From NCBI GenBank assembly GCA_948443805.1, contig CAOJUB010000011.1:1-58261 (forward strand): a stretch of DNA of 58,261 nt, read 5' to 3'. The stretch is from an uncultured Clostridia bacterium (GTDB lineage Bacteria; Bacillota; Clostridia; Oscillospirales; UBA644). The position numbers and the translations under genes were made by a program. Of the stretch, positions 1-58,261 are shown piece after piece. Each line of letters starts with the position of its first letter. Position 1 is the first letter of the stretch. Under the pieces are notes generated by a model. That model was not told where the DNA came from. It searched no databases and worked only from the letters and a program-made list of their open reading frames with translations.

Positions 1-1
1 C

Positions 2-199
2 GATGGCATCCCCGACGTCAATATCCTCGGCGGCAGCAATGATCAGAAAAAGGACGATGATGCCGGAACAAAACCGCCTAAGAAAGAATTTCCGAATACC
101 TTTGACGGGCCGGGTTCGGCTCTTTGGCTGATTGTGCTCAGTGCCGTTCTGTTTACGGCAACGGTTCTTTGGCGAAGAAGAAAAACCGTTTGTAAATAG
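2..199 (+). CDS. C-terminal end of a surface-anchored protein (5' end outside window)
   Basis: Reading frame open from base 2 to a TAG at 197-199, giving the last 65 residues of a larger protein. The visible part is a hydrophilic stretch rich in Asp, Lys and Pro, then an FPNT motif, a single hydrophobic segment (SALWLIVLSAVLFTATVLW) and a basic tail RRRKTVCK. That order (motif, membrane span, positive tail) is the plan of cell-wall sorting or membrane-anchor signals, although FPNT followed by Phe is not a canonical LPxTG. The function of the missing N-terminal part cannot be judged. A strong hairpin terminator follows at 251-283. Confidence 0.7.
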   Translation, partial: DGIPDVNILGGSNDQKKDDDAGTKPPKKEFPNTFDGPGSALWLIVLSAVLFTATVLWRRRKTVCK

Positions 200-250
200 C
201 AGCGGTTTCGGAACATAAAAGTTTGTTGTTTTTCTTTTGAAAAACGGTGA

Positions 251-283
251 AAAAGAACCGGGAGAAAATCTCCCGGTTCTTTT
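251..283 (+). terminator. Rho-independent terminator after the surface protein
   Basis: Perfect 15-bp stem (251-265 with 269-283) around a three-base loop. The right arm ends in TTTT and is followed by GTGTG, so the T-tract is short. It lies about 50 bases after the stop codon at 199. Confidence 0.8.
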
Positions 284-322
284 GTGTGTTTCATGCCGAA
301 AAGAAAATGTAAAAAGATGCTT

Positions 323-353
323 TTGGGACGCCTTCTCAGGGAAGGCGTCCCAA
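323..353 (-). terminator. Hairpin, probable terminator for the minus-strand CotH chimera
   Basis: 13-bp perfect stem (323-335 with 341-353) and a five-base loop. Read on the minus strand it is followed by AAGCATCTTTTT, a delayed T-tract. It lies downstream of the minus-strand frame ending at 481. On the plus strand there is no T-tract. Confidence 0.5.
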
Positions 354-480
354 GGCTTGGGGCAGTCCGCGCGCTGCTGCAAAGCGTTTTCAATGTTTTT
401 CACTTTATCTGTTCTTCAAAAATAGGGGAAAATTCTTTCGCTTGTAAAAGATCCGCAATGGGAATCTGTCTTCTTGCTGT

Positions 481-1794
481 TTACTTCAATTTTCGTCTTT
501 TAAAAATGAACGAAAAGACAAGTCCGAAAGCAAGAGTCAGTCCATTTATACCGATTATTATCCAAAAACTGGAGGGGTTTGAATTTTGTTCCTGCAACGG
601 CGCCTGTTCGCTTTTATTTGGCTTGCCGCTGTCGGTTTTCTGGATTTCTCCGCCGGGATCAGTTTGTTCAGCGTTGTTTTGTCCATTGGCAAAGTCGGGA
701 GGTGATCCGCCTTGCAGTTGACCTTCAGAGCCTTGGGAAAATTCGCTGTTGCCGGCATTATTCTCCGGGTTATCCGAATGGGTCAATGGCGCTTGCAGAG
801 ATGGCGTACCGCTATCTGCATCCAAAGGCGATGATTGTCCGTTTGCGGTTTGATTCTTCGCTCCTTGCTGGCTTTGCATACCGCTATCAGGCCTATTCAT
901 ACCGCCGCCCATAGAGTTCTGCATTGTACCCATATCGCTGATCTGCAAATCGTCGGCGTCTATAAGCGTTTCTTTCTTTTGTGTTTCAGAAGTAGAACCG
1001 ATTGTGCCGTTTAGCTGACCTTTTATGCTTTCTGCACGAAGCAGGCAAAACTTCCTGAGCGTGGAAACGCCGGTTATAAATTCTTCATAGGTGCAGAATT
1101 TTGTCGGGTCTTTTTCTACATACGGTGAGATCATCGCAAAAACGCCGTCTATCATGTTTTCAAAGGTTCCGTTGTCAAACCATTCTGAAAGGAACTCGGA
1201 AAAGTAACGGTGATACCGTTCTGTATATTCCTCGTTGGCAAATATCCACGCAATCATCGGTCTATCCTCGACATTGCCGCCCGAAACAGGAGAGTCGATG
1301 GGGAAATTGACAAGACTTGTCGCGCTGTCCATCAATTGAAACCCTCCAAAAGCGAGGTTATAATCCCAAGGAATCATCTGCATTTGCCCGTCTTTTTCGT
1401 AAAGATAGTAGTTATGAATCATCGAGCCTGTATAACTGTCAAAATTCAGCACGAAATTGTGCACCGCAAAATAACGGATTACCGCTTCCATATCTACGAT
1501 ATCGTCAAGATTTTCGCCGCTTGACAGCTTTTGGAGCGATTTAATCAGGCGCTTTTTATCGCCGTTGCTAATATCGGTTTTAGTTCCATTGTACAGGAGG
1601 AAAATTGAAGTTTGATTGAAGTCTTGAAAAATTTTTTTTACGCCTGCTGTTTTGCCAGTCGCTGCCAATTCATGGGCAAGCGCTTTCAGTTCCTCATTGC
1701 TGTGAACCGTTTGCTGCGGGTTTATGATTTCGAGTATTTCCTCCTCATCGTTCATGGCAACCGTATAAAATGTAGAAAGCTGAAAGGCTGGCAT
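481..1794 (-). pseudogene. CotH kinase fragment fused to a piece of histidine kinase sensor domain
   Basis: Frame of 437 codons. From about residue 57 onward it is the C-terminal half of a CotH family protein kinase (spore-coat or secreted-protein kinases): it has the conserved stretch ending in IPWDYNLAFG (residues 141-150), the DFG-like metal-binding site. The protein ends in a Gly/Asn/Gln-rich linker (about 290-400), one membrane span and a basic KRRKLK tail. The N-terminal lobe and nucleotide-binding part of CotH are missing. The first 52 or so residues instead look like the extracellular sensor domain of the histidine kinase started just upstream, in a different frame. The start at 1794 has no ribosome binding site. 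I infer a deletion that joined two neighbouring genes, so the product is probably not made or not active. Confidence 0.7.
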
Positions 1795-2027
1795 ATCTGA
1801 ATAATGCGGTTTCCCCTTATCAGGTTCAGGTTTTGGGGCGGGGTTATATCAGACGGTTGTTGCAGTATATAACGCTCGGCGTGTTCTTTCAGCATTCCTC
1901 TGTTTTGTTCTGACATCTCAAAGTAGCTTGCCGCATATATGACGGCAAGCGTTCCGACCCATAAAAGCACAAGAACGGACATAATGGCGGCGACAATTTT
2001 TCTCCGGGATTTCTTAAACATCCTCAC
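1632..2027 (-). pseudogene. Truncated and frameshifted sensor histidine kinase
   Basis: Starts at 2027 inside the response regulator's 3' end (14-base overlap), the usual coupling for a two-component pair. The first 65 or so residues show a basic N-terminus, one membrane span (about residues 10-33) and the beginning of an extracellular domain. At the C-run read from 1835-1843 the frame breaks: adding one base there would join ..DITPP to PKPEPDKG and then to the FYTVAMNDEEEILEI stretch, which reads as the rest of a sensor domain of this kinase family. At about 1632 this passes into CotH sequence. No HAMP, His-box or ATPase domain remains. The kinase is therefore non-functional as sequenced. 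Confidence 0.65.
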
Positions 2028-2697
2028 ACCTCAATTTATATCCAACCCCACGGACTGCTTTAATTTCGGTTTTCGCCTTTACAAAACTTAGTTTTTTTCG
2101 GGTAAAAGACATATATACTTCGACATTGTTATATTCGGCGTTGTTCTCAAACCCCCATATCTTTACCGCAAGCTGTTCACGGGTAAGAATTTGTCCCTGA
2201 TTTGTTATCAGATATTCAAGAATATGGTATTCTTTTTCGCTGAGCCGCACACTCTGACCGTTTGAAACACAGGACAGTGTGAGCGTCCCTGTTTCAAGTT
2301 TGATATCGCCATAGAACAGTGCGCCGTCAGCCATGTTCAGGGGCCTCCTGCCAAGCGCACGAAGCCTTGCAAGGAGTTCCTTTGTCTGAAACGGTTTTGT
2401 CAGATAATCGTCCGCGCCGCTGTCAAGATCGTTCACTTTATCATCTAGTTCACCTTTCGCAGTCAGCATTAAAATCGGGGTAACGATACCTCCTGCGCGG
2501 GCTTTTTTTGCAATCTCAAATCCGTTCATTCCGGGCAGCATTACATCCAGAATTGCAATATCGTATATATTGCTTTCGATCGCCGCCAGTCCGCTGATGC
2601 CGTCTGCGTAATGATCTACTTCATATTTTTCAAAACGCAGGATTTCGCAAAGCGCCTGCGCCATTCTTTTTTCATCTTCAACAAATAAAAGCCTCAT
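2014..2697 (-). CDS. OmpR/PhoB family response regulator
   Basis: 227 residues, normal length. The receiver domain (1-115) has the acidic pair E7-D8, the phospho-acceptor D51 in AILDVMLPG, T79 and the conserved K101 in LTKPF. The winged-helix DNA-binding domain spans about 130-223 and ends with the family signature AVRGVGYKL. As a phosphorylated transcription factor it would normally be driven by the kinase encoded next (start 2027), but that gene is broken here, so this is now an orphan regulator. Two direct GATTGAA heptamers (TTCAATC on the coding strand) lie just upstream over the -35 region and may be its own binding boxes. Confidence 0.93.
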   Translation of the reverse strand: MRLLFVEDEKRMAQALCEILRFEKYEVDHYADGISGLAAIESNIYDIAILDVMLPGMNGFEIAKKARAGGIVTPILMLTAKGELDDKVNDLDSGADDYLTKPFQTKELLARLRALGRRPLNMADGALFYGDIKLETGTLTLSCVSNGQSVRLSEKEYHILEYLITNQGQILTREQLAVKIWGFENNAEYNNVEVYMSFTRKKLSFVKAKTEIKAVRGVGYKLRCEDV

Positions 2698-2718
2698 AAA
2701 AATACCTCCACAGATATT

Positions 2719-2750
2719 ATTGTATCACAAAAGATTGAAGAAGGATTGAA
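2719..2750 (-). promoter_or_regulatory. Candidate autoregulated promoter of the response regulator
   Basis: On the minus strand TACAAT (complement at 2719-2724) can serve as -10. The -35 position is occupied by two copies of TTCAATC (complements at 2733-2739 and 2744-2750) with an 11-base start-to-start distance. Direct heptamers one helical turn apart over the -35 box are the usual arrangement of OmpR/PhoB-type operators. No consensus -35 hexamer is present, which would fit activator dependence. The rest of 2698-2957 shows no gene. Confidence 0.45.
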
Positions 2751-2957
2751 AAAGTAAAAATGACGGCGGAAACTTCGTTGGCTGAAAATGATATTGTTTT
2801 TCACGGTTTTTGCTGCTCTGCCGCGGATGTTGTTCATCCGGGCGGTTCCTGTTATTTGATAATCCGTTTTGAACGGTTCGGCAGGTTTTCTCATTCTGCT
2901 GCTTGCTTGATGAACCGAAACCGCATCTCTTTTGATTGTTGCATTACAAAAAATGAA

Positions 2958-2987
2958 GGGAGACGGCTTTCTCACGAAGCGTCTCCC
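2958..2987 (-). terminator. Rho-independent terminator of rpsT
   Basis: Minus-strand hairpin with outer stem GGGAGACG/CGTCTCCC (2958-2965 with 2980-2987), followed on the minus strand by TTCATTTTTT. It sits about 27 bases after the rpsT stop codon. Confidence 0.75.
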
Positions 2988-3014
2988 TCTGCGTTTTTCT
3001 TTTTGATCTGTTTT

Positions 3015-3272
3015 TTATTTCTTTTCGTTATACGTGGTTGCAATCGCGGCTTTTTTACGGGCGGCGGTGTTTTTGTGGAGAATGCCCTTCGCTACAGCCT
3101 GATCGATTTTTTTATACGCTTTTTTTACCGCTTCTTCGGCATTGTTGTTTGCTTCAATATCGGCATAAGCCTTCTTCAGTTCAGTTCTCAGCTGGGATTT
3201 CATCATTTTGTTGTGAAGCGTTTTTGTGGAAATAACTTTTACTCTTTTTTTTGCGGATTTGATATTCGGCAT
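3015..3272 (-). CDS. rpsT: 30S ribosomal protein S20
   Basis: 85 residues, the normal S20 length. The start MPNIKSAKKRVKVI and the very basic, Ala/Lys-rich three-helix composition are diagnostic. The protein binds 16S rRNA early in assembly of the small subunit body. The ATG at 3272 is chosen because it has AGGAG six bases upstream and matches the family N-terminus; a longer frame exists upstream but lacks family similarity. The gene is monocistronic, with a clear sigma-A-type promoter (3312-3340) and its own terminator. In many Firmicutes rpsT lies close to gpr, as it does here. Confidence 0.97.
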   Translation of the reverse strand: MPNIKSAKKRVKVISTKTLHNKMMKSQLRTELKKAYADIEANNNAEEAVKKAYKKIDQAVAKGILHKNTAARKKAAIATTYNEKK

Positions 3273-3311
3273 GTTGATACTCCTGTTCCATATTCTTTTT
3301 ATTACTGGATT

Positions 3312-3340
3312 ATTATAACAGATTTTTTGTTGCTTTGCAA
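3312..3340 (-). promoter_or_regulatory. Sigma-A-type promoter of rpsT
   Basis: Minus strand TTGCAA (3335-3340), 17-base spacer, TATAAT (complement at 3312-3317). The -10 box lies about 40 bases before the rpsT start codon. Confidence 0.8.
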
Positions 3341-3405
3341 GGGGGATTCTTTGACTTTTTTGTAAAATAAAATGTGTTTTTATTGGTATATCGGAAAAAA
3401 ACAGC

Positions 3406-4434
3406 TTATATTTTCCGGAGAAGCATATCGCCTTTTTTGATCCACCCGATTTTTCTGAGAATTCCGTCGATTCCAAGTGTCAGCAGCGCTGGTGCAATCA
3501 GATGCATAATCAGAATCAGCGCGATGGTGTAAAGCGGTGAAAATTTTGTCGTCATGGCTGTGTAAGCTCCGAATTGGCCGACCAGCCCGGAGGTTCCCAT
3601 GCCTGCGCCGTAGGCGGTGTTTGTCATGCCGAGCAGTGCGGCGGAAATCGGGCCGAGAATCGCGGCGGAAAGAGTAGGAGCGATCCATATCTGCGGTTTT
3701 TTCATGATATTGGGTACTTGCAGCATGGAGGTTCCCAATCCTTGGGACAGAAGCCCTCCTGCGCCGTTGTCGCGAAAAGAAGCAACGGCGAAACCGACCA
3801 TCTGACAGCAGCATCCTACCGCCGCGGCGCCGGCAGCAATGCCGTCAATACCAATCATGATACACAGGGCGGCGGAGGAGATCGGCATTGTCAGCGCCAT
3901 GCCGACAACCACGGCGACAAGCATACCCATGGGAATGGGATTCCATTCGGTTGCCGTATTGATAAAATTCCCCAGCGCGGCCATACACGCTGCAATATAT
4001 TTTCCGGTAAACAGAGCAAACAGCCCTCCGGTTATTATGGTAACAAACGGCGTCAGAACAATATCCATCCGGGTTTTTCCCGCGACCAGATTTCCGATTT
4101 CTCCGCCAACCACAGCTCCCAGATAAGCGCCGACCGGCCCGCCGGCCGCATAACCGACCGCGCCGGTGACGGCGGAGGAAAACAGCACCGTCGGCTGAAG
4201 CTGAAGCCCCCAGGCAATGGCAACGCCGATGGCTGCGCCGACAACCGGTGAATCCGCCGTCACCACCGCCGACAGTTCTTTGAGCAGCGAAAGGCCGGGA
4301 ATTGCTGAAAGCTGGGAAAGAATCAGCCCGGCAATCAGCGAGGTGAACAAACCCAGCGCCATCGCGCCCATAGCGTCTACAAAATAGCGCTTAAAAATAT
4401 TTCCGACAATATTGGTTGATTTTCTCTTTTCCAT
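3406..4434 (-). CDS. PTS-type sugar transporter IIC-like membrane protein (PTS_EIIC_2 type)
   Basis: 342 residues, almost entirely hydrophobic, with about eight to ten membrane spans and many Gly/Ala-rich segments. The family (membrane domain PTS_EIIC_2) is related to phosphotransferase system IIC permeases but usually stands alone, without IIA or IIB domains; none is encoded nearby, so substrate and energy source are unknown. Conserved-looking stretches include NPIPMGMLVAVVVGMALTMP (residues about 166-185) and a repeated Gly-rich pattern around 95-115 and 225-240. The start at 4434 has only a weak, tightly spaced AAGAG. The gene is divergent from gpr and convergent with nothing; its relation to rpsT is simple tandem order. 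Confidence 0.8.
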   Translation of the reverse strand: MEKRKSTNIVGNIFKRYFVDAMGAMALGLFTSLIAGLILSQLSAIPGLSLLKELSAVVTADSPVVGAAIGVAIAWGLQLQPTVLFSSAVTGAVGYAAGGPVGAYLGAVVGGEIGNLVAGKTRMDIVLTPFVTIITGGLFALFTGKYIAACMAALGNFINTATEWNPIPMGMLVAVVVGMALTMPISSAALCIMIGIDGIAAGAAAVGCCCQMVGFAVASFRDNGAGGLLSQGLGTSMLQVPNIMKKPQIWIAPTLSAAILGPISAALLGMTNTAYGAGMGTSGLVGQFGAYTAMTTKFSPLYTIALILIMHLIAPALLTLGIDGILRKIGWIKKGDMLLRKI

Positions 4435-4723
4435 ACTCTTTTGTTTTCCGGTTTCGTTTTTTTTTCTTTTCTCTGCGGAAAAACCGGCCGTTTCCTTTCT
4501 TTCGGTGAGGTTTTAGATGAATATAATAATCTTATTTTATTACATTTTGTTGGCGATTTGGAAACGCTTTTGGAAAATATCGGTATAATCGTTTGGATTG
4601 TGGCAAGAATAGGTTTCGGATATGAAATGCGCCGTTGATCTGGGATCGGGGCGGCGGCAATCCACTATTTTTATGAGAAGGAAAGGGTTTTTCGTCAGAG
4701 CGGAAAACAGAGGGGATAATTGC

Positions 4724-5716
4724 ATGAAAAGAACAGCGATGAGAACGGACCTTGCCGTAGAAATTCAGGAACTGCATAAAGTTGAAGAAAAAGACGGGTT
4801 TTCGGAAGAGGAATATTCGGCGAAGGGCATTTCGGTTTCCCGGGTGAAGATTACCGGAGAACAGGCGGCGTTGAAATTATCAAAACCGATCGGGGAATAC
4901 GTGACGGTCGATCTGGGCGAATCTTTTTCGGATGAAGAAACGCATCAGAATGCCGTTGAAGTTACTTCATCAGAAATTTCCCGGCTTTTATACGGCGAAA
5001 AGAAAACGGAAGAAACTGTTCCCGACGTCCTGGTTGTCGGGCTCGGCAACCGGCAGATGACTTCCGATGCCGTCGGTCCTGTAACGGTCGACCGGATTCT
5101 GGTGACCCGGCATATCAAAAATAATATGCCGCAGCTTTACGAACAGCTGGGGCTGAATCCTGTTTCAGCTATGAGTCCGGGCGTCCTTGGCCAAACGGGA
5201 ATTGAGGCGTTTGAAATGGTAAAATCGGTCTGTGACGCGGTCAAACCGTCGGCAGTGATCGTTATTGACGCGCTTGCTTCCAGAAAAATGAACCGTCTTT
5301 GCCGAACGGTTCAGATCAGCAATACCGGGATTTCACCCGGTTCCGGCGTGGGAAACCGGCGTTCGGAGATCAGCCGGGAAACCTTGGGCGTTCCGGTTAT
5401 TTCTATCGGGATACCAATGGTCGTCGACGCCGTAACGCTGACAACCGATACCATAGAAATGGCTTTGGAAAAAATCAAGAAGGAATTATCGGCCGGAAAT
5501 CCGGAGATTGTCTCTGCATTTTCCGCTTTTGAGGAATACGACGGCGGCGATATTATCCGAAACACGCTTTCTCCGTTTGATATGAATCTGGTCGTGACGC
5601 CCAAAGATATCGACCGTTTGACTGAAAAGTGCGCGGGGCTTTTGGCCATTGCTCTCAATAAAGCCCTGCACGGCGGGTTAGAGGAGGAAGAAATTGCCGC
5701 CCTGCTCGGTTTGTAA
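4724..5716 (+). CDS. gpr: GPR endopeptidase, germination protease
   Basis: 330 residues. GPR is an aspartic-type peptidase that degrades small acid-soluble spore proteins when a spore germinates. Family landmarks are visible: VVGLGNRQMTSDAVGPVTVD (the NR..T.D.LGP motif with one catalytic-region Asp), AMSPGVLGQTGIE, and VIVIDALASR with the second conserved Asp. The N-terminal MRTDLAVE is typical of the zymogen, whose first residues are removed by self-cleavage. The ATG at 4724 is preferred because GAGGGG lies at about 4709-4714; an earlier ATG at 4622 gives a non-family extension. spoIIP follows about 135 bases later, the usual gpr-spoIIP order of spore formers. Confidence 0.95.
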   Translation: MKRTAMRTDLAVEIQELHKVEEKDGFSEEEYSAKGISVSRVKITGEQAALKLSKPIGEYVTVDLGESFSDEETHQNAVEVTSSEISRLLYGEKKTEETVPDVLVVGLGNRQMTSDAVGPVTVDRILVTRHIKNNMPQLYEQLGLNPVSAMSPGVLGQTGIEAFEMVKSVCDAVKPSAVIVIDALASRKMNRLCRTVQISNTGISPGSGVGNRRSEISRETLGVPVISIGIPMVVDAVTLTTDTIEMALEKIKKELSAGNPEIVSAFSAFEEYDGGDIIRNTLSPFDMNLVVTPKDIDRLTEKCAGLLAIALNKALHGGLEEEEIAALLGL

Positions 5717-5733
5717 AAAGGAATGGCGGTTTG

Positions 5734-5762
5734 ACATAATCCTTGTCCGGTTTTCATATATT
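5734..5762 (+). promoter_or_regulatory. Possible sporulation (sigma-E-like) promoter before spoIIP
   Basis: ACATAAT (5734-5740), 14-base spacer, CATATATT (5755-5762). This resembles the Bacillus sigma-E pattern (KMATATT, 14-15 bases, CATACAnT) with three differences in total. It lies about 90 bases before the spoIIP start. spoIIP belongs to the mother-cell sigma-E regulon in Bacillus. Speculative. Confidence 0.35.
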
Positions 5763-5851
5763 GAAATAAAAACAGGCCGCTGCTATTTCTTCTTTTGGCA
5801 TCGGCCCGGATAATAAATTTGGTGAAAATATGAAAATCGGAGATGTTGAAA

Positions 5852-6982
5852 ATGTTTTTTTACAAAATCAGGGTTCTGTTGAACCGGTTTCTTCTGCAGG
5901 CAAAAAAAACGCCTGCCGTGCTTCCGTATTTGTTTTTTTCTCTTGTTTTTGTCGCGGTCTTCGGTTATTTTTTGTCCGGCGTGACCGAAACGGGAATCAC
6001 GCCGTTTCTTTCTTCGGAAGGGTTTCGTTCGCTTTTTCTTCCCGATACGCTGCTGGCGCTTTCTTTTTCCGGGAAATCTGCGGGGGTCTCTCTTTCCGAG
6101 GAAACATTGCCCGAGTGGGTTATGACCGAGGAGAATTTTGACGAGATGTTTCCTGTCAAGACAGAACCTTCGCCGGAGCCGATCCCGTCGGATCGGTTTC
6201 CGGTTGTGGAGACGACCTATAAATCAACGCCGGAATGGTTGGAATCGGTTGACGGCGCGGCGGTGAAAAATGAAGGGGACGGGGAATTTTCTCTTTCGGA
6301 GCTGGCCGGCAGGCTGCCGGATTTTTCTCTTTCGGAAGAAGGCCCCCAGGTTTTGATCGTACATACGCATGCGACCGAATGTTATAAGCCGGAAGGCGTG
6401 GATACCTATTCTGCCGATGATTCTTTCCGTACGGTAAAGACCGGGGAAAACATGATCAGTATCGGGAACGTTGTCGCCGAAAAGCTGGAGGCGGCAGGAT
6501 ATGGAGTGATCCATGATCTGACGCTGCATGACGAACCGAATTTTAATACTTCCTATAGTTCTTCGAACGCTTCGATCCGAGAATATATGGAAAAATATCC
6601 TTCCATTAAGGTGGTTCTGGATCTGCACCGGGATACGCTGATTTCATCCAACGGAACCAAATACCGTCCGGTGGTTGATATCAACGGAACCCGATCGGCA
6701 CAGGTCATGTTTCTGATGGGGTCGGGAAACGATACCTACCGGCATGAGAATTGGCGAGAAAATCTTTCTTTCGCTTTGAATATTCAAAAAGTCGCAGCGC
6801 AGAAGTATCCGGGGCTGATGCGGCCGATTTTGCTGCAGAGTTCGCGGTTTAATCAGCATCTTTGCACCGGCGCCGTGCTGGTTGAGGTCGGTTCCTGCGG
6901 GAATACGCACCAGGAAGCACTGTCTGCGGCGGGGTATTTTTCCGATTGTCTTGTCGAAGTTCTCGGCCGGCTGAAGGGGTAG
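5852..6982 (+). CDS. spoIIP: Stage II sporulation protein P
   Basis: 376 residues. SpoIIP is a membrane-anchored amidase and endopeptidase that, with SpoIID and SpoIIM, thins septal peptidoglycan and drives engulfment. The sequence shows a basic N-terminus, one membrane span (about 23-43), a low-complexity Ser/Glu/Pro linker to about 160, and the catalytic domain with VLIVHTHATE (H171, H173, E176) and VLDLHRD (about 256-261), then a conserved C-terminal VLVEVGSCGN. The ATG at 5852 is chosen over 5843 because GGAG (5839-5842) is nine bases upstream of it and would be too close to the earlier ATG. It lies downstream of gpr as in many spore formers. Confidence 0.95.
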   Translation: MFFYKIRVLLNRFLLQAKKTPAVLPYLFFSLVFVAVFGYFLSGVTETGITPFLSSEGFRSLFLPDTLLALSFSGKSAGVSLSEETLPEWVMTEENFDEMFPVKTEPSPEPIPSDRFPVVETTYKSTPEWLESVDGAAVKNEGDGEFSLSELAGRLPDFSLSEEGPQVLIVHTHATECYKPEGVDTYSADDSFRTVKTGENMISIGNVVAEKLEAAGYGVIHDLTLHDEPNFNTSYSSSNASIREYMEKYPSIKVVLDLHRDTLISSNGTKYRPVVDINGTRSAQVMFLMGSGNDTYRHENWRENLSFALNIQKVAAQKYPGLMRPILLQSSRFNQHLCTGAVLVEVGSCGNTHQEALSAAGYFSDCLVEVLGRLKG

Positions 6983-7032
6983 CGGCATAGAACGCCCTGC
7001 CGTTTGTTTTTTCTGTCATCAAGGAGGTTTGT

Positions 7033-8151
7033 TTGTTGAAAAAATATGTAGTGGTTTTCTGGGTTTTTCTGATTGTATTGTCTGTTTTTCCGTTTTCTTT
7101 TTCGGCGGAGGATGTTTCCGCCGAATGCTGCACGGTAATCGAGAAGAGTACCGGGGTGGTTCTGTTCGAAAAAAATGCGGATACGCCGCGTCCTCCGGCA
7201 AGTACAACGAAGATACTGACCGCCCTGATCGCCATAGAGGAAAGAAGCCTTGACGATGTCTTTACCGTTTCGGAAAAAAGCGCCGCGGTCGATGGGTCGC
7301 AGTTGGGGCTTCTCGCCGGGGAGCAGATTACCCTGCGGGATCTGCTCTATATGCTTTTGTTGAAATCGGCCAATGACGCCGCTGAAACGATTGCGGAAAA
7401 TATCGGCGGGTCAATAGAAGGCTTTGCCGTTTTGATGAACCGGCGGGCGGAGAAAGCAGGGTGTACGGCAAGTCATTTTTCCAATCCACACGGAATGCCC
7501 GACGATACGCACTATACCACGGCGTCGGATCTGGCAAAAATTGCGCGGGCGGCAATGAAAAATCCGGTATTTGCGGAAATTGTTACAACCAAAAGCAAAA
7601 CGCTGGCCTACAAAAATCTGACAATCACCAACTCCAACCGCCTGCTTTCGGTGGGAAACGGATTTAACGGTGTAAAGACCGGTTTTACTAAGAAAGCGGG
7701 CAGATGCCTGGTTTCTTCCTGCGAAAGAGACGGCGTCACATTAATCTGTGTCACGCTGAATGCCCCGAACGACTGGACGGATCATCAGCATTTGATGGAT
7801 CATTGTTTTTCCCGGGTTTCTTCGGTAGAAATTCTTCCTGCCGGCGGATATTCCCAAAGACGGAATGTCCTGAACGGGGAAAACGAGGCTCTTTTGTGCA
7901 ATCTGATGCCGCTTTCCGGCATATCGGTTGACGGGTCGCCTTTGCCGTATGAATTGCGAGCCGATATTCAGCCGCTTCTTTTCGCACCTCTTTCCCGCTT
8001 TCGCTCCTGCGGCGATATCTGTCTGGTTTACGAGGGAGAAACGGTAGCGAAAAGCGCTCTGTATGCAACCGAAACCGTCGGCCAAAAAGAGCAGGAAAAA
8101 ATCGGTTTTTTCCGCCGTTTTTTTGACTGGATCAAAGGCTTTTTCGGATAA
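7033..8151 (+). CDS. D-alanyl-D-alanine carboxypeptidase (S11 family, DacF/DacB-like)
   Basis: 372 residues, a low-molecular-weight penicillin-binding protein that trims the terminal D-Ala of peptidoglycan stem peptides outside the membrane. A signal peptide is evident (residues 1-25, ending FSFSAED). The active-site triad of motifs is intact: S57-T-T-K60 with the nucleophilic Ser, S112-A-N114, and K215-T-G217. Residues after about 275 form the C-terminal beta domain, and the end KIGFFRRFFDWIKGFFG is an amphipathic helix suited to membrane attachment. The start is TTG at 7033 (or TTG at 7036), fixed by AGGAGG at about 7023-7028. It follows spoIIP by 50 bases and precedes an rluB-type gene, a common clostridial grouping. 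Confidence 0.93.
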   Translation: MLKKYVVVFWVFLIVLSVFPFSFSAEDVSAECCTVIEKSTGVVLFEKNADTPRPPASTTKILTALIAIEERSLDDVFTVSEKSAAVDGSQLGLLAGEQITLRDLLYMLLLKSANDAAETIAENIGGSIEGFAVLMNRRAEKAGCTASHFSNPHGMPDDTHYTTASDLAKIARAAMKNPVFAEIVTTKSKTLAYKNLTITNSNRLLSVGNGFNGVKTGFTKKAGRCLVSSCERDGVTLICVTLNAPNDWTDHQHLMDHCFSRVSSVEILPAGGYSQRRNVLNGENEALLCNLMPLSGISVDGSPLPYELRADIQPLLFAPLSRFRSCGDICLVYEGETVAKSALYATETVGQKEQEKIGFFRRFFDWIKGFFG

Positions 8152-8175
8152 AATCCGACAATTTGCCGAAAAGAC

Positions 8176-8204
8176 TTGAAACTTTCCCGGTTTTATGCTA
8201 TGAT
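8176..8204 (+). promoter_or_regulatory. Sigma-A-type promoter before the rRNA pseudouridine synthase
   Basis: TTGAAA (8176-8181), 17-base spacer, TATGAT (8199-8204), about 32 bases before the TTG start at 8237. Confidence 0.7.
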
Positions 8205-8236
8205 AAAATCATTATAAAAGGTACGGGAGAAAAATT

Positions 8237-9091
8237 TTGAGACTGAATAAATTCATTGCGGAATGCGGCGTTTGTTCCAGAAGAACAGCGGAAGAGTATA
8301 TTAAAAAAGGGCAGGTTACCGTAAACGGAAAACCGGCGGTCATTACCACGGAGGTCGATCCGGAAAAAGATCTTGTTTCTTGCGCCGGAAAACGAATTCG
8401 GATGAAAGCCTGCGATAAACAGTATTTTATGTTTTATAAGCCGCGCGGCGTGATTACCGCAATGAAAGCGCAGGACGACCGGAGCGTGATCGCCGAGCTG
8501 ATCCAGGGAATCAAAGGGCGTGTTTTTCCTGTCGGTAGGCTTGACCGGGACAGTGAGGGGATGCTGATTCTTACCGACGACGGGGAGTTGGCGCAGCGGC
8601 TGTGTCATCCGTCTTACCGGATTCCCAAAACCTACCGCGTTACCGTAAAAGGAAAAATCCCTCCCGAACGGTTGGATGCGATTCGGGAAGGAATGACGCT
8701 GGAAGACGATACTGAACTGCTTTCCGCCGAGGTATTGATTCATGCGCAAACCGAGGAAAAAACAGTTCTGCACATCACGTTATATGAAGGGAAAAACCGG
8801 GAAATCCGGCGGATGTGCCAGGCGCTGGATTTTACAATTCTTCTGCTGAAACGGGTTTCTGTTGCCGATGTGAAATTGGGGCGGCTTTCGCCGGGCGAAT
8901 ACCGGCCGCTGACCCATCAGGAAATCACAAAACTGTTCGGGGCGGTTGATCTGAAGGTTCCTTCTTTTAAGCGGATGTCCGCCGAGGCAAATTCTTGTAT
9001 GCAGAAAAACCGGCGCCGTGAAAGCCGAAACAAAACTTTCCATCAGCGCCGTTTTGAAAAGCAGATGAAACAGTTGGGATCAAAAAAATAA
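8237..9091 (+). CDS. Pseudouridine synthase, RluB/RsuA family
   Basis: 284 residues. It converts a specific uridine to pseudouridine in ribosomal RNA; the exact position is not decided by sequence reading (RluB acts on 23S, RsuA on 16S). An S4 RNA-binding domain occupies about 1-50 (MRLNKFIAECGVCSRR). The catalytic domain follows with the signature VGRLDRDSEGML, D103 being the catalytic Asp, and later GKNREIRRMCQAL. The start is TTG at 8237 with GGGAG upstream. The C-terminal 45 residues are an extra basic, low-complexity tail (from about 240) not needed by the family fold and plausibly RNA-binding. The gene converges on mecA with only two bases between stop codons. Confidence 0.92.
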   Translation: MRLNKFIAECGVCSRRTAEEYIKKGQVTVNGKPAVITTEVDPEKDLVSCAGKRIRMKACDKQYFMFYKPRGVITAMKAQDDRSVIAELIQGIKGRVFPVGRLDRDSEGMLILTDDGELAQRLCHPSYRIPKTYRVTVKGKIPPERLDAIREGMTLEDDTELLSAEVLIHAQTEEKTVLHITLYEGKNREIRRMCQALDFTILLLKRVSVADVKLGRLSPGEYRPLTHQEITKLFGAVDLKVPSFKRMSAEANSCMQKNRRRESRNKTFHQRRFEKQMKQLGSKK

Positions 9092-9093
9092 GC

Positions 9094-9648
9094 TCAGAGC
9101 GTTTTCATTCTTGTCATTTTTTCAATAAAGTGATTGGGGCAGAGGCATTCTCCGTGTTCAGCGAGAAAGCCTTTGCCTTTTTTTGATTTTTCTCCGAATT
9201 CCAGGATGGTTTTCCAGAGCATTTCCGCTTTTTTCCGTTTCTGGACGATTTCAAAAATCAGATAATATTTCCCCTCATATTGATACAGGCTGCTTTTTTG
9301 CAGCGAGGAAAAAAAAGGGCCGAAGAGGTGGCAGCAGTCGATGACACTGTTCATTTTTTCAAAAACGGCAATGCCTGAATAGAGTTTTTCTTCTTCGGCT
9401 TTCGGCTCGATTTTCGACAGATACAGGGTGACGTTTCCGTTTCCGGACTGTCTGGCCTCTACAAGCAGCTTTGCGCCGCCGGTTCGGAAACCGATTTCTT
9501 TTCCTGCCCGGTACATGATTTTTTCGCAAAGCCTTCGTGTATTGGCGTCGCTGTAGTTCATCGACTCGTATGTAACGCCGAATTCCTCCTGATCGCGTTC
9601 GCTTACTGTGACCTTGATTTTATGATCGTTAATTTGTTCGATTGTCAA
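9094..9648 (-). CDS. mecA: MecA-type adaptor protein
   Basis: 184 residues. MecA-family adaptors hand substrates to ClpC-type unfoldases; in Bacillus the best-known target is the competence regulator ComK. The N-terminus (MTIEQINDHKIKVTVSERDQEEFGV) has the family pattern of a short beta-alpha substrate-binding domain, and the C-terminal part (about 95-175) corresponds to the Clp-binding domain, slightly shorter than in Bacillus MecA. The Glu-rich linker sits around 80-90. The start is TTG at 9648, fixed by GGAGG nine bases upstream. A Clp unfoldase that could be its partner lies at 16992-19310. Confidence 0.85.
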   Translation of the reverse strand: MTIEQINDHKIKVTVSERDQEEFGVTYESMNYSDANTRRLCEKIMYRAGKEIGFRTGGAKLLVEARQSGNGNVTLYLSKIEPKAEEEKLYSGIAVFEKMNSVIDCCHLFGPFFSSLQKSSLYQYEGKYYLIFEIVQKRKKAEMLWKTILEFGEKSKKGKGFLAEHGECLCPNHFIEKMTRMKTL

Positions 9649-9752
9649 GGTGGTGTCCCTCCGTTCTTTTGATTGATATGGAATATCGGAACTCCCGGAC
9701 GAAAGATTGATCGTTGATGCCCGGGCTGGCTATCTCAATAGGGTATATTATC

Positions 9753-9781
9753 ATTATATAAAATTTTTTGCTGGATGACAA
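9753..9781 (-). promoter_or_regulatory. Sigma-A-type promoter of mecA
   Basis: Minus strand TTGTCA (complement at 9776-9781), 17-base spacer, TATAAT (complement at 9753-9758). It leaves a 5' leader of about 100 bases before the mecA start at 9648. The gene-free stretch 9649-10042 contains this promoter and the divergent one at 9910-9938, and nothing else I recognise. Confidence 0.7.
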
Positions 9782-9909
9782 TGCAAAAAATATGGAAATT
9801 TTCACGGCGGCCGGCAGGATCTTTTTTCAGGTTTTCTTATCGTAATTTGTTTTACCAGTAAAGAGAACGGTGCCGGAGAATAAATGACAAAAAGTTCAAT
9901 ATTTATACA

Positions 9910-9938
9910 TTGAAAACTATGGCGAAATATGGTATACT
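9910..9938 (+). promoter_or_regulatory. Sigma-A-type promoter of the methyltransferase/ECF cluster
   Basis: TTGAAA (9910-9915), 17-base spacer, TATACT (9933-9938), about 105 bases before the ATG at 10043. Confidence 0.7.
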
Positions 9939-10042
9939 ATATATTGAAAAATTATAAGGGGAAAGTTGGCGTTTTTCTTGCAAAAAAGCCGTTTGTTTTC
10001 TTTGTTTTTTTCGATTTTTAGGAGAGCGGGAGGGCGGTTTTC

Positions 10043-10918
10043 ATGTGGATATCCGATCAGTGGAAAGATTTCTGCACGCTGGACGCATCGAACGGCGAGA
10101 AACTGGAACTGTGGGGACGCTATAAATTGATTCGGCCGGATCCGCAGGCGATCTGGAATACGCCGAAAAGCGCGCTGTGGAAAAATCCGTCGGCGCATTA
10201 TCACCGTTCTTCAAAAGGCGGCGGAAGTTGGGAGATTTTTGATCTTCCGGAAGTGTTTACCGTCTCGTACCGGGATCTTGTTTTCCGGCTGAAACCGATG
10301 AGCTTTAAGCATACCGGCCTTTTTCCGGAGCAGGCCTGCAATTGGGACTGGGCGGCCGATATGATTGCCCGCTCTCCGGTAAAACAGCCGAAAATCCTGA
10401 ATCTTTTCGCTTATACCGGAGGCGCTTCGCTTGCCTGTTCCAAAGCCGGCGGTTTGGTTTGCCATGTAGACGCTTCAAAGGGAATGACGCAGTGGGCGAA
10501 GGAAAACGCAGAGGCGTGCGGGATTTCCAATATTCGCTTTATCGTGGATGACTGTATAAAATTTGTTTCCCGCGAGATTCGCCGGGGAAACCGGTATGAC
10601 GCGGTGATTATGGATCCGCCTTCGTATGGACGGGGGCCGGGCGGCGAAGTTTGGAAACTGGAAAACGAACTGTATTCGCTGTTGTCGCTTTGTCTGGACG
10701 TCATGAGCGAAAAGCCGTTGTTTTTTCTTTTGAATTCTTATACCACCGGGCTTTCGGCGGGATGTATGGAATATATGCTTGGCGTTACCATAGCCAAACG
10801 TTTCGGCGGCTGCGTAACCGCTTCGGAGATCGGGCTTCCGGTTCGGGAAAGCGGTTATATTTTACCCTGCGGCGCGTCGGCCAGATGGACGAGTTTGGCG
10901 CCTGCGGGTCGTTTTTAA
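10043..10918 (+). CDS. Class I SAM-dependent methyltransferase, RlmI-like without PUA domain
   Basis: 291 residues. The SAM-binding Rossmann domain is clear: LNLFAYTGGASLACSKAGG (motif I), HVDASKGMTQWAKENAEACG, and the catalytic-loop motif VIMDPPSYGRGPGGEVWK. This pattern (Y-T-G-G-A-S and DPPSYGRG) is that of the COG1092 family, which includes the 23S rRNA cytosine methyltransferase RlmI. The N-terminal 85 residues do not look like the PUA domain of RlmI, so the substrate is uncertain, though nucleic acid is likely. The strong GGGAGGG at 10028-10034 sets the ATG at 10043. ecfA1 follows 46 bases later, so co-transcription is plausible. Confidence 0.82.
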   Translation: MWISDQWKDFCTLDASNGEKLELWGRYKLIRPDPQAIWNTPKSALWKNPSAHYHRSSKGGGSWEIFDLPEVFTVSYRDLVFRLKPMSFKHTGLFPEQACNWDWAADMIARSPVKQPKILNLFAYTGGASLACSKAGGLVCHVDASKGMTQWAKENAEACGISNIRFIVDDCIKFVSREIRRGNRYDAVIMDPPSYGRGPGGEVWKLENELYSLLSLCLDVMSEKPLFFLLNSYTTGLSAGCMEYMLGVTIAKRFGGCVTASEIGLPVRESGYILPCGASARWTSLAPAGRF

Positions 10919-10964
10919 AATAACAGTATTGACAGCCGCTGTCTGATGGCGGCGCGGAGAATCC

Positions 10965-11813
10965 ATGAGTATTGTATCTGTAAATCATCTTGTTTTTCGA
11001 TATAGAGAAAAGGGCGAGGACGTCTTAAAGGATCTTTCTTTTGAGGTGGAACCGGGAGAATTCGTTGCGGTTCTCGGCCACAACGGCAGCGGAAAATCAA
11101 CGCTTGCCAAAATGTTTAACGGAATTCTTTGTCCGACTTCCGGCAGCGTTATTGTCGATGGGCTGGATGTTTCGTCGGAGGAGTCGGTTTCCGAACTGCG
11201 TAAAACCGTGGGGATGGTTTTTCAGAATCCGGACAATCAGCTGGTGTCGACGATCGTCGAGGAAGATGTTGCTTTTTCTTTGGAGAATCAGGGCGTTCCT
11301 TATGAGGAAATGCGCCGCCGGGTCGATGAGGCGATTGCCGCCGTTGGCATGTCGGAATATGCCACGCATGCCACGCATAAACTGTCCGGCGGGCAGAAGC
11401 AGCGCGTTGCCATTGCCGGCGTGATTGTTTCCGAACCGAAACTGCTGGTTCTTGATGAACCGACTGCGATGCTGGATCCGCAGGGACGCAAAGAAGTGAT
11501 GGAAATTGTCCGGAAACTGAACGCGTCCGGAATTACGGTGCTGATGATTACCCATTATATGGACGAAGCGGCGCAGGCAGATCGGATTCTGGTAATCAAT
11601 AACGGAGAAATTCTTCTTGACGGCAGTCCGCATTATGTTTTTCAGAACGGCGGCTTGCTGAAAAGCGTCGGGCTGGACGTTCCCCAGAGCACGGAATTGA
11701 TGTTCATGCTGCGAAAAGAGGGGCTTCGGGTGCCTCTTTCGGTTCTTACTGTGGAGGAATGCTTTCACGTCCTTGAAGATGTTCTTGCAGGGAGGGTTGA
11801 ACAGGATGGATGA
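10965..11813 (+). CDS. ecfA1: ECF transporter ATPase subunit 1
   Basis: 282 residues. One of two ATPases of a group II energy-coupling factor transporter, which with EcfT and exchangeable S components imports vitamins and other micronutrients. Motifs are complete: Walker A GHNGSGKST, Q-loop GMVFQNPDNQL, signature KLSGGQKQRVAIAG, Walker B LLVLDEPTAMLDP and the switch His in MITHYMD. The C-terminal 60 residues are the EcfA-specific extension with DVPQSTELM. Translation overlaps ecfA2 (start 11806) by eight bases, so the pair is coupled. Confidence 0.95.
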   Translation: MSIVSVNHLVFRYREKGEDVLKDLSFEVEPGEFVAVLGHNGSGKSTLAKMFNGILCPTSGSVIVDGLDVSSEESVSELRKTVGMVFQNPDNQLVSTIVEEDVAFSLENQGVPYEEMRRRVDEAIAAVGMSEYATHATHKLSGGQKQRVAIAGVIVSEPKLLVLDEPTAMLDPQGRKEVMEIVRKLNASGITVLMITHYMDEAAQADRILVINNGEILLDGSPHYVFQNGGLLKSVGLDVPQSTELMFMLRKEGLRVPLSVLTVEECFHVLEDVLAGRVEQDG

Positions 11814-12669
11814 AATAAAACCGATTCTGTCCGCGGAGAACCTGGTGCATACCTACGGCGTTGGAACGCCTTTCGAGAAAACGGCGGTCGACGGGGTTTC
11901 CGTTGATATTTTTCCCAACGATTATATCGGTGTAATCGGCCATACCGGATCGGGAAAATCAACCTTTATTCAGCATTTGAACGGTTTAATAAAACCCACC
12001 GGCGGTACGCTCCGTTTTCAGGGCGAGGACATCTGGCAGAAGGGATATGATTTGAAAAGCCTACGTTTCCGCGTTGGCATGGTTTTTCAGTATCCGGAAC
12101 ATCAGCTGTTTGAAGAAACGGTGGAAAAAGATATTGGTTTCGGTCCGAAAAATATGGGGCTGTCGGCGGAAGAAATTTCCGAACGGGTTCATGCCGCGGC
12201 TGAATTTGCCGGGATTCCGGAAAAATTGCTTTCAAAATCTCCGTTTGACCTGTCAGGAGGACAGAAACGGCGGGTTGCCATTGCCGGAATCATGGCGATG
12301 CGGCCGGAAATTATTATTTTGGATGAACCGACGGCCGGACTGGATCCGAAAGGTCGGGAGGAAATCCTTTCCGGCATTAAGGAATATCATGAAAGAGAGC
12401 ATGCGGCGGTGATTCTTGTTTCGCACAGTATGGAAGATATCGCCCGCAACGCGCAGAAAGTCATGGTGATGCATCGGGGAAAACTGGAAATGTTCGCTCC
12501 GGTCCGCGATGTGTTCCGGCGGGCGGACCGCCTGCGGGAGATTGGATTGGATGTTCCGCAGATTACAGGAATTCTTCTTCGCCTGAAAGAACAGGGGTAT
12601 GATGTGGATTCTTCTTTGTATTCCGTTGACGAAGTCGCTGAACTGATTCTTCATATGCGGAATAAATAA
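11806..12669 (+). CDS. ecfA2: ECF transporter ATPase subunit 2
   Basis: 287 residues. Second ATPase of the ECF module, forming a heterodimer with EcfA1. Walker A GHTGSGKST, Q-loop GMVFQYPEHQLFEETV, signature DLSGGQKRRVAIAG, Walker B IIILDEPTAGLDP and H-loop LVSHSMED are all intact. The ATG at 11806 is chosen because GGAGGG (11790-11795) precedes it and the family starts with a short stretch before SAENLVHTYG; an in-frame ATG at 11773 is too far upstream. No S component gene is present in the window, which is usual for group II systems whose S subunits are scattered. Confidence 0.95.
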   Translation: MDEIKPILSAENLVHTYGVGTPFEKTAVDGVSVDIFPNDYIGVIGHTGSGKSTFIQHLNGLIKPTGGTLRFQGEDIWQKGYDLKSLRFRVGMVFQYPEHQLFEETVEKDIGFGPKNMGLSAEEISERVHAAAEFAGIPEKLLSKSPFDLSGGQKRRVAIAGIMAMRPEIIILDEPTAGLDPKGREEILSGIKEYHEREHAAVILVSHSMEDIARNAQKVMVMHRGKLEMFAPVRDVFRRADRLREIGLDVPQITGILLRLKEQGYDVDSSLYSVDEVAELILHMRNK

Positions 12670-12691
12670 TGGATAGAGGTTTTGTTTTGTT

Positions 12692-13498
12692 ATGATAAAA
12701 GACATAACGCTCGGGCAGTATTTTCCGGGGAATTCTTTGATCCACCGGTTGGACCCCCGGATGAAGATTATTCTTCTGCTGCTTTATATGGTGGTTTTGT
12801 TTATGGCGTCGGGATGGGTTGCCTATCTGCTTCTTACGGCGGTGACGGTTTTTCTGATGCTTCTTTCCCGGATTCCTGTTAAATTGTATCTGCGGGGACT
12901 GCGGCCGCTGTTGATTATCATTTGCTTTACGGCGCTGTTGAATATTTTTTATACCTCGGGTGAGGTGTTGGTACAGTTTTGGGTTTTTAAAATTACCAAA
13001 GAAGGGCTTTTTAACGCCGCGTATATGATTCTGCGGATTTTAATGCTTGTTATCGCAACGTCCATGCTGACTTATACGACCTCTCCGATCGTTCTGACCG
13101 GGGGGCTGGAATCGCTACTGTCTCCGCTTCGGGTTCTCCGGATCCCGGTTCATGAGTTTTCCATGATGATGACAATGGCGCTTCGCTTTATTCCGACATT
13201 GCTGGAGGAGACCGATAAAATTATCAGCGCGCAGAAAGCGCGGGGGGCGGATTTCGAATCGGGAAATCTAATCCGCCGGGTCAAAGCGCTTACTCCCGTT
13301 CTGATTCCGCTGTTTGTTTCCGCTTTTCGGCGGGCGGAGGAACTGGCTACCGCAATGGAATGTCGCGGCTATACCGGTGAGGGAAAAAACCGGAGCCGAT
13401 TTGTTCAGTATCGGCTTTGTCTCCGGGATTATGCGTCGCTTCTCTTTGTTGTCGGCCTTGGCGCAGCGGTGTTTTTTACCGATTTTCTTCCTTTTTGA
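12692..13498 (+). CDS. ecfT: ECF transporter transmembrane subunit EcfT
   Basis: 268 residues with about five membrane spans. EcfT couples the ATPase pair to the substrate-binding S protein. Two coupling-helix motifs are visible: QKARGADFE (about residue 184) and MECRGYTGEG (about 226), the second with Cys where Ala is common (MEARGY). The start MIKDITLGQYFPGNSLIHRLDPRMK is typical. AGAGG precedes the ATG. It lies 22 bases after ecfA2 and 75 bases before truA, the conserved ecfA1-ecfA2-ecfT-truA order of Firmicutes. Confidence 0.95.
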   Translation: MIKDITLGQYFPGNSLIHRLDPRMKIILLLLYMVVLFMASGWVAYLLLTAVTVFLMLLSRIPVKLYLRGLRPLLIIICFTALLNIFYTSGEVLVQFWVFKITKEGLFNAAYMILRILMLVIATSMLTYTTSPIVLTGGLESLLSPLRVLRIPVHEFSMMMTMALRFIPTLLEETDKIISAQKARGADFESGNLIRRVKALTPVLIPLFVSAFRRAEELATAMECRGYTGEGKNRSRFVQYRLCLRDYASLLFVVGLGAAVFFTDFLPF

Positions 13499-13573
13499 TT
13501 GCAGCCGGTGTTTTTCTGTAACCGTCCGGATAATTGTTAAAAGTTTTTACGAGTGGTTTTTCCTGGAGTTGCT

Positions 13574-14314
13574 ATGCAGAAGTATCTTGTCCGAATCAAA
13601 TATAAAGGTTCCGCTTACAGTGGGTATCAGCGTCAGCAGAATGCCCATACGGTCGGGGAAGAGGTTTTCCGCTGTTTGAAATCTGTTTTCGGTGAGGTCG
13701 ATTCGCTGTCCGGCTGCAGCCGGACCGATAAGGGCGTTCATGCGCTTGATTATGCGGTTTCGTTTAATTCGGAGCGGGTTTTGCCGGAGGCTTCGGTTGT
13801 TCGGGCGATGAACGCGAATTTTCCCGGGGATATTTCCGCTTTTTACTGCGCCTATGTCCCGGAATCGTTTCATGCGCGTTATGACGTGATTTCCAAAGAA
13901 TATGTGTATAAAATTTACAATGGCGGAACACCGGATCCTTTCTGGAAAGATTTTTCGTTTTTTTATCCTTCGGCTCTGGATTTGGGAAAAATGAACCAGG
14001 CCGCCGCGCATTTGCTCGGAACCCATGATTTTACTTCCTTCATGGCGGCTGGCAGCAAGGTTACCGATTGTGTCAGAACGATTTATTCCGCCTGTTTTGA
14101 CCGGGACGGCGAAGTGGTGACGTTCCGTATTTCCGGAAACGGTTTTTTATATAAAATGGTGCGGCTGATCGTCGGGACGCTTTTGTATGTATCCGAAGGG
14201 AAAATTCTCCCGGAAGAAATCCCTTCGATTTTAGAGAGCAGAGTACAGACGAACGGATTTGCGGCGCCGCCGCAGGGTTTGTATCTGAACGGGGTGACGT
14301 ATGAAAGAGAATAG
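13574..14314 (+). CDS. truA: tRNA pseudouridine(38-40) synthase
   Basis: 246 residues. TruA makes pseudouridine at positions 38-40 of the tRNA anticodon arm. The catalytic Asp is D52 in SGCSRTDKGVHALDY, and the N-terminal KYKGSAYSGYQRQ matches the family. The ATG at 13574 has GGAG six bases before it; an upstream GTG in frame adds seven non-family residues. The 3' end overlaps the DUF5711 gene by 14 bases, indicating coupled translation at the end of the ecf operon. Confidence 0.96.
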   Translation: MQKYLVRIKYKGSAYSGYQRQQNAHTVGEEVFRCLKSVFGEVDSLSGCSRTDKGVHALDYAVSFNSERVLPEASVVRAMNANFPGDISAFYCAYVPESFHARYDVISKEYVYKIYNGGTPDPFWKDFSFFYPSALDLGKMNQAAAHLLGTHDFTSFMAAGSKVTDCVRTIYSACFDRDGEVVTFRISGNGFLYKMVRLIVGTLLYVSEGKILPEEIPSILESRVQTNGFAAPPQGLYLNGVTYERE

Positions 14315-15467
14315 AACGCTTTCAAAACTGAATATTGCCAAGCGGTTGATTTTCTGCACAATCCTTGTTTATATCGCCGTTTTTCTTGTGATGAATAACT
14401 CTTATTTTACCCGGGATAATCTGCATCGGGTCGTTTTCAGCCTGAAACAGGCGCTGTCCGGGGAAGAGACGGAAGACGTTCTGCTTTTCGAAGATTCAGG
14501 CGAGAATATGTATGGGATTTTTAAAGACGGCCTGGTGGTTCTTTCAAACCGTTCTCTTTCGGTATATGATGCTTCAGGCAGTCTGCTTTCTGAAACCGGG
14601 ATCCATTTTTATGAACCGGTTTTGCGGGTTTCGGAACATTACATTCTTTGTTTTGACCGCGGCGGTTCCGGATTATTGTTATGCGATAGTTTTGGAATTG
14701 TCCGGGAGAAATCCTTTGAAAAGGACGACTATTCCTATTCCATTCTTGACGCCCAGTTCGGCGCCGGCGGAAAAATTTCGGTGATTACCGATTCTCCGAA
14801 TGCAAAAGGCGTTGTTTATGTGTATTCGGAAATGCTGGAAGAATTATATGAGTTTTCTTCGGTCGATTCCTATCCGGTAAGGGCGGATATTTTCGATAAA
14901 AATACCTTGTCTGTGGTTTCGCTTTCACCGCGGAAAGAGCTCTCCGATCTCCTTTTTTACCGGATTGATTACCGGACGGGGGAAGGGTATCAGAGTCCTG
15001 TTTATTCGGTGGAAGACCGTTTTCCCGTATCGTTTGTAGCAGAAGACGGCCGGCTGCGGGTTTTGACCGATCTGGATATTCTTTCGGCGGAAAAGGATGC
15101 GCTGACAACCTGTTTGGACAGCGTTCCTTCTGTAACTGACCGGTATAGCATTTCTTCCCGCTATGCTTTGTTTTCTTCTCTGTATTCGGTTTCGGGCAGA
15201 ACCTATACGGTAAGCGCGTATGCAAACGGCGATCCTCCGCTTTTTTCTGTTGAGTTTTACGATTTGCGTGATGTCGCTTGCCAGGATAATGCATTTTTTG
15301 TTCTGGCAGAAAATAAAGTGCATTTTTTGGATCAAACCGGGTCAATACTTTTTACAGAAGAACTTTCCATTCCGGCAAGCGCGCTTGTTGCTTCCGACAG
15401 TACCTTGTACGCAGTCGGCGCCGGAATGGCTGAACGAATAGAAATCCCGGCGGCTGCCGGAAAATAA
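14301..15467 (+). CDS. DUF5711-type membrane-anchored beta-propeller protein
   Basis: 388 residues, function unknown. A short cytoplasmic N-terminus is followed by one membrane span (about 16-32), and the remaining 340 residues are outside the cell, rich in short beta strands with repeated patterns such as LSVYDASGSLL, LLLCDSFGIV and VHFLDQTGSIL, consistent with a six- to eight-bladed propeller. This architecture matches the clostridial DUF5711 family. It overlaps truA and precedes a CvpA gene by 27 bases. Position within this set suggests a cell-envelope role but nothing more specific. Confidence 0.7.
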   Translation: MKENRTLSKLNIAKRLIFCTILVYIAVFLVMNNSYFTRDNLHRVVFSLKQALSGEETEDVLLFEDSGENMYGIFKDGLVVLSNRSLSVYDASGSLLSETGIHFYEPVLRVSEHYILCFDRGGSGLLLCDSFGIVREKSFEKDDYSYSILDAQFGAGGKISVITDSPNAKGVVYVYSEMLEELYEFSSVDSYPVRADIFDKNTLSVVSLSPRKELSDLLFYRIDYRTGEGYQSPVYSVEDRFPVSFVAEDGRLRVLTDLDILSAEKDALTTCLDSVPSVTDRYSISSRYALFSSLYSVSGRTYTVSAYANGDPPLFSVEFYDLRDVACQDNAFFVLAENKVHFLDQTGSILFTEELSIPASALVASDSTLYAVGAGMAERIEIPAAAGK

Positions 15468-15494
15468 CCGAGGTAGACAAGGAGTTTTTGAACA

Positions 15495-16241
15495 ATGGAG
15501 ATTGCGATTTCAGCAGGCTTGGATATTTGTCTTTTAGGCGCATTTATCATCTGCATTATTATTGGCTTTTTCAAGGGATTTGTTAAATCTTTGGTTTCGC
15601 TGGTCGGAAATTTTCTGGCGCTGGTGATTGCGTTTTCATTTTCCGCGAGTTTGGGTTCGTATTTGAATACCAATTATGTCCGGGAACCGATTCAGCAATG
15701 GTTTATCAATACGGTGACAACGGTTCCGGAGGGGACAGACGCGGCGATTGAAGATGTGGATTTGGATTCTTTGTTTACCGATATGCCGGACTTCTTTGTT
15801 GACGCTGCAGAATTTTTAGGCGTGGATATGAACAGTATGGCGGCAAAATACAGTGAGCTGAAGGTCAATGGGCTGGAACAGGCGAAGGCCGCTGTGGTAA
15901 ACGCCATGACCAATCCTCTTTCCGAATCGGTAAGCCGGGTGGTCGCCTTTCTGATTATTTATATCGGCTGCCTGATTGCGATCTCAATTCTTGTTTTAGT
16001 TGCCGAAATGGTGACGAAAATCCCGGGAATTAAGCAGTTGGATAAACTGGGCGGTCTGTTGTTTGGGGTTGTCAACGGCCTGATACTGGTTTTCGTCTTG
16101 TCGTCGGTGATGAGTTTCTCCATGACGGTTTTTCTGAACAGCCATACCTATAGCGACAAACAGAAAATGACAGAAAACACTATGATTTATAAACATATTG
16201 AAAATATCAATCCTTTAAATAAAATATTCAGGGGGCAGTAA
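15495..16241 (+). CDS. CvpA family membrane protein
   Basis: 248 residues. The N-terminal pattern (LDICLLGAFIICIIIGFFKGFVKSL) is the CvpA signature, a membrane protein family named for colicin V production and found in many bacteria with no settled biochemical role. There are four membrane spans: two near the N-terminus (about 5-55) and two later (about 150-175 and 190-215), separated by a soluble acidic loop (about 75-135). AGGAG precedes the ATG. pgsA starts two bases after the stop codon, so the two are co-translated or at least co-transcribed. Confidence 0.85.
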   Translation: MEIAISAGLDICLLGAFIICIIIGFFKGFVKSLVSLVGNFLALVIAFSFSASLGSYLNTNYVREPIQQWFINTVTTVPEGTDAAIEDVDLDSLFTDMPDFFVDAAEFLGVDMNSMAAKYSELKVNGLEQAKAAVVNAMTNPLSESVSRVVAFLIIYIGCLIAISILVLVAEMVTKIPGIKQLDKLGGLLFGVVNGLILVFVLSSVMSFSMTVFLNSHTYSDKQKMTENTMIYKHIENINPLNKIFRGQ

Positions 16242-16243
16242 TT

Positions 16244-16873
16244 TTGAAAGGTTTGGAAAACACGGGAAAAAACGCGATACTTACCGTTCCGAATATTATT
16301 TCGGTCATCCGTATTATATTAGTGGGGCTTTTCTGCGGGTTTTATCTTGGCGGAATGCCTCAGGTTGCTTTTTTTGTCTTATTGGCTTCCGGAATTTCTG
16401 ATCTTCTTGATGGGTATATCGCACGGAAATATAATCAGATTTCAGATTTCGGGAAAGTCCTTGATCCGATCGCCGATAAATTGTTTCAGCTTTCTACGAT
16501 CTTTTGTTTCTGGCTGATGCATAAAATTGAATTGTGGATCCTGGTTCTGATTTTAGTGAAAGAACTTTTTATGGCGGTCGGCGGCATGATATTTTATCGC
16601 CGGGAAAAGACGGTTATCGCCGCGAAATGGTATGGAAAACTGGCTTCCGCGCTTTTCTTTGTCTCTTTTATGGTTGTCATGATTTTTAGTTGTTTCCCGG
16701 TTGTTTCCGATTCTCTTTGCCGGCGCATCACATCGGTTTTGTTTCTTATTTGTCTCGGCGTTTCGTTTTTTGCCGGCGGCAATTATGTGCTGGCAGCATT
16801 TGATGTGCACAATCAAAACCGTGAAAAAAAAACGGAGGAACATTCGGCGGACAATAATCGTCTTGCCGGTTGA
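16244..16873 (+). CDS. pgsA: CDP-diacylglycerol-glycerol-3-phosphate 3-phosphatidyltransferase family
   Basis: 209 residues, an integral membrane CDP-alcohol phosphatidyltransferase that makes phosphatidylglycerol phosphate. The family motif is complete: DLLDGYIARKYNQISDFGKV followed by LDPIADK, with the spaced Asp residues that bind metal and the CDP group. About five or six membrane spans are visible. The start is TTG at 16244, fixed by AGGGGG upstream. The hydrophilic C-terminal tail is longer than usual (about 25 residues). Exact alcohol specificity is inferred from similarity to PgsA rather than shown. Confidence 0.88.
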   Translation: MKGLENTGKNAILTVPNIISVIRIILVGLFCGFYLGGMPQVAFFVLLASGISDLLDGYIARKYNQISDFGKVLDPIADKLFQLSTIFCFWLMHKIELWILVLILVKELFMAVGGMIFYRREKTVIAAKWYGKLASALFFVSFMVVMIFSCFPVVSDSLCRRITSVLFLICLGVSFFAGGNYVLAAFDVHNQNREKKTEEHSADNNRLAG

Positions 16874-16991
16874 CAAAGAACGGAAAATTCTGCCGCCGTG
16901 CCAGTGAACGGCAGAGGAATCGGAAGAAAAAGAACGGTTCCGCAATTTGAAAGAAAGGGTTTTCCGCTTTGGCGGAAGTTCGGGTATATTA

Positions 16992-19310
16992 ATGAAACCG
17001 CAGTTATGTTCAAGGTGTAAAAAACACATCGCCGTTGTTTATCTGGCTCGCTATGAAGGTGAAAAGGTGATCAACGAGGGATTGTGCTTGAAGTGCGCCA
17101 AAGAGATGGGGCTTCCTGCAAACCAGATTCCGTTTCTCGGAGATATTACGGAGGAATCGCTTGATGCCATGGATCAGGAGGTAACCTCAATGATTGATTC
17201 GTTCGGCGGCGGCTCGGAAGAAGATTTGTTTTCCGAAGATGGCAGCCCAAATTCTCCGGTTGATTTTTTAAAGCGGTTTATGGCCAAGGGGCCGGGAGCA
17301 GAACCGGTTGAAGAACCGGATTCTTCCGGGCAAAAAGATTCTGTGAAAAGTGAAAAAACAGGCGGTAAGGCGAAAAAGGAAGAAAAACCGCAGCGGCCGA
17401 AATATTTGGATATGTATTGCCAGAATTTGACGGAACGGGCGCGGCAGAATAAAATAGATGCGGTGATTGGCAGGGAAAAGGAGATTTTCCGGGTGATTCA
17501 AATTCTTTCCCGCAGAACAAAAAATAACCCCTGTCTGATCGGTGAGCCGGGGGTCGGAAAAACGGCGATCGCCGAAGGAATTGCGCTGAAAATTGCGCAG
17601 AACGATGTTCCGGAAAAATTAAGCGATAAAGAAATTTATCTTCTCGATATTACTTCGCTGGTTGCGGGAACGCAGTTCCGCGGACAGTTTGAAAGTCGGG
17701 TGAAAGGGCTTCTTTCAGAGATCAAAAAAGCGGGAAACGTGATTTTGGTTATCGATGAAGTCCATATGCTTGTCGGCACCGGAGATTCAGAAGGAACCAT
17801 GTCTGCCGCCAATATGCTGAAACCTGCGTTATCCAGAGGGGAAATACAGGTTATCGGCGCAACGACGCTGAACGAATACCGCAAATATATCGAAAAAGAT
17901 TCGGCGCTGGAGCGCCGGTTTCAGACGGTTGTTGTAGAGGAACCTTCCCTGAGCGAAGCCGTTGATATGATCAAGGGAATAAAAAAATATTATGAAGCCT
18001 ATCATCATATCCGGATTCCGATGATGGTCGTTCAGAAAGCCGTTGAACTTTCCGAGCGTTATATTTCCGACCGTTATCTGCCGGATAAAGCAATTGACCT
18101 TCTTGACGAGGCTTGTTCGAATGCGATTCTGCGGAATCCGCTTTATTCCGATTTGTATAAAATCGAAAAGGAAATCACGGCGATACAGTCCGAGATTGAG
18201 GAAACGGAAAGCAAACCGGAACGGGATGAGCAGGATTATAAAAATCTGGCCGATCTCAAAGCCCGGGAAGCCCGGACGCTGGACCGGAAAAAAGCGGTGG
18301 AGGCAACAATCAGCGAGATTGATATTTCAATCGATGATTTGGTTTCTGTGATCGAGCTGTGGACCGGAATTCCGGCCTCTAAAGTAAAGGCGCAGGAAAC
18401 CGAGAAGCTGATGAATTTAGAACAGACCCTTTCTTCCCGGATTATCGGGCAGGAAAAAGCGATCGCTTCCATCGCCGCCGCCGTCAGAAGAGGTCGGGTA
18501 TCTCTGCTTCCGCGAAAACGGCCGATTTCGTTTATTTTTACCGGGCCTACCGGCGTTGGTAAAACGGAATTGGTGAAAATTCTGGCAAAAGAATTGTTTG
18601 ATTCTCCTGAAACGCTTATCCGGCTGGATATGAGTGAATTTATGGAAAAACATTCGGTTTCCCGTATTATCGGCGCGCCGCCGGGATATATCGGATATGA
18701 CGACGGCGGTCAGCTGACCGAAAAGATTCGCAGAAAACCGTATTCTGTTATTTTATTTGATGAGATCGAAAAAGCGCATCCCGATGTCCTGAATATCCTT
18801 TTGCAGGTTCTTGACGACGGCCGGATTACCGATACGCATGGGAAAACCGTTTCTTTTGAACATGCGGTCATCGTGATGACGTCCAATGCCGGTTCTAATC
18901 TGAAAACCGGTTCTGCCGGATTCGGAAAAAGCCAGAACGAGATTTCCGAGGAGAAAACAAAGCGCGCGCTTGCCGAATTTCTGCGTCCGGAATTTCTGAA
19001 TCGCGTGGATGAAATTATTGCTTTTTTACCGCTGCCCCGCGAGCTGTTTGAAAAAATTGTTGAAATTCATCTCAACGAGTTGATTGCCGGTCTGAACGAG
19101 AAGGAGATTTCCGTAACGTATTCTCCGGAAGCTTTACAGCTTCTTGCTGAAAAATCCTACAGCCCCGAACATGGCGCAAGGAATGTCCGCCGGGTTTTGC
19201 AGCGGGAGATCGAAGACCGTGCTGTTAGTGAGATCTGTAAAAGCGGTGCGAATATCACTTCGTTGGATATTTCCACCGCTGACGGAAATTTATCGGTTGC
19301 AGTGAAATAG
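16992..19310 (+). CDS. Clp ATPase with N-terminal zinc-binding motif (ClpE/ClpC-like)
   Basis: 772 residues from the ATG at 16992. An AAA+ unfoldase that would feed proteins to ClpP. The N-terminus has C6-x2-C9 and C32-x2-C35, a zinc ribbon like that of ClpE, in place of the double Clp-N repeat. Then comes an acidic linker, a first ATPase domain (Walker A GEPGVGKT at 184-191, Walker B VIDEVHML), a middle coiled-coil region (about 400-440), a second ATPase domain ([21 protein letters not shown]) and the C-terminal D2-small domain. AGFG in the loop after MTSNAGS is a candidate ClpP-binding tripeptide. A TTG at 16947 would add 15 residues without a ribosome binding site. Its likely adaptor MecA is encoded at 9094-9648. 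Confidence 0.9.
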
Positions 19311-19334
19311 GTGTTTGAGAAAGGGGAGACTCCC

Positions 19335-19691
19335 GTGGTTTCTATCAGTAAAAACGAAATTTACATCATGGATATTCTTTGGTCAAACCGCGGGGAAGCT
19401 TCGGCAAAGGATATTGCTCAGCTTTTGCAGCGGCAGCTTTATTGGTCAAAAACTACGGTGTATACCATGCTGAATCGGTTGATTCGCAAAGGAGCAGTCG
19501 AACGGATCGATCCCGGGTTTATCTGCCGTTCGCTGTGCGACCGCGATGCGCTTCGCTATGCAGAGACCGATGCGCTGATTGACCGTTTTTACAATGGCTC
19601 TCTTTCCGATTTTGTTGAAGAATATCTGCTCAGGCAGGAGATATCTCCTCAGGAAAAGGTATTGATCAAACGCCTGATCGAAAAGTTATAG
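19335..19691 (+). CDS. BlaI/MecI/CopY family transcriptional repressor
   Basis: 118 residues, a winged-helix DNA-binding protein (about 5-75, with WSKTTVYTMLNRLIRKGAVERI) and a helical dimerisation tail. Family members repress beta-lactamase, PBP2a or copper genes and are inactivated by cleavage. The start is GTG at 19335 with AGGGGAG at 19321-19327. It lies 24 bases behind the Clp gene and ahead of a terminator, so it is the last gene of that transcript. No BlaR1 sensor protease or resistance gene is present in the window, so the target is unknown. Confidence 0.85.
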   Translation: MVSISKNEIYIMDILWSNRGEASAKDIAQLLQRQLYWSKTTVYTMLNRLIRKGAVERIDPGFICRSLCDRDALRYAETDALIDRFYNGSLSDFVEEYLLRQEISPQEKVLIKRLIEKL

Positions 19692-19700
19692 ATATTTTTA

Positions 19701-19733
19701 AGCAAACAGGCGGAATTGTTCCGCCTGTTTGCT
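19701..19733 (+). terminator. Rho-independent terminator after the BlaI-type gene
   Basis: 15-bp perfect stem (19701-19715 with 19719-19733), three-base loop, then TTTGTTT. It ends the cluster that began near 9910. Confidence 0.9.
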
Positions 19734-19753
19734 TTTGTTTCTGAAAGAAAACA

Positions 19754-19774
19754 AACCGGTCATGCCGGCCGGTT
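19754..19774 (+). other. Small GC-rich hairpin with T-tract in the tmcAL leader
   Basis: AACCGG (19754-19759) pairs with CCGGTT (19769-19774), and CTTCTTTTTT follows. An alternative CCGG/CCGG pairing within the loop is possible. It lies 40 bases before the tmcAL ribosome binding site and could be a second, weaker terminator or an attenuator. Confidence 0.35.
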
Positions 19775-19812
19775 CTTCTTTTTTATATCGATACGACAAT
19801 GGGAGTTTTTAT

Positions 19813-21012
19813 ATGAAAAACATCGCCGGGATTATCGCGGAATACAATCCGTTTCATAATGGGCATGATTATCAGCTTCAGCAGGTGAAAAAAGCCGGAG
19901 CGGAGGGGATTGTTATTTGTATGAGCGGCAATTATGTGCAGCGCTGTGAACCGGCTTTGCTCGAAAAGCACCGCCGTGCCGAAATTGCAGTGAAAAACGG
20001 CGCCGATCTGGTTTTGGAACTGCCGTTTCCGTATCATATTCTTTCGGCTGAGGCTTTTGCATCAGCCGGCGTTCGGCTGCTATCTTCTACCGGTGTTGTT
20101 TCATCGCTTTATTTCGGCGGGGAAGAAGCGGAAATTCCTCTTTTGGAAGACAGCTATCGGGCGCTTTGTGAAGCGGAATCCTGCGGAGATATTTCGGCGC
20201 TGATGAAAAGCGGGATGTCCTTTCCCCGTGCGAGAGCGGCGGCAATGAGGCGGCGCGGCGCTTTGTTCGTTCCCGAAAAACCCAATGATATTTTGGCTTT
20301 CGAGTATTGGAAAGCCATTCAAAAACAACAGTCTCCCATCCGCCCGGTTCTGCTTCGTCGGATTGGGGATTATCATGCGGACACCCCTTCCGGTAATTTT
20401 TTGTCCGCTTCGGGTATCCGTTCCCGTTTGACTGCGGGCGAAGAGGTTGCCTCTTATTTGCCGGAAAGTTCTTACCGGAGGATTTGTGAAGCCAAAAAAA
20501 ATCATACGCTGGTTTTTCCGGAGCGGTTTGATCCGATCCTTTTTTCGGGTCTTCTTCGGGCTGCTTCCGAACCGGAATTTTTGCAGGAAAGATTTGTGGG
20601 GATTTCAGAAGGATTGCAGAACCGGATTGTTGCCGCTGCCGAAAGGTGCGTTGCTTCGGGGAAATGCAGTCTTCGGTCGCTCTGTGAAGAGGCAGGGACG
20701 AAACGGTATACAGACTCGGCCATCCGCCGTGCGGTCTATTCTCTGTTTTTCCGCCTGCATACGCCGGTGTATCCGCCTTCTTATCTTCATGTTCTTGCTT
20801 TTAATGAAAAGGGGCGGATGCTTCTCCGCGCGATGAAAGATACGGCGCTTCTTCCTGTTTTTCATACGCTTCCCGCCGCTTCAAAAGCAGAATACCAGAA
20901 AGTGATAAATAAAGAAATTTTCGCTGATAACTTATATGCACTTCTTTCCGGAGACCGGGAGTTTGGTATAAACGGATATACGGCCAATTCTGTTTTTGTC
21001 GGAAATTTTTGA
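19813..21012 (+). CDS. tmcAL: tRNA(Met) cytidine acetate ligase (nucleotidyltransferase family)
   Basis: 399 residues. TmcAL activates acetate with ATP to form N4-acetylcytidine at the wobble base of elongator tRNA-Met. The N-terminal nucleotidyltransferase motif GIIAEYNPFHNGH and the following CMSGNYVQRCEPALLEKHRRA are the family hallmarks; RRIGDYHADTPSGNFLSASGIR (about 183-204) is also conserved. The frame can be extended upstream, but the ATG at 19813 has GGGAG before it and begins exactly at the family N-terminus. It stands alone between two terminators. Confidence 0.92.
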   Translation: MKNIAGIIAEYNPFHNGHDYQLQQVKKAGAEGIVICMSGNYVQRCEPALLEKHRRAEIAVKNGADLVLELPFPYHILSAEAFASAGVRLLSSTGVVSSLYFGGEEAEIPLLEDSYRALCEAESCGDISALMKSGMSFPRARAAAMRRRGALFVPEKPNDILAFEYWKAIQKQQSPIRPVLLRRIGDYHADTPSGNFLSASGIRSRLTAGEEVASYLPESSYRRICEAKKNHTLVFPERFDPILFSGLLRAASEPEFLQERFVGISEGLQNRIVAAAERCVASGKCSLRSLCEEAGTKRYTDSAIRRAVYSLFFRLHTPVYPPSYLHVLAFNEKGRMLLRAMKDTALLPVFHTLPAASKAEYQKVINKEIFADNLYALLSGDREFGINGYTANSVFVGNF

Positions 21013-21019
21013 TGTGCTG

Positions 21020-21053
21020 AAAAACCCGTTCCTATTTTCAGGAACGGGTTTTT
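21020..21053. terminator. Bidirectional terminator between tmcAL and the ABC exporter
   Basis: Perfect 13-bp stem (21020-21032 with 21041-21053) with an eight-base loop, flanked by A-run and T-run so that it works in both directions for the convergent genes ending at 21012 and 21065. Confidence 0.9.
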
Positions 21054-21064
21054 GTTTACAAGGT

Positions 21065-22921
21065 TCAATTCGGAATATTGCTGTCTTCGGTTTCCCGGCG
21101 GAACTGGGTCATATAGAGTTCCCAATAGGGTCCTTTGTTTTTCAGCAGTTCTTCATGGTTTCCTTTTTCTGCAATACGGCCGTCTTTGAGTACCAGAATT
21201 GCATCGGCGTCCCGGATGGTGGAAAGCCTGTGGGCTATGATAAAGGAGGTTCTACCTGACATCAGAGCAATCATGGCCTGCTGGATATGCATTTCCGTAC
21301 GGGTGTCGATCGAAGACGTCGCTTCATCCAGTATCAGAATTTTCGGGTCGGCAAGCACGGCTCTTGCAATGGCGATCAGCTGTCGCTGCCCCTGGCTGAG
21401 GTTTGCGCCCTGCTCACTCAGCGCCGTGTTATAACCGTCCGGCATCCGGCTGATAAACGAATGTGCATTCGCCGTTTTTGCCGCGGCAATAATCTCTTCA
21501 TCGCTGGCGTCAAGTTTTCCGTAACAGATATTATCCCGGATGGTACCGCTGAAAAGTACGGTATCCTGAAGAACAATACCAATAGTTTCGCGCAGGGAAG
21601 ATTTTTGAATTTTTTCAATGTTGATATCATCAAGCGTAATGGTACCGCTGTTGATGTCGTAAAACCGGGTAATCAGGTTGACAACGGTGGTTTTTCCTGC
21701 GCCTGTTGGCCCAACAAGAGCGATTTTCATCCCCGGTTTTACATTCAGTGAGAAATTTTTGAGCACCAGCGTATTTTTATTGTAGCCGAAATTTACATTT
21801 TCAAAATCGACCTTTCCGGTGATTTCCGGAAGATTCAGCAGGATGTTGCCGCTGTCGCTTTCCGGTTTCTGATCCATAATGTCAAAAACCCGTTCTGCGC
21901 CGGCAATTGCCGACTGGATGGTGTTATATTGGTTTGCCAGTTCGTTGATCGGCCTGGAAAACTGTTTGGAATATTGAATAAATGCCTGAATGGTTCCGAT
22001 GGTAATCTGTCCGGACCACGCCATCCAACCGCCGGAAATGGCCACAAGAACAAAGCTCAGGTTGCTGATTACGTTCATCAGCGGTCCTAAAAGACCGGAG
22101 AAAATCTGCGCCTTGATGCTGTATTCCCGCAGATGCTGATTGATTGCGTCAAACTGTTCCACGGCAATTTCTTCGCGGGAAAAGGCCGCTACGGTTTTCT
22201 GTCCGGTAACCATTTCTTCAATATGGCCGTTCAGTTCGCCGAGCGAGGTTTGCTGTTTGGAAAAGTATTTCCGGGTTCGGACGGTGATTCCTTTTGCCAG
22301 AAGAATTCCTGCGGGAACGGCAAGAACGGTAATCAGCGTCATCAGCGGGCTGTAATACAGCATAAAAGCAAGCGAACCGATCACCGAGATTCCGTTGGTA
22401 AAAATGGCCGTAACGCTTTGCGATAAGGTATTGGAGATGTTATCGATATCATTGGTCAGGCGGCTCATCAGGTCGCCGTGTGCATGCGTGTCAAAATATT
22501 TTACCGGCAGCGTTTCAATTTTGGCAAACAAATCGCGCCGCAGAATTTTAACCGTGTATTGTGACAGAGAGGCGGAAATAATTCCCGAAGCGGCGTTGAA
22601 AACAACGGTGACCAGCGTCAGTATCCCGAGAAAAATCAGCGTTTGGATCAGTTTAGAACCATTGATACTGCCGACTGTGACCTTTTCGGCGATCGCATCA
22701 ATGGCGTCCGCCTGCAGCATGGGGGAGAGAAGCGTCAGGACTGAAGTGAGGATTACAAGCCCCAGCAGCGCGATCAAGAGCAGTTTGTTTTTGCTGATAT
22801 AGCGGAGGAGCCGCTTGACGGTTCCCTTGACATTTTTTGCCTTTTCTTTCGGGGTGAATTTTCCGCCGGGGCCCCGTTTCCCCGGGCCCATCGGCATGGG
22901 TTTGGGATGGTTACCGGACAT
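21065..22921 (-). CDS. ABC multidrug-type exporter, half transporter with canonical ATPase site
   Basis: 618 residues: a Pro/Gly/Lys-rich N-terminus (1-25), six membrane spans (about 35-325) and an ATPase domain (about 370-610). Walker A GPTGAGKTT, Walker B KILILDEATSSID with the catalytic Glu, and H-loop FIIAHRLST are intact; the signature is LSQGQ rather than LSGGQ. It pairs with the upstream half transporter whose Walker B Glu and switch His are replaced, which makes a heterodimer with one active and one degenerate site. The ATG at 22921 is chosen for GGAGG upstream; it overlaps the partner gene by 11 bases, so translation is coupled. Substrate is unknown. Confidence 0.92.
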   Translation of the reverse strand: MSGNHPKPMPMGPGKRGPGGKFTPKEKAKNVKGTVKRLLRYISKNKLLLIALLGLVILTSVLTLLSPMLQADAIDAIAEKVTVGSINGSKLIQTLIFLGILTLVTVVFNAASGIISASLSQYTVKILRRDLFAKIETLPVKYFDTHAHGDLMSRLTNDIDNISNTLSQSVTAIFTNGISVIGSLAFMLYYSPLMTLITVLAVPAGILLAKGITVRTRKYFSKQQTSLGELNGHIEEMVTGQKTVAAFSREEIAVEQFDAINQHLREYSIKAQIFSGLLGPLMNVISNLSFVLVAISGGWMAWSGQITIGTIQAFIQYSKQFSRPINELANQYNTIQSAIAGAERVFDIMDQKPESDSGNILLNLPEITGKVDFENVNFGYNKNTLVLKNFSLNVKPGMKIALVGPTGAGKTTVVNLITRFYDINSGTITLDDINIEKIQKSSLRETIGIVLQDTVLFSGTIRDNICYGKLDASDEEIIAAAKTANAHSFISRMPDGYNTALSEQGANLSQGQRQLIAIARAVLADPKILILDEATSSIDTRTEMHIQQAMIALMSGRTSFIIAHRLSTIRDADAILVLKDGRIAEKGNHEELLKNKGPYWELYMTQFRRETEDSNIPN

Positions 22922-24665
22922 CTTCAACACCTCCCAATCCGACCTGAGAATCATAAATATCCCGATAGATGTCGCTGGTTTCCAGCAATTCTTCATGGGT
23001 TCCCGCTGCGGCGATTTTTCCCTGATCCAGAACAACGATCCGGTCTGCGGACATGACCGACGAAATTCTCTGTGCGATAATGATCAGCGTCATATCGTTC
23101 AGATTTTCTTTCAGCGCTTTTTGCAGCCGGGCTTCGGTGCCCATATCCAATGCGGACGTACTGTCGTCCATAATCATGATTTTCGGTTTTTTTAGAATAG
23201 CGCGGGAAATCGAAAGCCTTTGCTTTTGGCCGCCGGAAAGCGAGAGCCCCCGTTGCCCGAGAACCGTTTCATAACCGTCGGCAAAGGAACTGACAAAATC
23301 GTCGGCCTGTGCAATTTTAGCCGCTTTAACAGCCTCTTCATCAGTAGCGTCGGGATTTCCCCATTTAATGTTTTCCATAATGGTTCCGGAGAAAAGCACC
23401 GCTTCCTGCAAAACCATGCCGATTTCGGAACGGAGCGAAGCGGTGGCATATTCCCGGACATCGTGTCCGTCGATTTTTACGGCGCCGACCGTTACGTCAT
23501 AGAACCGGGGAATCAGATTGACCAGCGTTGATTTTCCCGACCCCGTTGCGCCGAGAAAGGCGACAAATTCGCCTTTTTTTATTTCGAGATTGATGCCCTG
23601 CAGAACGGAGTCTCCGGCGGCTTCCGGATAGCTGAAGGAGACGTTTTCAAAAGAAACCGTGCCTTCGGTAACAGAGAGAACGCTTGTTTCGTTTCTGTCA
23701 ATTGAAGATTCTGTGTTCAGCACTTCCCGCACTCTTTTGGCCGAAACCTGCGCGCGGGATACCATCATGAACATCATCGACATCATCATCAGCGACATTA
23801 AGGCCTGGGTCATATAGGTAACAACTGACATGACTTGCCCGACTTCGAGCGAAGCGGCGTCCACCTCTTTTCCGCCGATAAAAATAACGGCAATCACCGT
23901 TCCGTTCATAAACAGAATCATCAGCGGGCTGACAACCGACATCAGCCGCATGGCTTTCAGCATAATAGACGTCAGGGAATCGTTAGCCTTGTCAAACCGC
24001 TGTTTCTCATGTTTTTCTCGGGTGAAAGCCTTGACTACGCGAACGCCTGCGAGATTCTCCTGAAAAACGGCGTTGAGGGTATCGATACCGGTTTGCATTT
24101 TATTGAAAAACGGCGTTGCTATTTTCATAATTACGCCGATCAGAAGCAGCATGACCGGCAGCGATACCAATAAAATCAGCCCGAATTTCAGGTTGATCGA
24201 CAGTGCCATGAAAATGCCGCCGAAACAAAGCAGCGGCGTGCGGATAAACATACGCAGCGCCATCATCAGTAAGTTTTGCAGCTGTGTAACATCGTTTGTC
24301 AGCCTGGTTACAAGCGAACCGGTTGAAAATTTATCGGTTTCCGCAAAAGAAAAGGACTGCACTTTCCGGAACAGATCCGAGCGGAGATCTGCGCCGAAAT
24401 TCTGAGAGGCTTTACTTGAAAAATAGGTGCATCCCATGCCGCCGGCAACACCGATGAGCGCACAGATTACCATTTTAAGAGAAGTCCACAAAATAACGCT
24501 TAAATTTCCGGTAACCGCGCCGTCGCTCATCGCCAGAATTCCATCGTCCACAATTGTGGACATCAGGGTCGGCTGGGCAAGGTCCATAGAAACTTCCACA
24601 ACCATTGCCAGCGGCGCGAGGATCATCCAGAGAAGGTACGGTTTCATATATTTTCTGAGTTTCAT
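22911..24665 (-). CDS. ABC multidrug-type exporter, half transporter with degenerate ATPase site
   Basis: 584 residues: six membrane spans (about 12-310) and an ATPase domain (about 340-580). Walker A GATGSGKST and signature LSLSGGQKQR are normal, but Walker B reads IMIMDDSTSALD, with Asp in place of the catalytic Glu, and the H-loop reads IIIAQRISS, with Gln in place of His. These two changes mark the non-hydrolysing partner of heterodimeric exporters such as TM287/288 and BmrCD. The ATG at 24665 is preferred to the TTG just before it. It is the first gene of the pair and lies 37 bases after engB, so the order lon-engB-exporter may form one transcript. Confidence 0.92.
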   Translation of the reverse strand: MKLRKYMKPYLLWMILAPLAMVVEVSMDLAQPTLMSTIVDDGILAMSDGAVTGNLSVILWTSLKMVICALIGVAGGMGCTYFSSKASQNFGADLRSDLFRKVQSFSFAETDKFSTGSLVTRLTNDVTQLQNLLMMALRMFIRTPLLCFGGIFMALSINLKFGLILLVSLPVMLLLIGVIMKIATPFFNKMQTGIDTLNAVFQENLAGVRVVKAFTREKHEKQRFDKANDSLTSIMLKAMRLMSVVSPLMILFMNGTVIAVIFIGGKEVDAASLEVGQVMSVVTYMTQALMSLMMMSMMFMMVSRAQVSAKRVREVLNTESSIDRNETSVLSVTEGTVSFENVSFSYPEAAGDSVLQGINLEIKKGEFVAFLGATGSGKSTLVNLIPRFYDVTVGAVKIDGHDVREYATASLRSEIGMVLQEAVLFSGTIMENIKWGNPDATDEEAVKAAKIAQADDFVSSFADGYETVLGQRGLSLSGGQKQRLSISRAILKKPKIMIMDDSTSALDMGTEARLQKALKENLNDMTLIIIAQRISSVMSADRIVVLDQGKIAAAGTHEELLETSDIYRDIYDSQVGLGGVEDVR

Positions 24666-24702
24666 CAAGCCTGATTTCCTTTCATCGGATTATAACGCTG
24701 GG

Positions 24703-25317
24703 TCAGCAGTCGGTTTCCTCCTCGGCAGTTTCTTCGTTTTCTGTTACGTCTTCAATGATTTGCCGGACTGCGTCGACGCCTTCGCCGGTTTCGGAAGAAA
24801 AAGGGATGACGCTGACGCCGAATAGGGAGGAGAAACGTTCTGTCTGTTCCGCCGCCTGTTTTTTTGAAAGTTTATCAGCTTTCGTTGCCGCAACGGCGAA
24901 CAGGGTTTGTTTGCTCATGAGGTATTCATACATCAGCTTATCGTTTTCGGTCGGTTCGTGGCGGATATCTACAAGCATGAAAATCATGCGGATATCGCGG
25001 TCAAGAAGAAAATATTCGTCGATCAGGCTGCCCCAGTCGCGGCGCTGCTCCTTTGACCGGTCGGCAAAGCCGTAACCGGGCAGGTCGACAAGAAAGATTT
25101 TCTTATCAATATCAAAAAAATTAATGGAAATTGTTTTTCCAGGCTTTGAACTGGTTTTTGCCAGGGCTTTCCGGTTCAGAATTTTATTAATCATCGAGGA
25201 TTTTCCGACATTGGAACGGCCGACAAACAATATTTCGGGTCGCTTTTCCAGTGCAAGTTTGTTTTTTTTCCCAAACCAGCTGGTAACAAATTCAGCGTTA
25301 TGATAATTGATTTTCAT
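24703..25317 (-). CDS. engB: Ribosome biogenesis GTPase EngB (YsxC/YihA)
   Basis: 204 residues, the usual size. EngB is an essential GTPase that assists assembly of the 50S subunit. G1 is GRSNVGKSS (about 33-41), the switch region has SKPGKT, G3 is DLPGYG, G4 is TKAD and G5 is around FSSETG. The C-terminal ENEETAEEETDC is an acidic tail. AAAGGA precedes the ATG. It follows lon by 30 bases; the lon-ysxC pair is also adjacent in Bacillus subtilis, so the arrangement is old and the genes are probably co-transcribed. Confidence 0.95.
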   Translation of the reverse strand: MKINYHNAEFVTSWFGKKNKLALEKRPEILFVGRSNVGKSSMINKILNRKALAKTSSKPGKTISINFFDIDKKIFLVDLPGYGFADRSKEQRRDWGSLIDEYFLLDRDIRMIFMLVDIRHEPTENDKLMYEYLMSKQTLFAVAATKADKLSKKQAAEQTERFSSLFGVSVIPFSSETGEGVDAVRQIIEDVTENEETAEEETDC

Positions 25318-25347
25318 AAAAATCCTTTCCTTTTTCCGTTCCTTGGT

Positions 25348-27711
25348 TTACCGTAAAGCCAGGCGGAGAACTTCGTCCATTGTTTTTACCGGAACGAAGG
25401 TCAATCCTTGTTTCACTTCCTCTTCCAGTTCGGAAATATCCGGCAGATTATCATCGGGAATAATAACGGTTTTGATTCCCGCTTTATAAGCCGCCATGCT
25501 TTTTTCCCGCAGGCCGCCGATCGGAAGAACGTTTCCGCGCAGCGTAACTTCTCCGGTCATGGCAACATCACCTTTTACTTTGCGGTTGGTCAGCTGACTG
25601 ATCAGCGCCGTTGTAATACCGATACCCGCCGAGGGGCCGTCTTTCGGAATCGCGCCTTCCGGGAAGTGGAAGTGGATATCTTTGGTTTTATAGAAGGTTT
25701 TATCAATTTTTAGTTCATCGCTTTTGCTCCGCACATAACTGACGCTTGCCTGCGCCGATTCTTTCATGACATTGCCCAGTGATCCGGTCATTTCGATTTT
25801 TCCGCTGCCTTCCAGCACGCTGACTTCAATCGGCAGGAGTTCACCGCCGACCGTGGTATAGGCCAGGCCGTTGACAACGCCCACAGCGTCCTGTTTTTCA
25901 ATCCGGTTTTCTTTATATTTCTCCGGTCCGAGATAATCTTTGAGATTCCGCGCGCCGATGGTGATTTTTTTCTCTTCTGCTGCCGTGAGTTTTTTCCGTG
26001 CGGTTTTCCGCAGCAGCGCCGCAAGATTTTTTTCCAGATTCCTTACGCCGGCTTCTTTGGTATAATTCCGGATGATCTGATTGATTGCGGAATCGGTGAT
26101 CGAAACATCGGCTCTGGTCAGTCCGTGTTTTTTGAGCTGCTTTGGCAGAAGATGTTTTTTTGCAATCTGGAATTTTTCGGTGTGGGTATACGACGTCAGT
26201 TCAATCGTATCCATTCTGTCCAGAAGCGGCGCGGGAATATTTTCCGCAACATTGGCCGTAGCGATGAACAAAACCTGGCTTAAATCAAAGGGGAGATCGA
26301 CATAGTGGTCTTTAAAGGTTTTGTTCTGTTCCGGATCCAGCACCTCTAAAAGCGCGGATGACGGGTCGCCCTTGTAATCGCTGCTCAGTTTGTCGACCTC
26401 ATCGAGCAGAATGACGGGATTCATTGTTTTGGCATGCGTGATGGCCGAAAGAATGCAGCCCGGCATGGAAGCGATATAGGTTCTCCGGTGTCCCCGGATT
26501 TCCGCTTCGTCCCGGACGCCGCCGAGAGAAATCCGTTCAAATTTCCGTCCGCAGGCTTCCGCAATAGATTTCGCAATCGAGGTTTTTCCGATACCCGGCG
26601 GGCCGATCAGGCAGAGAATCTGTCCGCTGTTTTCTTCGGTAAGCTTTCTGACGGCGAGCGTTTCCAGAATCCGTTCCTTGACTTTTTTCAGACCGTGATG
26701 ATCCCTCTCCAGAACGGTTTCGGCATTCTTCAGGTCAAAGTTCTCCTGGATGTAACTGCCCCAGGGCAGATCGAGACAGGTATCGAGATAGGTGGTAATG
26801 ACCGAGAATTCCTGCGCCGATTCCGGAATGTTCCAGAGGCGGGACGCTTCGTTCATCAGCTTATCCTTGATATCTCCATCGGCTTTTATTTTTTTGATTT
26901 TTTCTTCGTAGAACGCCGCCGGGTCGTCTGCGTTATCTCCCAGTTCTTCCCGCAGAAAACTGATTTGTTCCCGGATATAATGATCGCGCTGCGTATCGTT
27001 GAACCGCCGCTGCAGTTTTTCGGTCAGTTCTTCCTGAAAATGGAGAATTTCAATCTCTTTTTTAAAAATTTCAATGGCCTGCTCCGTTCTTTTCTGTGCG
27101 TCGGTCTGGCAGAGCAGCGCAGTTTTGTCTTCCGGCGAAAGGTAGGAATACTGCGCCGTAAAGTCGGTCAGGCTTCCGCAGTCGTTGATCCGCTTTACAT
27201 TCTGCACGATTTTTTCATCGATATTTTTTACCAGCGCCGCATATTTTTCAAAAAGCGCGCGCAGAAGACGCAGCTGGGTGGCCGCTTCTTCTCCTGCGGA
27301 AAGTTCATCATAGGGCTTTTCATAAACCGGACAGACCGTGACGGCAGACGTATTTTCTCCCGTTTTGATCCGTTCTCCGGGAATTGCCCGGCACAGGCAG
27401 TCGATGACGATCGAACTTTTCAGCTGTTTGGGAAAGACCAGCTGTTTGATGGTTCCGATCACACCGATTTTATTTTCGGCCGAAGGTTCTTCCTCGTTCC
27501 GGTAATCCAGATAGATGCACTGATTGTTTTTAATCGCGGAATCGGCCGCTTTCAGCTGCTCTTTTGTCGGCGCGGAAAGGGAAATTGTCATGGCGGGGAA
27601 GGGAACGGTATTTTCGATATATAGAACCGGCAGTTCCGGCGGTTCTGTTCCGAACGCGGAGATGATTTTATCTATGTTTGTGTTTATGTATTCAACATTG
27701 CTGATACTCAT
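25348..27711 (-). CDS. lon: ATP-dependent protease Lon
   Basis: 787 residues. Lon is a cytosolic AAA+ protease that degrades misfolded and regulatory proteins. The LON substrate-binding domain occupies about 20-210, then a coiled-coil region (about 215-290), the ATPase domain with Walker A GPPGIGKTS and Walker B PVILLDEVDKL, and the protease domain with the Ser-Lys dyad: S694 in PKDGPSAGIGI and K737 in GGLREKSMAAY, 43 residues apart as in Escherichia coli Lon. Three-domain LonA architecture is complete. The ATG at 27711 has only a weak upstream AAAGGA. No CIRCE element is visible upstream. Confidence 0.96.
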   Translation of the reverse strand: MSISNVEYINTNIDKIISAFGTEPPELPVLYIENTVPFPAMTISLSAPTKEQLKAADSAIKNNQCIYLDYRNEEEPSAENKIGVIGTIKQLVFPKQLKSSIVIDCLCRAIPGERIKTGENTSAVTVCPVYEKPYDELSAGEEAATQLRLLRALFEKYAALVKNIDEKIVQNVKRINDCGSLTDFTAQYSYLSPEDKTALLCQTDAQKRTEQAIEIFKKEIEILHFQEELTEKLQRRFNDTQRDHYIREQISFLREELGDNADDPAAFYEEKIKKIKADGDIKDKLMNEASRLWNIPESAQEFSVITTYLDTCLDLPWGSYIQENFDLKNAETVLERDHHGLKKVKERILETLAVRKLTEENSGQILCLIGPPGIGKTSIAKSIAEACGRKFERISLGGVRDEAEIRGHRRTYIASMPGCILSAITHAKTMNPVILLDEVDKLSSDYKGDPSSALLEVLDPEQNKTFKDHYVDLPFDLSQVLFIATANVAENIPAPLLDRMDTIELTSYTHTEKFQIAKKHLLPKQLKKHGLTRADVSITDSAINQIIRNYTKEAGVRNLEKNLAALLRKTARKKLTAAEEKKITIGARNLKDYLGPEKYKENRIEKQDAVGVVNGLAYTTVGGELLPIEVSVLEGSGKIEMTGSLGNVMKESAQASVSYVRSKSDELKIDKTFYKTKDIHFHFPEGAIPKDGPSAGIGITTALISQLTNRKVKGDVAMTGEVTLRGNVLPIGGLREKSMAAYKAGIKTVIIPDDNLPDISELEEEVKQGLTFVPVKTMDEVLRLALR

Positions 27712-27905
27712 ATTGCAGAAATTCCTTTCTTTGGTTCATGGACAGGAAAGTTTCAAGTCGGTTATTGCTTATTATAGTATAAAATGTATAAAATCTCATG
27801 GAATCATTATAACAATTTTCTGAATTTTGGCGGCCTTCTTTTTCGGTTTCTCTTTTTGTTGCCAAAGCAGTTTCTATATTTTTCAAAATGTTCATAAAAA
27901 AAAGC

Positions 27906-27934
27906 TTGCAAAAAAACAGGAAGTGTGTTATAAT
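27906..27934 (+). promoter_or_regulatory. Sigma-A-type promoter of tRNA-His
   Basis: TTGCAA (27906-27911), 17-base spacer, TATAAT (27929-27934), about 50 bases before the tRNA. The opposite part of 27712-27905 holds AT-rich leader for lon with no confident promoter. Confidence 0.8.
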
Positions 27935-27984
27935 CTATCAGACAAGGATTGAAAAAATAAAAGTGTTTGTCTTTGCTCTGATAT

Positions 27985-28062
<78 letters not shown>

Positions 28063-28065
28063 TTG

Positions 28066-28096
28066 AAATCCGAAGCCTTCCGGCTTCGGATTTTTT
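28066..28096 (+). terminator. Rho-independent terminator of tRNA-His
   Basis: 12-bp stem (28066-28077 with 28082-28093), tight four-base loop, then more T residues. Confidence 0.9.
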
Positions 28097-28126
28097 ATAA
28101 AATGAAAATGCACCGGAGGTGTTTTT

Positions 28127-29101
28127 ATGGAACGGAGCACAAAACGGGAATTCGGTTCCGCTTTTACTCTTGCCGCTGTTGTAAAGGGCTTGATTTTTGT
28201 TGCTTTTCTTGTCAGCAATGTCATTGCGTTGATTTTGATGCTCACGGGAAATACCGACCCCTTTGTTCGGAATATGTCCAATTACGATAACTGGGGGTCC
28301 CTGCTGTTTAATTTTTCGGTGATGGTTCTCACGGTTTTTTGTCCGGTGCTGTTCTTTTTCGGCAGAAAACGTAAGGGTTGGTTTCAACAGGAAGTGTTTT
28401 TCAAAAAACCTTCGCTGACCGAAACGGGTACGGTAGTCGGCTATTCGGTTGTCTTTATCTATTTTTGTCAGTTCGCCGGTGTTTTGCTGATTCAGATGCT
28501 GTTGGCTCTTTTGGGAAAGACGCTGCCGTCGGAAGAGGTGAATTATCCAACGGCGTTTCCCCAGATCGTTATGCTTTGCATTGTGGTTGCGCTTCTTCCG
28601 GCGCTGTTTGAGGAACTGTGCGTCAGAGGGGCGGTTCTTTCGGTTTTAAAACGGTACGGCGTGGGGTTTGCCTGTGTGATTTCCGCGCTGGTGTTTATGA
28701 TGCTCCATAATACGCTGGTTCAGCTGCCTCTGGCCTTTGGCGCCGGGCTTTCATTTGCTTTCTGCATTTTTAAATTCCGGTCTATCTGGCCGGCGATGGT
28801 GTCTCATTTTGTGGTGAATTTGAATAGCTGTATTCTTTGCCTGATTTTGTCGATTCCCTCGGAAAATCTGCGCGGTTTTGTTTTTCTGGCATATGTTTTT
28901 TCTTTTTTCTCTCTGATCGGCGCTCTGCTGCTGATGGGGATCATTCTGCACGGTTTTCGGTTGCCGAAATATGAAAAACCTTCGCCGGAAACAAAAAAAA
29001 TGCGCCGTAAACTGTTGCTTACGACGCCGTCGGTTTATGTGTTTTCCGGTCTTTTCCTGTGTATGCTGGCCTATAATCTGCTTACTTTATTTCTTTCATA
29101 G
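28127..29101 (+). CDS. CPBP family intramembrane metalloprotease-like protein
   Basis: 324 residues with about eight membrane spans. The CPBP (CAAX protease and bacteriocin-processing) motifs are present: LPALFEELCVRGAVL (EE...R, about 164-178), MMLHN (about 198) and SHFVVNLNSCI (about 236). The two Glu, Arg and two His residues would form the active site inside the membrane. Substrates are unknown; family members process prenylated peptides, bacteriocins or act in self-immunity. AGGTG precedes the ATG. The 3' end overlaps the convergent DUF4186 gene by six bases. Confidence 0.87.
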   Translation: MERSTKREFGSAFTLAAVVKGLIFVAFLVSNVIALILMLTGNTDPFVRNMSNYDNWGSLLFNFSVMVLTVFCPVLFFFGRKRKGWFQQEVFFKKPSLTETGTVVGYSVVFIYFCQFAGVLLIQMLLALLGKTLPSEEVNYPTAFPQIVMLCIVVALLPALFEELCVRGAVLSVLKRYGVGFACVISALVFMMLHNTLVQLPLAFGAGLSFAFCIFKFRSIWPAMVSHFVVNLNSCILCLILSIPSENLRGFVFLAYVFSFFSLIGALLLMGIILHGFRLPKYEKPSPETKKMRRKLLLTTPSVYVFSGLFLCMLAYNLLTLFLS

Positions 29102-29461
29102 CTGTCTTTCAATCCAGCGCAGGATCAGATCGGCAATCCATTTTTTCTCCTCTCCGGAAAGTGCTTTCCCCGGCGCGATGCCGTGCCATTTGAATAAACA
29201 TCCCCGGCAGCAGGTTGCGGTTGCGTGCTGGGCGAGGAAAACTGGATGGCTCCGCATGGGCGTTTGTTTTCCGTCGTTTTTCGGATAGGCGGGCGCCAGT
29301 CTTTTTTCAATAAAATCTTCGGCATGGCTTCGTATAACAGCCATGCCTTTTTCTTTTACATAGGCTTTTTCTTTTTCGCCTAATCGGAATTTCCTGCGAA
29401 ATTCTGAAGCTTGGAGGCGTTGCAGAATCTCATCGGCTTTTCTGTTTTCTTCGGTTGTCAT
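29096..29461 (-). CDS. DUF4186 family protein
   Basis: 121 residues, function unknown. The stretch FRLGEKEKAYVKEKGMAVI and the Cys/His-containing HPVFLAQHATATCCRGCL (with paired Cys and a preceding His) fit the DUF4186 family, and the Cys/His cluster suggests metal binding. The C-terminus is helical (ALSGEEKKWIADLILRWIERQL region). The ATG at 29461 is my choice; an upstream TTG at 29497 would add 12 residues and overlap the preceding gene. Both have weak ribosome binding sites, so the start is uncertain. Confidence 0.7.
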   Translation of the reverse strand: MTTEENRKADEILQRLQASEFRRKFRLGEKEKAYVKEKGMAVIRSHAEDFIEKRLAPAYPKNDGKQTPMRSHPVFLAQHATATCCRGCLFKWHGIAPGKALSGEEKKWIADLILRWIERQL

Positions 29462-29483
29462 ATTCGCGTTTCCTGCCTGCTGC

Positions 29484-29942
29484 TTATGGCTTGACAATAT
29501 TTTCCGCCGCTTTCAGCGTCTTTCCGCAGAACGGGCATTCGATATCCAGATCAAGTTCTTCTTTCTCAATGAAAAACAGTTCTTCACAGAACGGGCATTG
29601 CAGCGTGTAAAAATCATCGGGTCTTTCCGGATCGCACTCTCCGCAGCCGCAGCCATCGTCATGTTCGTGACCACAGGTACATCCGGTTTCTGTTTGCGGC
29701 ATACCGCATTCGTCTACTTCAAAGTTTTTCAAAAAGATCAGTTGCAGATCGCGCAGCTGCTGTTCGGTCTGTTCCGCTTTTTCTTCCAGTTCCAGCAGCC
29801 GGGCGGTCAGCAAATCCTGCTGCTGTACAGAAGCCTGCGTGATGTCCGTAAGTTCTTCAAACAGTTTTTTCTGTTCGGTAGAAAGCCCTGCCTGTTCCAA
29901 AGCTCTTTTCATGTCTGCGATTTTACCGCTGATAAATTCCAT
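29484..29942 (-). CDS. CD1247-type protein with zinc-ribbon C-terminus
   Basis: 152 residues. The N-terminal 75 residues are a helical coiled coil (MEFISGKIADMKRALEQAGL..) of the type found at the start of clostridial CD1247-like proteins. A Cys/His-rich linker (about 95-112) follows, then a zinc ribbon with CPFCEELF and CPFCGKTL. The function is unknown; the fold suggests a small zinc-binding adaptor. The ATG at 29942 has AAGGAG eight bases upstream, while a longer frame has no family support. It sits next to efp, a neighbourhood shared with many Clostridia. Confidence 0.75.
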   Translation of the reverse strand: MEFISGKIADMKRALEQAGLSTEQKKLFEELTDITQASVQQQDLLTARLLELEEKAEQTEQQLRDLQLIFLKNFEVDECGMPQTETGCTCGHEHDDGCGCGECDPERPDDFYTLQCPFCEELFFIEKEELDLDIECPFCGKTLKAAENIVKP

Positions 29943-29970
29943 TGTTTTTTCTCCTTCTTGTGATGAAAAG

Positions 29971-29996
29971 AAAAGCCTCCCCAAAAGGAGGCTTTT
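29971..29996 (-). terminator. Terminator between efp and the CD1247-type gene
   Basis: 10-bp stem (29971-29980 with 29987-29996) with a six-base loop; on the minus strand the right arm ends in TTTT and is followed by CTTTTC. It would end or attenuate the efp transcript before the next gene. Confidence 0.75.
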
Positions 29997-30006
29997 TCTG
30001 CTGGAT

Positions 30007-30564
30007 TTACGCTCTTTCCATATATTCGCCGGTTCTGGTGTCGATCCGGATTTTTTCGCCTTCGTTGATGAACATCGGAACTTTAATTTCCGCACCGGTT
30101 TCCAGTGTTGCGCTCTTCAGCGCATTGTTCGATGTATCGCCGCGGACGGCCGGTTCGGTTTCGGTAACCGTAAGATCAATGAAAAACGGCGGTTCTACGC
30201 TGAAAACATTGCCTTTATAAGAAAGAATCTTGCAGACGATATTCTCCTTGACAAATTTAAAGTTGTCAGGAAGAATCTCTTTGTTCAGCGGCATCTGCTC
30301 ATAGGTTTCGGTGTCCATGAAATAGTAAAGATCCTCATCGTTGTAAAGATATTCCATGTCTTTTCTTTCAATGAACGCCTGCGGGAATTTTTCCGTCGGA
30401 GAAAATGTTTTTTCAATGACGGAGCCGGTAATCACGTTTTTGAGCTTTGTTCTGACAAAAGCCGCGCCTTTACCCGGTTTCACATGCTGGAATTCAACAA
30501 CGGAATAAACGTTTCCTTCCAGTTCGAATGTAACGCCGTTTCTGAAATCGCCTGCTGAATACAT
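30007..30564 (-). CDS. efp: Elongation factor P
   Basis: 185 residues, standard length. EF-P binds between the P and E sites and rescues ribosomes stalled on polyproline. The three beta-barrel domains are recognisable: KOW-like domain I with the modification loop KPGKGAAF (K32 at the tip), domain II and the C-terminal OB domain ending [14 protein letters not shown]. The ATG at 30564 is fixed by GGAGG eight bases before it and the family start [10 protein letters not shown]. The loop sequence has a Lys as expected, but no epmA/epmB or other modification genes are in view. Confidence 0.97.
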
Positions 30565-30651
30565 ATAATAAATCCTCCAATATGTAATCGGGATGTCCCG
30601 ATATTTTTCTGCATATTCTGATGGAAACATCAATATACATAATACATGTCT

Positions 30652-30680
30652 ATTATACATCAACCGGCGCCTTTTTTCAA
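30652..30680 (-). promoter_or_regulatory. Sigma-A-type promoter of efp
   Basis: Minus strand TTGAAA (complement at 30675-30680), 17-base spacer, TATAAT (complement at 30652-30657), about 85 bases before the efp start. Confidence 0.75.
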
Positions 30681-30749
30681 GAGGGTATCGGAAACAACAA
30701 TCTGAAAAAAAAATGAAATATGTGTGGCGTTTGCCGTTGGAGTTTGAAA

Positions 30750-31520
30750 ATGAAGAAAAATCATCGTGTATTTTATTGCTTTTTTGTCCTTTGCCTCAGT
30801 TTTATTCTTGTTATGGCAGGGTTCTGTGTTTCCGCCAGCGCGCCTCCGGTGATTATTCTGGATCCCGGTCACGGCGGGGAGGACGGCGGCGCCGTCGGCA
30901 TATCGGGCAGCGTGGAAAAGGATCTGAATCTGGATCTGGCAAAAAAAATGGCGGAACTGTTCTCCGGCGCGGGATATGAGGTTATTTTGTCCCGGTCCGG
31001 CGATGAAGATACCGACGGCCGGGACGGTTTTTATAAACGAAAGGATATTCTTGCCCGGCTTGCTCTTGCAGAACAATATCCGAATTCCGTTTTTATTTCG
31101 ATCCATATGAATTCATCCACTTCTGAAAAAGACAAGGGATTTCAGGTTTTTTACGGCCTCAAAAACGGCCGGAGTTCGGAACTTGCCGAGGCGATTTACG
31201 CTTCTGTTTTTAAAAATATGGAAGTGACGCGGCTTCGTGAGGTGAAAAAAGCGCCGGAAACGGTTTATCTGATGAAAAATCTAACAATTCCGGCGGTGTT
31301 GATTGAGTGCGGTTTTATTAGCAACCGTTCAGATGCCACGCTGTTAAACGATCCCGCTTACCGGGAGAATTTAGCGTTCGTCCTGTATAGCGGGATCGTT
31401 GATTTTATCGAAAAAAGAACCGATTTATCTTCCGAAGGGGAAGAAGAGGATATTTTGACCGGCGATCAGAATATCTTGGCAACCTCCCGTAGCCAGGCTT
31501 CACAGGATTTTGTCCACTGA
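30750..31520 (+). CDS. cwlD: N-acetylmuramoyl-L-alanine amidase, CwlD-like
   Basis: 256 residues. Amidase_3 enzyme that cuts the bond between muramic acid and the stem peptide. CwlD is the sporulation member needed for muramic-delta-lactam in spore cortex, which germination enzymes recognise. A signal-anchor span occupies about 8-30. Zinc ligands fall at H41 ([11 protein letters not shown]), E56 and H119 (SIHMN), with the catalytic Glu in [10 protein letters not shown]. The ATG at 30750 has GGAG seven bases upstream. The CwlD assignment rests on size and the absence of cell-wall-binding repeats. Its last 55 bases overlap the end of the convergent esterase gene. Confidence 0.85.
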
Positions 31521-32269
31521 TTCAGATACGGCAGGTTGAGCGAATGGACGCCGTTCGCCTGCCCCTGGCCGTGCGGTCCGTAGGGATAGAGGTGCAGTTC
31601 CACAGGAACTTTATGTTTTGCCAGCGCCGAAGCCATAACCAAGGCGTTTTCTACCGGAACGCAGGCGTCCTCCGCTGTATGCCAGATAAATACCGGCGGC
31701 ATTTCCGGGGTTACGTTTTTTTCAAGAGAGAAAAAGTCCCGCCATTTCGGATCAGCGGCTTTTTCTTCACCGAGAAAATTAACAACGCTTTCCTGATGAC
31801 CGAAAGATTCGGCGGAAATGACCGGATAGGAAAGAATGGCAAAATCCGGACGGGCGCTGACTTCGTCGATTTCATCGGTGGGACAAAGTTTTTCCCGGAA
31901 ATGAACGGCGGCAGAACCGGCCAGATGACCGCCGGCAGAAAAACCGATTATGCCGATTTTATTCGGGTCGATTGATAATTCTTCTGCATGAAAGCGAAGC
32001 GTGCGGATTGCCCGCTGTACGTCCATCAGCTGGCAGGGATAGTGGTCGGGGGCAAGCCGGTAGGTCAGAACATAAGAGGAGATACCGAGTTTTTGAAACC
32101 ATTCCGCGCAGTCATAGCCTTCTTGGTCGTACGCCAGAAAACCATAGGCGCCGCCCGGGCAGACGATAATAGCCGGCCGTTTTTCCCCTTCGGCGGGGAA
32201 AGGTTTTAAATCCGGAACAACGCGGCCGGAAAAAAGCGGGGGATTTTTCCAGAGTTTGATATTGTCCAT
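31466..32269 (-). CDS. Alpha/beta hydrolase, acetyl-esterase-like
   Basis: 267 residues, no signal peptide, so probably cytoplasmic. The oxyanion region IIVCPGGAYGFLA, nucleophile motif IGFSAGGHLAG (Ser in GxSxG), catalytic Asp in WHTAEDACVPV and His in YPYGPHGQG make a full triad. This pattern is typical of small bacterial carbohydrate acetyl or feruloyl esterases (BD-FAE/Aes-like), which would help remove acyl groups from plant oligosaccharides after uptake. The ATG at 32269 is preceded by GGAAGGG. The 3' end overlaps cwlD tail to tail. Confidence 0.85.
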   Translation of the reverse strand: MDNIKLWKNPPLFSGRVVPDLKPFPAEGEKRPAIIVCPGGAYGFLAYDQEGYDCAEWFQKLGISSYVLTYRLAPDHYPCQLMDVQRAIRTLRFHAEELSIDPNKIGIIGFSAGGHLAGSAAVHFREKLCPTDEIDEVSARPDFAILSYPVISAESFGHQESVVNFLGEEKAADPKWRDFFSLEKNVTPEMPPVFIWHTAEDACVPVENALVMASALAKHKVPVELHLYPYGPHGQGQANGVHSLNLPYLNQWTKSCEAWLREVAKIF

Positions 32270-32304
32270 AACATGTAATTCCCTTCCATAGAGTATATAG
32301 TATG

Positions 32305-32333
32305 AGTATAGCAATTCATACCGAAAAAGTCAA
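32305..32333 (-). promoter_or_regulatory. Sigma-A-type promoter of the esterase
   Basis: Minus strand TTGACT (complement at 32328-32333), 17-base spacer, TATACT (complement at 32305-32310), about 36 bases before the ATG at 32269. Confidence 0.75.
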
Positions 32334-32381
32334 TGACATTTTGGTAAAAAAAGAAGAACAATGACGGACAGGAGACAAAAA

Positions 32382-32609
32382 ATGATACGAATGTGCGATT
32401 TGAAACCGGGGCAGAAGGGGCGGATTCTTTTTCTGGAAACCGATTCTCCCTTGCGGGAACGTTTGTTTATTATGGGGCTGACGCCCGGCTGCGTGGTCGA
32501 AATGGTCGGAAAAGCGCCTTTTGGCAGTCCGCTTATTTTCCGTCTCCGCGGGTATTCCTTAACACTCCGGAAAAAAGACCTTGAAAAAATCGGGGTAGCT
32601 CTTTTATGA
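32382..32609 (+). CDS. feoA: Ferrous iron transport protein A
   Basis: 75 residues, an SH3-like small cytosolic protein that supports FeoB. The pattern DLKPGQKGRI, ERLFIMGLTPGCVVEMVGKAPFGSP and the Arg-Leu-Arg-Gly core is typical. The ATG at 32382 is chosen for AGGAG nine bases before it; an ATG at 32361 in the same frame has none. The stop overlaps the feoB start (ATGA), so the two are translationally coupled. Confidence 0.93.
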   Translation: MIRMCDLKPGQKGRILFLETDSPLRERLFIMGLTPGCVVEMVGKAPFGSPLIFRLRGYSLTLRKKDLEKIGVALL

Positions 32610-34525
32610 GAATCGCGCTGGCCGGGAATCCGAACTGCGGAAAGACTACGCTTTTTAACCGTTTGACCGGGGGGAACGGCAAGGTCGGAAATTTTCCAGG
32701 GATTACGGTGGAAAACCGGGAAGGGGAAATGCGGCTCGGCAAAAAGACCGTTTGCCTGGTGGATCTGCCCGGCGTATATTCTCTCTGTCCTTTTTCGGAA
32801 GAGGAGAAAACTGCAAGAAAACTGTTGCTGGAAAGGCCTGACATTGTTGTTCAGGTTGTTGACGCCGGAAATCTGCCGCGGAATCTTTTTCTGACGTTTC
32901 AGCTGCTGACGCTCGGAATCCCTATGCTGCTGGCTGTTACCATGACGGATGAACTGGAAAAAAACGGCGGAACCATCGATTACCGGCTTCTGTCTTCGCG
33001 CCTTGGCATACCGGTATGTCCGGTTTGCGGAGTTTCGGGAAAAGGAATGGAAGAATTGAAAAAAAAATTGGAGTCGGTCGGTATCCGTCGGCCATCGGCA
33101 GACTCTTTTTTCTTTCCTTCTTCCTATGAGAAAGTTCGTTCTGTCGTTTTACCGAAAGCAGCAGAGAAGAGGCTGCCTGCTGATTTTCTATTGGAACAGG
33201 TTCTTTCGGGAAATACAGAATTTTTAGCCTTTTTTTCCGAAAAGGAACGGCTGGCTATTACTGCTGCCACCGGAACTTTTCGTGATGCGCAGGCGCAGAT
33301 CGCTGCCTTTCGTTATCAAAAAATCGATGAAATCTGCAAGCGGGCGCTGTCTGTGCCGCGAAAAGAAAACCGGTTTTCTGAAAAACTTGACCGGATTGTT
33401 TTCGGCCGGATTTCTTCTTTTGCCGTTTTGATTTTGGTTCTGTTTGCTTTATTTTTCGTTACCTTTTCCTTTCCTGGCGGATTTTTTCGGGATTGGATCG
33501 GCGAGCAGACGGAAATTGTTTCTTCCGGTGTTTTTTCGCTGCTTTTGCAGACCGGCGCTTCTGAGTGGGCGTGCCGCATGGTGTGTGAGGGCGTTTTGCA
33601 AAGTATAGGCGGGGTTTTATCGTTTTTGCCTTCGGTTCTCTGCCTTTTTTTTGTTCTTGCTTTGCTGGAGGACAGCGGCTATCTTGCCCGGGTCGCGGTT
33701 CTTTTTGACCGGCCGTTTTCACGCGTCGGACTTTCGGGGCGTTCTGCGGTCCCGCTTCTGATGGGGTTTGGGTGTTCCGTCCCTGCCGTCATGGCCTGCC
33801 GCACCGTTTCCGGTCAGTCCGGGCGGAGAAGAAGCATCTTTTTGGTTCCGTTTGCTTCCTGCAGCGCTAAAATACCGATCTATACGGTTTTTGCCGGATT
33901 GTTTTTTGAAAAAAATATTTTTTTTGTTTTTCTTTTTCTCTACATTTTGGGTCTTTTCTGCGGATATTTTTCTCTTGATGTTCTTCGCCGGCTTTCTCCG
34001 GCAAAAACGTCTGATTTTTTTATCGAACTTCCTCCGTACCGGCTTCCCCGATTCAAAAATGCGCTGATTTCCGTTCGGGAAAAATGTACGGATTTTCTCC
34101 GTAAAGTTTTTACGGTGATCTTTCTTTCGGGTCTTCTTGTTTGGCTGTTGAAAAATATCACGGTTTCCGGCCGGGATATTCTGCAGATTGCCGGTTCGTG
34201 GCTGATTCCGATTTTCACGCCTCTCGGTTTCGGAAATTCCGAGAGCGTGACGGCGCTTCTCTCAGGGCTGGCAGCAAAAGAAGCCGTGGTTGCTTCGTTC
34301 TCTGCGGTTTTAGGCGGACTTGAGCCTTTAAAATTTTTGTTTACGCCGGCATCTGCCCTTTCTTTTATGACTTTTACGCTGTTTTATCCGCCTTGTTTTT
34401 CTGCTCTTGCCGCTGTCAAAAAGGAAGCCGGAGGAAAAAGGTGCGCGGCGATATTTTTCTTCCAGCTTGTTTTTGCCTGGGCTGCGGCGTTTACTGTTTA
34501 TCGGTTTTTCGATATCTTTTTCTAA
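32606..34525 (+). CDS. feoB: Ferrous iron transport protein B
   Basis: 639 residues. FeoB imports Fe2+ through its membrane domain and carries a G-protein domain at the N-terminus. G1 is GNPNCGKTT (7-15), G2 lies in GNFPGITVE, and G3 is VDLPG. G4, normally NxxD, reads TMTD at 112-115, so the Asn that selects guanine is missing. The membrane part (about 270-639) has two Gate domains with GFGCSVPAVMACRTV and ASCSAKIPIYT, each keeping the Cys proposed to line the iron path. Ten or so membrane spans are present. No FeoC and no obvious Fur box are seen nearby. Confidence 0.93.
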   Translation: MRIALAGNPNCGKTTLFNRLTGGNGKVGNFPGITVENREGEMRLGKKTVCLVDLPGVYSLCPFSEEEKTARKLLLERPDIVVQVVDAGNLPRNLFLTFQLLTLGIPMLLAVTMTDELEKNGGTIDYRLLSSRLGIPVCPVCGVSGKGMEELKKKLESVGIRRPSADSFFFPSSYEKVRSVVLPKAAEKRLPADFLLEQVLSGNTEFLAFFSEKERLAITAATGTFRDAQAQIAAFRYQKIDEICKRALSVPRKENRFSEKLDRIVFGRISSFAVLILVLFALFFVTFSFPGGFFRDWIGEQTEIVSSGVFSLLLQTGASEWACRMVCEGVLQSIGGVLSFLPSVLCLFFVLALLEDSGYLARVAVLFDRPFSRVGLSGRSAVPLLMGFGCSVPAVMACRTVSGQSGRRRSIFLVPFASCSAKIPIYTVFAGLFFEKNIFFVFLFLYILGLFCGYFSLDVLRRLSPAKTSDFFIELPPYRLPRFKNALISVREKCTDFLRKVFTVIFLSGLLVWLLKNITVSGRDILQIAGSWLIPIFTPLGFGNSESVTALLSGLAAKEAVVASFSAVLGGLEPLKFLFTPASALSFMTFTLFYPPCFSALAAVKKEAGGKRCAAIFFFQLVFAWAAAFTVYRFFDIFF

Positions 34526-34532
34526 CTTTCCC

Positions 34533-34561
34533 TTGACTTTTTGAATGTGAAGTGATACAAT
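34533..34561 (+). promoter_or_regulatory. Sigma-A-type promoter of the GH116 gene
   Basis: TTGACT (34533-34538), 17-base spacer, TACAAT (34556-34561), about 36 bases before the GTG at 34598. Confidence 0.75.
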
Positions 34562-34597
34562 AAAGTATTGTTTTTTGCATAGAAAGAGGTGGTTTTT

Positions 34598-37147
34598 GTG
34601 CCAGTTTATCAGGGAGAATATCTGAATGAGATATCCTTTCCTCTCGGCGGCATCGGCTCCGGTTCCGTCGGCCTTGCCGGAAACGGTCATTTGGTCGATT
34701 GGGATATCTTCAACCGTCCGGCAAAGGGCAGTCTGAACGGTTATACGCATATTGCCGTGAAAGCGGTGGATGATGAGGGAAATGTTTTTCCTAAAATTTT
34801 GCAGGGCGATGTAACCAAAAACCTTTCGGGTCAGTTTATGAAAGGGGATTATATCGGTTTTGGTTTCGGACCTTCGATTACGACGATGGCCGGTTTTCCC
34901 CATTTTAAAAATGTGGTGTTTAAAGGGGAATTCCCGATTGCAGAACTGACCTTTACCGACGAGGCTTTTCCCGGCATCGTCCGGCTGACGGCGTTTAATC
35001 CGTTTATTCCTCTCGACAGTAAGAATTCTTCAATCCCGGCGGCTTTTTTTACGGTTTCTGTTGAAAACAATACCGGGAAAAACTATCGGTATACCGTTGC
35101 GTTTTCGTTGCAGAATCCTTATGAAAAAACCAGAAATACCGCGGTTACCCGTGACGGCTGCACCGGTCTGTTTCTGACGGGAGACGGGGTGGCGGACGAT
35201 GAGGTTACCTACGGCGATCTGTCGGTGTTTACCGACCATCCGGACAGTTTTGTTCAGACCTATTGGTATCGGGGCGGCTGGCAGGACGGCAACGCAACTT
35301 TCTGGCGGGATTTCAATTCTCCGGAACGGCTGCGTCCCCGCGAGTATCCGGAGCCCGGGAAGGACGATATGGGGACCTTGGAAAGTTCTTTTTCTGCGTC
35401 GGCCGGCAGCCGTTATTCGGTTCGGTTTGTCATGGCGTGGAATCAGCCGAATTTTTATAATTACTGGGATCCGGCTTTTGATTCCGACGGAAAGCATATT
35501 TCCTGGAAGAATTATTACGCTACGGTTTTTCCGACTTCGGCCGATTCGGCTGTTTATTCGCTGAACAATTTTACCGGGCTGTATGCAAAAACAAAACTTT
35601 TTAAAGACGCTCTTTTTGACACTTCTTTGGATCCGGTCATATTGGATGCTGTTTCGGCGACGTTATCGGTATTGAAATCCCCGACGACCCTTCGTTTTGA
35701 CGACGGCGCCTTTTACGGCTGGGAGGGCGTGATGGCGGAGAAGGGTAGCTGCGAAGGTTCCTGTACGCATGTCTGGAATTATAACTATGCCCTTCCGTTT
35801 CTGTTCCCGGATCTGGAACGGTCGATGCGGGATTTGGAATATGAATATAATCAGTTTGAAAACGGCCGGATGCGCTTTCGGCTTCTGCTTCCGAAAGGAA
35901 CCGACAACGGATGGTGGGACATGCCCTGTGTTGACGGACAGATGGGCGGGATTTTCAAGATATACCGGGAATGGAAAATCAGCGGCGACAGCGAATGGCT
36001 GCGGAAAATCTGGCCGAAGGCCAAACGTTCGCTGACCTATGCGTGGCACCCGGAAAATCCGTATCGCTGGGATGCCGATAAAGACGGCGTTCTGGAAGGC
36101 CGGCAGCATCATACGCTTGATATGGAATTGTACGGTCCTTCGGCCTGGCTGGAGGGCATGTATCTTGCCGCGCTGAAAGCCGCGGCGGAAATGGCTGAAT
36201 TTTTAGGGGAAAAAGAAGACGCTGCGGAATACCGTTCGCTGTTTGAGCAGGGGAAAAAGTGGACGCAGGAGAATTTGTTCAACGGTTCATACTATATTCA
36301 AAAAATCGATGTGAAAGACCGTTCGGTTCTTGCGCCTTTTCCGGGAACGGAGGAACGGTACTGGAATGAGGAGGCCGGAGAGATCAAATATCAGATCGCG
36401 GACGGTTGCGATATCGATCAGCTGTGCGGGCAGTGGCATGCCGATTTGATTGGACTGGGCGATATCTTTCCGCCGGATGACCGGAAAAAAGCGCTTACTT
36501 CTCTGTACCGGAATAATTATAAAAAGACCTTTCGGAATTTTGCCAACCCGTGGCGTAATTTTGTCCTTAATGACGAAAGCGGAACCGTGATGTGCGAGTA
36601 TCCGGAGGGAACGCAGAAACCGGCGATTCCCGTTCCGTATTGCGAGGAGACCATGCACGGGTTTGAATATCAGCTTGCCGGGCTGTTTTTCAGCCATGGC
36701 ATGATTGACGAAGGGGTTTCCGTCGTCCGGGGTATCCGGGAACGGTACGACGGCAAAAAACGAAACCCCTGGAATGAACTGGAATGCGGAAGCAATTACG
36801 CCAGATCGCTTGCCAGCTATGGGCTGATTCCCATTGCCGGCGGTTTTCGGTTTGATATGGTTCGGAAAATGATCGGGTTCGATCCGAAAGTTACCCCCTG
36901 TGCGTTTCGGAGTATTTTCAGCGTTGCCGATGCTTGGGGCAAGGTTGTGATTACAGAAAATGAGCTAACTCTAACCCTGCTGGGGGGAACGCTGGTTCTG
37001 AATGCCTTTTTTCTTCCGTTTGCCAAGAAATTGACCGGAGCGTTTGCCGACGGCAAAGAAATTCAGGCGGAGAAAAACGGTGATGAAGTTTTGCTGGACA
37101 GCCTTGGCTTTGAGCGGACTTTGGTTTTTCGCTTCGAAAGAAAATAG
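34598..37147 (+). CDS. GH116 family glycosidase (beta-glucosidase/glucosylceramidase-like)
   Basis: 849 residues. The N-terminal beta-sandwich domain begins with LNEISFPLGGIGSGSVGLAGNG, the signature of GH116 (family of human GBA2 and bacterial beta-glucosidases and xylosidases). The C-terminal (alpha/alpha)6 domain carries GSCEGSCTHVWNYNYALPFL, with the probable nucleophile Glu, and DGCDIDQLCGQWHADLIGLG, with the probable acid/base Asp; both are assigned by family position, not tested. No signal peptide, so a cytoplasmic enzyme acting on imported glycosides. The start is GTG at 34598 with AAAGAGG eight bases upstream. Single gene with its own promoter and terminator. Confidence 0.88.
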   Translation: MPVYQGEYLNEISFPLGGIGSGSVGLAGNGHLVDWDIFNRPAKGSLNGYTHIAVKAVDDEGNVFPKILQGDVTKNLSGQFMKGDYIGFGFGPSITTMAGFPHFKNVVFKGEFPIAELTFTDEAFPGIVRLTAFNPFIPLDSKNSSIPAAFFTVSVENNTGKNYRYTVAFSLQNPYEKTRNTAVTRDGCTGLFLTGDGVADDEVTYGDLSVFTDHPDSFVQTYWYRGGWQDGNATFWRDFNSPERLRPREYPEPGKDDMGTLESSFSASAGSRYSVRFVMAWNQPNFYNYWDPAFDSDGKHISWKNYYATVFPTSADSAVYSLNNFTGLYAKTKLFKDALFDTSLDPVILDAVSATLSVLKSPTTLRFDDGAFYGWEGVMAEKGSCEGSCTHVWNYNYALPFLFPDLERSMRDLEYEYNQFENGRMRFRLLLPKGTDNGWWDMPCVDGQMGGIFKIYREWKISGDSEWLRKIWPKAKRSLTYAWHPENPYRWDADKDGVLEGRQHHTLDMELYGPSAWLEGMYLAALKAAAEMAEFLGEKEDAAEYRSLFEQGKKWTQENLFNGSYYIQKIDVKDRSVLAPFPGTEERYWNEEAGEIKYQIADGCDIDQLCGQWHADLIGLGDIFPPDDRKKALTSLYRNNYKKTFRNFANPWRNFVLNDESGTVMCEYPEGTQKPAIPVPYCEETMHGFEYQLAGLFFSHGMIDEGVSVVRGIRERYDGKKRNPWNELECGSNYARSLASYGLIPIAGGFRFDMVRKMIGFDPKVTPCAFRSIFSVADAWGKVVITENELTLTLLGGTLVLNAFFLPFAKKLTGAFADGKEIQAEKNGDEVLLDSLGFERTLVFRFERK

Positions 37148-37156
37148 AGAATATGC

Positions 37157-37186
37157 GCAGGGCGGGAATGACAACTCCCGCCCTGC
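37157..37186 (+). terminator. Rho-independent terminator after the GH116 gene
   Basis: 11-bp GC-rich stem (37157-37167 with 37176-37186), eight-base loop, then CGGTTATTTTTATA. It also faces the convergent symporter gene ending at 37196. Confidence 0.85.
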
Positions 37187-37195
37187 CGGTTATTT

Positions 37196-38518
37196 TTATA
37201 TTGGCTTTTTTAGGGGGGTTCCCTTGATCTTTTTTCGGAGACCGAGAATTCCCGCCATATTGATCAGAATCATGCCGGAGTTGATTAGTTCGGCAAGAAG
37301 CCACAGTTTCTCAGCTGAAAAAACCGCGCCGAAAAAAACCGACAGGCAGAAGATGAGCCGGAACCCCCGTTGGCTTTTGGGGCTTTCGCCAAAAAGGAAT
37401 ACGGCGCAGCTTTCCCCGTAATACGACCAACTCAGAACCGAGGCCACGGCAAAAAATAAAATGCAGATGGAAATAAACAGGCCGCCGGCAGAGCCGAAAA
37501 CCTTTTGAAATGCGGCAAAAAGGCCGTTGTATCCGTCGTTTTCCGCGCCGGCGCAGAGGATGACCAACCCTGTGATCCCGGAAATGACAACGGTATCAAG
37601 AAATACCTCGACCGCTCCCCAAAGCCCTTGCTCTTCCGGCCGCCGTTCCCGGCAGGAACCATGGGCAAGACCGGCGCTTCCCAATCCTGCTTCATTGGAA
37701 AAAACGCCTTTGATCATGCCCTGCTTGAAGGCCGCCACGATGCCGCAGCCAAGCAGTCCGCCGGTGGAGGCCTCCAGTGAAAAGGCCGAACGGAAAATTT
37801 CCTGAAAAATTGCCGGTAGCCGGGAAAGGTTGAGAAAAATGATAATCAGCCCTGCGGCTAAATAGCAAAAACCGAAAAGCGGAAGAATGATTTCCGTTAC
37901 CTTCAGAACGCCGCGGATTCCTTTTAAGACAACCGGCAGAAAAAAAACAGTGAGCAGAATCCCGATCCAGACCGGAGAAATATGGAATGTCGGACAGCAG
38001 CTCAGCGAAACGGCATTGATTTGCGTCATGGATCCCATCAGAACGGCTGAAATCAGGCCGAGCGCTGCAAAAACCACGGCAGCGGCCGGGCTTTTGGTTC
38101 CTTTTTCAATATAAACCATTGGCGCAAAGGAATAGTTTTTGTTTTTCGGCAGATGTAAGTCCTGCCCTTCGCTGACCGAAAGCCAGATTTCCGCATATTT
38201 GATTACCATGCTCAGAAAGGCCGTCAGGGTCATCCAGAACAGACTTCCCGCGCCGCCGATTGCTATCGCAGCAGAAACGCCGACGATATTGCCAACGCCG
38301 ATGGTTCCTGCAAGTGATGTGATAAATGCCTGCAGGGAAGAAAGCCCTTCCGAAGTGTTTTTTCCGGAAAAAAGATTGCCAACGGTTTTTTTTGTTAATT
38401 TTCCGAAGTGCAGAAACTGAAAAAAACCGGTTTTGGCCGAAAAATAAAATCCTGCCGCGATCAGCAGCAGCGCCGTGATCAGGCCGGCTGTTTCATTGAT
38501 GAAAGACAGGGTTGTCAT
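37196..38518 (-). CDS. Alanine/sodium symporter (AGCS family)
   Basis: 440 residues with about ten membrane spans. Family motifs: SLAGTIGVGNIVGVSAAI (about 68-85), GVFSNEAGLGSAGLAHGS, and VLSWSYYGESC near the C-terminus. AGCS proteins import alanine or glycine with Na+ (or H+). The ATG at 38518 has GGGAGG seven bases upstream. The protein lacks the long C-terminal tail of some members. It is a single gene between the GH116 terminator and a divergent promoter at 38656. Confidence 0.9.
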   Translation of the reverse strand: MTTLSFINETAGLITALLLIAAGFYFSAKTGFFQFLHFGKLTKKTVGNLFSGKNTSEGLSSLQAFITSLAGTIGVGNIVGVSAAIAIGGAGSLFWMTLTAFLSMVIKYAEIWLSVSEGQDLHLPKNKNYSFAPMVYIEKGTKSPAAAVVFAALGLISAVLMGSMTQINAVSLSCCPTFHISPVWIGILLTVFFLPVVLKGIRGVLKVTEIILPLFGFCYLAAGLIIIFLNLSRLPAIFQEIFRSAFSLEASTGGLLGCGIVAAFKQGMIKGVFSNEAGLGSAGLAHGSCRERRPEEQGLWGAVEVFLDTVVISGITGLVILCAGAENDGYNGLFAAFQKVFGSAGGLFISICILFFAVASVLSWSYYGESCAVFLFGESPKSQRGFRLIFCLSVFFGAVFSAEKLWLLAELINSGMILINMAGILGLRKKIKGTPLKKPI

Positions 38519-38655
38519 GAAATCCTCCCGGTTCTGGAATGATATATTTTTTTGTTTGTCAGGTTTTTCCTGTTCGGTTTCGTTCGCAAAGTCTTTGAAA
38601 ATTGCGGAGCAGCTTGTTCTTTTCCATTGTATGAGAAATTTCCATTTTTTATATC

Positions 38656-38684
38656 TTGAAATGCCGTTTGATCTTGATTATAAT
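38656..38684 (+). promoter_or_regulatory. Sigma-A-type promoter before a small membrane protein gene
   Basis: TTGAAA (38656-38661), 17-base spacer, TATAAT (38679-38684), about 65 bases before the ATG at 38750. Confidence 0.75.
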
Positions 38685-38749
38685 GAAAATACCCTTCGTT
38701 GGCCGGCGGAGGAGAACAGCGGAGTTTTGCCGCGGGATGGAGATTTGTT

Positions 38750-39004
38750 ATGAAAAATTGGAAGCAAAGACTGTTTCATGTGGTAAAAAGCGAGGCGTTT
38801 CCTAAAGTTTATCTGCACGGTATTATGCTGCTTTCTTTTCTGCTTTTCGCTATGGGGCTCTTTTTGTGGGGAAAATATCTGAGATCCGGATTTTATCTTT
38901 GCTTTGAGCAGGCGGTTCAGACTGTCTACGCCGCAGCGGCAACCGCATCGGTTGCGTTGTTCGGTTATCCTGTTTTTCTTCGCCTTTCCGAACTTAAAAA
39001 ATAA
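38750..39004 (+). CDS. Small two-span membrane protein, function unknown
   Basis: 84 residues. A basic amphipathic N-terminus (MKNWKQRLFHVVKSEAFPK) is followed by two membrane spans (about 20-40 and 52-75) and a short basic end. The ATG at 38750 is supported by GGAG seven bases upstream and by a consensus promoter at 38656. I do not recognise the family. The next gene has its own promoter, so this one is probably monocistronic. Confidence 0.65.
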   Translation: MKNWKQRLFHVVKSEAFPKVYLHGIMLLSFLLFAMGLFLWGKYLRSGFYLCFEQAVQTVYAAAATASVALFGYPVFLRLSELKK

Positions 39005-39046
39005 GCCGGTTGTCTGGATTTTTTCCTGCTTTTTTCCGATCAAAAC

Positions 39047-39075
39047 TTGACAACAGCTGATTTTTTTGTTATAAT
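39047..39075 (+). promoter_or_regulatory. Consensus sigma-A promoter of the TIM-barrel/nrdR pair
   Basis: TTGACA (39047-39052), 17-base spacer, TATAAT (39070-39075): both hexamers match consensus exactly. Confidence 0.88.
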
Positions 39076-39140
39076 AAACCAATCGTTTTTCAGTGCGTGG
39101 TTGGTGGGTGAAAAAAAAGAGAAGACGGGGATGTGATTGT

Positions 39141-39926
39141 TTGCTTGGGATTTCGAGCGCTTGTTTTTATCCGGAAAAAACGGAAAATACCGTTTCGGTC
39201 ATTGCGGAGCTTGGCTATACCCGGGCAGAATTCTTTCTGAATACCCATCGGGAATTTTCTTCCGCATTCCTTTCCGAATTGAAGAAAATGTGCCTGTTTT
39301 CCGGAATTACGCCGGTTTCTGTTCATCCGTATACATCGTTTGCCGAGCCGAATTTTTTCTTTTCGGATTATCCGCGCCGCTTTGACGACGGGCTGGAATT
39401 ATATAAACAATATTTTCATGCCTCCGCCGAATTCGGCGCCCGCTTTTTTGTTTTTCACGGCGGGCTTTGCCGACAGCGGGCAAAAATGCCTCCGGAACGA
39501 TATGCCGAACGGTATGCGGTTTTGCATGATACCGCGCTGGCAGAGGGGGTAACCCTGTGTCAGGAAAATGTGGTCGATCATCTTTGCGGCAATTCTGAAT
39601 ACGTCGGTTCTCTGAAAAAATTGCTCGGTAAAAATATTGCTTTTGCGCTGGATTTGAAGCAGGCGAACCGGGCTGGGGAAGATCCGATGATTTTTGCCGA
39701 AATGATGGGGCAACAATTGATGCATTGCCATGTGAATGATTTTGATCCGGAGCATAGTTGCCTTTTACCCGGTTTCGGAGATTTTGACATCCGGGAGCTT
39801 TACCGGAGGCTGAACATGTCCGGGTATCAGGGAGATCTGATTACCGAGGTCTATTCCAATAATTATACGTCTTTGGACGAGATTGTGCAGTCCAGAAAAA
39901 AATTACAAAAAATTCTGACAGAATAG
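39141..39926 (+). CDS. Sugar phosphate isomerase/epimerase-like TIM barrel (AP endonuclease 2 family)
   Basis: About 261 residues. Barrel features: LGISSACFYPEKTENTVSVI at the first strand, FFVFHGGL (metal-ligand His), VTLCQENV (Glu), FALDLKQ (Asp), HCHVNDFD (His-x-Asp) and LITEVYSN (Glu). This ligand order is that of xylose-isomerase-like TIM barrels acting on sugars or inositols. The substrate is unknown. The start is uncertain: TTG at 39141 with GGGGA eight bases upstream begins at the family N-terminus, while an upstream GTG at 39093 adds 16 very basic residues. nrdR follows 12 bases after the stop. Confidence 0.8.
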   Translation: MLGISSACFYPEKTENTVSVIAELGYTRAEFFLNTHREFSSAFLSELKKMCLFSGITPVSVHPYTSFAEPNFFFSDYPRRFDDGLELYKQYFHASAEFGARFFVFHGGLCRQRAKMPPERYAERYAVLHDTALAEGVTLCQENVVDHLCGNSEYVGSLKKLLGKNIAFALDLKQANRAGEDPMIFAEMMGQQLMHCHVNDFDPEHSCLLPGFGDFDIRELYRRLNMSGYQGDLITEVYSNNYTSLDEIVQSRKKLQKILTE

Positions 39927-39938
39927 AGGCGACAGCGT

Positions 39939-40418
39939 ATGAAATGTCCATATTGCGGCTATCCGGAAAGTAAAGTGGTGGATTCCCGGCCGGCGGAGTC
40001 CCGGATTAAGAGACGGCGGGAATGCCTTGGTTGTGAAAAACGGTTTACAACCTATGAAGAGGTGGAACATGTACCGCTGGTTGTGGTAAAAAAGGACGGA
40101 AAAACGCGGCAGCTTTTTGAAAAAGAGAAACTGCTGAACAGTTTGCTGAAAGCCTGCAATAAACGGCCGGTTCCCGTATCGGTTCTGGAAAAAGCAGTAG
40201 ATGAAATCGAATCGGAGCTTCTTAATTGCGTCGACGGGGAAATTATTTCTACGCAAATCGGTGAACTCGCTATGCAGAAACTGCGGCAGATTGATGAGAT
40301 CGCCTATGTCCGCTTTGCTTCGGTTTATCGGCAGTTTAAAGATGTAAGCACGTTTATGGAAGAAATTCAGGCACTGCTTTCTGCCGATGCAAAAAGAGAA
40401 AAATCAGAAAAGCACTAA
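39939..40418 (+). CDS. nrdR: Transcriptional repressor NrdR
   Basis: 159 residues. NrdR senses ATP/dATP and represses ribonucleotide reductase genes. The zinc ribbon uses C3, C6, C29 and C32, and the ATP-cone domain runs from about 46 (VPLVVVKKDGKTRQLFEKEK) to about 136 (VYRQFKDVSTFMEEI). Standard length with a slightly basic tail. No nrd gene lies in this window. It shares a transcript with the TIM-barrel gene upstream. Confidence 0.96.
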   Translation: MKCPYCGYPESKVVDSRPAESRIKRRRECLGCEKRFTTYEEVEHVPLVVVKKDGKTRQLFEKEKLLNSLLKACNKRPVPVSVLEKAVDEIESELLNCVDGEIISTQIGELAMQKLRQIDEIAYVRFASVYRQFKDVSTFMEEIQALLSADAKREKSEKH

Positions 40419-40478
40419 AAAAATAGGAAAAAATATTTAGATTTAACAAAAAAACCACAAATTAATCACAATTTTCTC

Positions 40479-40507
40479 TTGCATTTTTGTTTCCAATGTG
40501 TTACAAT
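40479..40507 (+). promoter_or_regulatory. Sigma-A-type promoter of a small membrane protein gene
   Basis: TTGCAT (40479-40484), 17-base spacer, TACAAT (40502-40507), 24 bases before the GTG at 40532. Confidence 0.75.
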
Positions 40508-40531
40508 AAAAACATTAAGGGAGAAGTAAAG

Positions 40532-40714
40532 GTGTTTTTTGTGGATTTTTTTTCGTTTTTTTGTCGGCTGGACGCCGTTGTTGATTTAAGTCATACGCTG
40601 CCTTTTCTTACTTTGTTATATATTTTATGCGCGCTTTCGGCGGTCTTTCTGATAATTGGGGTATTTGCCGTTTGTTTGCTCTGGCAGCGGCATAAAAAAG
40701 GACAGCGGAAGTGA
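40532..40714 (+). CDS. Small single-span membrane protein, function unknown
   Basis: 60 residues from a GTG with AGGGAG eight bases upstream. The sequence is Phe-rich at the N-terminus, has a strong membrane span (about 22-50, LPFLTLLYILCALSAVFLII) and ends in WQRHKKGQRK, so the C-terminus is likely cytoplasmic. No family is recognised. The presence of promoter, start signal and a clean span argues for a real gene. From 40715 to 40891 there is no further gene. Confidence 0.6.
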   Translation: MFFVDFFSFFCRLDAVVDLSHTLPFLTLLYILCALSAVFLIIGVFAVCLLWQRHKKGQRK

Positions 40715-40891
40715 TTTTATCCGGAAATTGGATTTTTCATGAGTTTGAGTCAGCGTTTTTCCGCTGGCACAGATTCTGTATAAATGAGTTGTTAAGAGTT
40801 AAAATATCAGGCAGGACGGCATAAAAGCGAAATTCTGTGCCGGGTGTTTACAGTGAAAAAAATACCGGCAGGAAAAGAATTAATATGATGG

Positions 40892-40923
40892 AACGGCAGA
40901 AAACGCATTCGTTTTCTGCCGTT
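40892..40923 (+). terminator. Hairpin terminator before the NTF2-like gene
   Basis: 14-bp perfect stem (40892-40905 with 40910-40923), four-base loop, followed by TAAATAAAA, so the T-tract is poor. It may end the 40532 transcript; a promoter for the next gene is not evident. Confidence 0.6.
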
Positions 40924-40955
40924 TAAATAAAAAATTGGGATTGCAGAGGATGACT

Positions 40956-41375
40956 ATGCGGGAAAGAGAAAGAATAATCCGGCTGTGGTTTGATATGTGG
41001 CTACAGCAGAAGGATATGGGAATTGAGAATATTTTTGCGGAAAATGCGGTTTATGTTGAAAGCTGGGGACCGAAATATGAAACCCAGGCAACGATAAAAC
41101 ATTGGTTTGAAGAATGGAATTTTCGGGGAAAGGTTCTTGCATGGGATATCAAGCAGTACTTTCACAAGGAAAATCAGACAATAGTCGAATGGTATTTCAA
41201 AAACAAGATGAACGGCGGCGCTGTGGAAGAATTTGACGGGATGACCCTCATCGGGTGGACGCCGACTAACAAGATAAAATTTTTAAAGGAATTTGGCTGC
41301 AACAAAAACAATTATAATCCGTATCAAGAGGGCGATATACCGCAATTCCGGGACGAAAAAGCCGCTTGGTTTTGA
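40956..41375 (+). CDS. NTF2-like/SnoaL-like domain protein
   Basis: 139 residues. The N-terminal helix (RERERIIRLWFDMWLQQKD), the FAENAVYVESWGPKYETQATI strand-loop and the curved sheet ending VEEFDGMTLIGW followed by KIKFLKEFGC fit the SnoaL-like NTF2 fold used by small cyclases, isomerases and binding proteins. The catalytic role is not predictable. The ATG at 40956 has AGAGG seven bases upstream; the ATG at 40950 is too close to it. Gene-free sequence from 41376 to 41610 shows nothing recognisable. Confidence 0.75.
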   Translation: MRERERIIRLWFDMWLQQKDMGIENIFAENAVYVESWGPKYETQATIKHWFEEWNFRGKVLAWDIKQYFHKENQTIVEWYFKNKMNGGAVEEFDGMTLIGWTPTNKIKFLKEFGCNKNNYNPYQEGDIPQFRDEKAAWF

Positions 41376-41610
41376 TAAAATTATTTTTTGCTATGGATTT
41401 TTCAGCGATAGAATTCTCGAGAGGCATTGAAAGGTTGTTGCTTTTTTCCCTTTTTTGTGCAGGGAAATTGTCGGAGAATAGAAAGGATTAATTGGCGATT
41501 GTTTGCTCTGAAAAAATAGAGATTGTATTGTTGTTTGACTTGGTTGCACGAAGCTGAGACGCTGTCAACGGAACAATGTTGATTTTATTTATTTCTATGT
41601 GAAATGCATA

Positions 41611-41638
41611 AAAAACCGGAAGAAATCTTCCGGTTTTT
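41611..41638 (-). terminator. Rho-independent terminator of the VanY-type gene
   Basis: Near-perfect 12-bp stem (41611-41622 with 41627-41638) with a four-base loop; reads out with a T-run on both strands, and directly follows the minus-strand gene ending at 41663. Confidence 0.85.
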
Positions 41639-41662
41639 ACCTTTTTATTTTTGTTCCGCATG

Positions 41663-42589
41663 TTAATCGGCTTTTCCGACATATTCTTCATAGGTAAGAT
41701 TCTGATCCATAATTTTATAGGAATGTTCGGTTCCGACAAAGCGGTAATGCCATGGTTCATAGATAATTTTGGTGATGGCTGTTTTTTCTTTGGGATACCG
41801 CAGGATAAAGCCGTATTCTTTGCAGTGTTCTTTTAACCAACGGTAAGCGTCGGTTTGGTCAAAGTTTTCATTCAGCCGCTGATATTCCGGTGTTACGATA
41901 TCCGCCGCCAGGCCGGTTTCATGTTCGCTGGTTCCCGGAACGGCATTGATTGTCGCGGCTACCTCCGCGGCTTCGTCATAGGAAAGGGAAGGATCTTCGC
42001 CCATCACGATATTGATCCGGTTTTCATACAGCTGCCGTTGATAGGCCGTTGTTCGGTAAGTGGAACAGATCAGCAGATCAATTCCGTCATTTTTGGCTGC
42101 GGCGATCATGGCTTTCATTGCCGGTGCGGCGCGGTAGTCCATCTGATAATCGCCCTGAACCGGCGCGAGTTTTACCGTTTCATGATAGCCGGCAGGAAGA
42201 GCATAGTCGGGATTACAGAGGATCGTGCTCCATTCTCCTCCGGGGAAGGATTTTTGGTTCTCTTCGGGTTTTGGTTCATTTTGATCCGGTGTTTCGGGTT
42301 TTGGTTCTTGCTTCGGTTTTTCGGTTTCATTTGGCTTGGCCGGTGTTTCTGTATTATTGGGGGTTTGCTGCGGTTCCTGCACTTCCGGAGGATTTGGTTC
42401 GGCAACTTCCGGGTTTTCATTCGGCGTTTGCGGCTGAGAATCCTGATATTGTGCGTCGGCCGGGTCGGCCGGCCGGTCGGTTTCTTTGGGCAGTATCAAT
42501 TTGATAACCACTGCTGTTATGATGACCAGAACTGCGAGAAGCGGAATCAGGATCGTGATCGGATTGTTTTTCTTTTTCACGGCAACCAT
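41663..42589 (-). CDS. D,D-carboxypeptidase, VanY/M15B family
   Basis: 308 residues: short cytoplasmic N-terminus, one membrane span (about 11-33), a Pro/Glu/Asn-rich extended spacer (about 38-113) that can cross the cell wall, then the catalytic domain. Zinc ligands are H223 and D230 in SEHETGLAADI and H281 in EPWHYRFVG, with the usual Glu just before the last His. It removes terminal D-Ala from peptidoglycan stems. No vanH/A/X genes are near, so it is a housekeeping enzyme rather than part of a vancomycin cluster. A GTG at 42580 has better ribosome-binding spacing than the ATG at 42589. Confidence 0.9.
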   Translation of the reverse strand: MVAVKKKNNPITILIPLLAVLVIITAVVIKLILPKETDRPADPADAQYQDSQPQTPNENPEVAEPNPPEVQEPQQTPNNTETPAKPNETEKPKQEPKPETPDQNEPKPEENQKSFPGGEWSTILCNPDYALPAGYHETVKLAPVQGDYQMDYRAAPAMKAMIAAAKNDGIDLLICSTYRTTAYQRQLYENRINIVMGEDPSLSYDEAAEVAATINAVPGTSEHETGLAADIVTPEYQRLNENFDQTDAYRWLKEHCKEYGFILRYPKEKTAITKIIYEPWHYRFVGTEHSYKIMDQNLTYEEYVGKAD

Positions 42590-42631
42590 CTCTTTCTTTT
42601 TGTGTTGGTTTGGGTTTTTTTATGATAAAAA

Positions 42632-43798
42632 TTACGGCGCGCTTGGTTTTTTCCCTTGTTTTTGTTCCTTGTCCTTTTGGTTCAGCCTTCGCAGCGTTTC
42701 TTTTTGAATGATCGCATAAATCACCGCGAAAAGGGGAACGCCGATCAACATTCCGGCAATACCGAAAAGACCGCCGCCGATAAAGGTTGCAACCATGGTC
42801 CAGATGGGCGGAAGATCAATGGATTCTCCGGTTACTTTCGGTCCGATTACATTGCCGTCCAGCTGCTGCAGAACCAAAATAAATACCGTAAACCATACCG
42901 CCTGCATGGGATCGACCATGAGCAGAATAAAAATAGAGGGGATAGCGCCGAGAAACGGGCCGAAAACCGGAATGACATTGGTGACACCAATAATCACGCT
43001 GATCATCATCGGGTATTCCCACCGGAAAATCAGCATGAAAAGAAAACAAAGAACGCCGACAATCAACGAATCGATCAGCCTTGCCGAGAGAAAACCGCTG
43101 AAGGTTTTGATCGACAGTGCCATCGTTTCGGAAAGCGCGGTATGGATATTTTCCGGGAAAATTGCCTGAGAAAGCCGCTTGCACTGTGTCATCAGCTTCT
43201 TTTTATCGGTGAGGATGTAAATTGACAGAATCAGGCCGACAATTGTATTGGTAATGGCCGAAGCTACATTTTTAGTCAGGTCAAAAATTTTGGGGAAAAC
43301 GCCGGTGATAATCTGCGGGAAATTTTTTATAATTTCATTGAGCAGTTTTTCTACGCCGGAAAAGAGAGTTTCTTCTATGTTCAGCCATTCGGCGGTACGG
43401 CCAAAAAGCTGCTGCAAATTTTCCAGATATCCGTTAAAGTTTTGGATAAACAGATTAATGGAATTCATTAAACTCGGGATAAACAGAAGAATGATTACTG
43501 CGATAATGGCGAAGAAAACCAGATAGGAGGCTGCGATGGCTGCCGGTTTGATCCATTTGGGCGTTTTCTGCGGAGCAGACCGTTTTTTTCTGAAATATTT
43601 TCCGGCAAAAAGATCGGTCAGAAAATTACAGAGCGGATTCAGAATAAACGCGATGGCAATTCCGATAAAGAGGGGGGAAAGCAGGGAAAAACAGGTAGAA
43701 ATCAGACCGAGAATCCAGTCGATTTTTACAATCGCTGCAACCAGAACAATACTGACCGTGACAAGCAGGAGCAGACTTTTGAACAGCTTTTTATCCAT
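42632..43798 (-). CDS. AI-2E family transporter
   Basis: 388 residues with about eight membrane spans. The conserved C-terminal block (GVTNVIPVFGPFLGAIPSIF, then QLDGNVIGPKVTGESIDLPP and GGGLFGIAGMLIGVPL) identifies the family, named for autoinducer-2 export but including Na+/H+ antiporters and sporulation proteins such as YtvI. Function here is open. The ATG at 43798 has AGGAAG upstream; the in-frame extension to 43927 overlaps the divergent promoter and is rejected. It may be co-transcribed with the VanY-type gene 42 bases downstream. Confidence 0.88.
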   Translation of the reverse strand: MDKKLFKSLLLLVTVSIVLVAAIVKIDWILGLISTCFSLLSPLFIGIAIAFILNPLCNFLTDLFAGKYFRKKRSAPQKTPKWIKPAAIAASYLVFFAIIAVIILLFIPSLMNSINLFIQNFNGYLENLQQLFGRTAEWLNIEETLFSGVEKLLNEIIKNFPQIITGVFPKIFDLTKNVASAITNTIVGLILSIYILTDKKKLMTQCKRLSQAIFPENIHTALSETMALSIKTFSGFLSARLIDSLIVGVLCFLFMLIFRWEYPMMISVIIGVTNVIPVFGPFLGAIPSIFILLMVDPMQAVWFTVFILVLQQLDGNVIGPKVTGESIDLPPIWTMVATFIGGGLFGIAGMLIGVPLFAVIYAIIQKETLRRLNQKDKEQKQGKKPSAP

Positions 43799-43891
43799 CG
43801 TTTCTTCCTTTCCGAACAAAATCATACCATTATCAGTATACACGAAAAGTTCTTTTTTTGCAATAGAAGCTTTTAAAATGTCAAATTCTTG

Positions 43892-43920
43892 TTGACAATC
43901 GTGTTTTTTTGTGCTATGAT
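43892..43920 (+). promoter_or_regulatory. Sigma-A-type promoter of the Gfo/Idh gene
   Basis: TTGACA (43892-43897), 17-base spacer, TATGAT (43915-43920), about 85 bases before the ATG at 44005. Confidence 0.78.
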
Positions 43921-44004
43921 AGACCAAACGGCAGTAATTGGTTTTTTCAGAGTGGCTGCAGTTGGTTTTTGTTATGATATTGAGTGTGATCTGGGAGGTT
44001 TTTT

Positions 44005-45075
44005 ATGGCAGTGCATCAAGCGGCGATTATCGGGCTCGGCGCAATTGGCGCCGGGGCTCATGCTCCGAATTATGCAAAAAATGAACGGGTGCAGGTTCGC
44101 TATCTGTGCGATCTGGTTCCGGAAAAATCCAAGTGGGCTAAAGAACATTTTGAGTTGAAAGACGCGGAGATTCTGACCGATTATACAGAGTTGCTCGGCA
44201 GGACGGACTACGATGTGGTTTCGGTTTGTCTTCCGAATTATCTTCATGCGCCGGTATCGGTGGATTTTCTTAACGCAGGGAAGGATGTCCTCTGTGAAAA
44301 ACCGATTTCGGTTTCAATGGAAAAGGCGCTGGAGATGAAGGAGGCGGCCGACCGGAACGGGAGAATTCTGAATATCGGTGTGGTAAACCGTTTTAACGGC
44401 TATGTCGATGAGCTGCGGAAAATCGTGGAGTCGGGAGAGCTTGGAGAAGTCTATCACATTTATTGTTCGTTCCGGGATTGTCGGCGGATTCCCGGCATGG
44501 GCGGATGGTTCACTGAGAAAAAGTATTCCGGCGGCGGTGTTCTGATCGATTGGGGCGTCCATTATATTGACTTGATTCTTTATATTCTCGGAAATCCGGA
44601 TATCTGCACGGTTTCCGGTAAGGCTTTCTGCAAGCTTGGTTCTCCTATGAAAGATTATGTGTTTGAAAATATGTGGGCCGGTCCGCCGAATTATGACGGC
44701 GTATATGATGTCGATGATTCCGTTACCGGTTTTGTCCGGACTTCCGGCCCCACTATTTCTCTGAACGGAGCCTGGGCGCAGAATATCGGCGAAAGCGAAT
44801 GTTTTATTGATTTTCTCGGAACGAAAGGCGGCGCACGGCTTCAATACGGAAAAGAATTTACCCTTACGCAGACAGCAGATGGAAAAGTTGTTCATCATAC
44901 GCCGGAAATCAGCGCGCCGGATATGTTTTATGCCGAAATTGATGCTTTTCTGGATTCGGTGGAAACCCGGGAGAAGAACCGTGCGAATATCGACCGGGTG
45001 CTGATTACCCAGAAAATTTTGAATGGGATTTATGATTCTTCCACAAAGAACCGAGAGATTGTTTTTCCCTCTTGA
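44005..45075 (+). CDS. Gfo/Idh/MocA family NAD(P)-dependent oxidoreductase
   Basis: 356 residues. The N-terminal Rossmann domain has IIGLGAIGAGAHAP, then VVSVCLPNYLHAP and the signature CEKPISVS with the conserved Lys. The C-terminal domain contains GGGVLIDWGVHYIDLILY with the Asp and His expected for catalysis. Such enzymes oxidise sugars or inositols; the substrate is not evident, and neighbours give no pathway. GGGAGG precedes the ATG. The last bases of the gene are the first copy of a 50-base tandem repeat that continues past the stop codon. Confidence 0.9.
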   Translation: MAVHQAAIIGLGAIGAGAHAPNYAKNERVQVRYLCDLVPEKSKWAKEHFELKDAEILTDYTELLGRTDYDVVSVCLPNYLHAPVSVDFLNAGKDVLCEKPISVSMEKALEMKEAADRNGRILNIGVVNRFNGYVDELRKIVESGELGEVYHIYCSFRDCRRIPGMGGWFTEKKYSGGGVLIDWGVHYIDLILYILGNPDICTVSGKAFCKLGSPMKDYVFENMWAGPPNYDGVYDVDDSVTGFVRTSGPTISLNGAWAQNIGESECFIDFLGTKGGARLQYGKEFTLTQTADGKVVHHTPEISAPDMFYAEIDAFLDSVETREKNRANIDRVLITQKILNGIYDSSTKNREIVFPS

Positions 45076-45180
45076 TTTATTGATACAACGGTTCTTCGAA
45101 CCGGGAGATTGTTTTTTCTTCTTGATTTATTGAAATAACGCTTCTTCGAACCGGGAGATTGTTTTTTTCTTTTTGATTTC
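45049..45180 (+). repeat. Tandem 50-base direct repeat, about 2.6 copies
   Basis: Copies begin at 45049, 45099 and 45149, each with AACCGRGAGATTGTTTTT and, in the first two, a following CTTGATTTATTGA and CTTCTTCG-like end; the last copy breaks off near 45180. The period is exactly 50 bases. The first copy contains the last codons and stop of the Gfo/Idh gene. The rest of the intergenic stretch to 45468 is AT-rich, with loose inverted repeats of AAGAAC/GTTCTT, and has no gene. Confidence 0.85.
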
Positions 45181-45468
45181 CCGGAAGAATGGTTTTAAAA
45201 ATCAGTAGATTGTTGTTTGTTACTGTTGTTGAAAAGGAACGTTCTGTTCTCCGCAGACATAGGATAATAAAGAACACGATTCTTTAAAGATCGCGTTCTT
45301 CAGAGAAAATGATTCGCATTTTTCTGATGCTAAACGAATGACAGACCTTTGCGGATCGTATTCTTTTTGTGCAAAAGAATAAGGATCGATATGGTTTGAA
45401 TTCTTTAGGAAGAAACGTTTATGTTTTTCTGATCCAATATGTATGGTATAATAGCGGGGGTGAAACGA

Positions 45469-45603
45469 ATGTTTTTTAATAACAACAGCAATATCTGGAT
45501 CATTATTATTGCCGTGGTGGTTATCTGGCTGCTTTTTGCCGATAATAACGATTGTGGCTGCGGATGCGGTAACAACAACGGCTGTGGCTGCGGCTGCAAC
45601 TGA
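45469..45603 (+). CDS. Small membrane protein with Cys-Gly tail
   Basis: 44 residues, too short for most gene finders. Asn-rich start (MFFNNNSN), one membrane span (IWIIIIAVVVIWLLFA, about 9-24), and a tail in which CGCGCG and GCGCGC flank three Asn residues: eight Cys in the last 16 or so residues. A GGGGGTG ribosome binding site lies six bases upstream and TATAAT at 45447-45452 could be a -10. Such one-span Cys-rich miniproteins occur widely in spore-forming Clostridia and are sometimes spore-associated; a role in metal binding or disulfide crosslinking of an outer layer is only a guess. A strong terminator follows. Confidence 0.7.
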   Translation: MFFNNNSNIWIIIIAVVVIWLLFADNNDCGCGCGNNNGCGCGCN

Positions 45604-45622
45604 TTGGAATTCTGAATAAAAC

Positions 45623-45658
45623 AAAAGAACGGACCGGAAATTTCCGGTCCGTTCTTTT
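45623..45658. terminator. Bidirectional terminator, long perfect palindrome
   Basis: 18 bases (45623-45640) are exactly complementary to 45641-45658, with A-run and T-run at the ends. It separates the Cys-rich miniprotein gene from the convergent M20 peptidase gene ending at 45660. Confidence 0.9.
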
Positions 45659-45659
45659 T

Positions 45660-47057
45660 TCAGCAAAAAAGACGGTAAATTGCCTCTGCGTAAATAGCGG
45701 TAAGATTTAGCAGTGCTTCGATACTGATGTATTCATCCGCGCCGTGAAGGCCGCCGCCTTGGGAAGGATCATTTTCATCGATCGGTCCGAAGGCAACGCC
45801 GCGGCTGTCAAACGCCTTGGCATAAGTTGCGCCCCGGCAGGAGAGAAAAGCAGCGGTCTTTCCTGTGATTTTTTGATAAATTTCCGCCAGCTTTTGCAGG
45901 CGCGGGTCTTCTTTTGGCATATAGGTGCTTTTGTCGGCTTTTTCAATGGTAAAGGCCGCGTTTTCTTTTTGCGCTGTTGCCGAAAGTTGATTGTATATCT
46001 GTTTTTCATCCGCCTGAATCGGAAGCCGGAGATCAATCGAGAGTTTCGGTATTTGCCCCCGGTTATAATCGGCCATCCCGAGATTCATCGTCATATCTCC
46101 GATAATGTCATCGGTGGAAAAGATTCCGAGTTTTTCTCCGCAGAAATCATCGACGAGATAACGTGCCGCGAATTCCAGATAATTGTTTTTGCTTCCGGTT
46201 TTTTCCAGTATGCGGTTCAGGAGCCGGATCATGGAAAAAATTGCGTTTTTTCCTGCCTGCGGCGTGGAACCGTGCGCAGAGATTCCGACTGTCTGTATAA
46301 AAACAGTGTTGCCGGTTATTGAAAATTCCGCATCGGACTGACTCAGAATTTTTTTAATTTCTCCGGTAAGCGCAGGGTCTGTTTTCAGCCGGCTGCGGCA
46401 AAGATCCGCCACACAGTTATACGCCCGTCCGCCGGACAGTTCTTCCAGCAAAACCGAGCCGGATTCCCGGATTTCCGGAAAGCTGAAATCGGCGAAAATA
46501 ACGCCGGCTTCAGCAAAAACAATCGGGAAACTGCTGTCCGGCGTCAGGCCGAAATCCGGAAGACCGTTTTCGTTTACGTACCGTTTTAAATCTTCCATTC
46601 CCCGTTCTTCATCTCCGCCGAGGATCAGCCGGATTTCCGCTTTCGGTTCGATTCCCAGGCATTTGAGCGCCTTTAAGGCATATAAAACGGCGATTGCCGG
46701 CCCTTTGTCGTCAAGAACGCCTCTGCCGTAAATCTTTCCGTCCCGGATCGATGCTTTCCAGGGATCCCGGCTCCAGCCGTCGCCGGCAGGAACAACGTCG
46801 AGGTGGCTGGCAATATATACTTTTTCCGGAGATTTCTGTTCTTTTCCGCCGTACAGAATCTCGGTGCAGTAGCCGTTATTTTTTGCGCGGAAACCCATCT
46901 CCGCCGCCATTTTTGCAGCAAGTTCCAGGGCTTTTCCGACAGGCTCTCCGTAAGGATACTGCGCTGTCGGGTTCTGAAAATAACTGGGAATCTGAACCAT
47001 CGCAATCACGTCTTTGACGATCCTGTCCCGGTGCAGTTCGGCAAAATCTTTAAACAT
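45660..47057 (-). CDS. M20 family dipeptidase (PepV/Sapep-like)
   Basis: 465 residues, cytoplasmic zinc dipeptidase. Metal-site motifs are ASHLDVVPAGDGW (His and Asp), GRGVLDDKGP (bridging Asp) and GGDEERGMEDL (catalytic Glu and ligand). A lid domain lies between about 185 and 385, and the final His is in GGGLHGADEYIS. It would release amino acids from dipeptides, possibly including D-residues from wall turnover. The start at 47057 shares one base with the stop of rhaB (TGATG), so translation is coupled to the sugar kinase, an unusual functional pairing. Confidence 0.9.
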   Translation of the reverse strand: MFKDFAELHRDRIVKDVIAMVQIPSYFQNPTAQYPYGEPVGKALELAAKMAAEMGFRAKNNGYCTEILYGGKEQKSPEKVYIASHLDVVPAGDGWSRDPWKASIRDGKIYGRGVLDDKGPAIAVLYALKALKCLGIEPKAEIRLILGGDEERGMEDLKRYVNENGLPDFGLTPDSSFPIVFAEAGVIFADFSFPEIRESGSVLLEELSGGRAYNCVADLCRSRLKTDPALTGEIKKILSQSDAEFSITGNTVFIQTVGISAHGSTPQAGKNAIFSMIRLLNRILEKTGSKNNYLEFAARYLVDDFCGEKLGIFSTDDIIGDMTMNLGMADYNRGQIPKLSIDLRLPIQADEKQIYNQLSATAQKENAAFTIEKADKSTYMPKEDPRLQKLAEIYQKITGKTAAFLSCRGATYAKAFDSRGVAFGPIDENDPSQGGGLHGADEYISIEALLNLTAIYAEAIYRLFC

Positions 47058-48526
47058 CAGAGTGCAAACCCCTTAATTTTTTTGAACTGCTGATATTTCT
47101 GATCCCAGCGTTCCGTGTCTTTCGGCGTATATTCCTCTACATCGAAGGGAAGTTTTCTTGCTTCTTCTACGTTTTCAATCTCGCCTGCTGCAATCAGCTG
47201 CATGATGATGTTTCCGAGAGCCGTTGCTTCTACCGGTCCCGCTGTGACCCGTTTTCCTGTTGCATTGGCGGTGAAGGCACAGAGATTTTTATCTTTTGTT
47301 CCGCCGCCGATAATATGAATGACGTCGATGGAATGGCCGAGGATATCTTCCAACGCTTCAATATAATAGCGGTAGGTAAGCGCTAGGCTTTCGAGAATAC
47401 AAAGAATGGTCTGTCCTTTGGTTTTCACCGGATTTTGTCCGGTTTTTTTCAAAAATTCCGAAATTCTTCCCGGCATATTGCCCGCCGGGGTAAAGAGGGG
47501 ACAGTTCGGGTCGATAAAAACATCGGCTGAGGTTTCGGTTTCCAGCATTTTGTCAATATCTTTGAAAGAAAGTTCGCAGCCTTCCCGAATCCATTGCCTC
47601 CGGGTTTCCTGAATCAGCCACAGGCCTGAAATGTTACGAAGAAAACAGAAGGTATCCTCCACGCCGCCTTCATTGGTGATTTCCGAACGGAAACTCTTTT
47701 CGTTAATAATGGGTTCGGTCGTTTCCGCTCCCAGAAGCGACCAGGTTCCGCTGGAAATATAGCAGGATTTTTCTCCTTTTTTGATCGGCGCCGCGACGAT
47801 GGCCGATGCGGTGTCGTGCGAGGCCACGGCAACGACTTTCGCTGGGTGGATTCCGATTTCATCGGTCAATTCTTTTTTCAAATGGCCGATGACGGTTCCC
47901 GGTTTGACAATTTTGGGAAACATTTCCGTATCAAAGCCGAGCTGCCGGAGTAGTTCAAAGTCGTAATCTCTTTTTTCCGCTTTCAAGAACTGTGAAGTCG
48001 AGGCTTCGGTATATTCCGCGACCTTTTCTCCGGTCAGAAAATAAGCGAAGAGGTCGGGAATAAACAGTAAGGTTTTCGCGCGGGAAAGAAGCGCCGGGCG
48101 CTGCTGCTTGAGGGCAAACAGTTGATACAGGGTGTTGATGGTCAGAAACTGTATTCCGGTTCTTTGGTAGATCGTTTCTTTGGCGCAGGCCTGAAAAAGG
48201 CTTTTTTCAATATTTTCAGTCCTTTTGTCCCGGTAATGCACCGGGTTTTCCAGCAGATAACCATCTTCATCGAGCAGACCGAAATCCACGCCCCAGGTAT
48301 CGATACCGATGGTGTCAATATCCGGATGACCGAGATTTACGCATTTTGTCAAACTCTGTTTAATTTCAAAAAACAGACGGAGGATATCCCAGTAAAAGGT
48401 TCCGCCGGCTTCCACGGGATCATTGGAAAAACGGTGAATTTCCTCTGTTTTCAGAACGCCGTTTTCATAGATTCCCAAAATGGCGCGGCCGCTGGACGCC
48501 CCGAAATCGAACGCGAGAGTTTTCAT
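47057..48526 (-). CDS. rhaB: Rhamnulokinase
   Basis: 489 residues, FGGY carbohydrate kinase. RhaB phosphorylates L-rhamnulose at C1. The N-terminal LAFDFGASSGRAILG and IDTWGVDFGLLD are characteristic of RhaB, as are SHDTASAIVAAP (catalytic Asp region), YISSGTWSLLG and the C-terminal IGGGTKDKNLCAFTANATG. Length is normal. It follows the tandem class II aldolase by 47 bases, matching a rhamnose (or fucose-like) breakdown route, but rhamnose isomerase and transporter are not in the window. The ribosome binding site is poor, so coupling to upstream translation is possible. Confidence 0.92.
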   Translation of the reverse strand: MKTLAFDFGASSGRAILGIYENGVLKTEEIHRFSNDPVEAGGTFYWDILRLFFEIKQSLTKCVNLGHPDIDTIGIDTWGVDFGLLDEDGYLLENPVHYRDKRTENIEKSLFQACAKETIYQRTGIQFLTINTLYQLFALKQQRPALLSRAKTLLFIPDLFAYFLTGEKVAEYTEASTSQFLKAEKRDYDFELLRQLGFDTEMFPKIVKPGTVIGHLKKELTDEIGIHPAKVVAVASHDTASAIVAAPIKKGEKSCYISSGTWSLLGAETTEPIINEKSFRSEITNEGGVEDTFCFLRNISGLWLIQETRRQWIREGCELSFKDIDKMLETETSADVFIDPNCPLFTPAGNMPGRISEFLKKTGQNPVKTKGQTILCILESLALTYRYYIEALEDILGHSIDVIHIIGGGTKDKNLCAFTANATGKRVTAGPVEATALGNIIMQLIAAGEIENVEEARKLPFDVEEYTPKDTERWDQKYQQFKKIKGFAL

Positions 48527-48573
48527 ATTTGTAAACCGTACCTTTCTTAATTATTCAGCAGGAGGCCAAACGC

Positions 48574-49839
48574 TTACCAGCCCTGGAAGTTTTCATTGAT
48601 TTCTTTTACTTCCGCGTCGGTAATGCTGGCGATATTTCCGAGTTTCAGTGCGGAAAGCACGCTGTTGGCGCTGTATTCGAGGACTTCCAGCCGGTCAAAG
48701 GCCTGAAGCGGTGTTTTTCCTGCGGTCAGCACGCATTCTTTTTCAACCAGAACAACCGGAACCGTTGTGCTGATGGTTTCGCTGATCGTTCCGTCGGCCA
48801 GCGCGGAGAAGGGCGCGGTTTTGATATCCCGGAGCATGATATAACTTTCCGGAATCAGCCTTGCGTTAAAGTTTTTGCCGGAGAGAACAAAGGCCATAAT
48901 GTGCGGCGGATATGCCAGATAAAGAGTGTTGAATTCGGGGTGTTTCTCATAGATTGAAAGCAGCATAGCGTAGGTCGGATCGGGGGTTTTTCCTTCTTCG
49001 ACCTGGCCGTCTTTGATTTTTACGATGTCTTCAGGCGTCAGGCTGTTTCGGTCTTTGCCTGCCGGGGTGATCAAAATGCTGCCGTCTTCCAGTTTTACTG
49101 CAAGAGTGCCGTCCAGGCATGAGGTGATATTCAGCGTATAGGAACGTTTGCAGAGATCGCAGATTTCCTGCCGCTGTTTCTGCTCTTCTTCGCTTTGGCT
49201 GCCGTTGACAAAGGTTTTGGCGGCCGGCGGTTCAATTTTATTTTTTGTCCGGTATTCGGCGAGGCTGCAGCCTGCGGTATTGGCGTTAATCTGCATTCTG
49301 GCGGCAAAATCCAGGCTTTCATAAAGAGAATAGGCTTCGTCAAGGTCTTTCCCTCCGACAACGGCGCCGTGAGAGTCCATCATGACGATATCGTATCCTT
49401 TTTTGAATTCTTCCGCAATAATATTTCCGAGTTTCAGGCTTCCCGGCAGCGAATAAGCGGAGGTGGAAATATTGCTGCACATCTTTTCGGTGTGAGAGGT
49501 CAGGTGCACGTTCGGTATGGTGCGGGTGACGGCAAATGCAACGATTGCCGGGGCGTGCGCGTGAACGATTGCTTTGATGTCCGGGCGCAGTTTATACACA
49601 TTGCTGTGAAACGGCAGTTCACAGGAGGGTTTGTGTTTTCCTTCCACCGTTCCATCGGGGCGGACTTTGATAATGTCGTCAAGAGTCAGGCGGCCTTTAT
49701 CAATAGCGCTCGGGGTGATATAAATGTTGCCCTCTTCGTCAATGGTCGAGATATTTCCGCCGGAGGTCGTTGTCAGACCGCGGTAGTAAACTCGGTTGAT
49801 GATTTCCAGTACTTTTTCAGCGGGGTTTGTGTTTTTCAT
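48574..49839 (-). CDS. Tandem class II aldolase/adducin protein, second domain degenerate
   Basis: 421 residues made of two related domains. Domain 1 (about 1-200) has TTSGGNIS for substrate phosphate, E74 in CELPFH, the zinc ligands H93 and H95 in VHAHAP, and H157 in DSHGAVV: a complete class II aldolase site of the rhamnulose- or fuculose-1-phosphate type. Domain 2 (about 225-421) keeps the fold (ILITPAGKDRNSLTPEDIV, FNTLYLAYPPHIMAFVLSG) but the ligand positions read Leu, Tyr and Glu, so it cannot bind zinc. A plausible aldolase step after RhaB, giving lactaldehyde and dihydroxyacetone phosphate. Single-domain relatives have 200-280 residues. Confidence 0.82.
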   Translation of the reverse strand: MKNTNPAEKVLEIINRVYYRGLTTTSGGNISTIDEEGNIYITPSAIDKGRLTLDDIIKVRPDGTVEGKHKPSCELPFHSNVYKLRPDIKAIVHAHAPAIVAFAVTRTIPNVHLTSHTEKMCSNISTSAYSLPGSLKLGNIIAEEFKKGYDIVMMDSHGAVVGGKDLDEAYSLYESLDFAARMQINANTAGCSLAEYRTKNKIEPPAAKTFVNGSQSEEEQKQRQEICDLCKRSYTLNITSCLDGTLAVKLEDGSILITPAGKDRNSLTPEDIVKIKDGQVEEGKTPDPTYAMLLSIYEKHPEFNTLYLAYPPHIMAFVLSGKNFNARLIPESYIMLRDIKTAPFSALADGTISETISTTVPVVLVEKECVLTAGKTPLQAFDRLEVLEYSANSVLSALKLGNIASITDAEVKEINENFQGW

Positions 49840-49881
49840 GATTGTTATACTCCAATCTGCCGGTAACCGGCAAATAAATTT

Positions 49882-52044
49882 TTATTTTTCATTTTCCTTT
49901 GCGCCCTTGATTGTCAGGGAAATTCTTTTTTTTGTCGTATCGACCGAAAGAACCCGGACTTTGACAATATCGCCGACCTTCAGAACTTCGGAGGGGTGTT
50001 TGATATACCGGTTGCAGATCTGCGAGATGTGAACCAGTCCGTCCTGATGCACGCCGATATCGACAAAAACGCCGAAATCAATTACGTTGCGTACCGTTCC
50101 GGTTAATAGGTCGCCTTCCTTGAGATCGTTGATGTCCAGGATGTCTGTGCGGAGAAGCGGCGGCGGCAGTGAATCCCGGATATCTCTGCCGGGTTTGGCC
50201 AGCTCCTTTAAAATATCATTGAGCGTAGGCAGGCCGATCTGACATTCTTCCGCGGCTTTTTGTCTGCCGTATAGGTCTGCCTTGGAGGGAAGCAGTTCCA
50301 GAGAATTGCCCTGAATATCTTTTTCGGTATAGCCGAAAAGAGAGAGCAGCTGTTTGGCATGATCATAGGATTCCGGATGAACAGCCGTATTGTCCAGCGG
50401 ATTTTTCGCATGGGGAATCCGAAGAAATCCGGCGCACTGTTCATAAGCTTTCGGCCCGAGTTTCGGTACTTTTTTTAATTGTGTCCGGCTGGTAAACGCG
50501 CCGTTTTCTTCCCGGTAGGCCACAATGTTTTTCGCTACCGTGGATGAAATTCCGGAAACATAGCCGAGCAGAGAAGGGGAGGCGGTATTCAGGTCTACGC
50601 CGACGGAGTTGACGCAGGATTCCACCACGCCGCGCAGCGATTCTTCCAGCCTTGCCTGCGGCATATCGTGCTGATACTGGCCGACGCCGATACTTTTCGG
50701 GTCTATTTTCACAAGTTCTGCCAACGGATCCTGCAATCTTCGGGCAATTGAAACGGCGGAACGTAGCGAAACATCGAAATCCGGAAATTCCGCAGCGCCC
50801 AGTTTGGATGCTGAGTAAACCGAGGCTCCGGCTTCGTTGACCACCATGTAGCTGACCGGCCGGGAAACTTCCCGGATGGTTTCCGCAATGAAAATTTCTG
50901 CTTCTTTGGAAGCGGTTCCGTTTCCGATGGAAATGCAGTCGACGGAAAAACGGTCGATATAGGCTTTTATTTTTTTTGCGGCCTCTTCTTTTTTATTCTG
51001 CGGCGGCGTTGGATAGATGACGTCGGTTGTCAAAACTTTTCCGTTTTCATCGACAACGCAGATTTTGCATCCCGTCCGATAGGCAGGGTCAACGGCCAGC
51101 ACGGTTTTTCCTTTGACCGGCGGCTGCATCAGCAGCGGTTTCAGGTTTTGCCCGAACATTTTAATGGCCTGTTCGTTGGCTTTTTCGGTCAGGTCGTTTC
51201 TCAGTTCCCGTTCCACCGAAGGGAATATCAGCCGTTGATAGGCGTCTTCGGCTGCGCTTCGGCACAGTTCCGTGAAAATACTGCCGTCTTTTACATATCG
51301 GCGGAAGAGGATCGCTTTTGCGTTTTCTTCGGGTATTTCGATCGCTGCTTTCAGAAATTCTTCCTTTTCCCCCCGGTTGACCGCCAGTATCCGGTGACTC
51401 GGAATTTTTGCAATCGGTTCGGCATAGTCGTAATACATCGTATAAACCGATTGCTTTTCCGGATCGCCCTTTGAAGAAACCGTTCCCTGACGGAAGGCAA
51501 GCGTTTTTAACTGTTTGCGGATTTCGGGATCGTCAGAAATGGTTTCTGCAATAATGTCGCAGGCGCCGGCCAGCGCTTCTTCGGCGGAAAGAACGCCTTT
51601 TTCTTCATTGATATAGGCTTCTGCTTGTTTTTCGGGCGTTCCTGAGCGGAGCTGCTGCGCCAGAATCATTTCGGAAAGCGGTTCTAGTCCTTTTTCTTTT
51701 GCGATCGAGGCTCTCGTTCTGCGCTTCGGCTTATAGGGCCGGTAAATATCTTCAATTTCTGCCAGTGTTTTGGCTTCGGCAAGCGCCGTTTCAATTTCCG
51801 GCGTCATTTTTTCCTGTTCGGTAATGCTGGCGGAGACTTCCTGTTTTCTTTTTTCAAGATTCCGCAGATATTGCAGACGGTCGTAGATTTCCCTCAGAAC
51901 CTGATCGTCGCAGGAACCGGTCATTTCTTTGCGGTACCGTGCGATAAAAGGGATCGTGTTGTCGGCGTCGATCAGCGCAACGATATTTTCCGCGTGATTT
52001 TGCCTGATTTTAAATTCCTCGCAAAGGGTTTTTATGATGTCCAT
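49882..52044 (-). CDS. tex: Tex family RNA-binding transcription accessory protein
   Basis: 720 residues. Domain order typical of Tex: N-terminal helical region, YqgF-like RNase H fold domain (about 320-450, VLAVDPAYRTGCKICVVDENG), helix-hairpin-helix repeats (about 480-560, VGVDLNTASPSLL, IVAYREENGAF) and a C-terminal S1 domain (about 640-710, GDLLTGTVRNVIDFGVFVDIG). Tex binds nucleic acid and influences transcription and stress responses; its precise role is unsettled. AGAA/GGAG precedes the ATG at 52044. The aldolase gene starts 42 bases after its stop with no terminator between, so tex may lead the rhamnose transcript. Confidence 0.95.
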   Translation of the reverse strand: MDIIKTLCEEFKIRQNHAENIVALIDADNTIPFIARYRKEMTGSCDDQVLREIYDRLQYLRNLEKRKQEVSASITEQEKMTPEIETALAEAKTLAEIEDIYRPYKPKRRTRASIAKEKGLEPLSEMILAQQLRSGTPEKQAEAYINEEKGVLSAEEALAGACDIIAETISDDPEIRKQLKTLAFRQGTVSSKGDPEKQSVYTMYYDYAEPIAKIPSHRILAVNRGEKEEFLKAAIEIPEENAKAILFRRYVKDGSIFTELCRSAAEDAYQRLIFPSVERELRNDLTEKANEQAIKMFGQNLKPLLMQPPVKGKTVLAVDPAYRTGCKICVVDENGKVLTTDVIYPTPPQNKKEEAAKKIKAYIDRFSVDCISIGNGTASKEAEIFIAETIREVSRPVSYMVVNEAGASVYSASKLGAAEFPDFDVSLRSAVSIARRLQDPLAELVKIDPKSIGVGQYQHDMPQARLEESLRGVVESCVNSVGVDLNTASPSLLGYVSGISSTVAKNIVAYREENGAFTSRTQLKKVPKLGPKAYEQCAGFLRIPHAKNPLDNTAVHPESYDHAKQLLSLFGYTEKDIQGNSLELLPSKADLYGRQKAAEECQIGLPTLNDILKELAKPGRDIRDSLPPPLLRTDILDINDLKEGDLLTGTVRNVIDFGVFVDIGVHQDGLVHISQICNRYIKHPSEVLKVGDIVKVRVLSVDTTKKRISLTIKGAKENEK

Positions 52045-52092
52045 ATCAATTCTCCGTTTTACAGCTTCTGAAAAATTATTTCATTTCGCAGA

Positions 52093-52120
52093 TTAAAGCC
52101 TGCAATAAAACAGGCTTTAA
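52093..52120 (-). terminator. Hairpin between the glycosyltransferase and tex
   Basis: 10-bp stem TTAAAGCCTG/CAGGCTTTAA (52093-52102 with 52111-52120) with an eight-base loop. On the minus strand no T-run follows, so termination is doubtful; it may act as a processing or attenuation hairpin. Confidence 0.4.
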
Positions 52121-52137
52121 CCAAAATCGTTTTCGTG

Positions 52138-53394
52138 TTATTTCTTTTGGGAAAGTTCGTCGATCGAAATCGCCACATCGTGTTTGACTGGTTTCCATTC
52201 TACCTTTTTAAATGCGGCGGCAACGGCAATCGGCACATACGTGAACATGAAAAGGGGGAAGGTGAATACCGAAAGGATTTTTTTCGGCGCGGAACAGTGA
52301 ATCTGGTTCCATTCTGTAATCGTTGTAATCAGCCCGACAAGGAAGACCGTCAGGTATCCGTTCCCGATCAGTTTCAGGATAGTCAGAATCAGTGAGAGCA
52401 GATTCCCGCCGGTAGCCAGCGTTACAATCAGCCCTGCGGCATTGACCAAAATGGCGATAAAGGTCAGAATAATGGCCGGGAGAATAATCATTGACATATC
52501 GAAAAAGGTGAAACAGCGCGGGGAAAAAAGCCCACGAAGCATTTTGGTTCCGAATTTCCGGAACACCTGATAATATCCTCTGGTCCAGCGGACTCTCTGA
52601 TGCCAGGAAGCCATGAAAGTCTCCGGCTGCTCGTCATAGAAAACGGCGCTGCCGCAGTAACCGATGGTTTCGCCTTTGATAATGCTGTCAATAACGAATT
52701 CGATATCTTCTGTCAGAAGATGGAACGGCCAGCCGCCGTTTTCTTTGATCAGACTGCTGCTGACTACAAAGCCCGTTCCTGCAATCGCCGCGCTGGTTCC
52801 GAGCAGCATTCTTGGATAATTCAGATATTTCGCGTCCCTCAGGAACCAGAGGGAGTAGCCTGCCGAAATCCAGTTCGCGCCGTAATTCTTAGAGTTTCTG
52901 TAGCTGGTTATGATACGATATCCGTGGCCGAAAACCTTGTTCATTTCAGTGATATAGTTCGGCTCCAGCAGGTTATCCGCGTCAAAGACGAAATATCCGT
53001 CATAGCTTTCAATGCCATAGTCTTTTTCAATATTCTGGAACAAAAAATTCAGCGCATAACCTTTGCCGCGTTCTTCCCGGTTGAACCGTTCATAGACGAT
53101 CGCCCCCGCGTTTCTCGCCGTTTCGGCGGTCTTGTCGGTACAGTTATCGGCAACGATAATGATATCAATCAGTTCCGAAGGGTAATCCTGCCGTTTAATG
53201 CTGTCGATCAGGTTTCCGATGACCTTTTCTTCATTCAGCGCAGAAACAAGAACCGCATACCGGTGATTTTTAACTGCTTCCAGTTTTTTTTGCTTTTTCA
53301 GCAGAACAATCGGAATATAGACAAACTGGTAGGCATAACAAAAAATAAAAAGTACGGAAATCGCTGTATTCAGAATCGGCCAGATCATGTCCAT
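52138..53394 (-). CDS. Membrane glycosyltransferase family 2 (cellulose-synthase-like)
   Basis: 418 residues. One membrane span at the N-terminus (about 8-32), the GT-A catalytic domain with VSALNEEKVIG, DNCTDKTAE, the DAD motif at 138-140, LLTEDIEF (catalytic base Asp) and QRVRWTRG (QxxRW motif), then three or four membrane spans (about 300-395). The D, DxD, D, QxxRW set marks processive beta-glycosyltransferases that make and export polysaccharides such as cellulose, hyaluronan or poly-N-acetylglucosamine. No partner genes are present, so the polymer is unknown. AGGGGA precedes the ATG, and a consensus promoter lies at 53433. Confidence 0.9.
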   Translation of the reverse strand: MDMIWPILNTAISVLFIFCYAYQFVYIPIVLLKKQKKLEAVKNHRYAVLVSALNEEKVIGNLIDSIKRQDYPSELIDIIIVADNCTDKTAETARNAGAIVYERFNREERGKGYALNFLFQNIEKDYGIESYDGYFVFDADNLLEPNYITEMNKVFGHGYRIITSYRNSKNYGANWISAGYSLWFLRDAKYLNYPRMLLGTSAAIAGTGFVVSSSLIKENGGWPFHLLTEDIEFVIDSIIKGETIGYCGSAVFYDEQPETFMASWHQRVRWTRGYYQVFRKFGTKMLRGLFSPRCFTFFDMSMIILPAIILTFIAILVNAAGLIVTLATGGNLLSLILTILKLIGNGYLTVFLVGLITTITEWNQIHCSAPKKILSVFTFPLFMFTYVPIAVAAAFKKVEWKPVKHDVAISIDELSQKK

Positions 53395-53432
53395 TGAGAA
53401 ATCCCCTTTGTTATTCCATAAAAAGTAATTTT

Positions 53433-53461
53433 ATTATATCAGAAAACCTTTCCAAAGTCAA
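53433..53461 (-). promoter_or_regulatory. Sigma-A-type promoter of the glycosyltransferase
   Basis: Minus strand TTGACT (complement at 53456-53461), 17-base spacer, TATAAT (complement at 53433-53438), about 40 bases before the ATG at 53394. Confidence 0.8.
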
Positions 53462-53541
53462 GTTTTTTTTGCCGCCGGAAGGGAAATCGCGTACTTTTTG
53501 TCGCAGATAAGACCCAAAGTGTAAATTTTTTTGAAATCGGC

Positions 53542-53570
53542 TTGACAGGCTTTTTTTTTTGTGCTATAAT
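53542..53570 (+). promoter_or_regulatory. Consensus promoter of tRNA-Gln
   Basis: TTGACA (53542-53547), 17-base spacer containing a run of T, TATAAT (53565-53570). Both hexamers are exact consensus. Confidence 0.9.
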
Positions 53571-53585
53571 AAGCAGGCAAATTAT

Positions 53586-53661
53586 TGGGATGTAGCCAAG
53601 TCGGTAAGGCACCAGACTTTGACTCTGGCATTCGCTGGTTCGAGTCCAGCCACCCCAGCCA
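53586..53661 (+). tRNA. tRNA-Gln (anticodon TTG), CCA encoded
   Basis: D arm GCCA.., anticodon stem CCAGA/TCTGG around CTTTGAC, T arm GCTGG/CCAGC with TTCGAGT, discriminator G73 and encoded CCA. The acceptor stem is TGGGATG/CACCCCA, with A5 opposite C68 unpaired and all other pairs intact. This gene marks the left edge of the accessory island. Confidence 0.95.
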
Positions 53662-53691
53662 TAAGAAGGGTACAAAAAAAGATGCCCGCCG

Positions 53692-53719
53692 AAAAAACCT
53701 TGATTTATCAAGGTTTTTT
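53692..53719 (+). terminator. Rho-independent terminator after tRNA-Gln
   Basis: 11-bp stem (53692-53702 with 53709-53719) with a six-base loop; the right arm ends in six T. Confidence 0.9.
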
Positions 53720-53833
53720 CGCATTTTTACAGACGAAATTTTCAAGATGGTTCTGTAGATGCCAAAGAGCAAAAACACCATGTGTATGGGACTTGAACTA
53801 ACGGAATCAAATATTGTTACTTTTTACGATCCA

Positions 53834-53867
53834 AAAGGCAGATAGAAATAAAAATCTATCTGCCTTT
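53834..53867 (+). terminator. Terminator-like hairpin inside the decayed element
   Basis: 13-bp perfect stem (53834-53846 with 53855-53867) and an eight-base loop, followed by GTTATT. It ends a short frame (ATGGGACTTGAAC.. at about 53786) that has no recognisable product; it is probably left over from the integrated element. Confidence 0.7.
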
Positions 53868-53892
53868 GTTATTACCCGAAAGGAGAAACCGG

Positions 53893-53964
53893 ATGAAAGA
53901 AATATACAAAGTCAAAACACCCGAAAGAATAGTGTTCGGAGACCCGATGTATTTTGAACATTGA
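53893..53964 (+). pseudogene. Truncated start of an unidentified gene
   Basis: A strong AAAGGAG site eight bases upstream starts a frame of only 23 residues, beginning MKEIYKVKTPERIVFGDP and ending MYFEH before TGA. Good start signals with an abrupt end suggest the 5' remnant of a larger gene from a mobile element rather than a functional peptide. The family is not recognised. Confidence 0.45.
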
Positions 53965-54051
53965 TAATATATCCTCAATGCAAATTTATTATAATACAAA
54001 AATCACGAAAATGCAGGTTGAGAAATTTGATTTTCTCACGAAAATCACTTA

Positions 54052-54189
54052 TTGAAAGGTATATCTACGTTAACTTATATCCATTTTACAGACGAACAGA
54101 AAGAACAGGCTCGCCAAACAGCCATTACATCTCTTTTTGAGTCTCAAGGCGAAATGCTGAAATGTTCCGGCAGAGAGGATGAACAATAA
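54052..54189 (+). pseudogene. Fragment of an ICE/plasmid Toprim-type (CHC2/DUF3991) protein gene
   Basis: From about 54070 the frame reads LTYIHFTDEQKEQARQT, AITSLFESQGEMLKCSGRED and stops. This closely resembles the first 40 residues of the primase-like Toprim proteins carried by Gram-positive conjugative elements, where the pattern (YIHFTDEQK.QA..TDL..FL..QGE.L..SGRE) is followed by a CHC2 zinc-finger and Toprim domain. Everything after the first 40 residues is gone. Together with the neighbouring tRNA-Gln it points to a decayed integrative conjugative element. The element family is an inference from memory of related sequences. Confidence 0.6.
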
Positions 54190-54270
54190 AATAAAATGGG
54201 GATAACTGACAGAACGGCGCGGCTTGCTCTTTGAATGAAAATTAAAACCAACAAAACTTTCAAAAAACTC

Positions 54271-54299
54271 TTGACAGATTTGGGTAATTATTGTAAAAT
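54271..54299 (+). promoter_or_regulatory. Promoter of the Rhs locus
   Basis: TTGACA (54271-54276), 17-base spacer, TAAAAT (54294-54299), about 48 bases before the signal-peptide ATG at 54347. It is the only clear promoter seen in the Rhs region. Confidence 0.78.
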
Positions 54300-54346
54300 A
54301 ATAGTAGAAAGTAGATGTAATAATATAATTTTTGGGAGGGATGAAA

Positions 54347-54460
54347 ATGTCGGTAAAAAGAATATTAAAGGCAATTTCAGTCACGTTGCTTGTGGCACTG
54401 ACAGTACAGCTGCTTCCGCCGTCAGGTGGGAACCACTTCCACGCCGTATTACTATGTTAA
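54347..54460 (+). pseudogene. Signal-peptide start of an Rhs-type protein, cut off out of frame
   Basis: GGGAGG seven bases upstream of the ATG at 54347 starts MSVKRILKAISVTLLVALTV followed by QLLP, a clean Sec signal peptide. At about 54412 the sequence enters the Rhs core repeat (GCTTCCGCCGTCAGG) but in the wrong frame, so the peptide ends after 37 residues with PSGGNHFHAVLLC. The core in its proper frame continues as the next feature. I infer that the promoter and start of a full-length wall-associated YD-repeat gene were joined to an internal core segment by deletion or recombination, without preserving frame. Confidence 0.75.
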
Positions 54461-54718
54461 GAATCTGCAAGGGGATATTGTAGCGATAGCGCGGGGCGGA
54501 GACGGCGCGATTCTGGCGCGGTATGCCTATGACGCCTGGGGCAATATCCTGTCTATTACTGACAATGCAGGACACGATATTTCCAACAAACCGAACGAGA
54601 TTGCGAATATCAATCCCTTGCGGTACCGGGGTTATTATTACGATTCCGAAACGGGACTGTATTACCTGAAATCCCGTTTCTATGACCCGGCGACCGGTCG
54701 CTTTGTGAATGCGGATTC
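54412..54718 (+). repeat. Rhs core end, repeat copy 1
   Basis: 307 bases that recur at 56263-56569 with about five differences, all in a 17-base stretch near the 3' end, and in part at 58145-58261. The segment encodes the conserved end of the Rhs core just before the variable tip. Confidence 0.92.
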
Positions 54719-55298
54719 GGTTGTAACAACGTCCAGTTTGTTAGGCACGAATTTGTATACATATTGTTTTAATAATCCGATTCGTTATACCGATTCTTCG
54801 GGGAATCTTCCGACTCCGGATCAGTGGCTGGGTCTTGGCAGAAACAGTAAACTCGGTTTGCAAATGAATGGGAATGTTTATAATAATTTAAAAGATCAAA
54901 GTAATATTACTTTTAAAGCTAATAGTTTGCCTACAACCGGAGAGCCAGGGTCAAATCAGACTCTTCCTAATCCTGATGGTTCAATCAAGCAAAAACGATG
55001 GTATGGTCCAGATGGTAATGCGGAAAGAGATCGTGATTACAACCATTCAGGCGATCTCCCGTTTCCTCATGACCATGAGTGGAATGATGGAGTAAGAGGT
55101 AAAGATCATGTACCTCCGTCTCCGGAATATGAGTTTAATAGTGATCCTTTAGTTGGTGCAGGCATAGTTGTTGTATGTGTTATAGGTATAGGCATTGTTT
55201 TGGCCGACGATGTTACCGGGGTAGGGGTTGCTAATGATTTTCTTTTAGGCCCACTTGGTGCAGGTGTAGGAGAAGGTGTTATTTTAATATTTGGATAA
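54426..55298 (+). CDS. Rhs core end with variable tip A (candidate toxin)
   Basis: Frame of 290 codons from a GTG at 54426 that has no proper ribosome binding site. Residues 1-97 are the Rhs core end, with the hallmark pattern NPLRYRGYYYDSETGLYYL and SRFYDPATGRFVNADS. The tip (about 98-290) is unique: SIKQKRWYGPDGNAERDRDY and HDHEWNDGVRGKDH give a Asp/His-rich centre of the kind seen in nuclease-like tips, followed by a Gly-rich hydrophobic end (GIVVVCVIGIGIVL, GPLGAGVGEGVILIFG). Toxic activity is inferred from architecture and the downstream genes. As placed it lacks secretion signal and most of the core, so it is probably a silent, orphan module. Codon and base composition shift to AT-rich in the tip. 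Confidence 0.75.
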   Translation: MGTTSTPYYYVKNLQGDIVAIARGGDGAILARYAYDAWGNILSITDNAGHDISNKPNEIANINPLRYRGYYYDSETGLYYLKSRFYDPATGRFVNADSVVTTSSLLGTNLYTYCFNNPIRYTDSSGNLPTPDQWLGLGRNSKLGLQMNGNVYNNLKDQSNITFKANSLPTTGEPGSNQTLPNPDGSIKQKRWYGPDGNAERDRDYNHSGDLPFPHDHEWNDGVRGKDHVPPSPEYEFNSDPLVGAGIVVVCVIGIGIVLADDVTGVGVANDFLLGPLGAGVGEGVILIFG

Positions 55299-55317
55299 GA
55301 TTTTATAGGAGATATTT

Positions 55318-55758
55318 ATGTGGGAAGAAATTAGAAATAATGAAGATATAACGGTTTTTATGGAAATGGTAAACTTTTTTCACGATAGCTGTATCAAGGA
55401 ACTGCATTATGTAAGCGGAGCTTATGTGAATGAAGAGTTATCGATGTATCCGATCAATGATAAAAGAATATGCAGGGTTATTATACAACGTCAAAGTAGT
55501 GACCGATCGATGATCGAACTTCAGTTTAAAGGCCTGAAATATTTGAAGCTGTTTCCTGTCGATGAGCAGTATACCAGTGAAATTTTAGATGCAACAATGA
55601 TTCTTAAAAAGGATTGTATTTATTGGTGTGATTGCGGCGGTTTATCGGAAAAAGATTTGGATTATTATGAAGGAACTTTGATTTGTGCAGAAAAACTTGA
55701 GTGGCGCGCTGTTGATGATGGAATGGGGCAGAGAGAATTTTTTAAACCAATCATGTAA
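55318..55758 (+). CDS. Candidate immunity protein for tip A
   Basis: 146 residues, soluble, acidic, with no signal peptide. FHDSCIKELHYVSGAYVN near the start and YYEGTLICAEKLEWR near the end resemble small proteins often found directly after Rhs tips, but I cannot name the family. TAGGAGA precedes the ATG. It begins 19 bases after the tip A stop codon, which is the standard position for a cognate immunity gene. It is AT-rich like the tip, unlike the core. Confidence 0.65.
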   Translation: MWEEIRNNEDITVFMEMVNFFHDSCIKELHYVSGAYVNEELSMYPINDKRICRVIIQRQSSDRSMIELQFKGLKYLKLFPVDEQYTSEILDATMILKKDCIYWCDCGGLSEKDLDYYEGTLICAEKLEWRAVDDGMGQREFFKPIM

Positions 55759-55770
55759 AAGGAAAGGTTT

Positions 55771-56235
55771 TTGAATATTTTTATGAAAAGGGGCGTATCA
55801 TTTCAGATTCCGGGTAAGCCGGGAACTTATTTGTTTGAGGTTTTAAAAGGCATTGATATTGAAAAATATTGTTGGTTTGTTGAAGATCAAAGTGAAATTT
55901 GGGATGCTTCTTATAAGCAATCCTTTTTTGAAAAAGGTCGTTATGACGGAAGAAATTTTATTGAAAAAATAAAGGAAAACTATTATATTCTTTTTCTAAA
56001 ATTGCAGGCTTGTTTAAGAAATGAGGATTTTTCAAATATTCATACGTATCAGGATTTTTGCGATAGCAATTGTCAATTATTGCTGTTGATTTATGATTGT
56101 GAATTTGTGGAAATTTTTATCAAAGATCAATGGATAATAGATACTCTCTATCAACATTTACTGTCCAACAATTTTACGAATGTTGAGTATATTACGGATG
56201 AAAATGACGGAAGAACTAAAATGGATATTCGTTAA
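55771..56235 (+). CDS. DUF2691 family protein, candidate second immunity protein
   Basis: 154 residues. MKRGVSFQIPGKPGTYLFEV, the central CDSNCQLLLLIYDCEFVEIF and the end NVEYITDENDGRTKM match the DUF2691 pattern, a family of small Firmicutes proteins frequently located in toxin-immunity loci. The biochemical role is unknown. Start is uncertain: TTG at 55771 is well placed relative to AAGGA, while most relatives begin at the later ATG (55783). It follows the first immunity candidate by 12 bases and precedes the second core copy, so it may guard against tip A or be left over from another tip. Confidence 0.7.
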   Translation: MNIFMKRGVSFQIPGKPGTYLFEVLKGIDIEKYCWFVEDQSEIWDASYKQSFFEKGRYDGRNFIEKIKENYYILFLKLQACLRNEDFSNIHTYQDFCDSNCQLLLLIYDCEFVEIFIKDQWIIDTLYQHLLSNNFTNVEYITDENDGRTKMDIR

Positions 56236-56262
56236 TAAAAATTAAATTCGGTTCGCCGATTG

Positions 56263-56569
56263 GCTTCCGCCGTCAGGTGGGAACCACTTCCACGCCGTAT
56301 TACTATGTTAAGAATCTGCAAGGGGATATTGTAGCGATAGCGCGGGGCGGAGACGGCGCGATTCTGGCGCGGTATGCCTATGACGCCTGGGGCAATATCC
56401 TGTCTATTACTGACAATGCAGGACACGATATTTCCAACAAACCGAACGAGATTGCGAATATCAATCCCTTGCGGTACCGGGGTTATTATTACGATTCCGA
56501 AACGGGACTGTATTACCTGAAATCCCGCTTTTACGACCCCACGACCGGTCGCTTTGTGAATGCGGATTC
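56263..56569 (+). repeat. Rhs core end, repeat copy 2
   Basis: 307-base near-identical copy of 54412-54718. Core-like sequence begins slightly earlier, at about 56250 (GGTTCGCCGATTGG), which also matches the start seen in copy 3 at about 58132. The two copies are 1,851 bases apart in direct orientation. Confidence 0.92.
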
Positions 56570-57133
56570 TCAATTAACTGCTTCGCTTGGAATATTAGGT
56601 TGTAATCTGTTTACATATTGTCTTAATAATCCAGTGAACAAAATTGATTTTACTGGTAATAAACCTGGAGATTTGTTTAATACAATTGATGAAGCTGCAA
56701 TAGATGCTGCTGAATATTTAGGGCAGTTAACATGGGAAAATACATGGGAGTATTCCACTGCTATTTATTCAGTATCAACAACTATAAAAACTTATGAAAC
56801 AGCAATTAAAATACATAAGTTTTTATGGTGGTCTTGGACCTCGAAATCCAAGAAGACTATAAAAACAAAAAAAATCCAGTATACTTACAAAACGATAATA
56901 ACAGATAAAAAGAACAATTCTGTAGATGTTCCCAGTGCCCCATTATTTAAAAAACGGGTTGCGGCAGTTCATACACATCCTATGGGAAGTTGGTTAGGTA
57001 TCACAAAGTTTTCTATTCTTTATATGTCCATGGCCCAAATGGGAAATTAAGGAAATATGATCCTATGACTGGTGAAGATTCACTTGTGTGTTCAGATCTT
57101 CCTATATCTCCCAAAACACCATGGTTAGATTAA
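56277..57133 (+). pseudogene. Rhs core end with tip B (DUF4329/JAB-like), frameshifted
   Basis: From a GTG at 56277, again without a ribosome binding site. Residues 1-97 are the core end; the tip begins FNTIDEAAIDAAEYLGQLTW, then a strand-rich part and VAAVHTHPMGSW. The early Ala-rich helix and the HTHP motif fit DUF4329-type domains, related to JAB metalloproteases. The frame stops at 57050, but the next frame continues with SLYVHGPNGKLRKYDP and ends PKTPWLD at 57133, which reads as the missing end of the same domain. A frame change near 57000-57020, probably with loss of some residues, has broken the gene. Confidence 0.7.
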
Positions 57134-57149
57134 AGGGGGGGTGTTTGAG

Positions 57150-57557
57150 ATGAAACGAAAAGTTATCTTTTTATGTATGATTAGTGTTTTTTTCGTGTTA
57201 GGAGGTTTAATCATATTACTGTTTTCTATAAAAAAACAACCTACTGTTGGTGAGTTTTCTTTAGTAAAGTATCAATGGGAGATTGAAAACTTTTCTTACA
57301 ATGAGAATGTTGGAGAAGTCAATAATTCAAATATTGCCATAGAAAAAGCAAAAAAATTATGGTTTGAAAAATTTAGTGCTTTGGATGAAAAAACTTATAA
57401 TTCTATTAATACAGGAAAAATTGAAATTTCGTATGATTCTGAAGAAGAGTGTTGGCATATTAATAGCAAAAAGTCATCACCGAATACTCTTGGTGGTATT
57501 CTGCATGCCCTTATTCGAAAAAATGGAGACGTGATAGCGGTTTGGTCTGATGATTAG
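57150..57557 (+). CDS. NTF2-fold-type immunity protein candidate
   Basis: 135 residues. An N-terminal membrane span (about 4-27) is followed by a domain with SNIAIEKAKKLWFEKFSALD, then SEEECWHINSK and NTLGGILHALIRKNGDVIAVW. The W-x-[IV] strand and the GG..h..I.k.nG.vi.v ending fit NTF2-fold immunity proteins of polymorphic toxin systems. GGGGGG ten bases upstream of the ATG at 57150 is the ribosome binding site. It directly follows the tip B module, so it would be that toxin's immunity gene, still intact although the toxin is broken. Confidence 0.7.
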   Translation: MKRKVIFLCMISVFFVLGGLIILLFSIKKQPTVGEFSLVKYQWEIENFSYNENVGEVNNSNIAIEKAKKLWFEKFSALDEKTYNSINTGKIEISYDSEEECWHINSKKSSPNTLGGILHALIRKNGDVIAVWSDD

Positions 57558-57625
57558 TTTGTATTATTCCTGTAAGCTTGTTTCTGTGATAATATTTTAT
57601 TTGTCAGGATTTGATATAAAGATGT

Positions 57626-58261
57626 GTGTTTAATAATATCCTGCAGGTAAAGTATACCTACGATCATCTGAATCAGCTGATCCGCGAGGACAACAAGGAA
57701 CGCGGCATAACGATTGTATATACTTATGACGCGAACGGAAACAGGACAAGGCGGGAAGAATATGATTTTAACACCGGAACGCTGTCGGGTAATCCAAAGT
57801 GGATTGACGAGTACGCTACAGTACTTCTTCCTGGAAAGACCAGTTAACGCATATCAACGGCACATTGATTACCTATGACGCAATCGGCAACCCGCTGACG
57901 TATCGTGACGGTATGGTGTTCAGCTGGAAGAATGGCCGCCTGGCGTCGTCGGTTACAACGGCCGACAAAAACCTGTCGTTCCTCTATGACCGGAACGGCC
58001 TCCGGGTGAGGAAAACGGTAAAAACGCTGGGTCTGAATACGTCGGTCGAGCATCACTATGATTACGCCGGCGGAAACCTGATCCGGGAGAGCTACGGCGA
58101 CACCCAATTGTGGTTCATGTATGACGAAAGCGGTTCGCCGGTCGGCTTCCGCCGTCAGGTGGGAACCACTTCCACTCCGTATTACTATGTCAAAAACATA
58201 CAGGGCGATATTGTAGCGATAGCGCGGGGCGGAGACGGCGCGATTCTGGCGCGGTATGCCT
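57626..58261 (+). pseudogene. Longer Rhs core fragment with frameshift, continuing past window end
   Basis: From about 57640 the sequence encodes YD repeats (VKYTYDHLNQLIREDN, ITIVYTYDANGNRTRR). The frame ends at 57847 after YATVLLPGKTS, but one frame over it runs as WKDQLTHINGTLITYDAIGN and continues open through LYDRNGLRVRKTV, LWFMYDESGSPVGFRRQ to the last base. The natural reading TAC-GCN-TAC-AGT shows a single missing base at about 57815-57817. It has no start signal. This is a third, displaced core copy that leads into another core end and presumably another tip beyond the window. Confidence 0.8.
58145..58261 (+). repeat. Rhs core end, repeat copy 3 (partial, diverged)
   Basis: Matches the first 117 bases of copies 1 and 2 with scattered differences (for example ACTCCG for ACGCCG and AAAAACATACAGGGC for AAGAATCTGCAAGGG), then is cut by the window end. 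Confidence 0.9.

Follow-up and report, generated by a model that had tools for sequence, protein, structure and literature searches.

A tandem class II aldolase family with a metal-less second domain that may complete the active site of the first

In a window of 58,261 nucleotides, the whole stretch of DNA that was analysed, we identified a gene for a 421-aa protein (48574..49839, minus strand, ATG start, TAA stop) that carries a class II aldolase domain, PF00596, in both halves. The plus-strand frame over these positions is interrupted by stops, and the coding strand is the minus strand. Across the family of this protein, conservation falls in opposite regions of the two domains. We propose, with a probability of roughly 60%, that it is a fused enzyme in which a catalytic first domain (D1) would be completed by a trans-acting pseudoenzyme second domain (D2) at a split, interfacial active site, with a 6-deoxy-ketohexose 1-phosphate as the presumed substrate. 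In the literature that we searched, which was mostly outside subscription journals, we found no description of a class II aldolase tandem in which one half is without a metal site.

D1 spans residues about 6-190 (49270..49824, minus strand, as are all features of the protein below) and matches PF00596 at an E-value of 3.4e-43. It carries Glu74 (49618..49620), the equivalent of the general base Glu73 of FucA, the first two zinc ligands in His93-Ala94-His95 (49555..49563), and the third zinc ligand His157 (49369..49371). D2 spans residues about 217-418 (48586..49191) and matches PF00596 at 7.5e-20, while an adh_short match was absent from the second domain at E-values up to 1. At the corresponding places, D2 has Leu308-Ala309-Tyr310 (48910..48918) for the His-x-His motif and Glu368 (48736..48738) for the last zinc His. 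An earlier note on this DNA had named these residues of both domains, and did so correctly; Thr289 (48973..48975), which replaces the catalytic Glu in D2, is an addition to its list. The whole protein scored 215.9 bits against PF00596, residues 1-209 alone 148.1 bits and residues 210-421 alone 72.0 bits (gathering cut-off 22.2), and 45 of 202 aligned residues (22%) were identical between D1 and D2. The structure prediction that the earlier note had suggested as a check was carried out for the single chain with AlphaFold2, and the whole protein was modelled at a pLDDT of 90.4 and a pTM of 0.89. The linker, residues about 191-216 (49192..49269), was the lowest-confidence stretch of the model, with a pLDDT of 59 for block 191-200 and 76 for block 201-210. 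Modelled by itself, D2 reached a pLDDT of 89.4 and matched E. coli FucA (1dzz) in full length, with a Z score of 25.8 and an rmsd of 2.1 A over 200 residues, covering FucA residues 1-208. D2 is thus homologous to class II aldolases, as had been assumed, and both sequence and predicted fold support the suggestion that this half is a pseudoenzyme.

We then asked how widely the tandem occurs. From a scan with one genome per species, the best 80 of at least 578 confirmed candidate loci were taken, and the tandem was present at each of these 80, almost full-length at 79 and interrupted at one. Their titles named Clostridia, Christensenella, Paenibacillus, Cohnella, Treponema, another Spirochaetota bacterium and a Bacteroidetes MAG, and more distant members, about 37% identical, were found on two plasmids of Persicobacter (Bacteroidota). 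The family therefore occurs in at least three phyla, Bacillota, Spirochaetota and Bacteroidota. The interrupted locus is the Bacteroidetes MAG copy (L106, 4932-6284), with an in-frame stop just after 6035 that may be a sequencing error. In the order to which the window belongs, 21 of 394 genomes, an even draw from a larger group, carried the tandem (a fragment at a contig end in G023 is not counted among the 21), and so did 9 of 398 genomes of a wider phylum sample, the window's own genome included (rows under an E-value of 1e-100).

At 101 of 102 tandem loci, which include a few places fetched twice and the window's own locus, the open frame was almost full-length, the exception being L106. 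The 101 loci, less identical copies and the window copy and with the window protein (P0001) added, gave 96 non-identical members, at least three of which are truncated (L035, L077 and L125). In the 121 member pairs that were at least 75% identical, mean identity was 85.3% for D1 and 83.5% for D2. These close pairs were used in place of dN/dS over all pairs, which was dropped since synonymous distances were unreliable in some pairs. The open frames together with the near-equal divergence of D1 and D2 in close pairs argue that the tandem is neither a chance product nor a dying gene.

The pairing itself looks old. In a tree of 68 domains, a branch with support of 100/100 and a stem of 1.74 set all 19 D2 rows to one side, and a second branch (81/91, stem 0.61) did so for all 19 D1 rows, a pattern that suggests an old pairing and fast early change in D2. 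The archaeal tandem FucA of Halomarina (plasmid NZ_CP119993, L173 4001-5263) is of similar length and is also a tandem class II aldolase, but both of its metal-site motifs are intact, unlike D2. Its own two domains are sisters (100/99), indicating an independent duplication.

Next, we compared the metal sites of the two domains across the 96 members. The set of one Glu and three His residues that acts in cis was complete in D1 of all 96 (Glu74, His93, His95 and His157 each 96/96) and complete in D2 of none. The D2 positions of the catalytic Glu (289), the first His (308) and the last His (368) had that residue in 0/96 each, and the middle His (310) was present in 79/96; position 368 was most commonly Asp (62), followed by Glu (11), Gln (11) and Asn (8). 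The absence of the Glu and two of the His residues from D2 throughout the 96 indicates that the metal site was disrupted at an early stage of the family's history. Among ten further members, eight had the common Ser-Ile-His-Asp set at the D2 site; of the other two, the Persicobacter protein L171 retains the last His instead and L172 retains none. The earlier claim that the second domain lost all zinc ligands thus holds for the window protein, which with Tyr310 is among the 17 of 96 members without this last metal-site remnant, but does not extend to the family, where the middle His is mostly kept.

We further studied what D2 has kept, by comparing D1 and D2 column entropies in 196 windows of seven aligned positions. 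The most D2-biased of these was residues 329-335 (IPESYIM, 48835..48855) at 1.88 bits, and the second non-overlapping one was residues 409-415 in the C-terminal helix (48595..48615) at 1.34 bits; the latter was compared with D1 residues 200-206, where the D1 alignment is unsure. Both remained the two top D2 windows after thinning to 46 or 19 representatives. The D1-biased windows were, in order, 60-67, 131-141, 70-76 (Ser-x-Glu), 152-158 (last His), 93-99 (His-x-His) and 4-10; four of these six lie at cis-site segments, while 60-67, the top one, and 4-10 contain no known site residue. The IPESY sequence was exact in 91/96 members, with Glu331 and Tyr333 both at 96/96, and in the ten further members Glu331 was found in 10/10 and Tyr333 in 9/10, with Trp in the remaining one. 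Over seven hand-picked loop columns, mean entropy was 2.20 bits in D1 versus 0.37 bits in D2. The loop columns, the cis columns and the 14 pocket positions considered below were picked by hand; the places found by the sliding-window scan were not.

Enzymes of the class II aldolase fold are tetramers with active sites between subunits, and in AraD, Asp120 acts across the subunit interface. In the available part of PMC6202814, Tyr113' of FucA and Glu171' of RhaD are described as coming from the adjacent monomer, and a docking study, in the portion accessible to us (PMC11274987), lists Tyr113', Met114', Val202' and Phe206' of FucA and Glu153' of T. maritima RhaD as residues that the other chain contributes to the binding site. 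The D2-biased windows lie in the segment of Tyr113'/Glu171' and in the C-terminal helix. Such a reciprocal pattern is expected of two domains that form opposite sides of a common type of interface. The earlier suggestion that D2 is a built-in subunit partner is therefore the favoured one, in a sharper form, in which the conservation biased to D2 would mark segments that serve the neighbouring site in FucA and RhaD.

The assignment of single residues depends on the alignment. Glu331 fell on RhaD Glu171, which is kept in 14/14 aligned RhaD sequences, in both alignments of D2 and RhaD alone and in none of the five that included D1, where Glu171 fell on column 338 in four and on a gap in one; in hhalign, only the C-terminal 75 columns of D2 and RhaD were aligned. 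Tyr333 fell on AraD Asp120 in 3/3 alignments, and HMMER paired it with a Tyr in YgbL (6vop and 6voq). FucA Tyr113 fell on column 329 in one alignment and on 334 in two, and D1 has no conserved Tyr at this place in 3/3 alignments. An equivalence of Tyr333 with FucA Tyr113' was accordingly dropped, and the claim is limited to the segment. We also dropped the idea that D1 has lost a C-terminal in-trans Phe, since the domain cut fell just before Phe210 of the linker, which is nearly invariant across family members.

Based on these patterns, we propose that an old duplication was followed by a division of the active-site work between the two halves. D1 would hold the zinc and the sugar phosphate and carry the base Glu74, while D2 would keep the IPESY loop at 329-335, and perhaps the C-terminal helix, reaching into the site of its neighbour. 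D2 might in this way provide the acid, a part played by Tyr113' in FucA and by Glu171' in RhaD. A pair of chains could then form a pseudo-tetramer of the order D1-D2-D1-D2, with two live sites where D1 faces D2 and two silent ones.

Conservation of the D2 loop could, however, be structural. If D2 only stood in for the homotetramer neighbour as a scaffold, the loop would be kept for packing and D2 would supply no chemistry. This would agree with the retained fold and full-length FucA match of D2, with the confident whole-chain model, and with a metal site that was dispensable in all 96 members. Adducin works in actin binding in animals, and we know of no case in which its aldolase domain is fused to, or serves, a live aldolase domain. 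As far as the accessible text of PMC12599920 goes, this domain (PDB 8iah/8iai) offers a precedent, namely a non-catalytic class II aldolase fold with the tetramer kept. Packing, on the other hand, poorly explains why the acid-capable Glu331 and Tyr333 are invariant among the 96 members while the D1 segment is mostly variable, and we regard a scaffold without chemistry as unlikely.

The old D2 pocket could also have been turned to binding. The earlier note had offered a regulatory ligand sensor as its other possibility. In such a sensor, as we picture it, the former site would tune D1 by binding phosphate or a sugar phosphate that is not turned over. The pocket is indeed conserved in a new form across the 96 members (S287 in 91, R288 in 86, H310 in 79, N367 in 94, D263 in 96 and R264 in 95), and the majority have 11 to 14 of the 14 pocket consensus residues. 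However, the window protein has only 5 of the 14, the fewest of the 96, yet its IPESY loop is intact, which speaks against a sensor in this protein, though less so in the rest of the family; we consider this role improbable. Still less credit is given to a new catalytic role of D2's own, for example through the Ser-Ile-His-Asp set, that is decaying in some lineages including the window's. The frequencies of His310 (79/96) and Asp368 (62/96) would fit it, as would the finding that close pairs diverge about as slowly in D2 as in D1; against this, a second metal ligand set was not seen in D2 and His310 is missing in 17/96.

We next compared the tandem with known single-domain and fused aldolases. 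D1 resembles FucA (PDB 1fua/4fua) in its fold, zinc triad, catalytic Glu and phosphate-site Asn/Ser, but FucA is a single domain that forms a homotetramer with four equal sites, whereas the tandem consists of two fused domains. RhaD is likewise a single domain (274 aa in E. coli), unlike the tandem; D1 resembles it at a Trp/Tyr-x-x-Pro-Gly segment and in the tree it was placed next to E. coli RhaD, a weakly supported position (87/36) in which the RhaD branch is very long. Among NCBIfam profiles, 33 models matched and none of the best 25 of these reached its cut-off, including the L-fuculose-phosphate aldolase models NF005302 (125.6 versus 264 bits) and TIGR01086 (112.1 versus 400.25 bits) and the RhaD model NF002963 (71.4 versus 170 bits). 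RhaE/RhaEW (YuxG) is a rhamnulose aldolase fused to a dehydrogenase, as given in the part of PMC3870299 that was available. On that description, RhaEW is like the tandem in being a two-domain, non-canonical replacement of RhaD that sometimes occurs beside it, but its second domain is a short-chain dehydrogenase and not an aldolase copy.

To place the protein in metabolism, we examined the genes around it. The next gene (47057..48526, minus strand) encodes an FGGY sugar kinase that is rhamnulokinase-like (TIGR02627, 477.7 bits, under the cut-off of 527.95) and begins 47 bases after the aldolase stop. The third gene (45660..47057, minus strand) encodes a Sapep-type dipeptidase (TIGR01887, 385.8 bits, over the cut-off of 207.95) whose frame overlaps that of the kinase by one base, and a terminator-like hairpin follows it at 45658-45623. 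Upstream of the tandem, a gene that we take to be Tex-like (49882-52044, minus strand) ends 42 bases away on the same strand. The sole promoter-like site found in 45000-52200 lies on the opposite strand, and the Tex-like transcript may thus read through into the aldolase. Elsewhere in the window, two ORFs (54426-55298 and 56277-57050, both plus strand) share a near-identical repeat core, about 100 aa long, and differ in their C-terminal tips; we presume the core to be of RHS type and the arrangement to resemble displaced polymorphic-toxin tips.

In the window's own genome we identified FucI, at 1013.9 bits versus a curated cut-off of 775; a RhaA match was absent from this genome, as was any PF00596 gene other than the tandem. 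Across the order, with FucI counted as PF02952 at E < 1e-38 (a threshold that we set), FucI was present in 15/21 tandem genomes versus 101/373 others (Fisher p 5e-5), RhaA in 15/21 versus 146/373 (p 0.004), and either of the two in 19/21 versus 178/373 (p 8e-5), all three p values being computed with shared ancestry ignored. Neither isomerase was found in two of the 21, G126 and G243. In four of the 21 (G000, G002, G100 and G209, the window's genome included) the tandem was the only PF00596 gene found.

Several relatives place the tandem in a rhamnose cluster. In four of the 21 genomes (G332, G092, G142 and G061) the tandem and RhaA share a strand and are no more than 100 bases apart, in G326 the distance is within 1.6 kb, and in all five a kinase belongs to the same cluster; in Treponema (L066) the gene order is RhaM-tandem-RhaA-RhaB. 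In the group f113/g302, all 7 sampled genomes had RhaA on the strand of the tandem at a distance of about 12.6 kb, an arrangement that agrees with the C. saccharolyticus cluster of a rhamnose isomerase and a rhamnulose-1-P aldolase, as far as it is described in the part of PMC4187192 available to us. Among the best 80 of the at least 578 loci, many of them with short flanks, nearby genes included RhaA at 3, FucI at 1, an FGGY-type kinase at 7, a FucO-like gene at 5 and RhaM at 2, and most loci were without the rha/fuc neighbours sought. When Pfam domains were counted with a simple gene caller in 74 upstream and 74 downstream genes of 79 loci, no common partner gene emerged, the commonest being Aldolase_II (7/74 downstream) and adh_short (5/74 upstream). 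Gene neighbourhood was therefore dropped as a general marker of the family.

Taken together, the kinase, the co-occurrence and clusters with FucI and RhaA, and the genomes with a lone PF00596 gene make cleavage of fuculose/rhamnulose-1-phosphate the best guess. The substrate, a 6-deoxy-ketohexose 1-phosphate that would be cleaved to DHAP and L-lactaldehyde, is likely L-fuculose-1-phosphate here and L-rhamnulose-1-phosphate in relatives with an adjacent RhaA, where the same reaction as that of RhaD is expected.

Whether the substrate is a different one, for example 5-deoxyribulose-1-phosphate or a 3-oxo-tetronate 4-phosphate, is a question separate from the role of D2. The best NCBIfam profile was a 3-oxo-tetronate 4-phosphate decarboxylase (147.2 bits versus a cut-off of 250), YgbL and the aldolase 6btd/6btg are among the closest solved structures, and the scarcity of rha/fuc neighbours at most of the best 80 loci points the same way. 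Moreover, a RhaE/RhaEW-type aldolase is present as well in some of the tandem genomes, where the role of the tandem may be a different one or may overlap. In G061, kinase, tandem, RhaA and, directly after it, a RhaEW-like gene of 662 aa (L177, 7833-9818) share one strand, and this cluster contains two class II aldolases. At two other loci (L088 6292-7317 and L174 8445-9494), a class II aldolase of 342-349 aa, a relative of the RhaEW aldolase part, lies directly downstream of the tandem. Weighed against the RhaA and kinase clusters, the isomerase co-occurrence and the four genomes in which the tandem was the only PF00596 gene found, a different substrate appears rather unlikely, and a 6-deoxy-ketohexose 1-phosphate remains our preferred assignment.

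A further-reaching version of the split-site proposal is that the protein is an obligately asymmetric enzyme, with complementary half-sites derived from one duplication-fusion, in which the loop with both Glu and Tyr may serve L-rhamnulose-1-P and L-fuculose-1-P alike. Of the 21 genomes in the order that carry the tandem, 11 had both isomerases, and in one of these (G100, 91% complete) no class II aldolase gene other than the tandem was found. Judged from such sequence patterns, this version is possible, and we put it forward tentatively.

Other enzyme families provide known cases of a pseudoenzyme partner completing an active site. The tandem aldolase may offer a clean test case for the division of a shared active site after duplication, with its cis and trans halves apparently parted between D1 and D2. 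For genomes in which no other class II aldolase gene was found, it also provides a candidate fucose/rhamnose aldolase.
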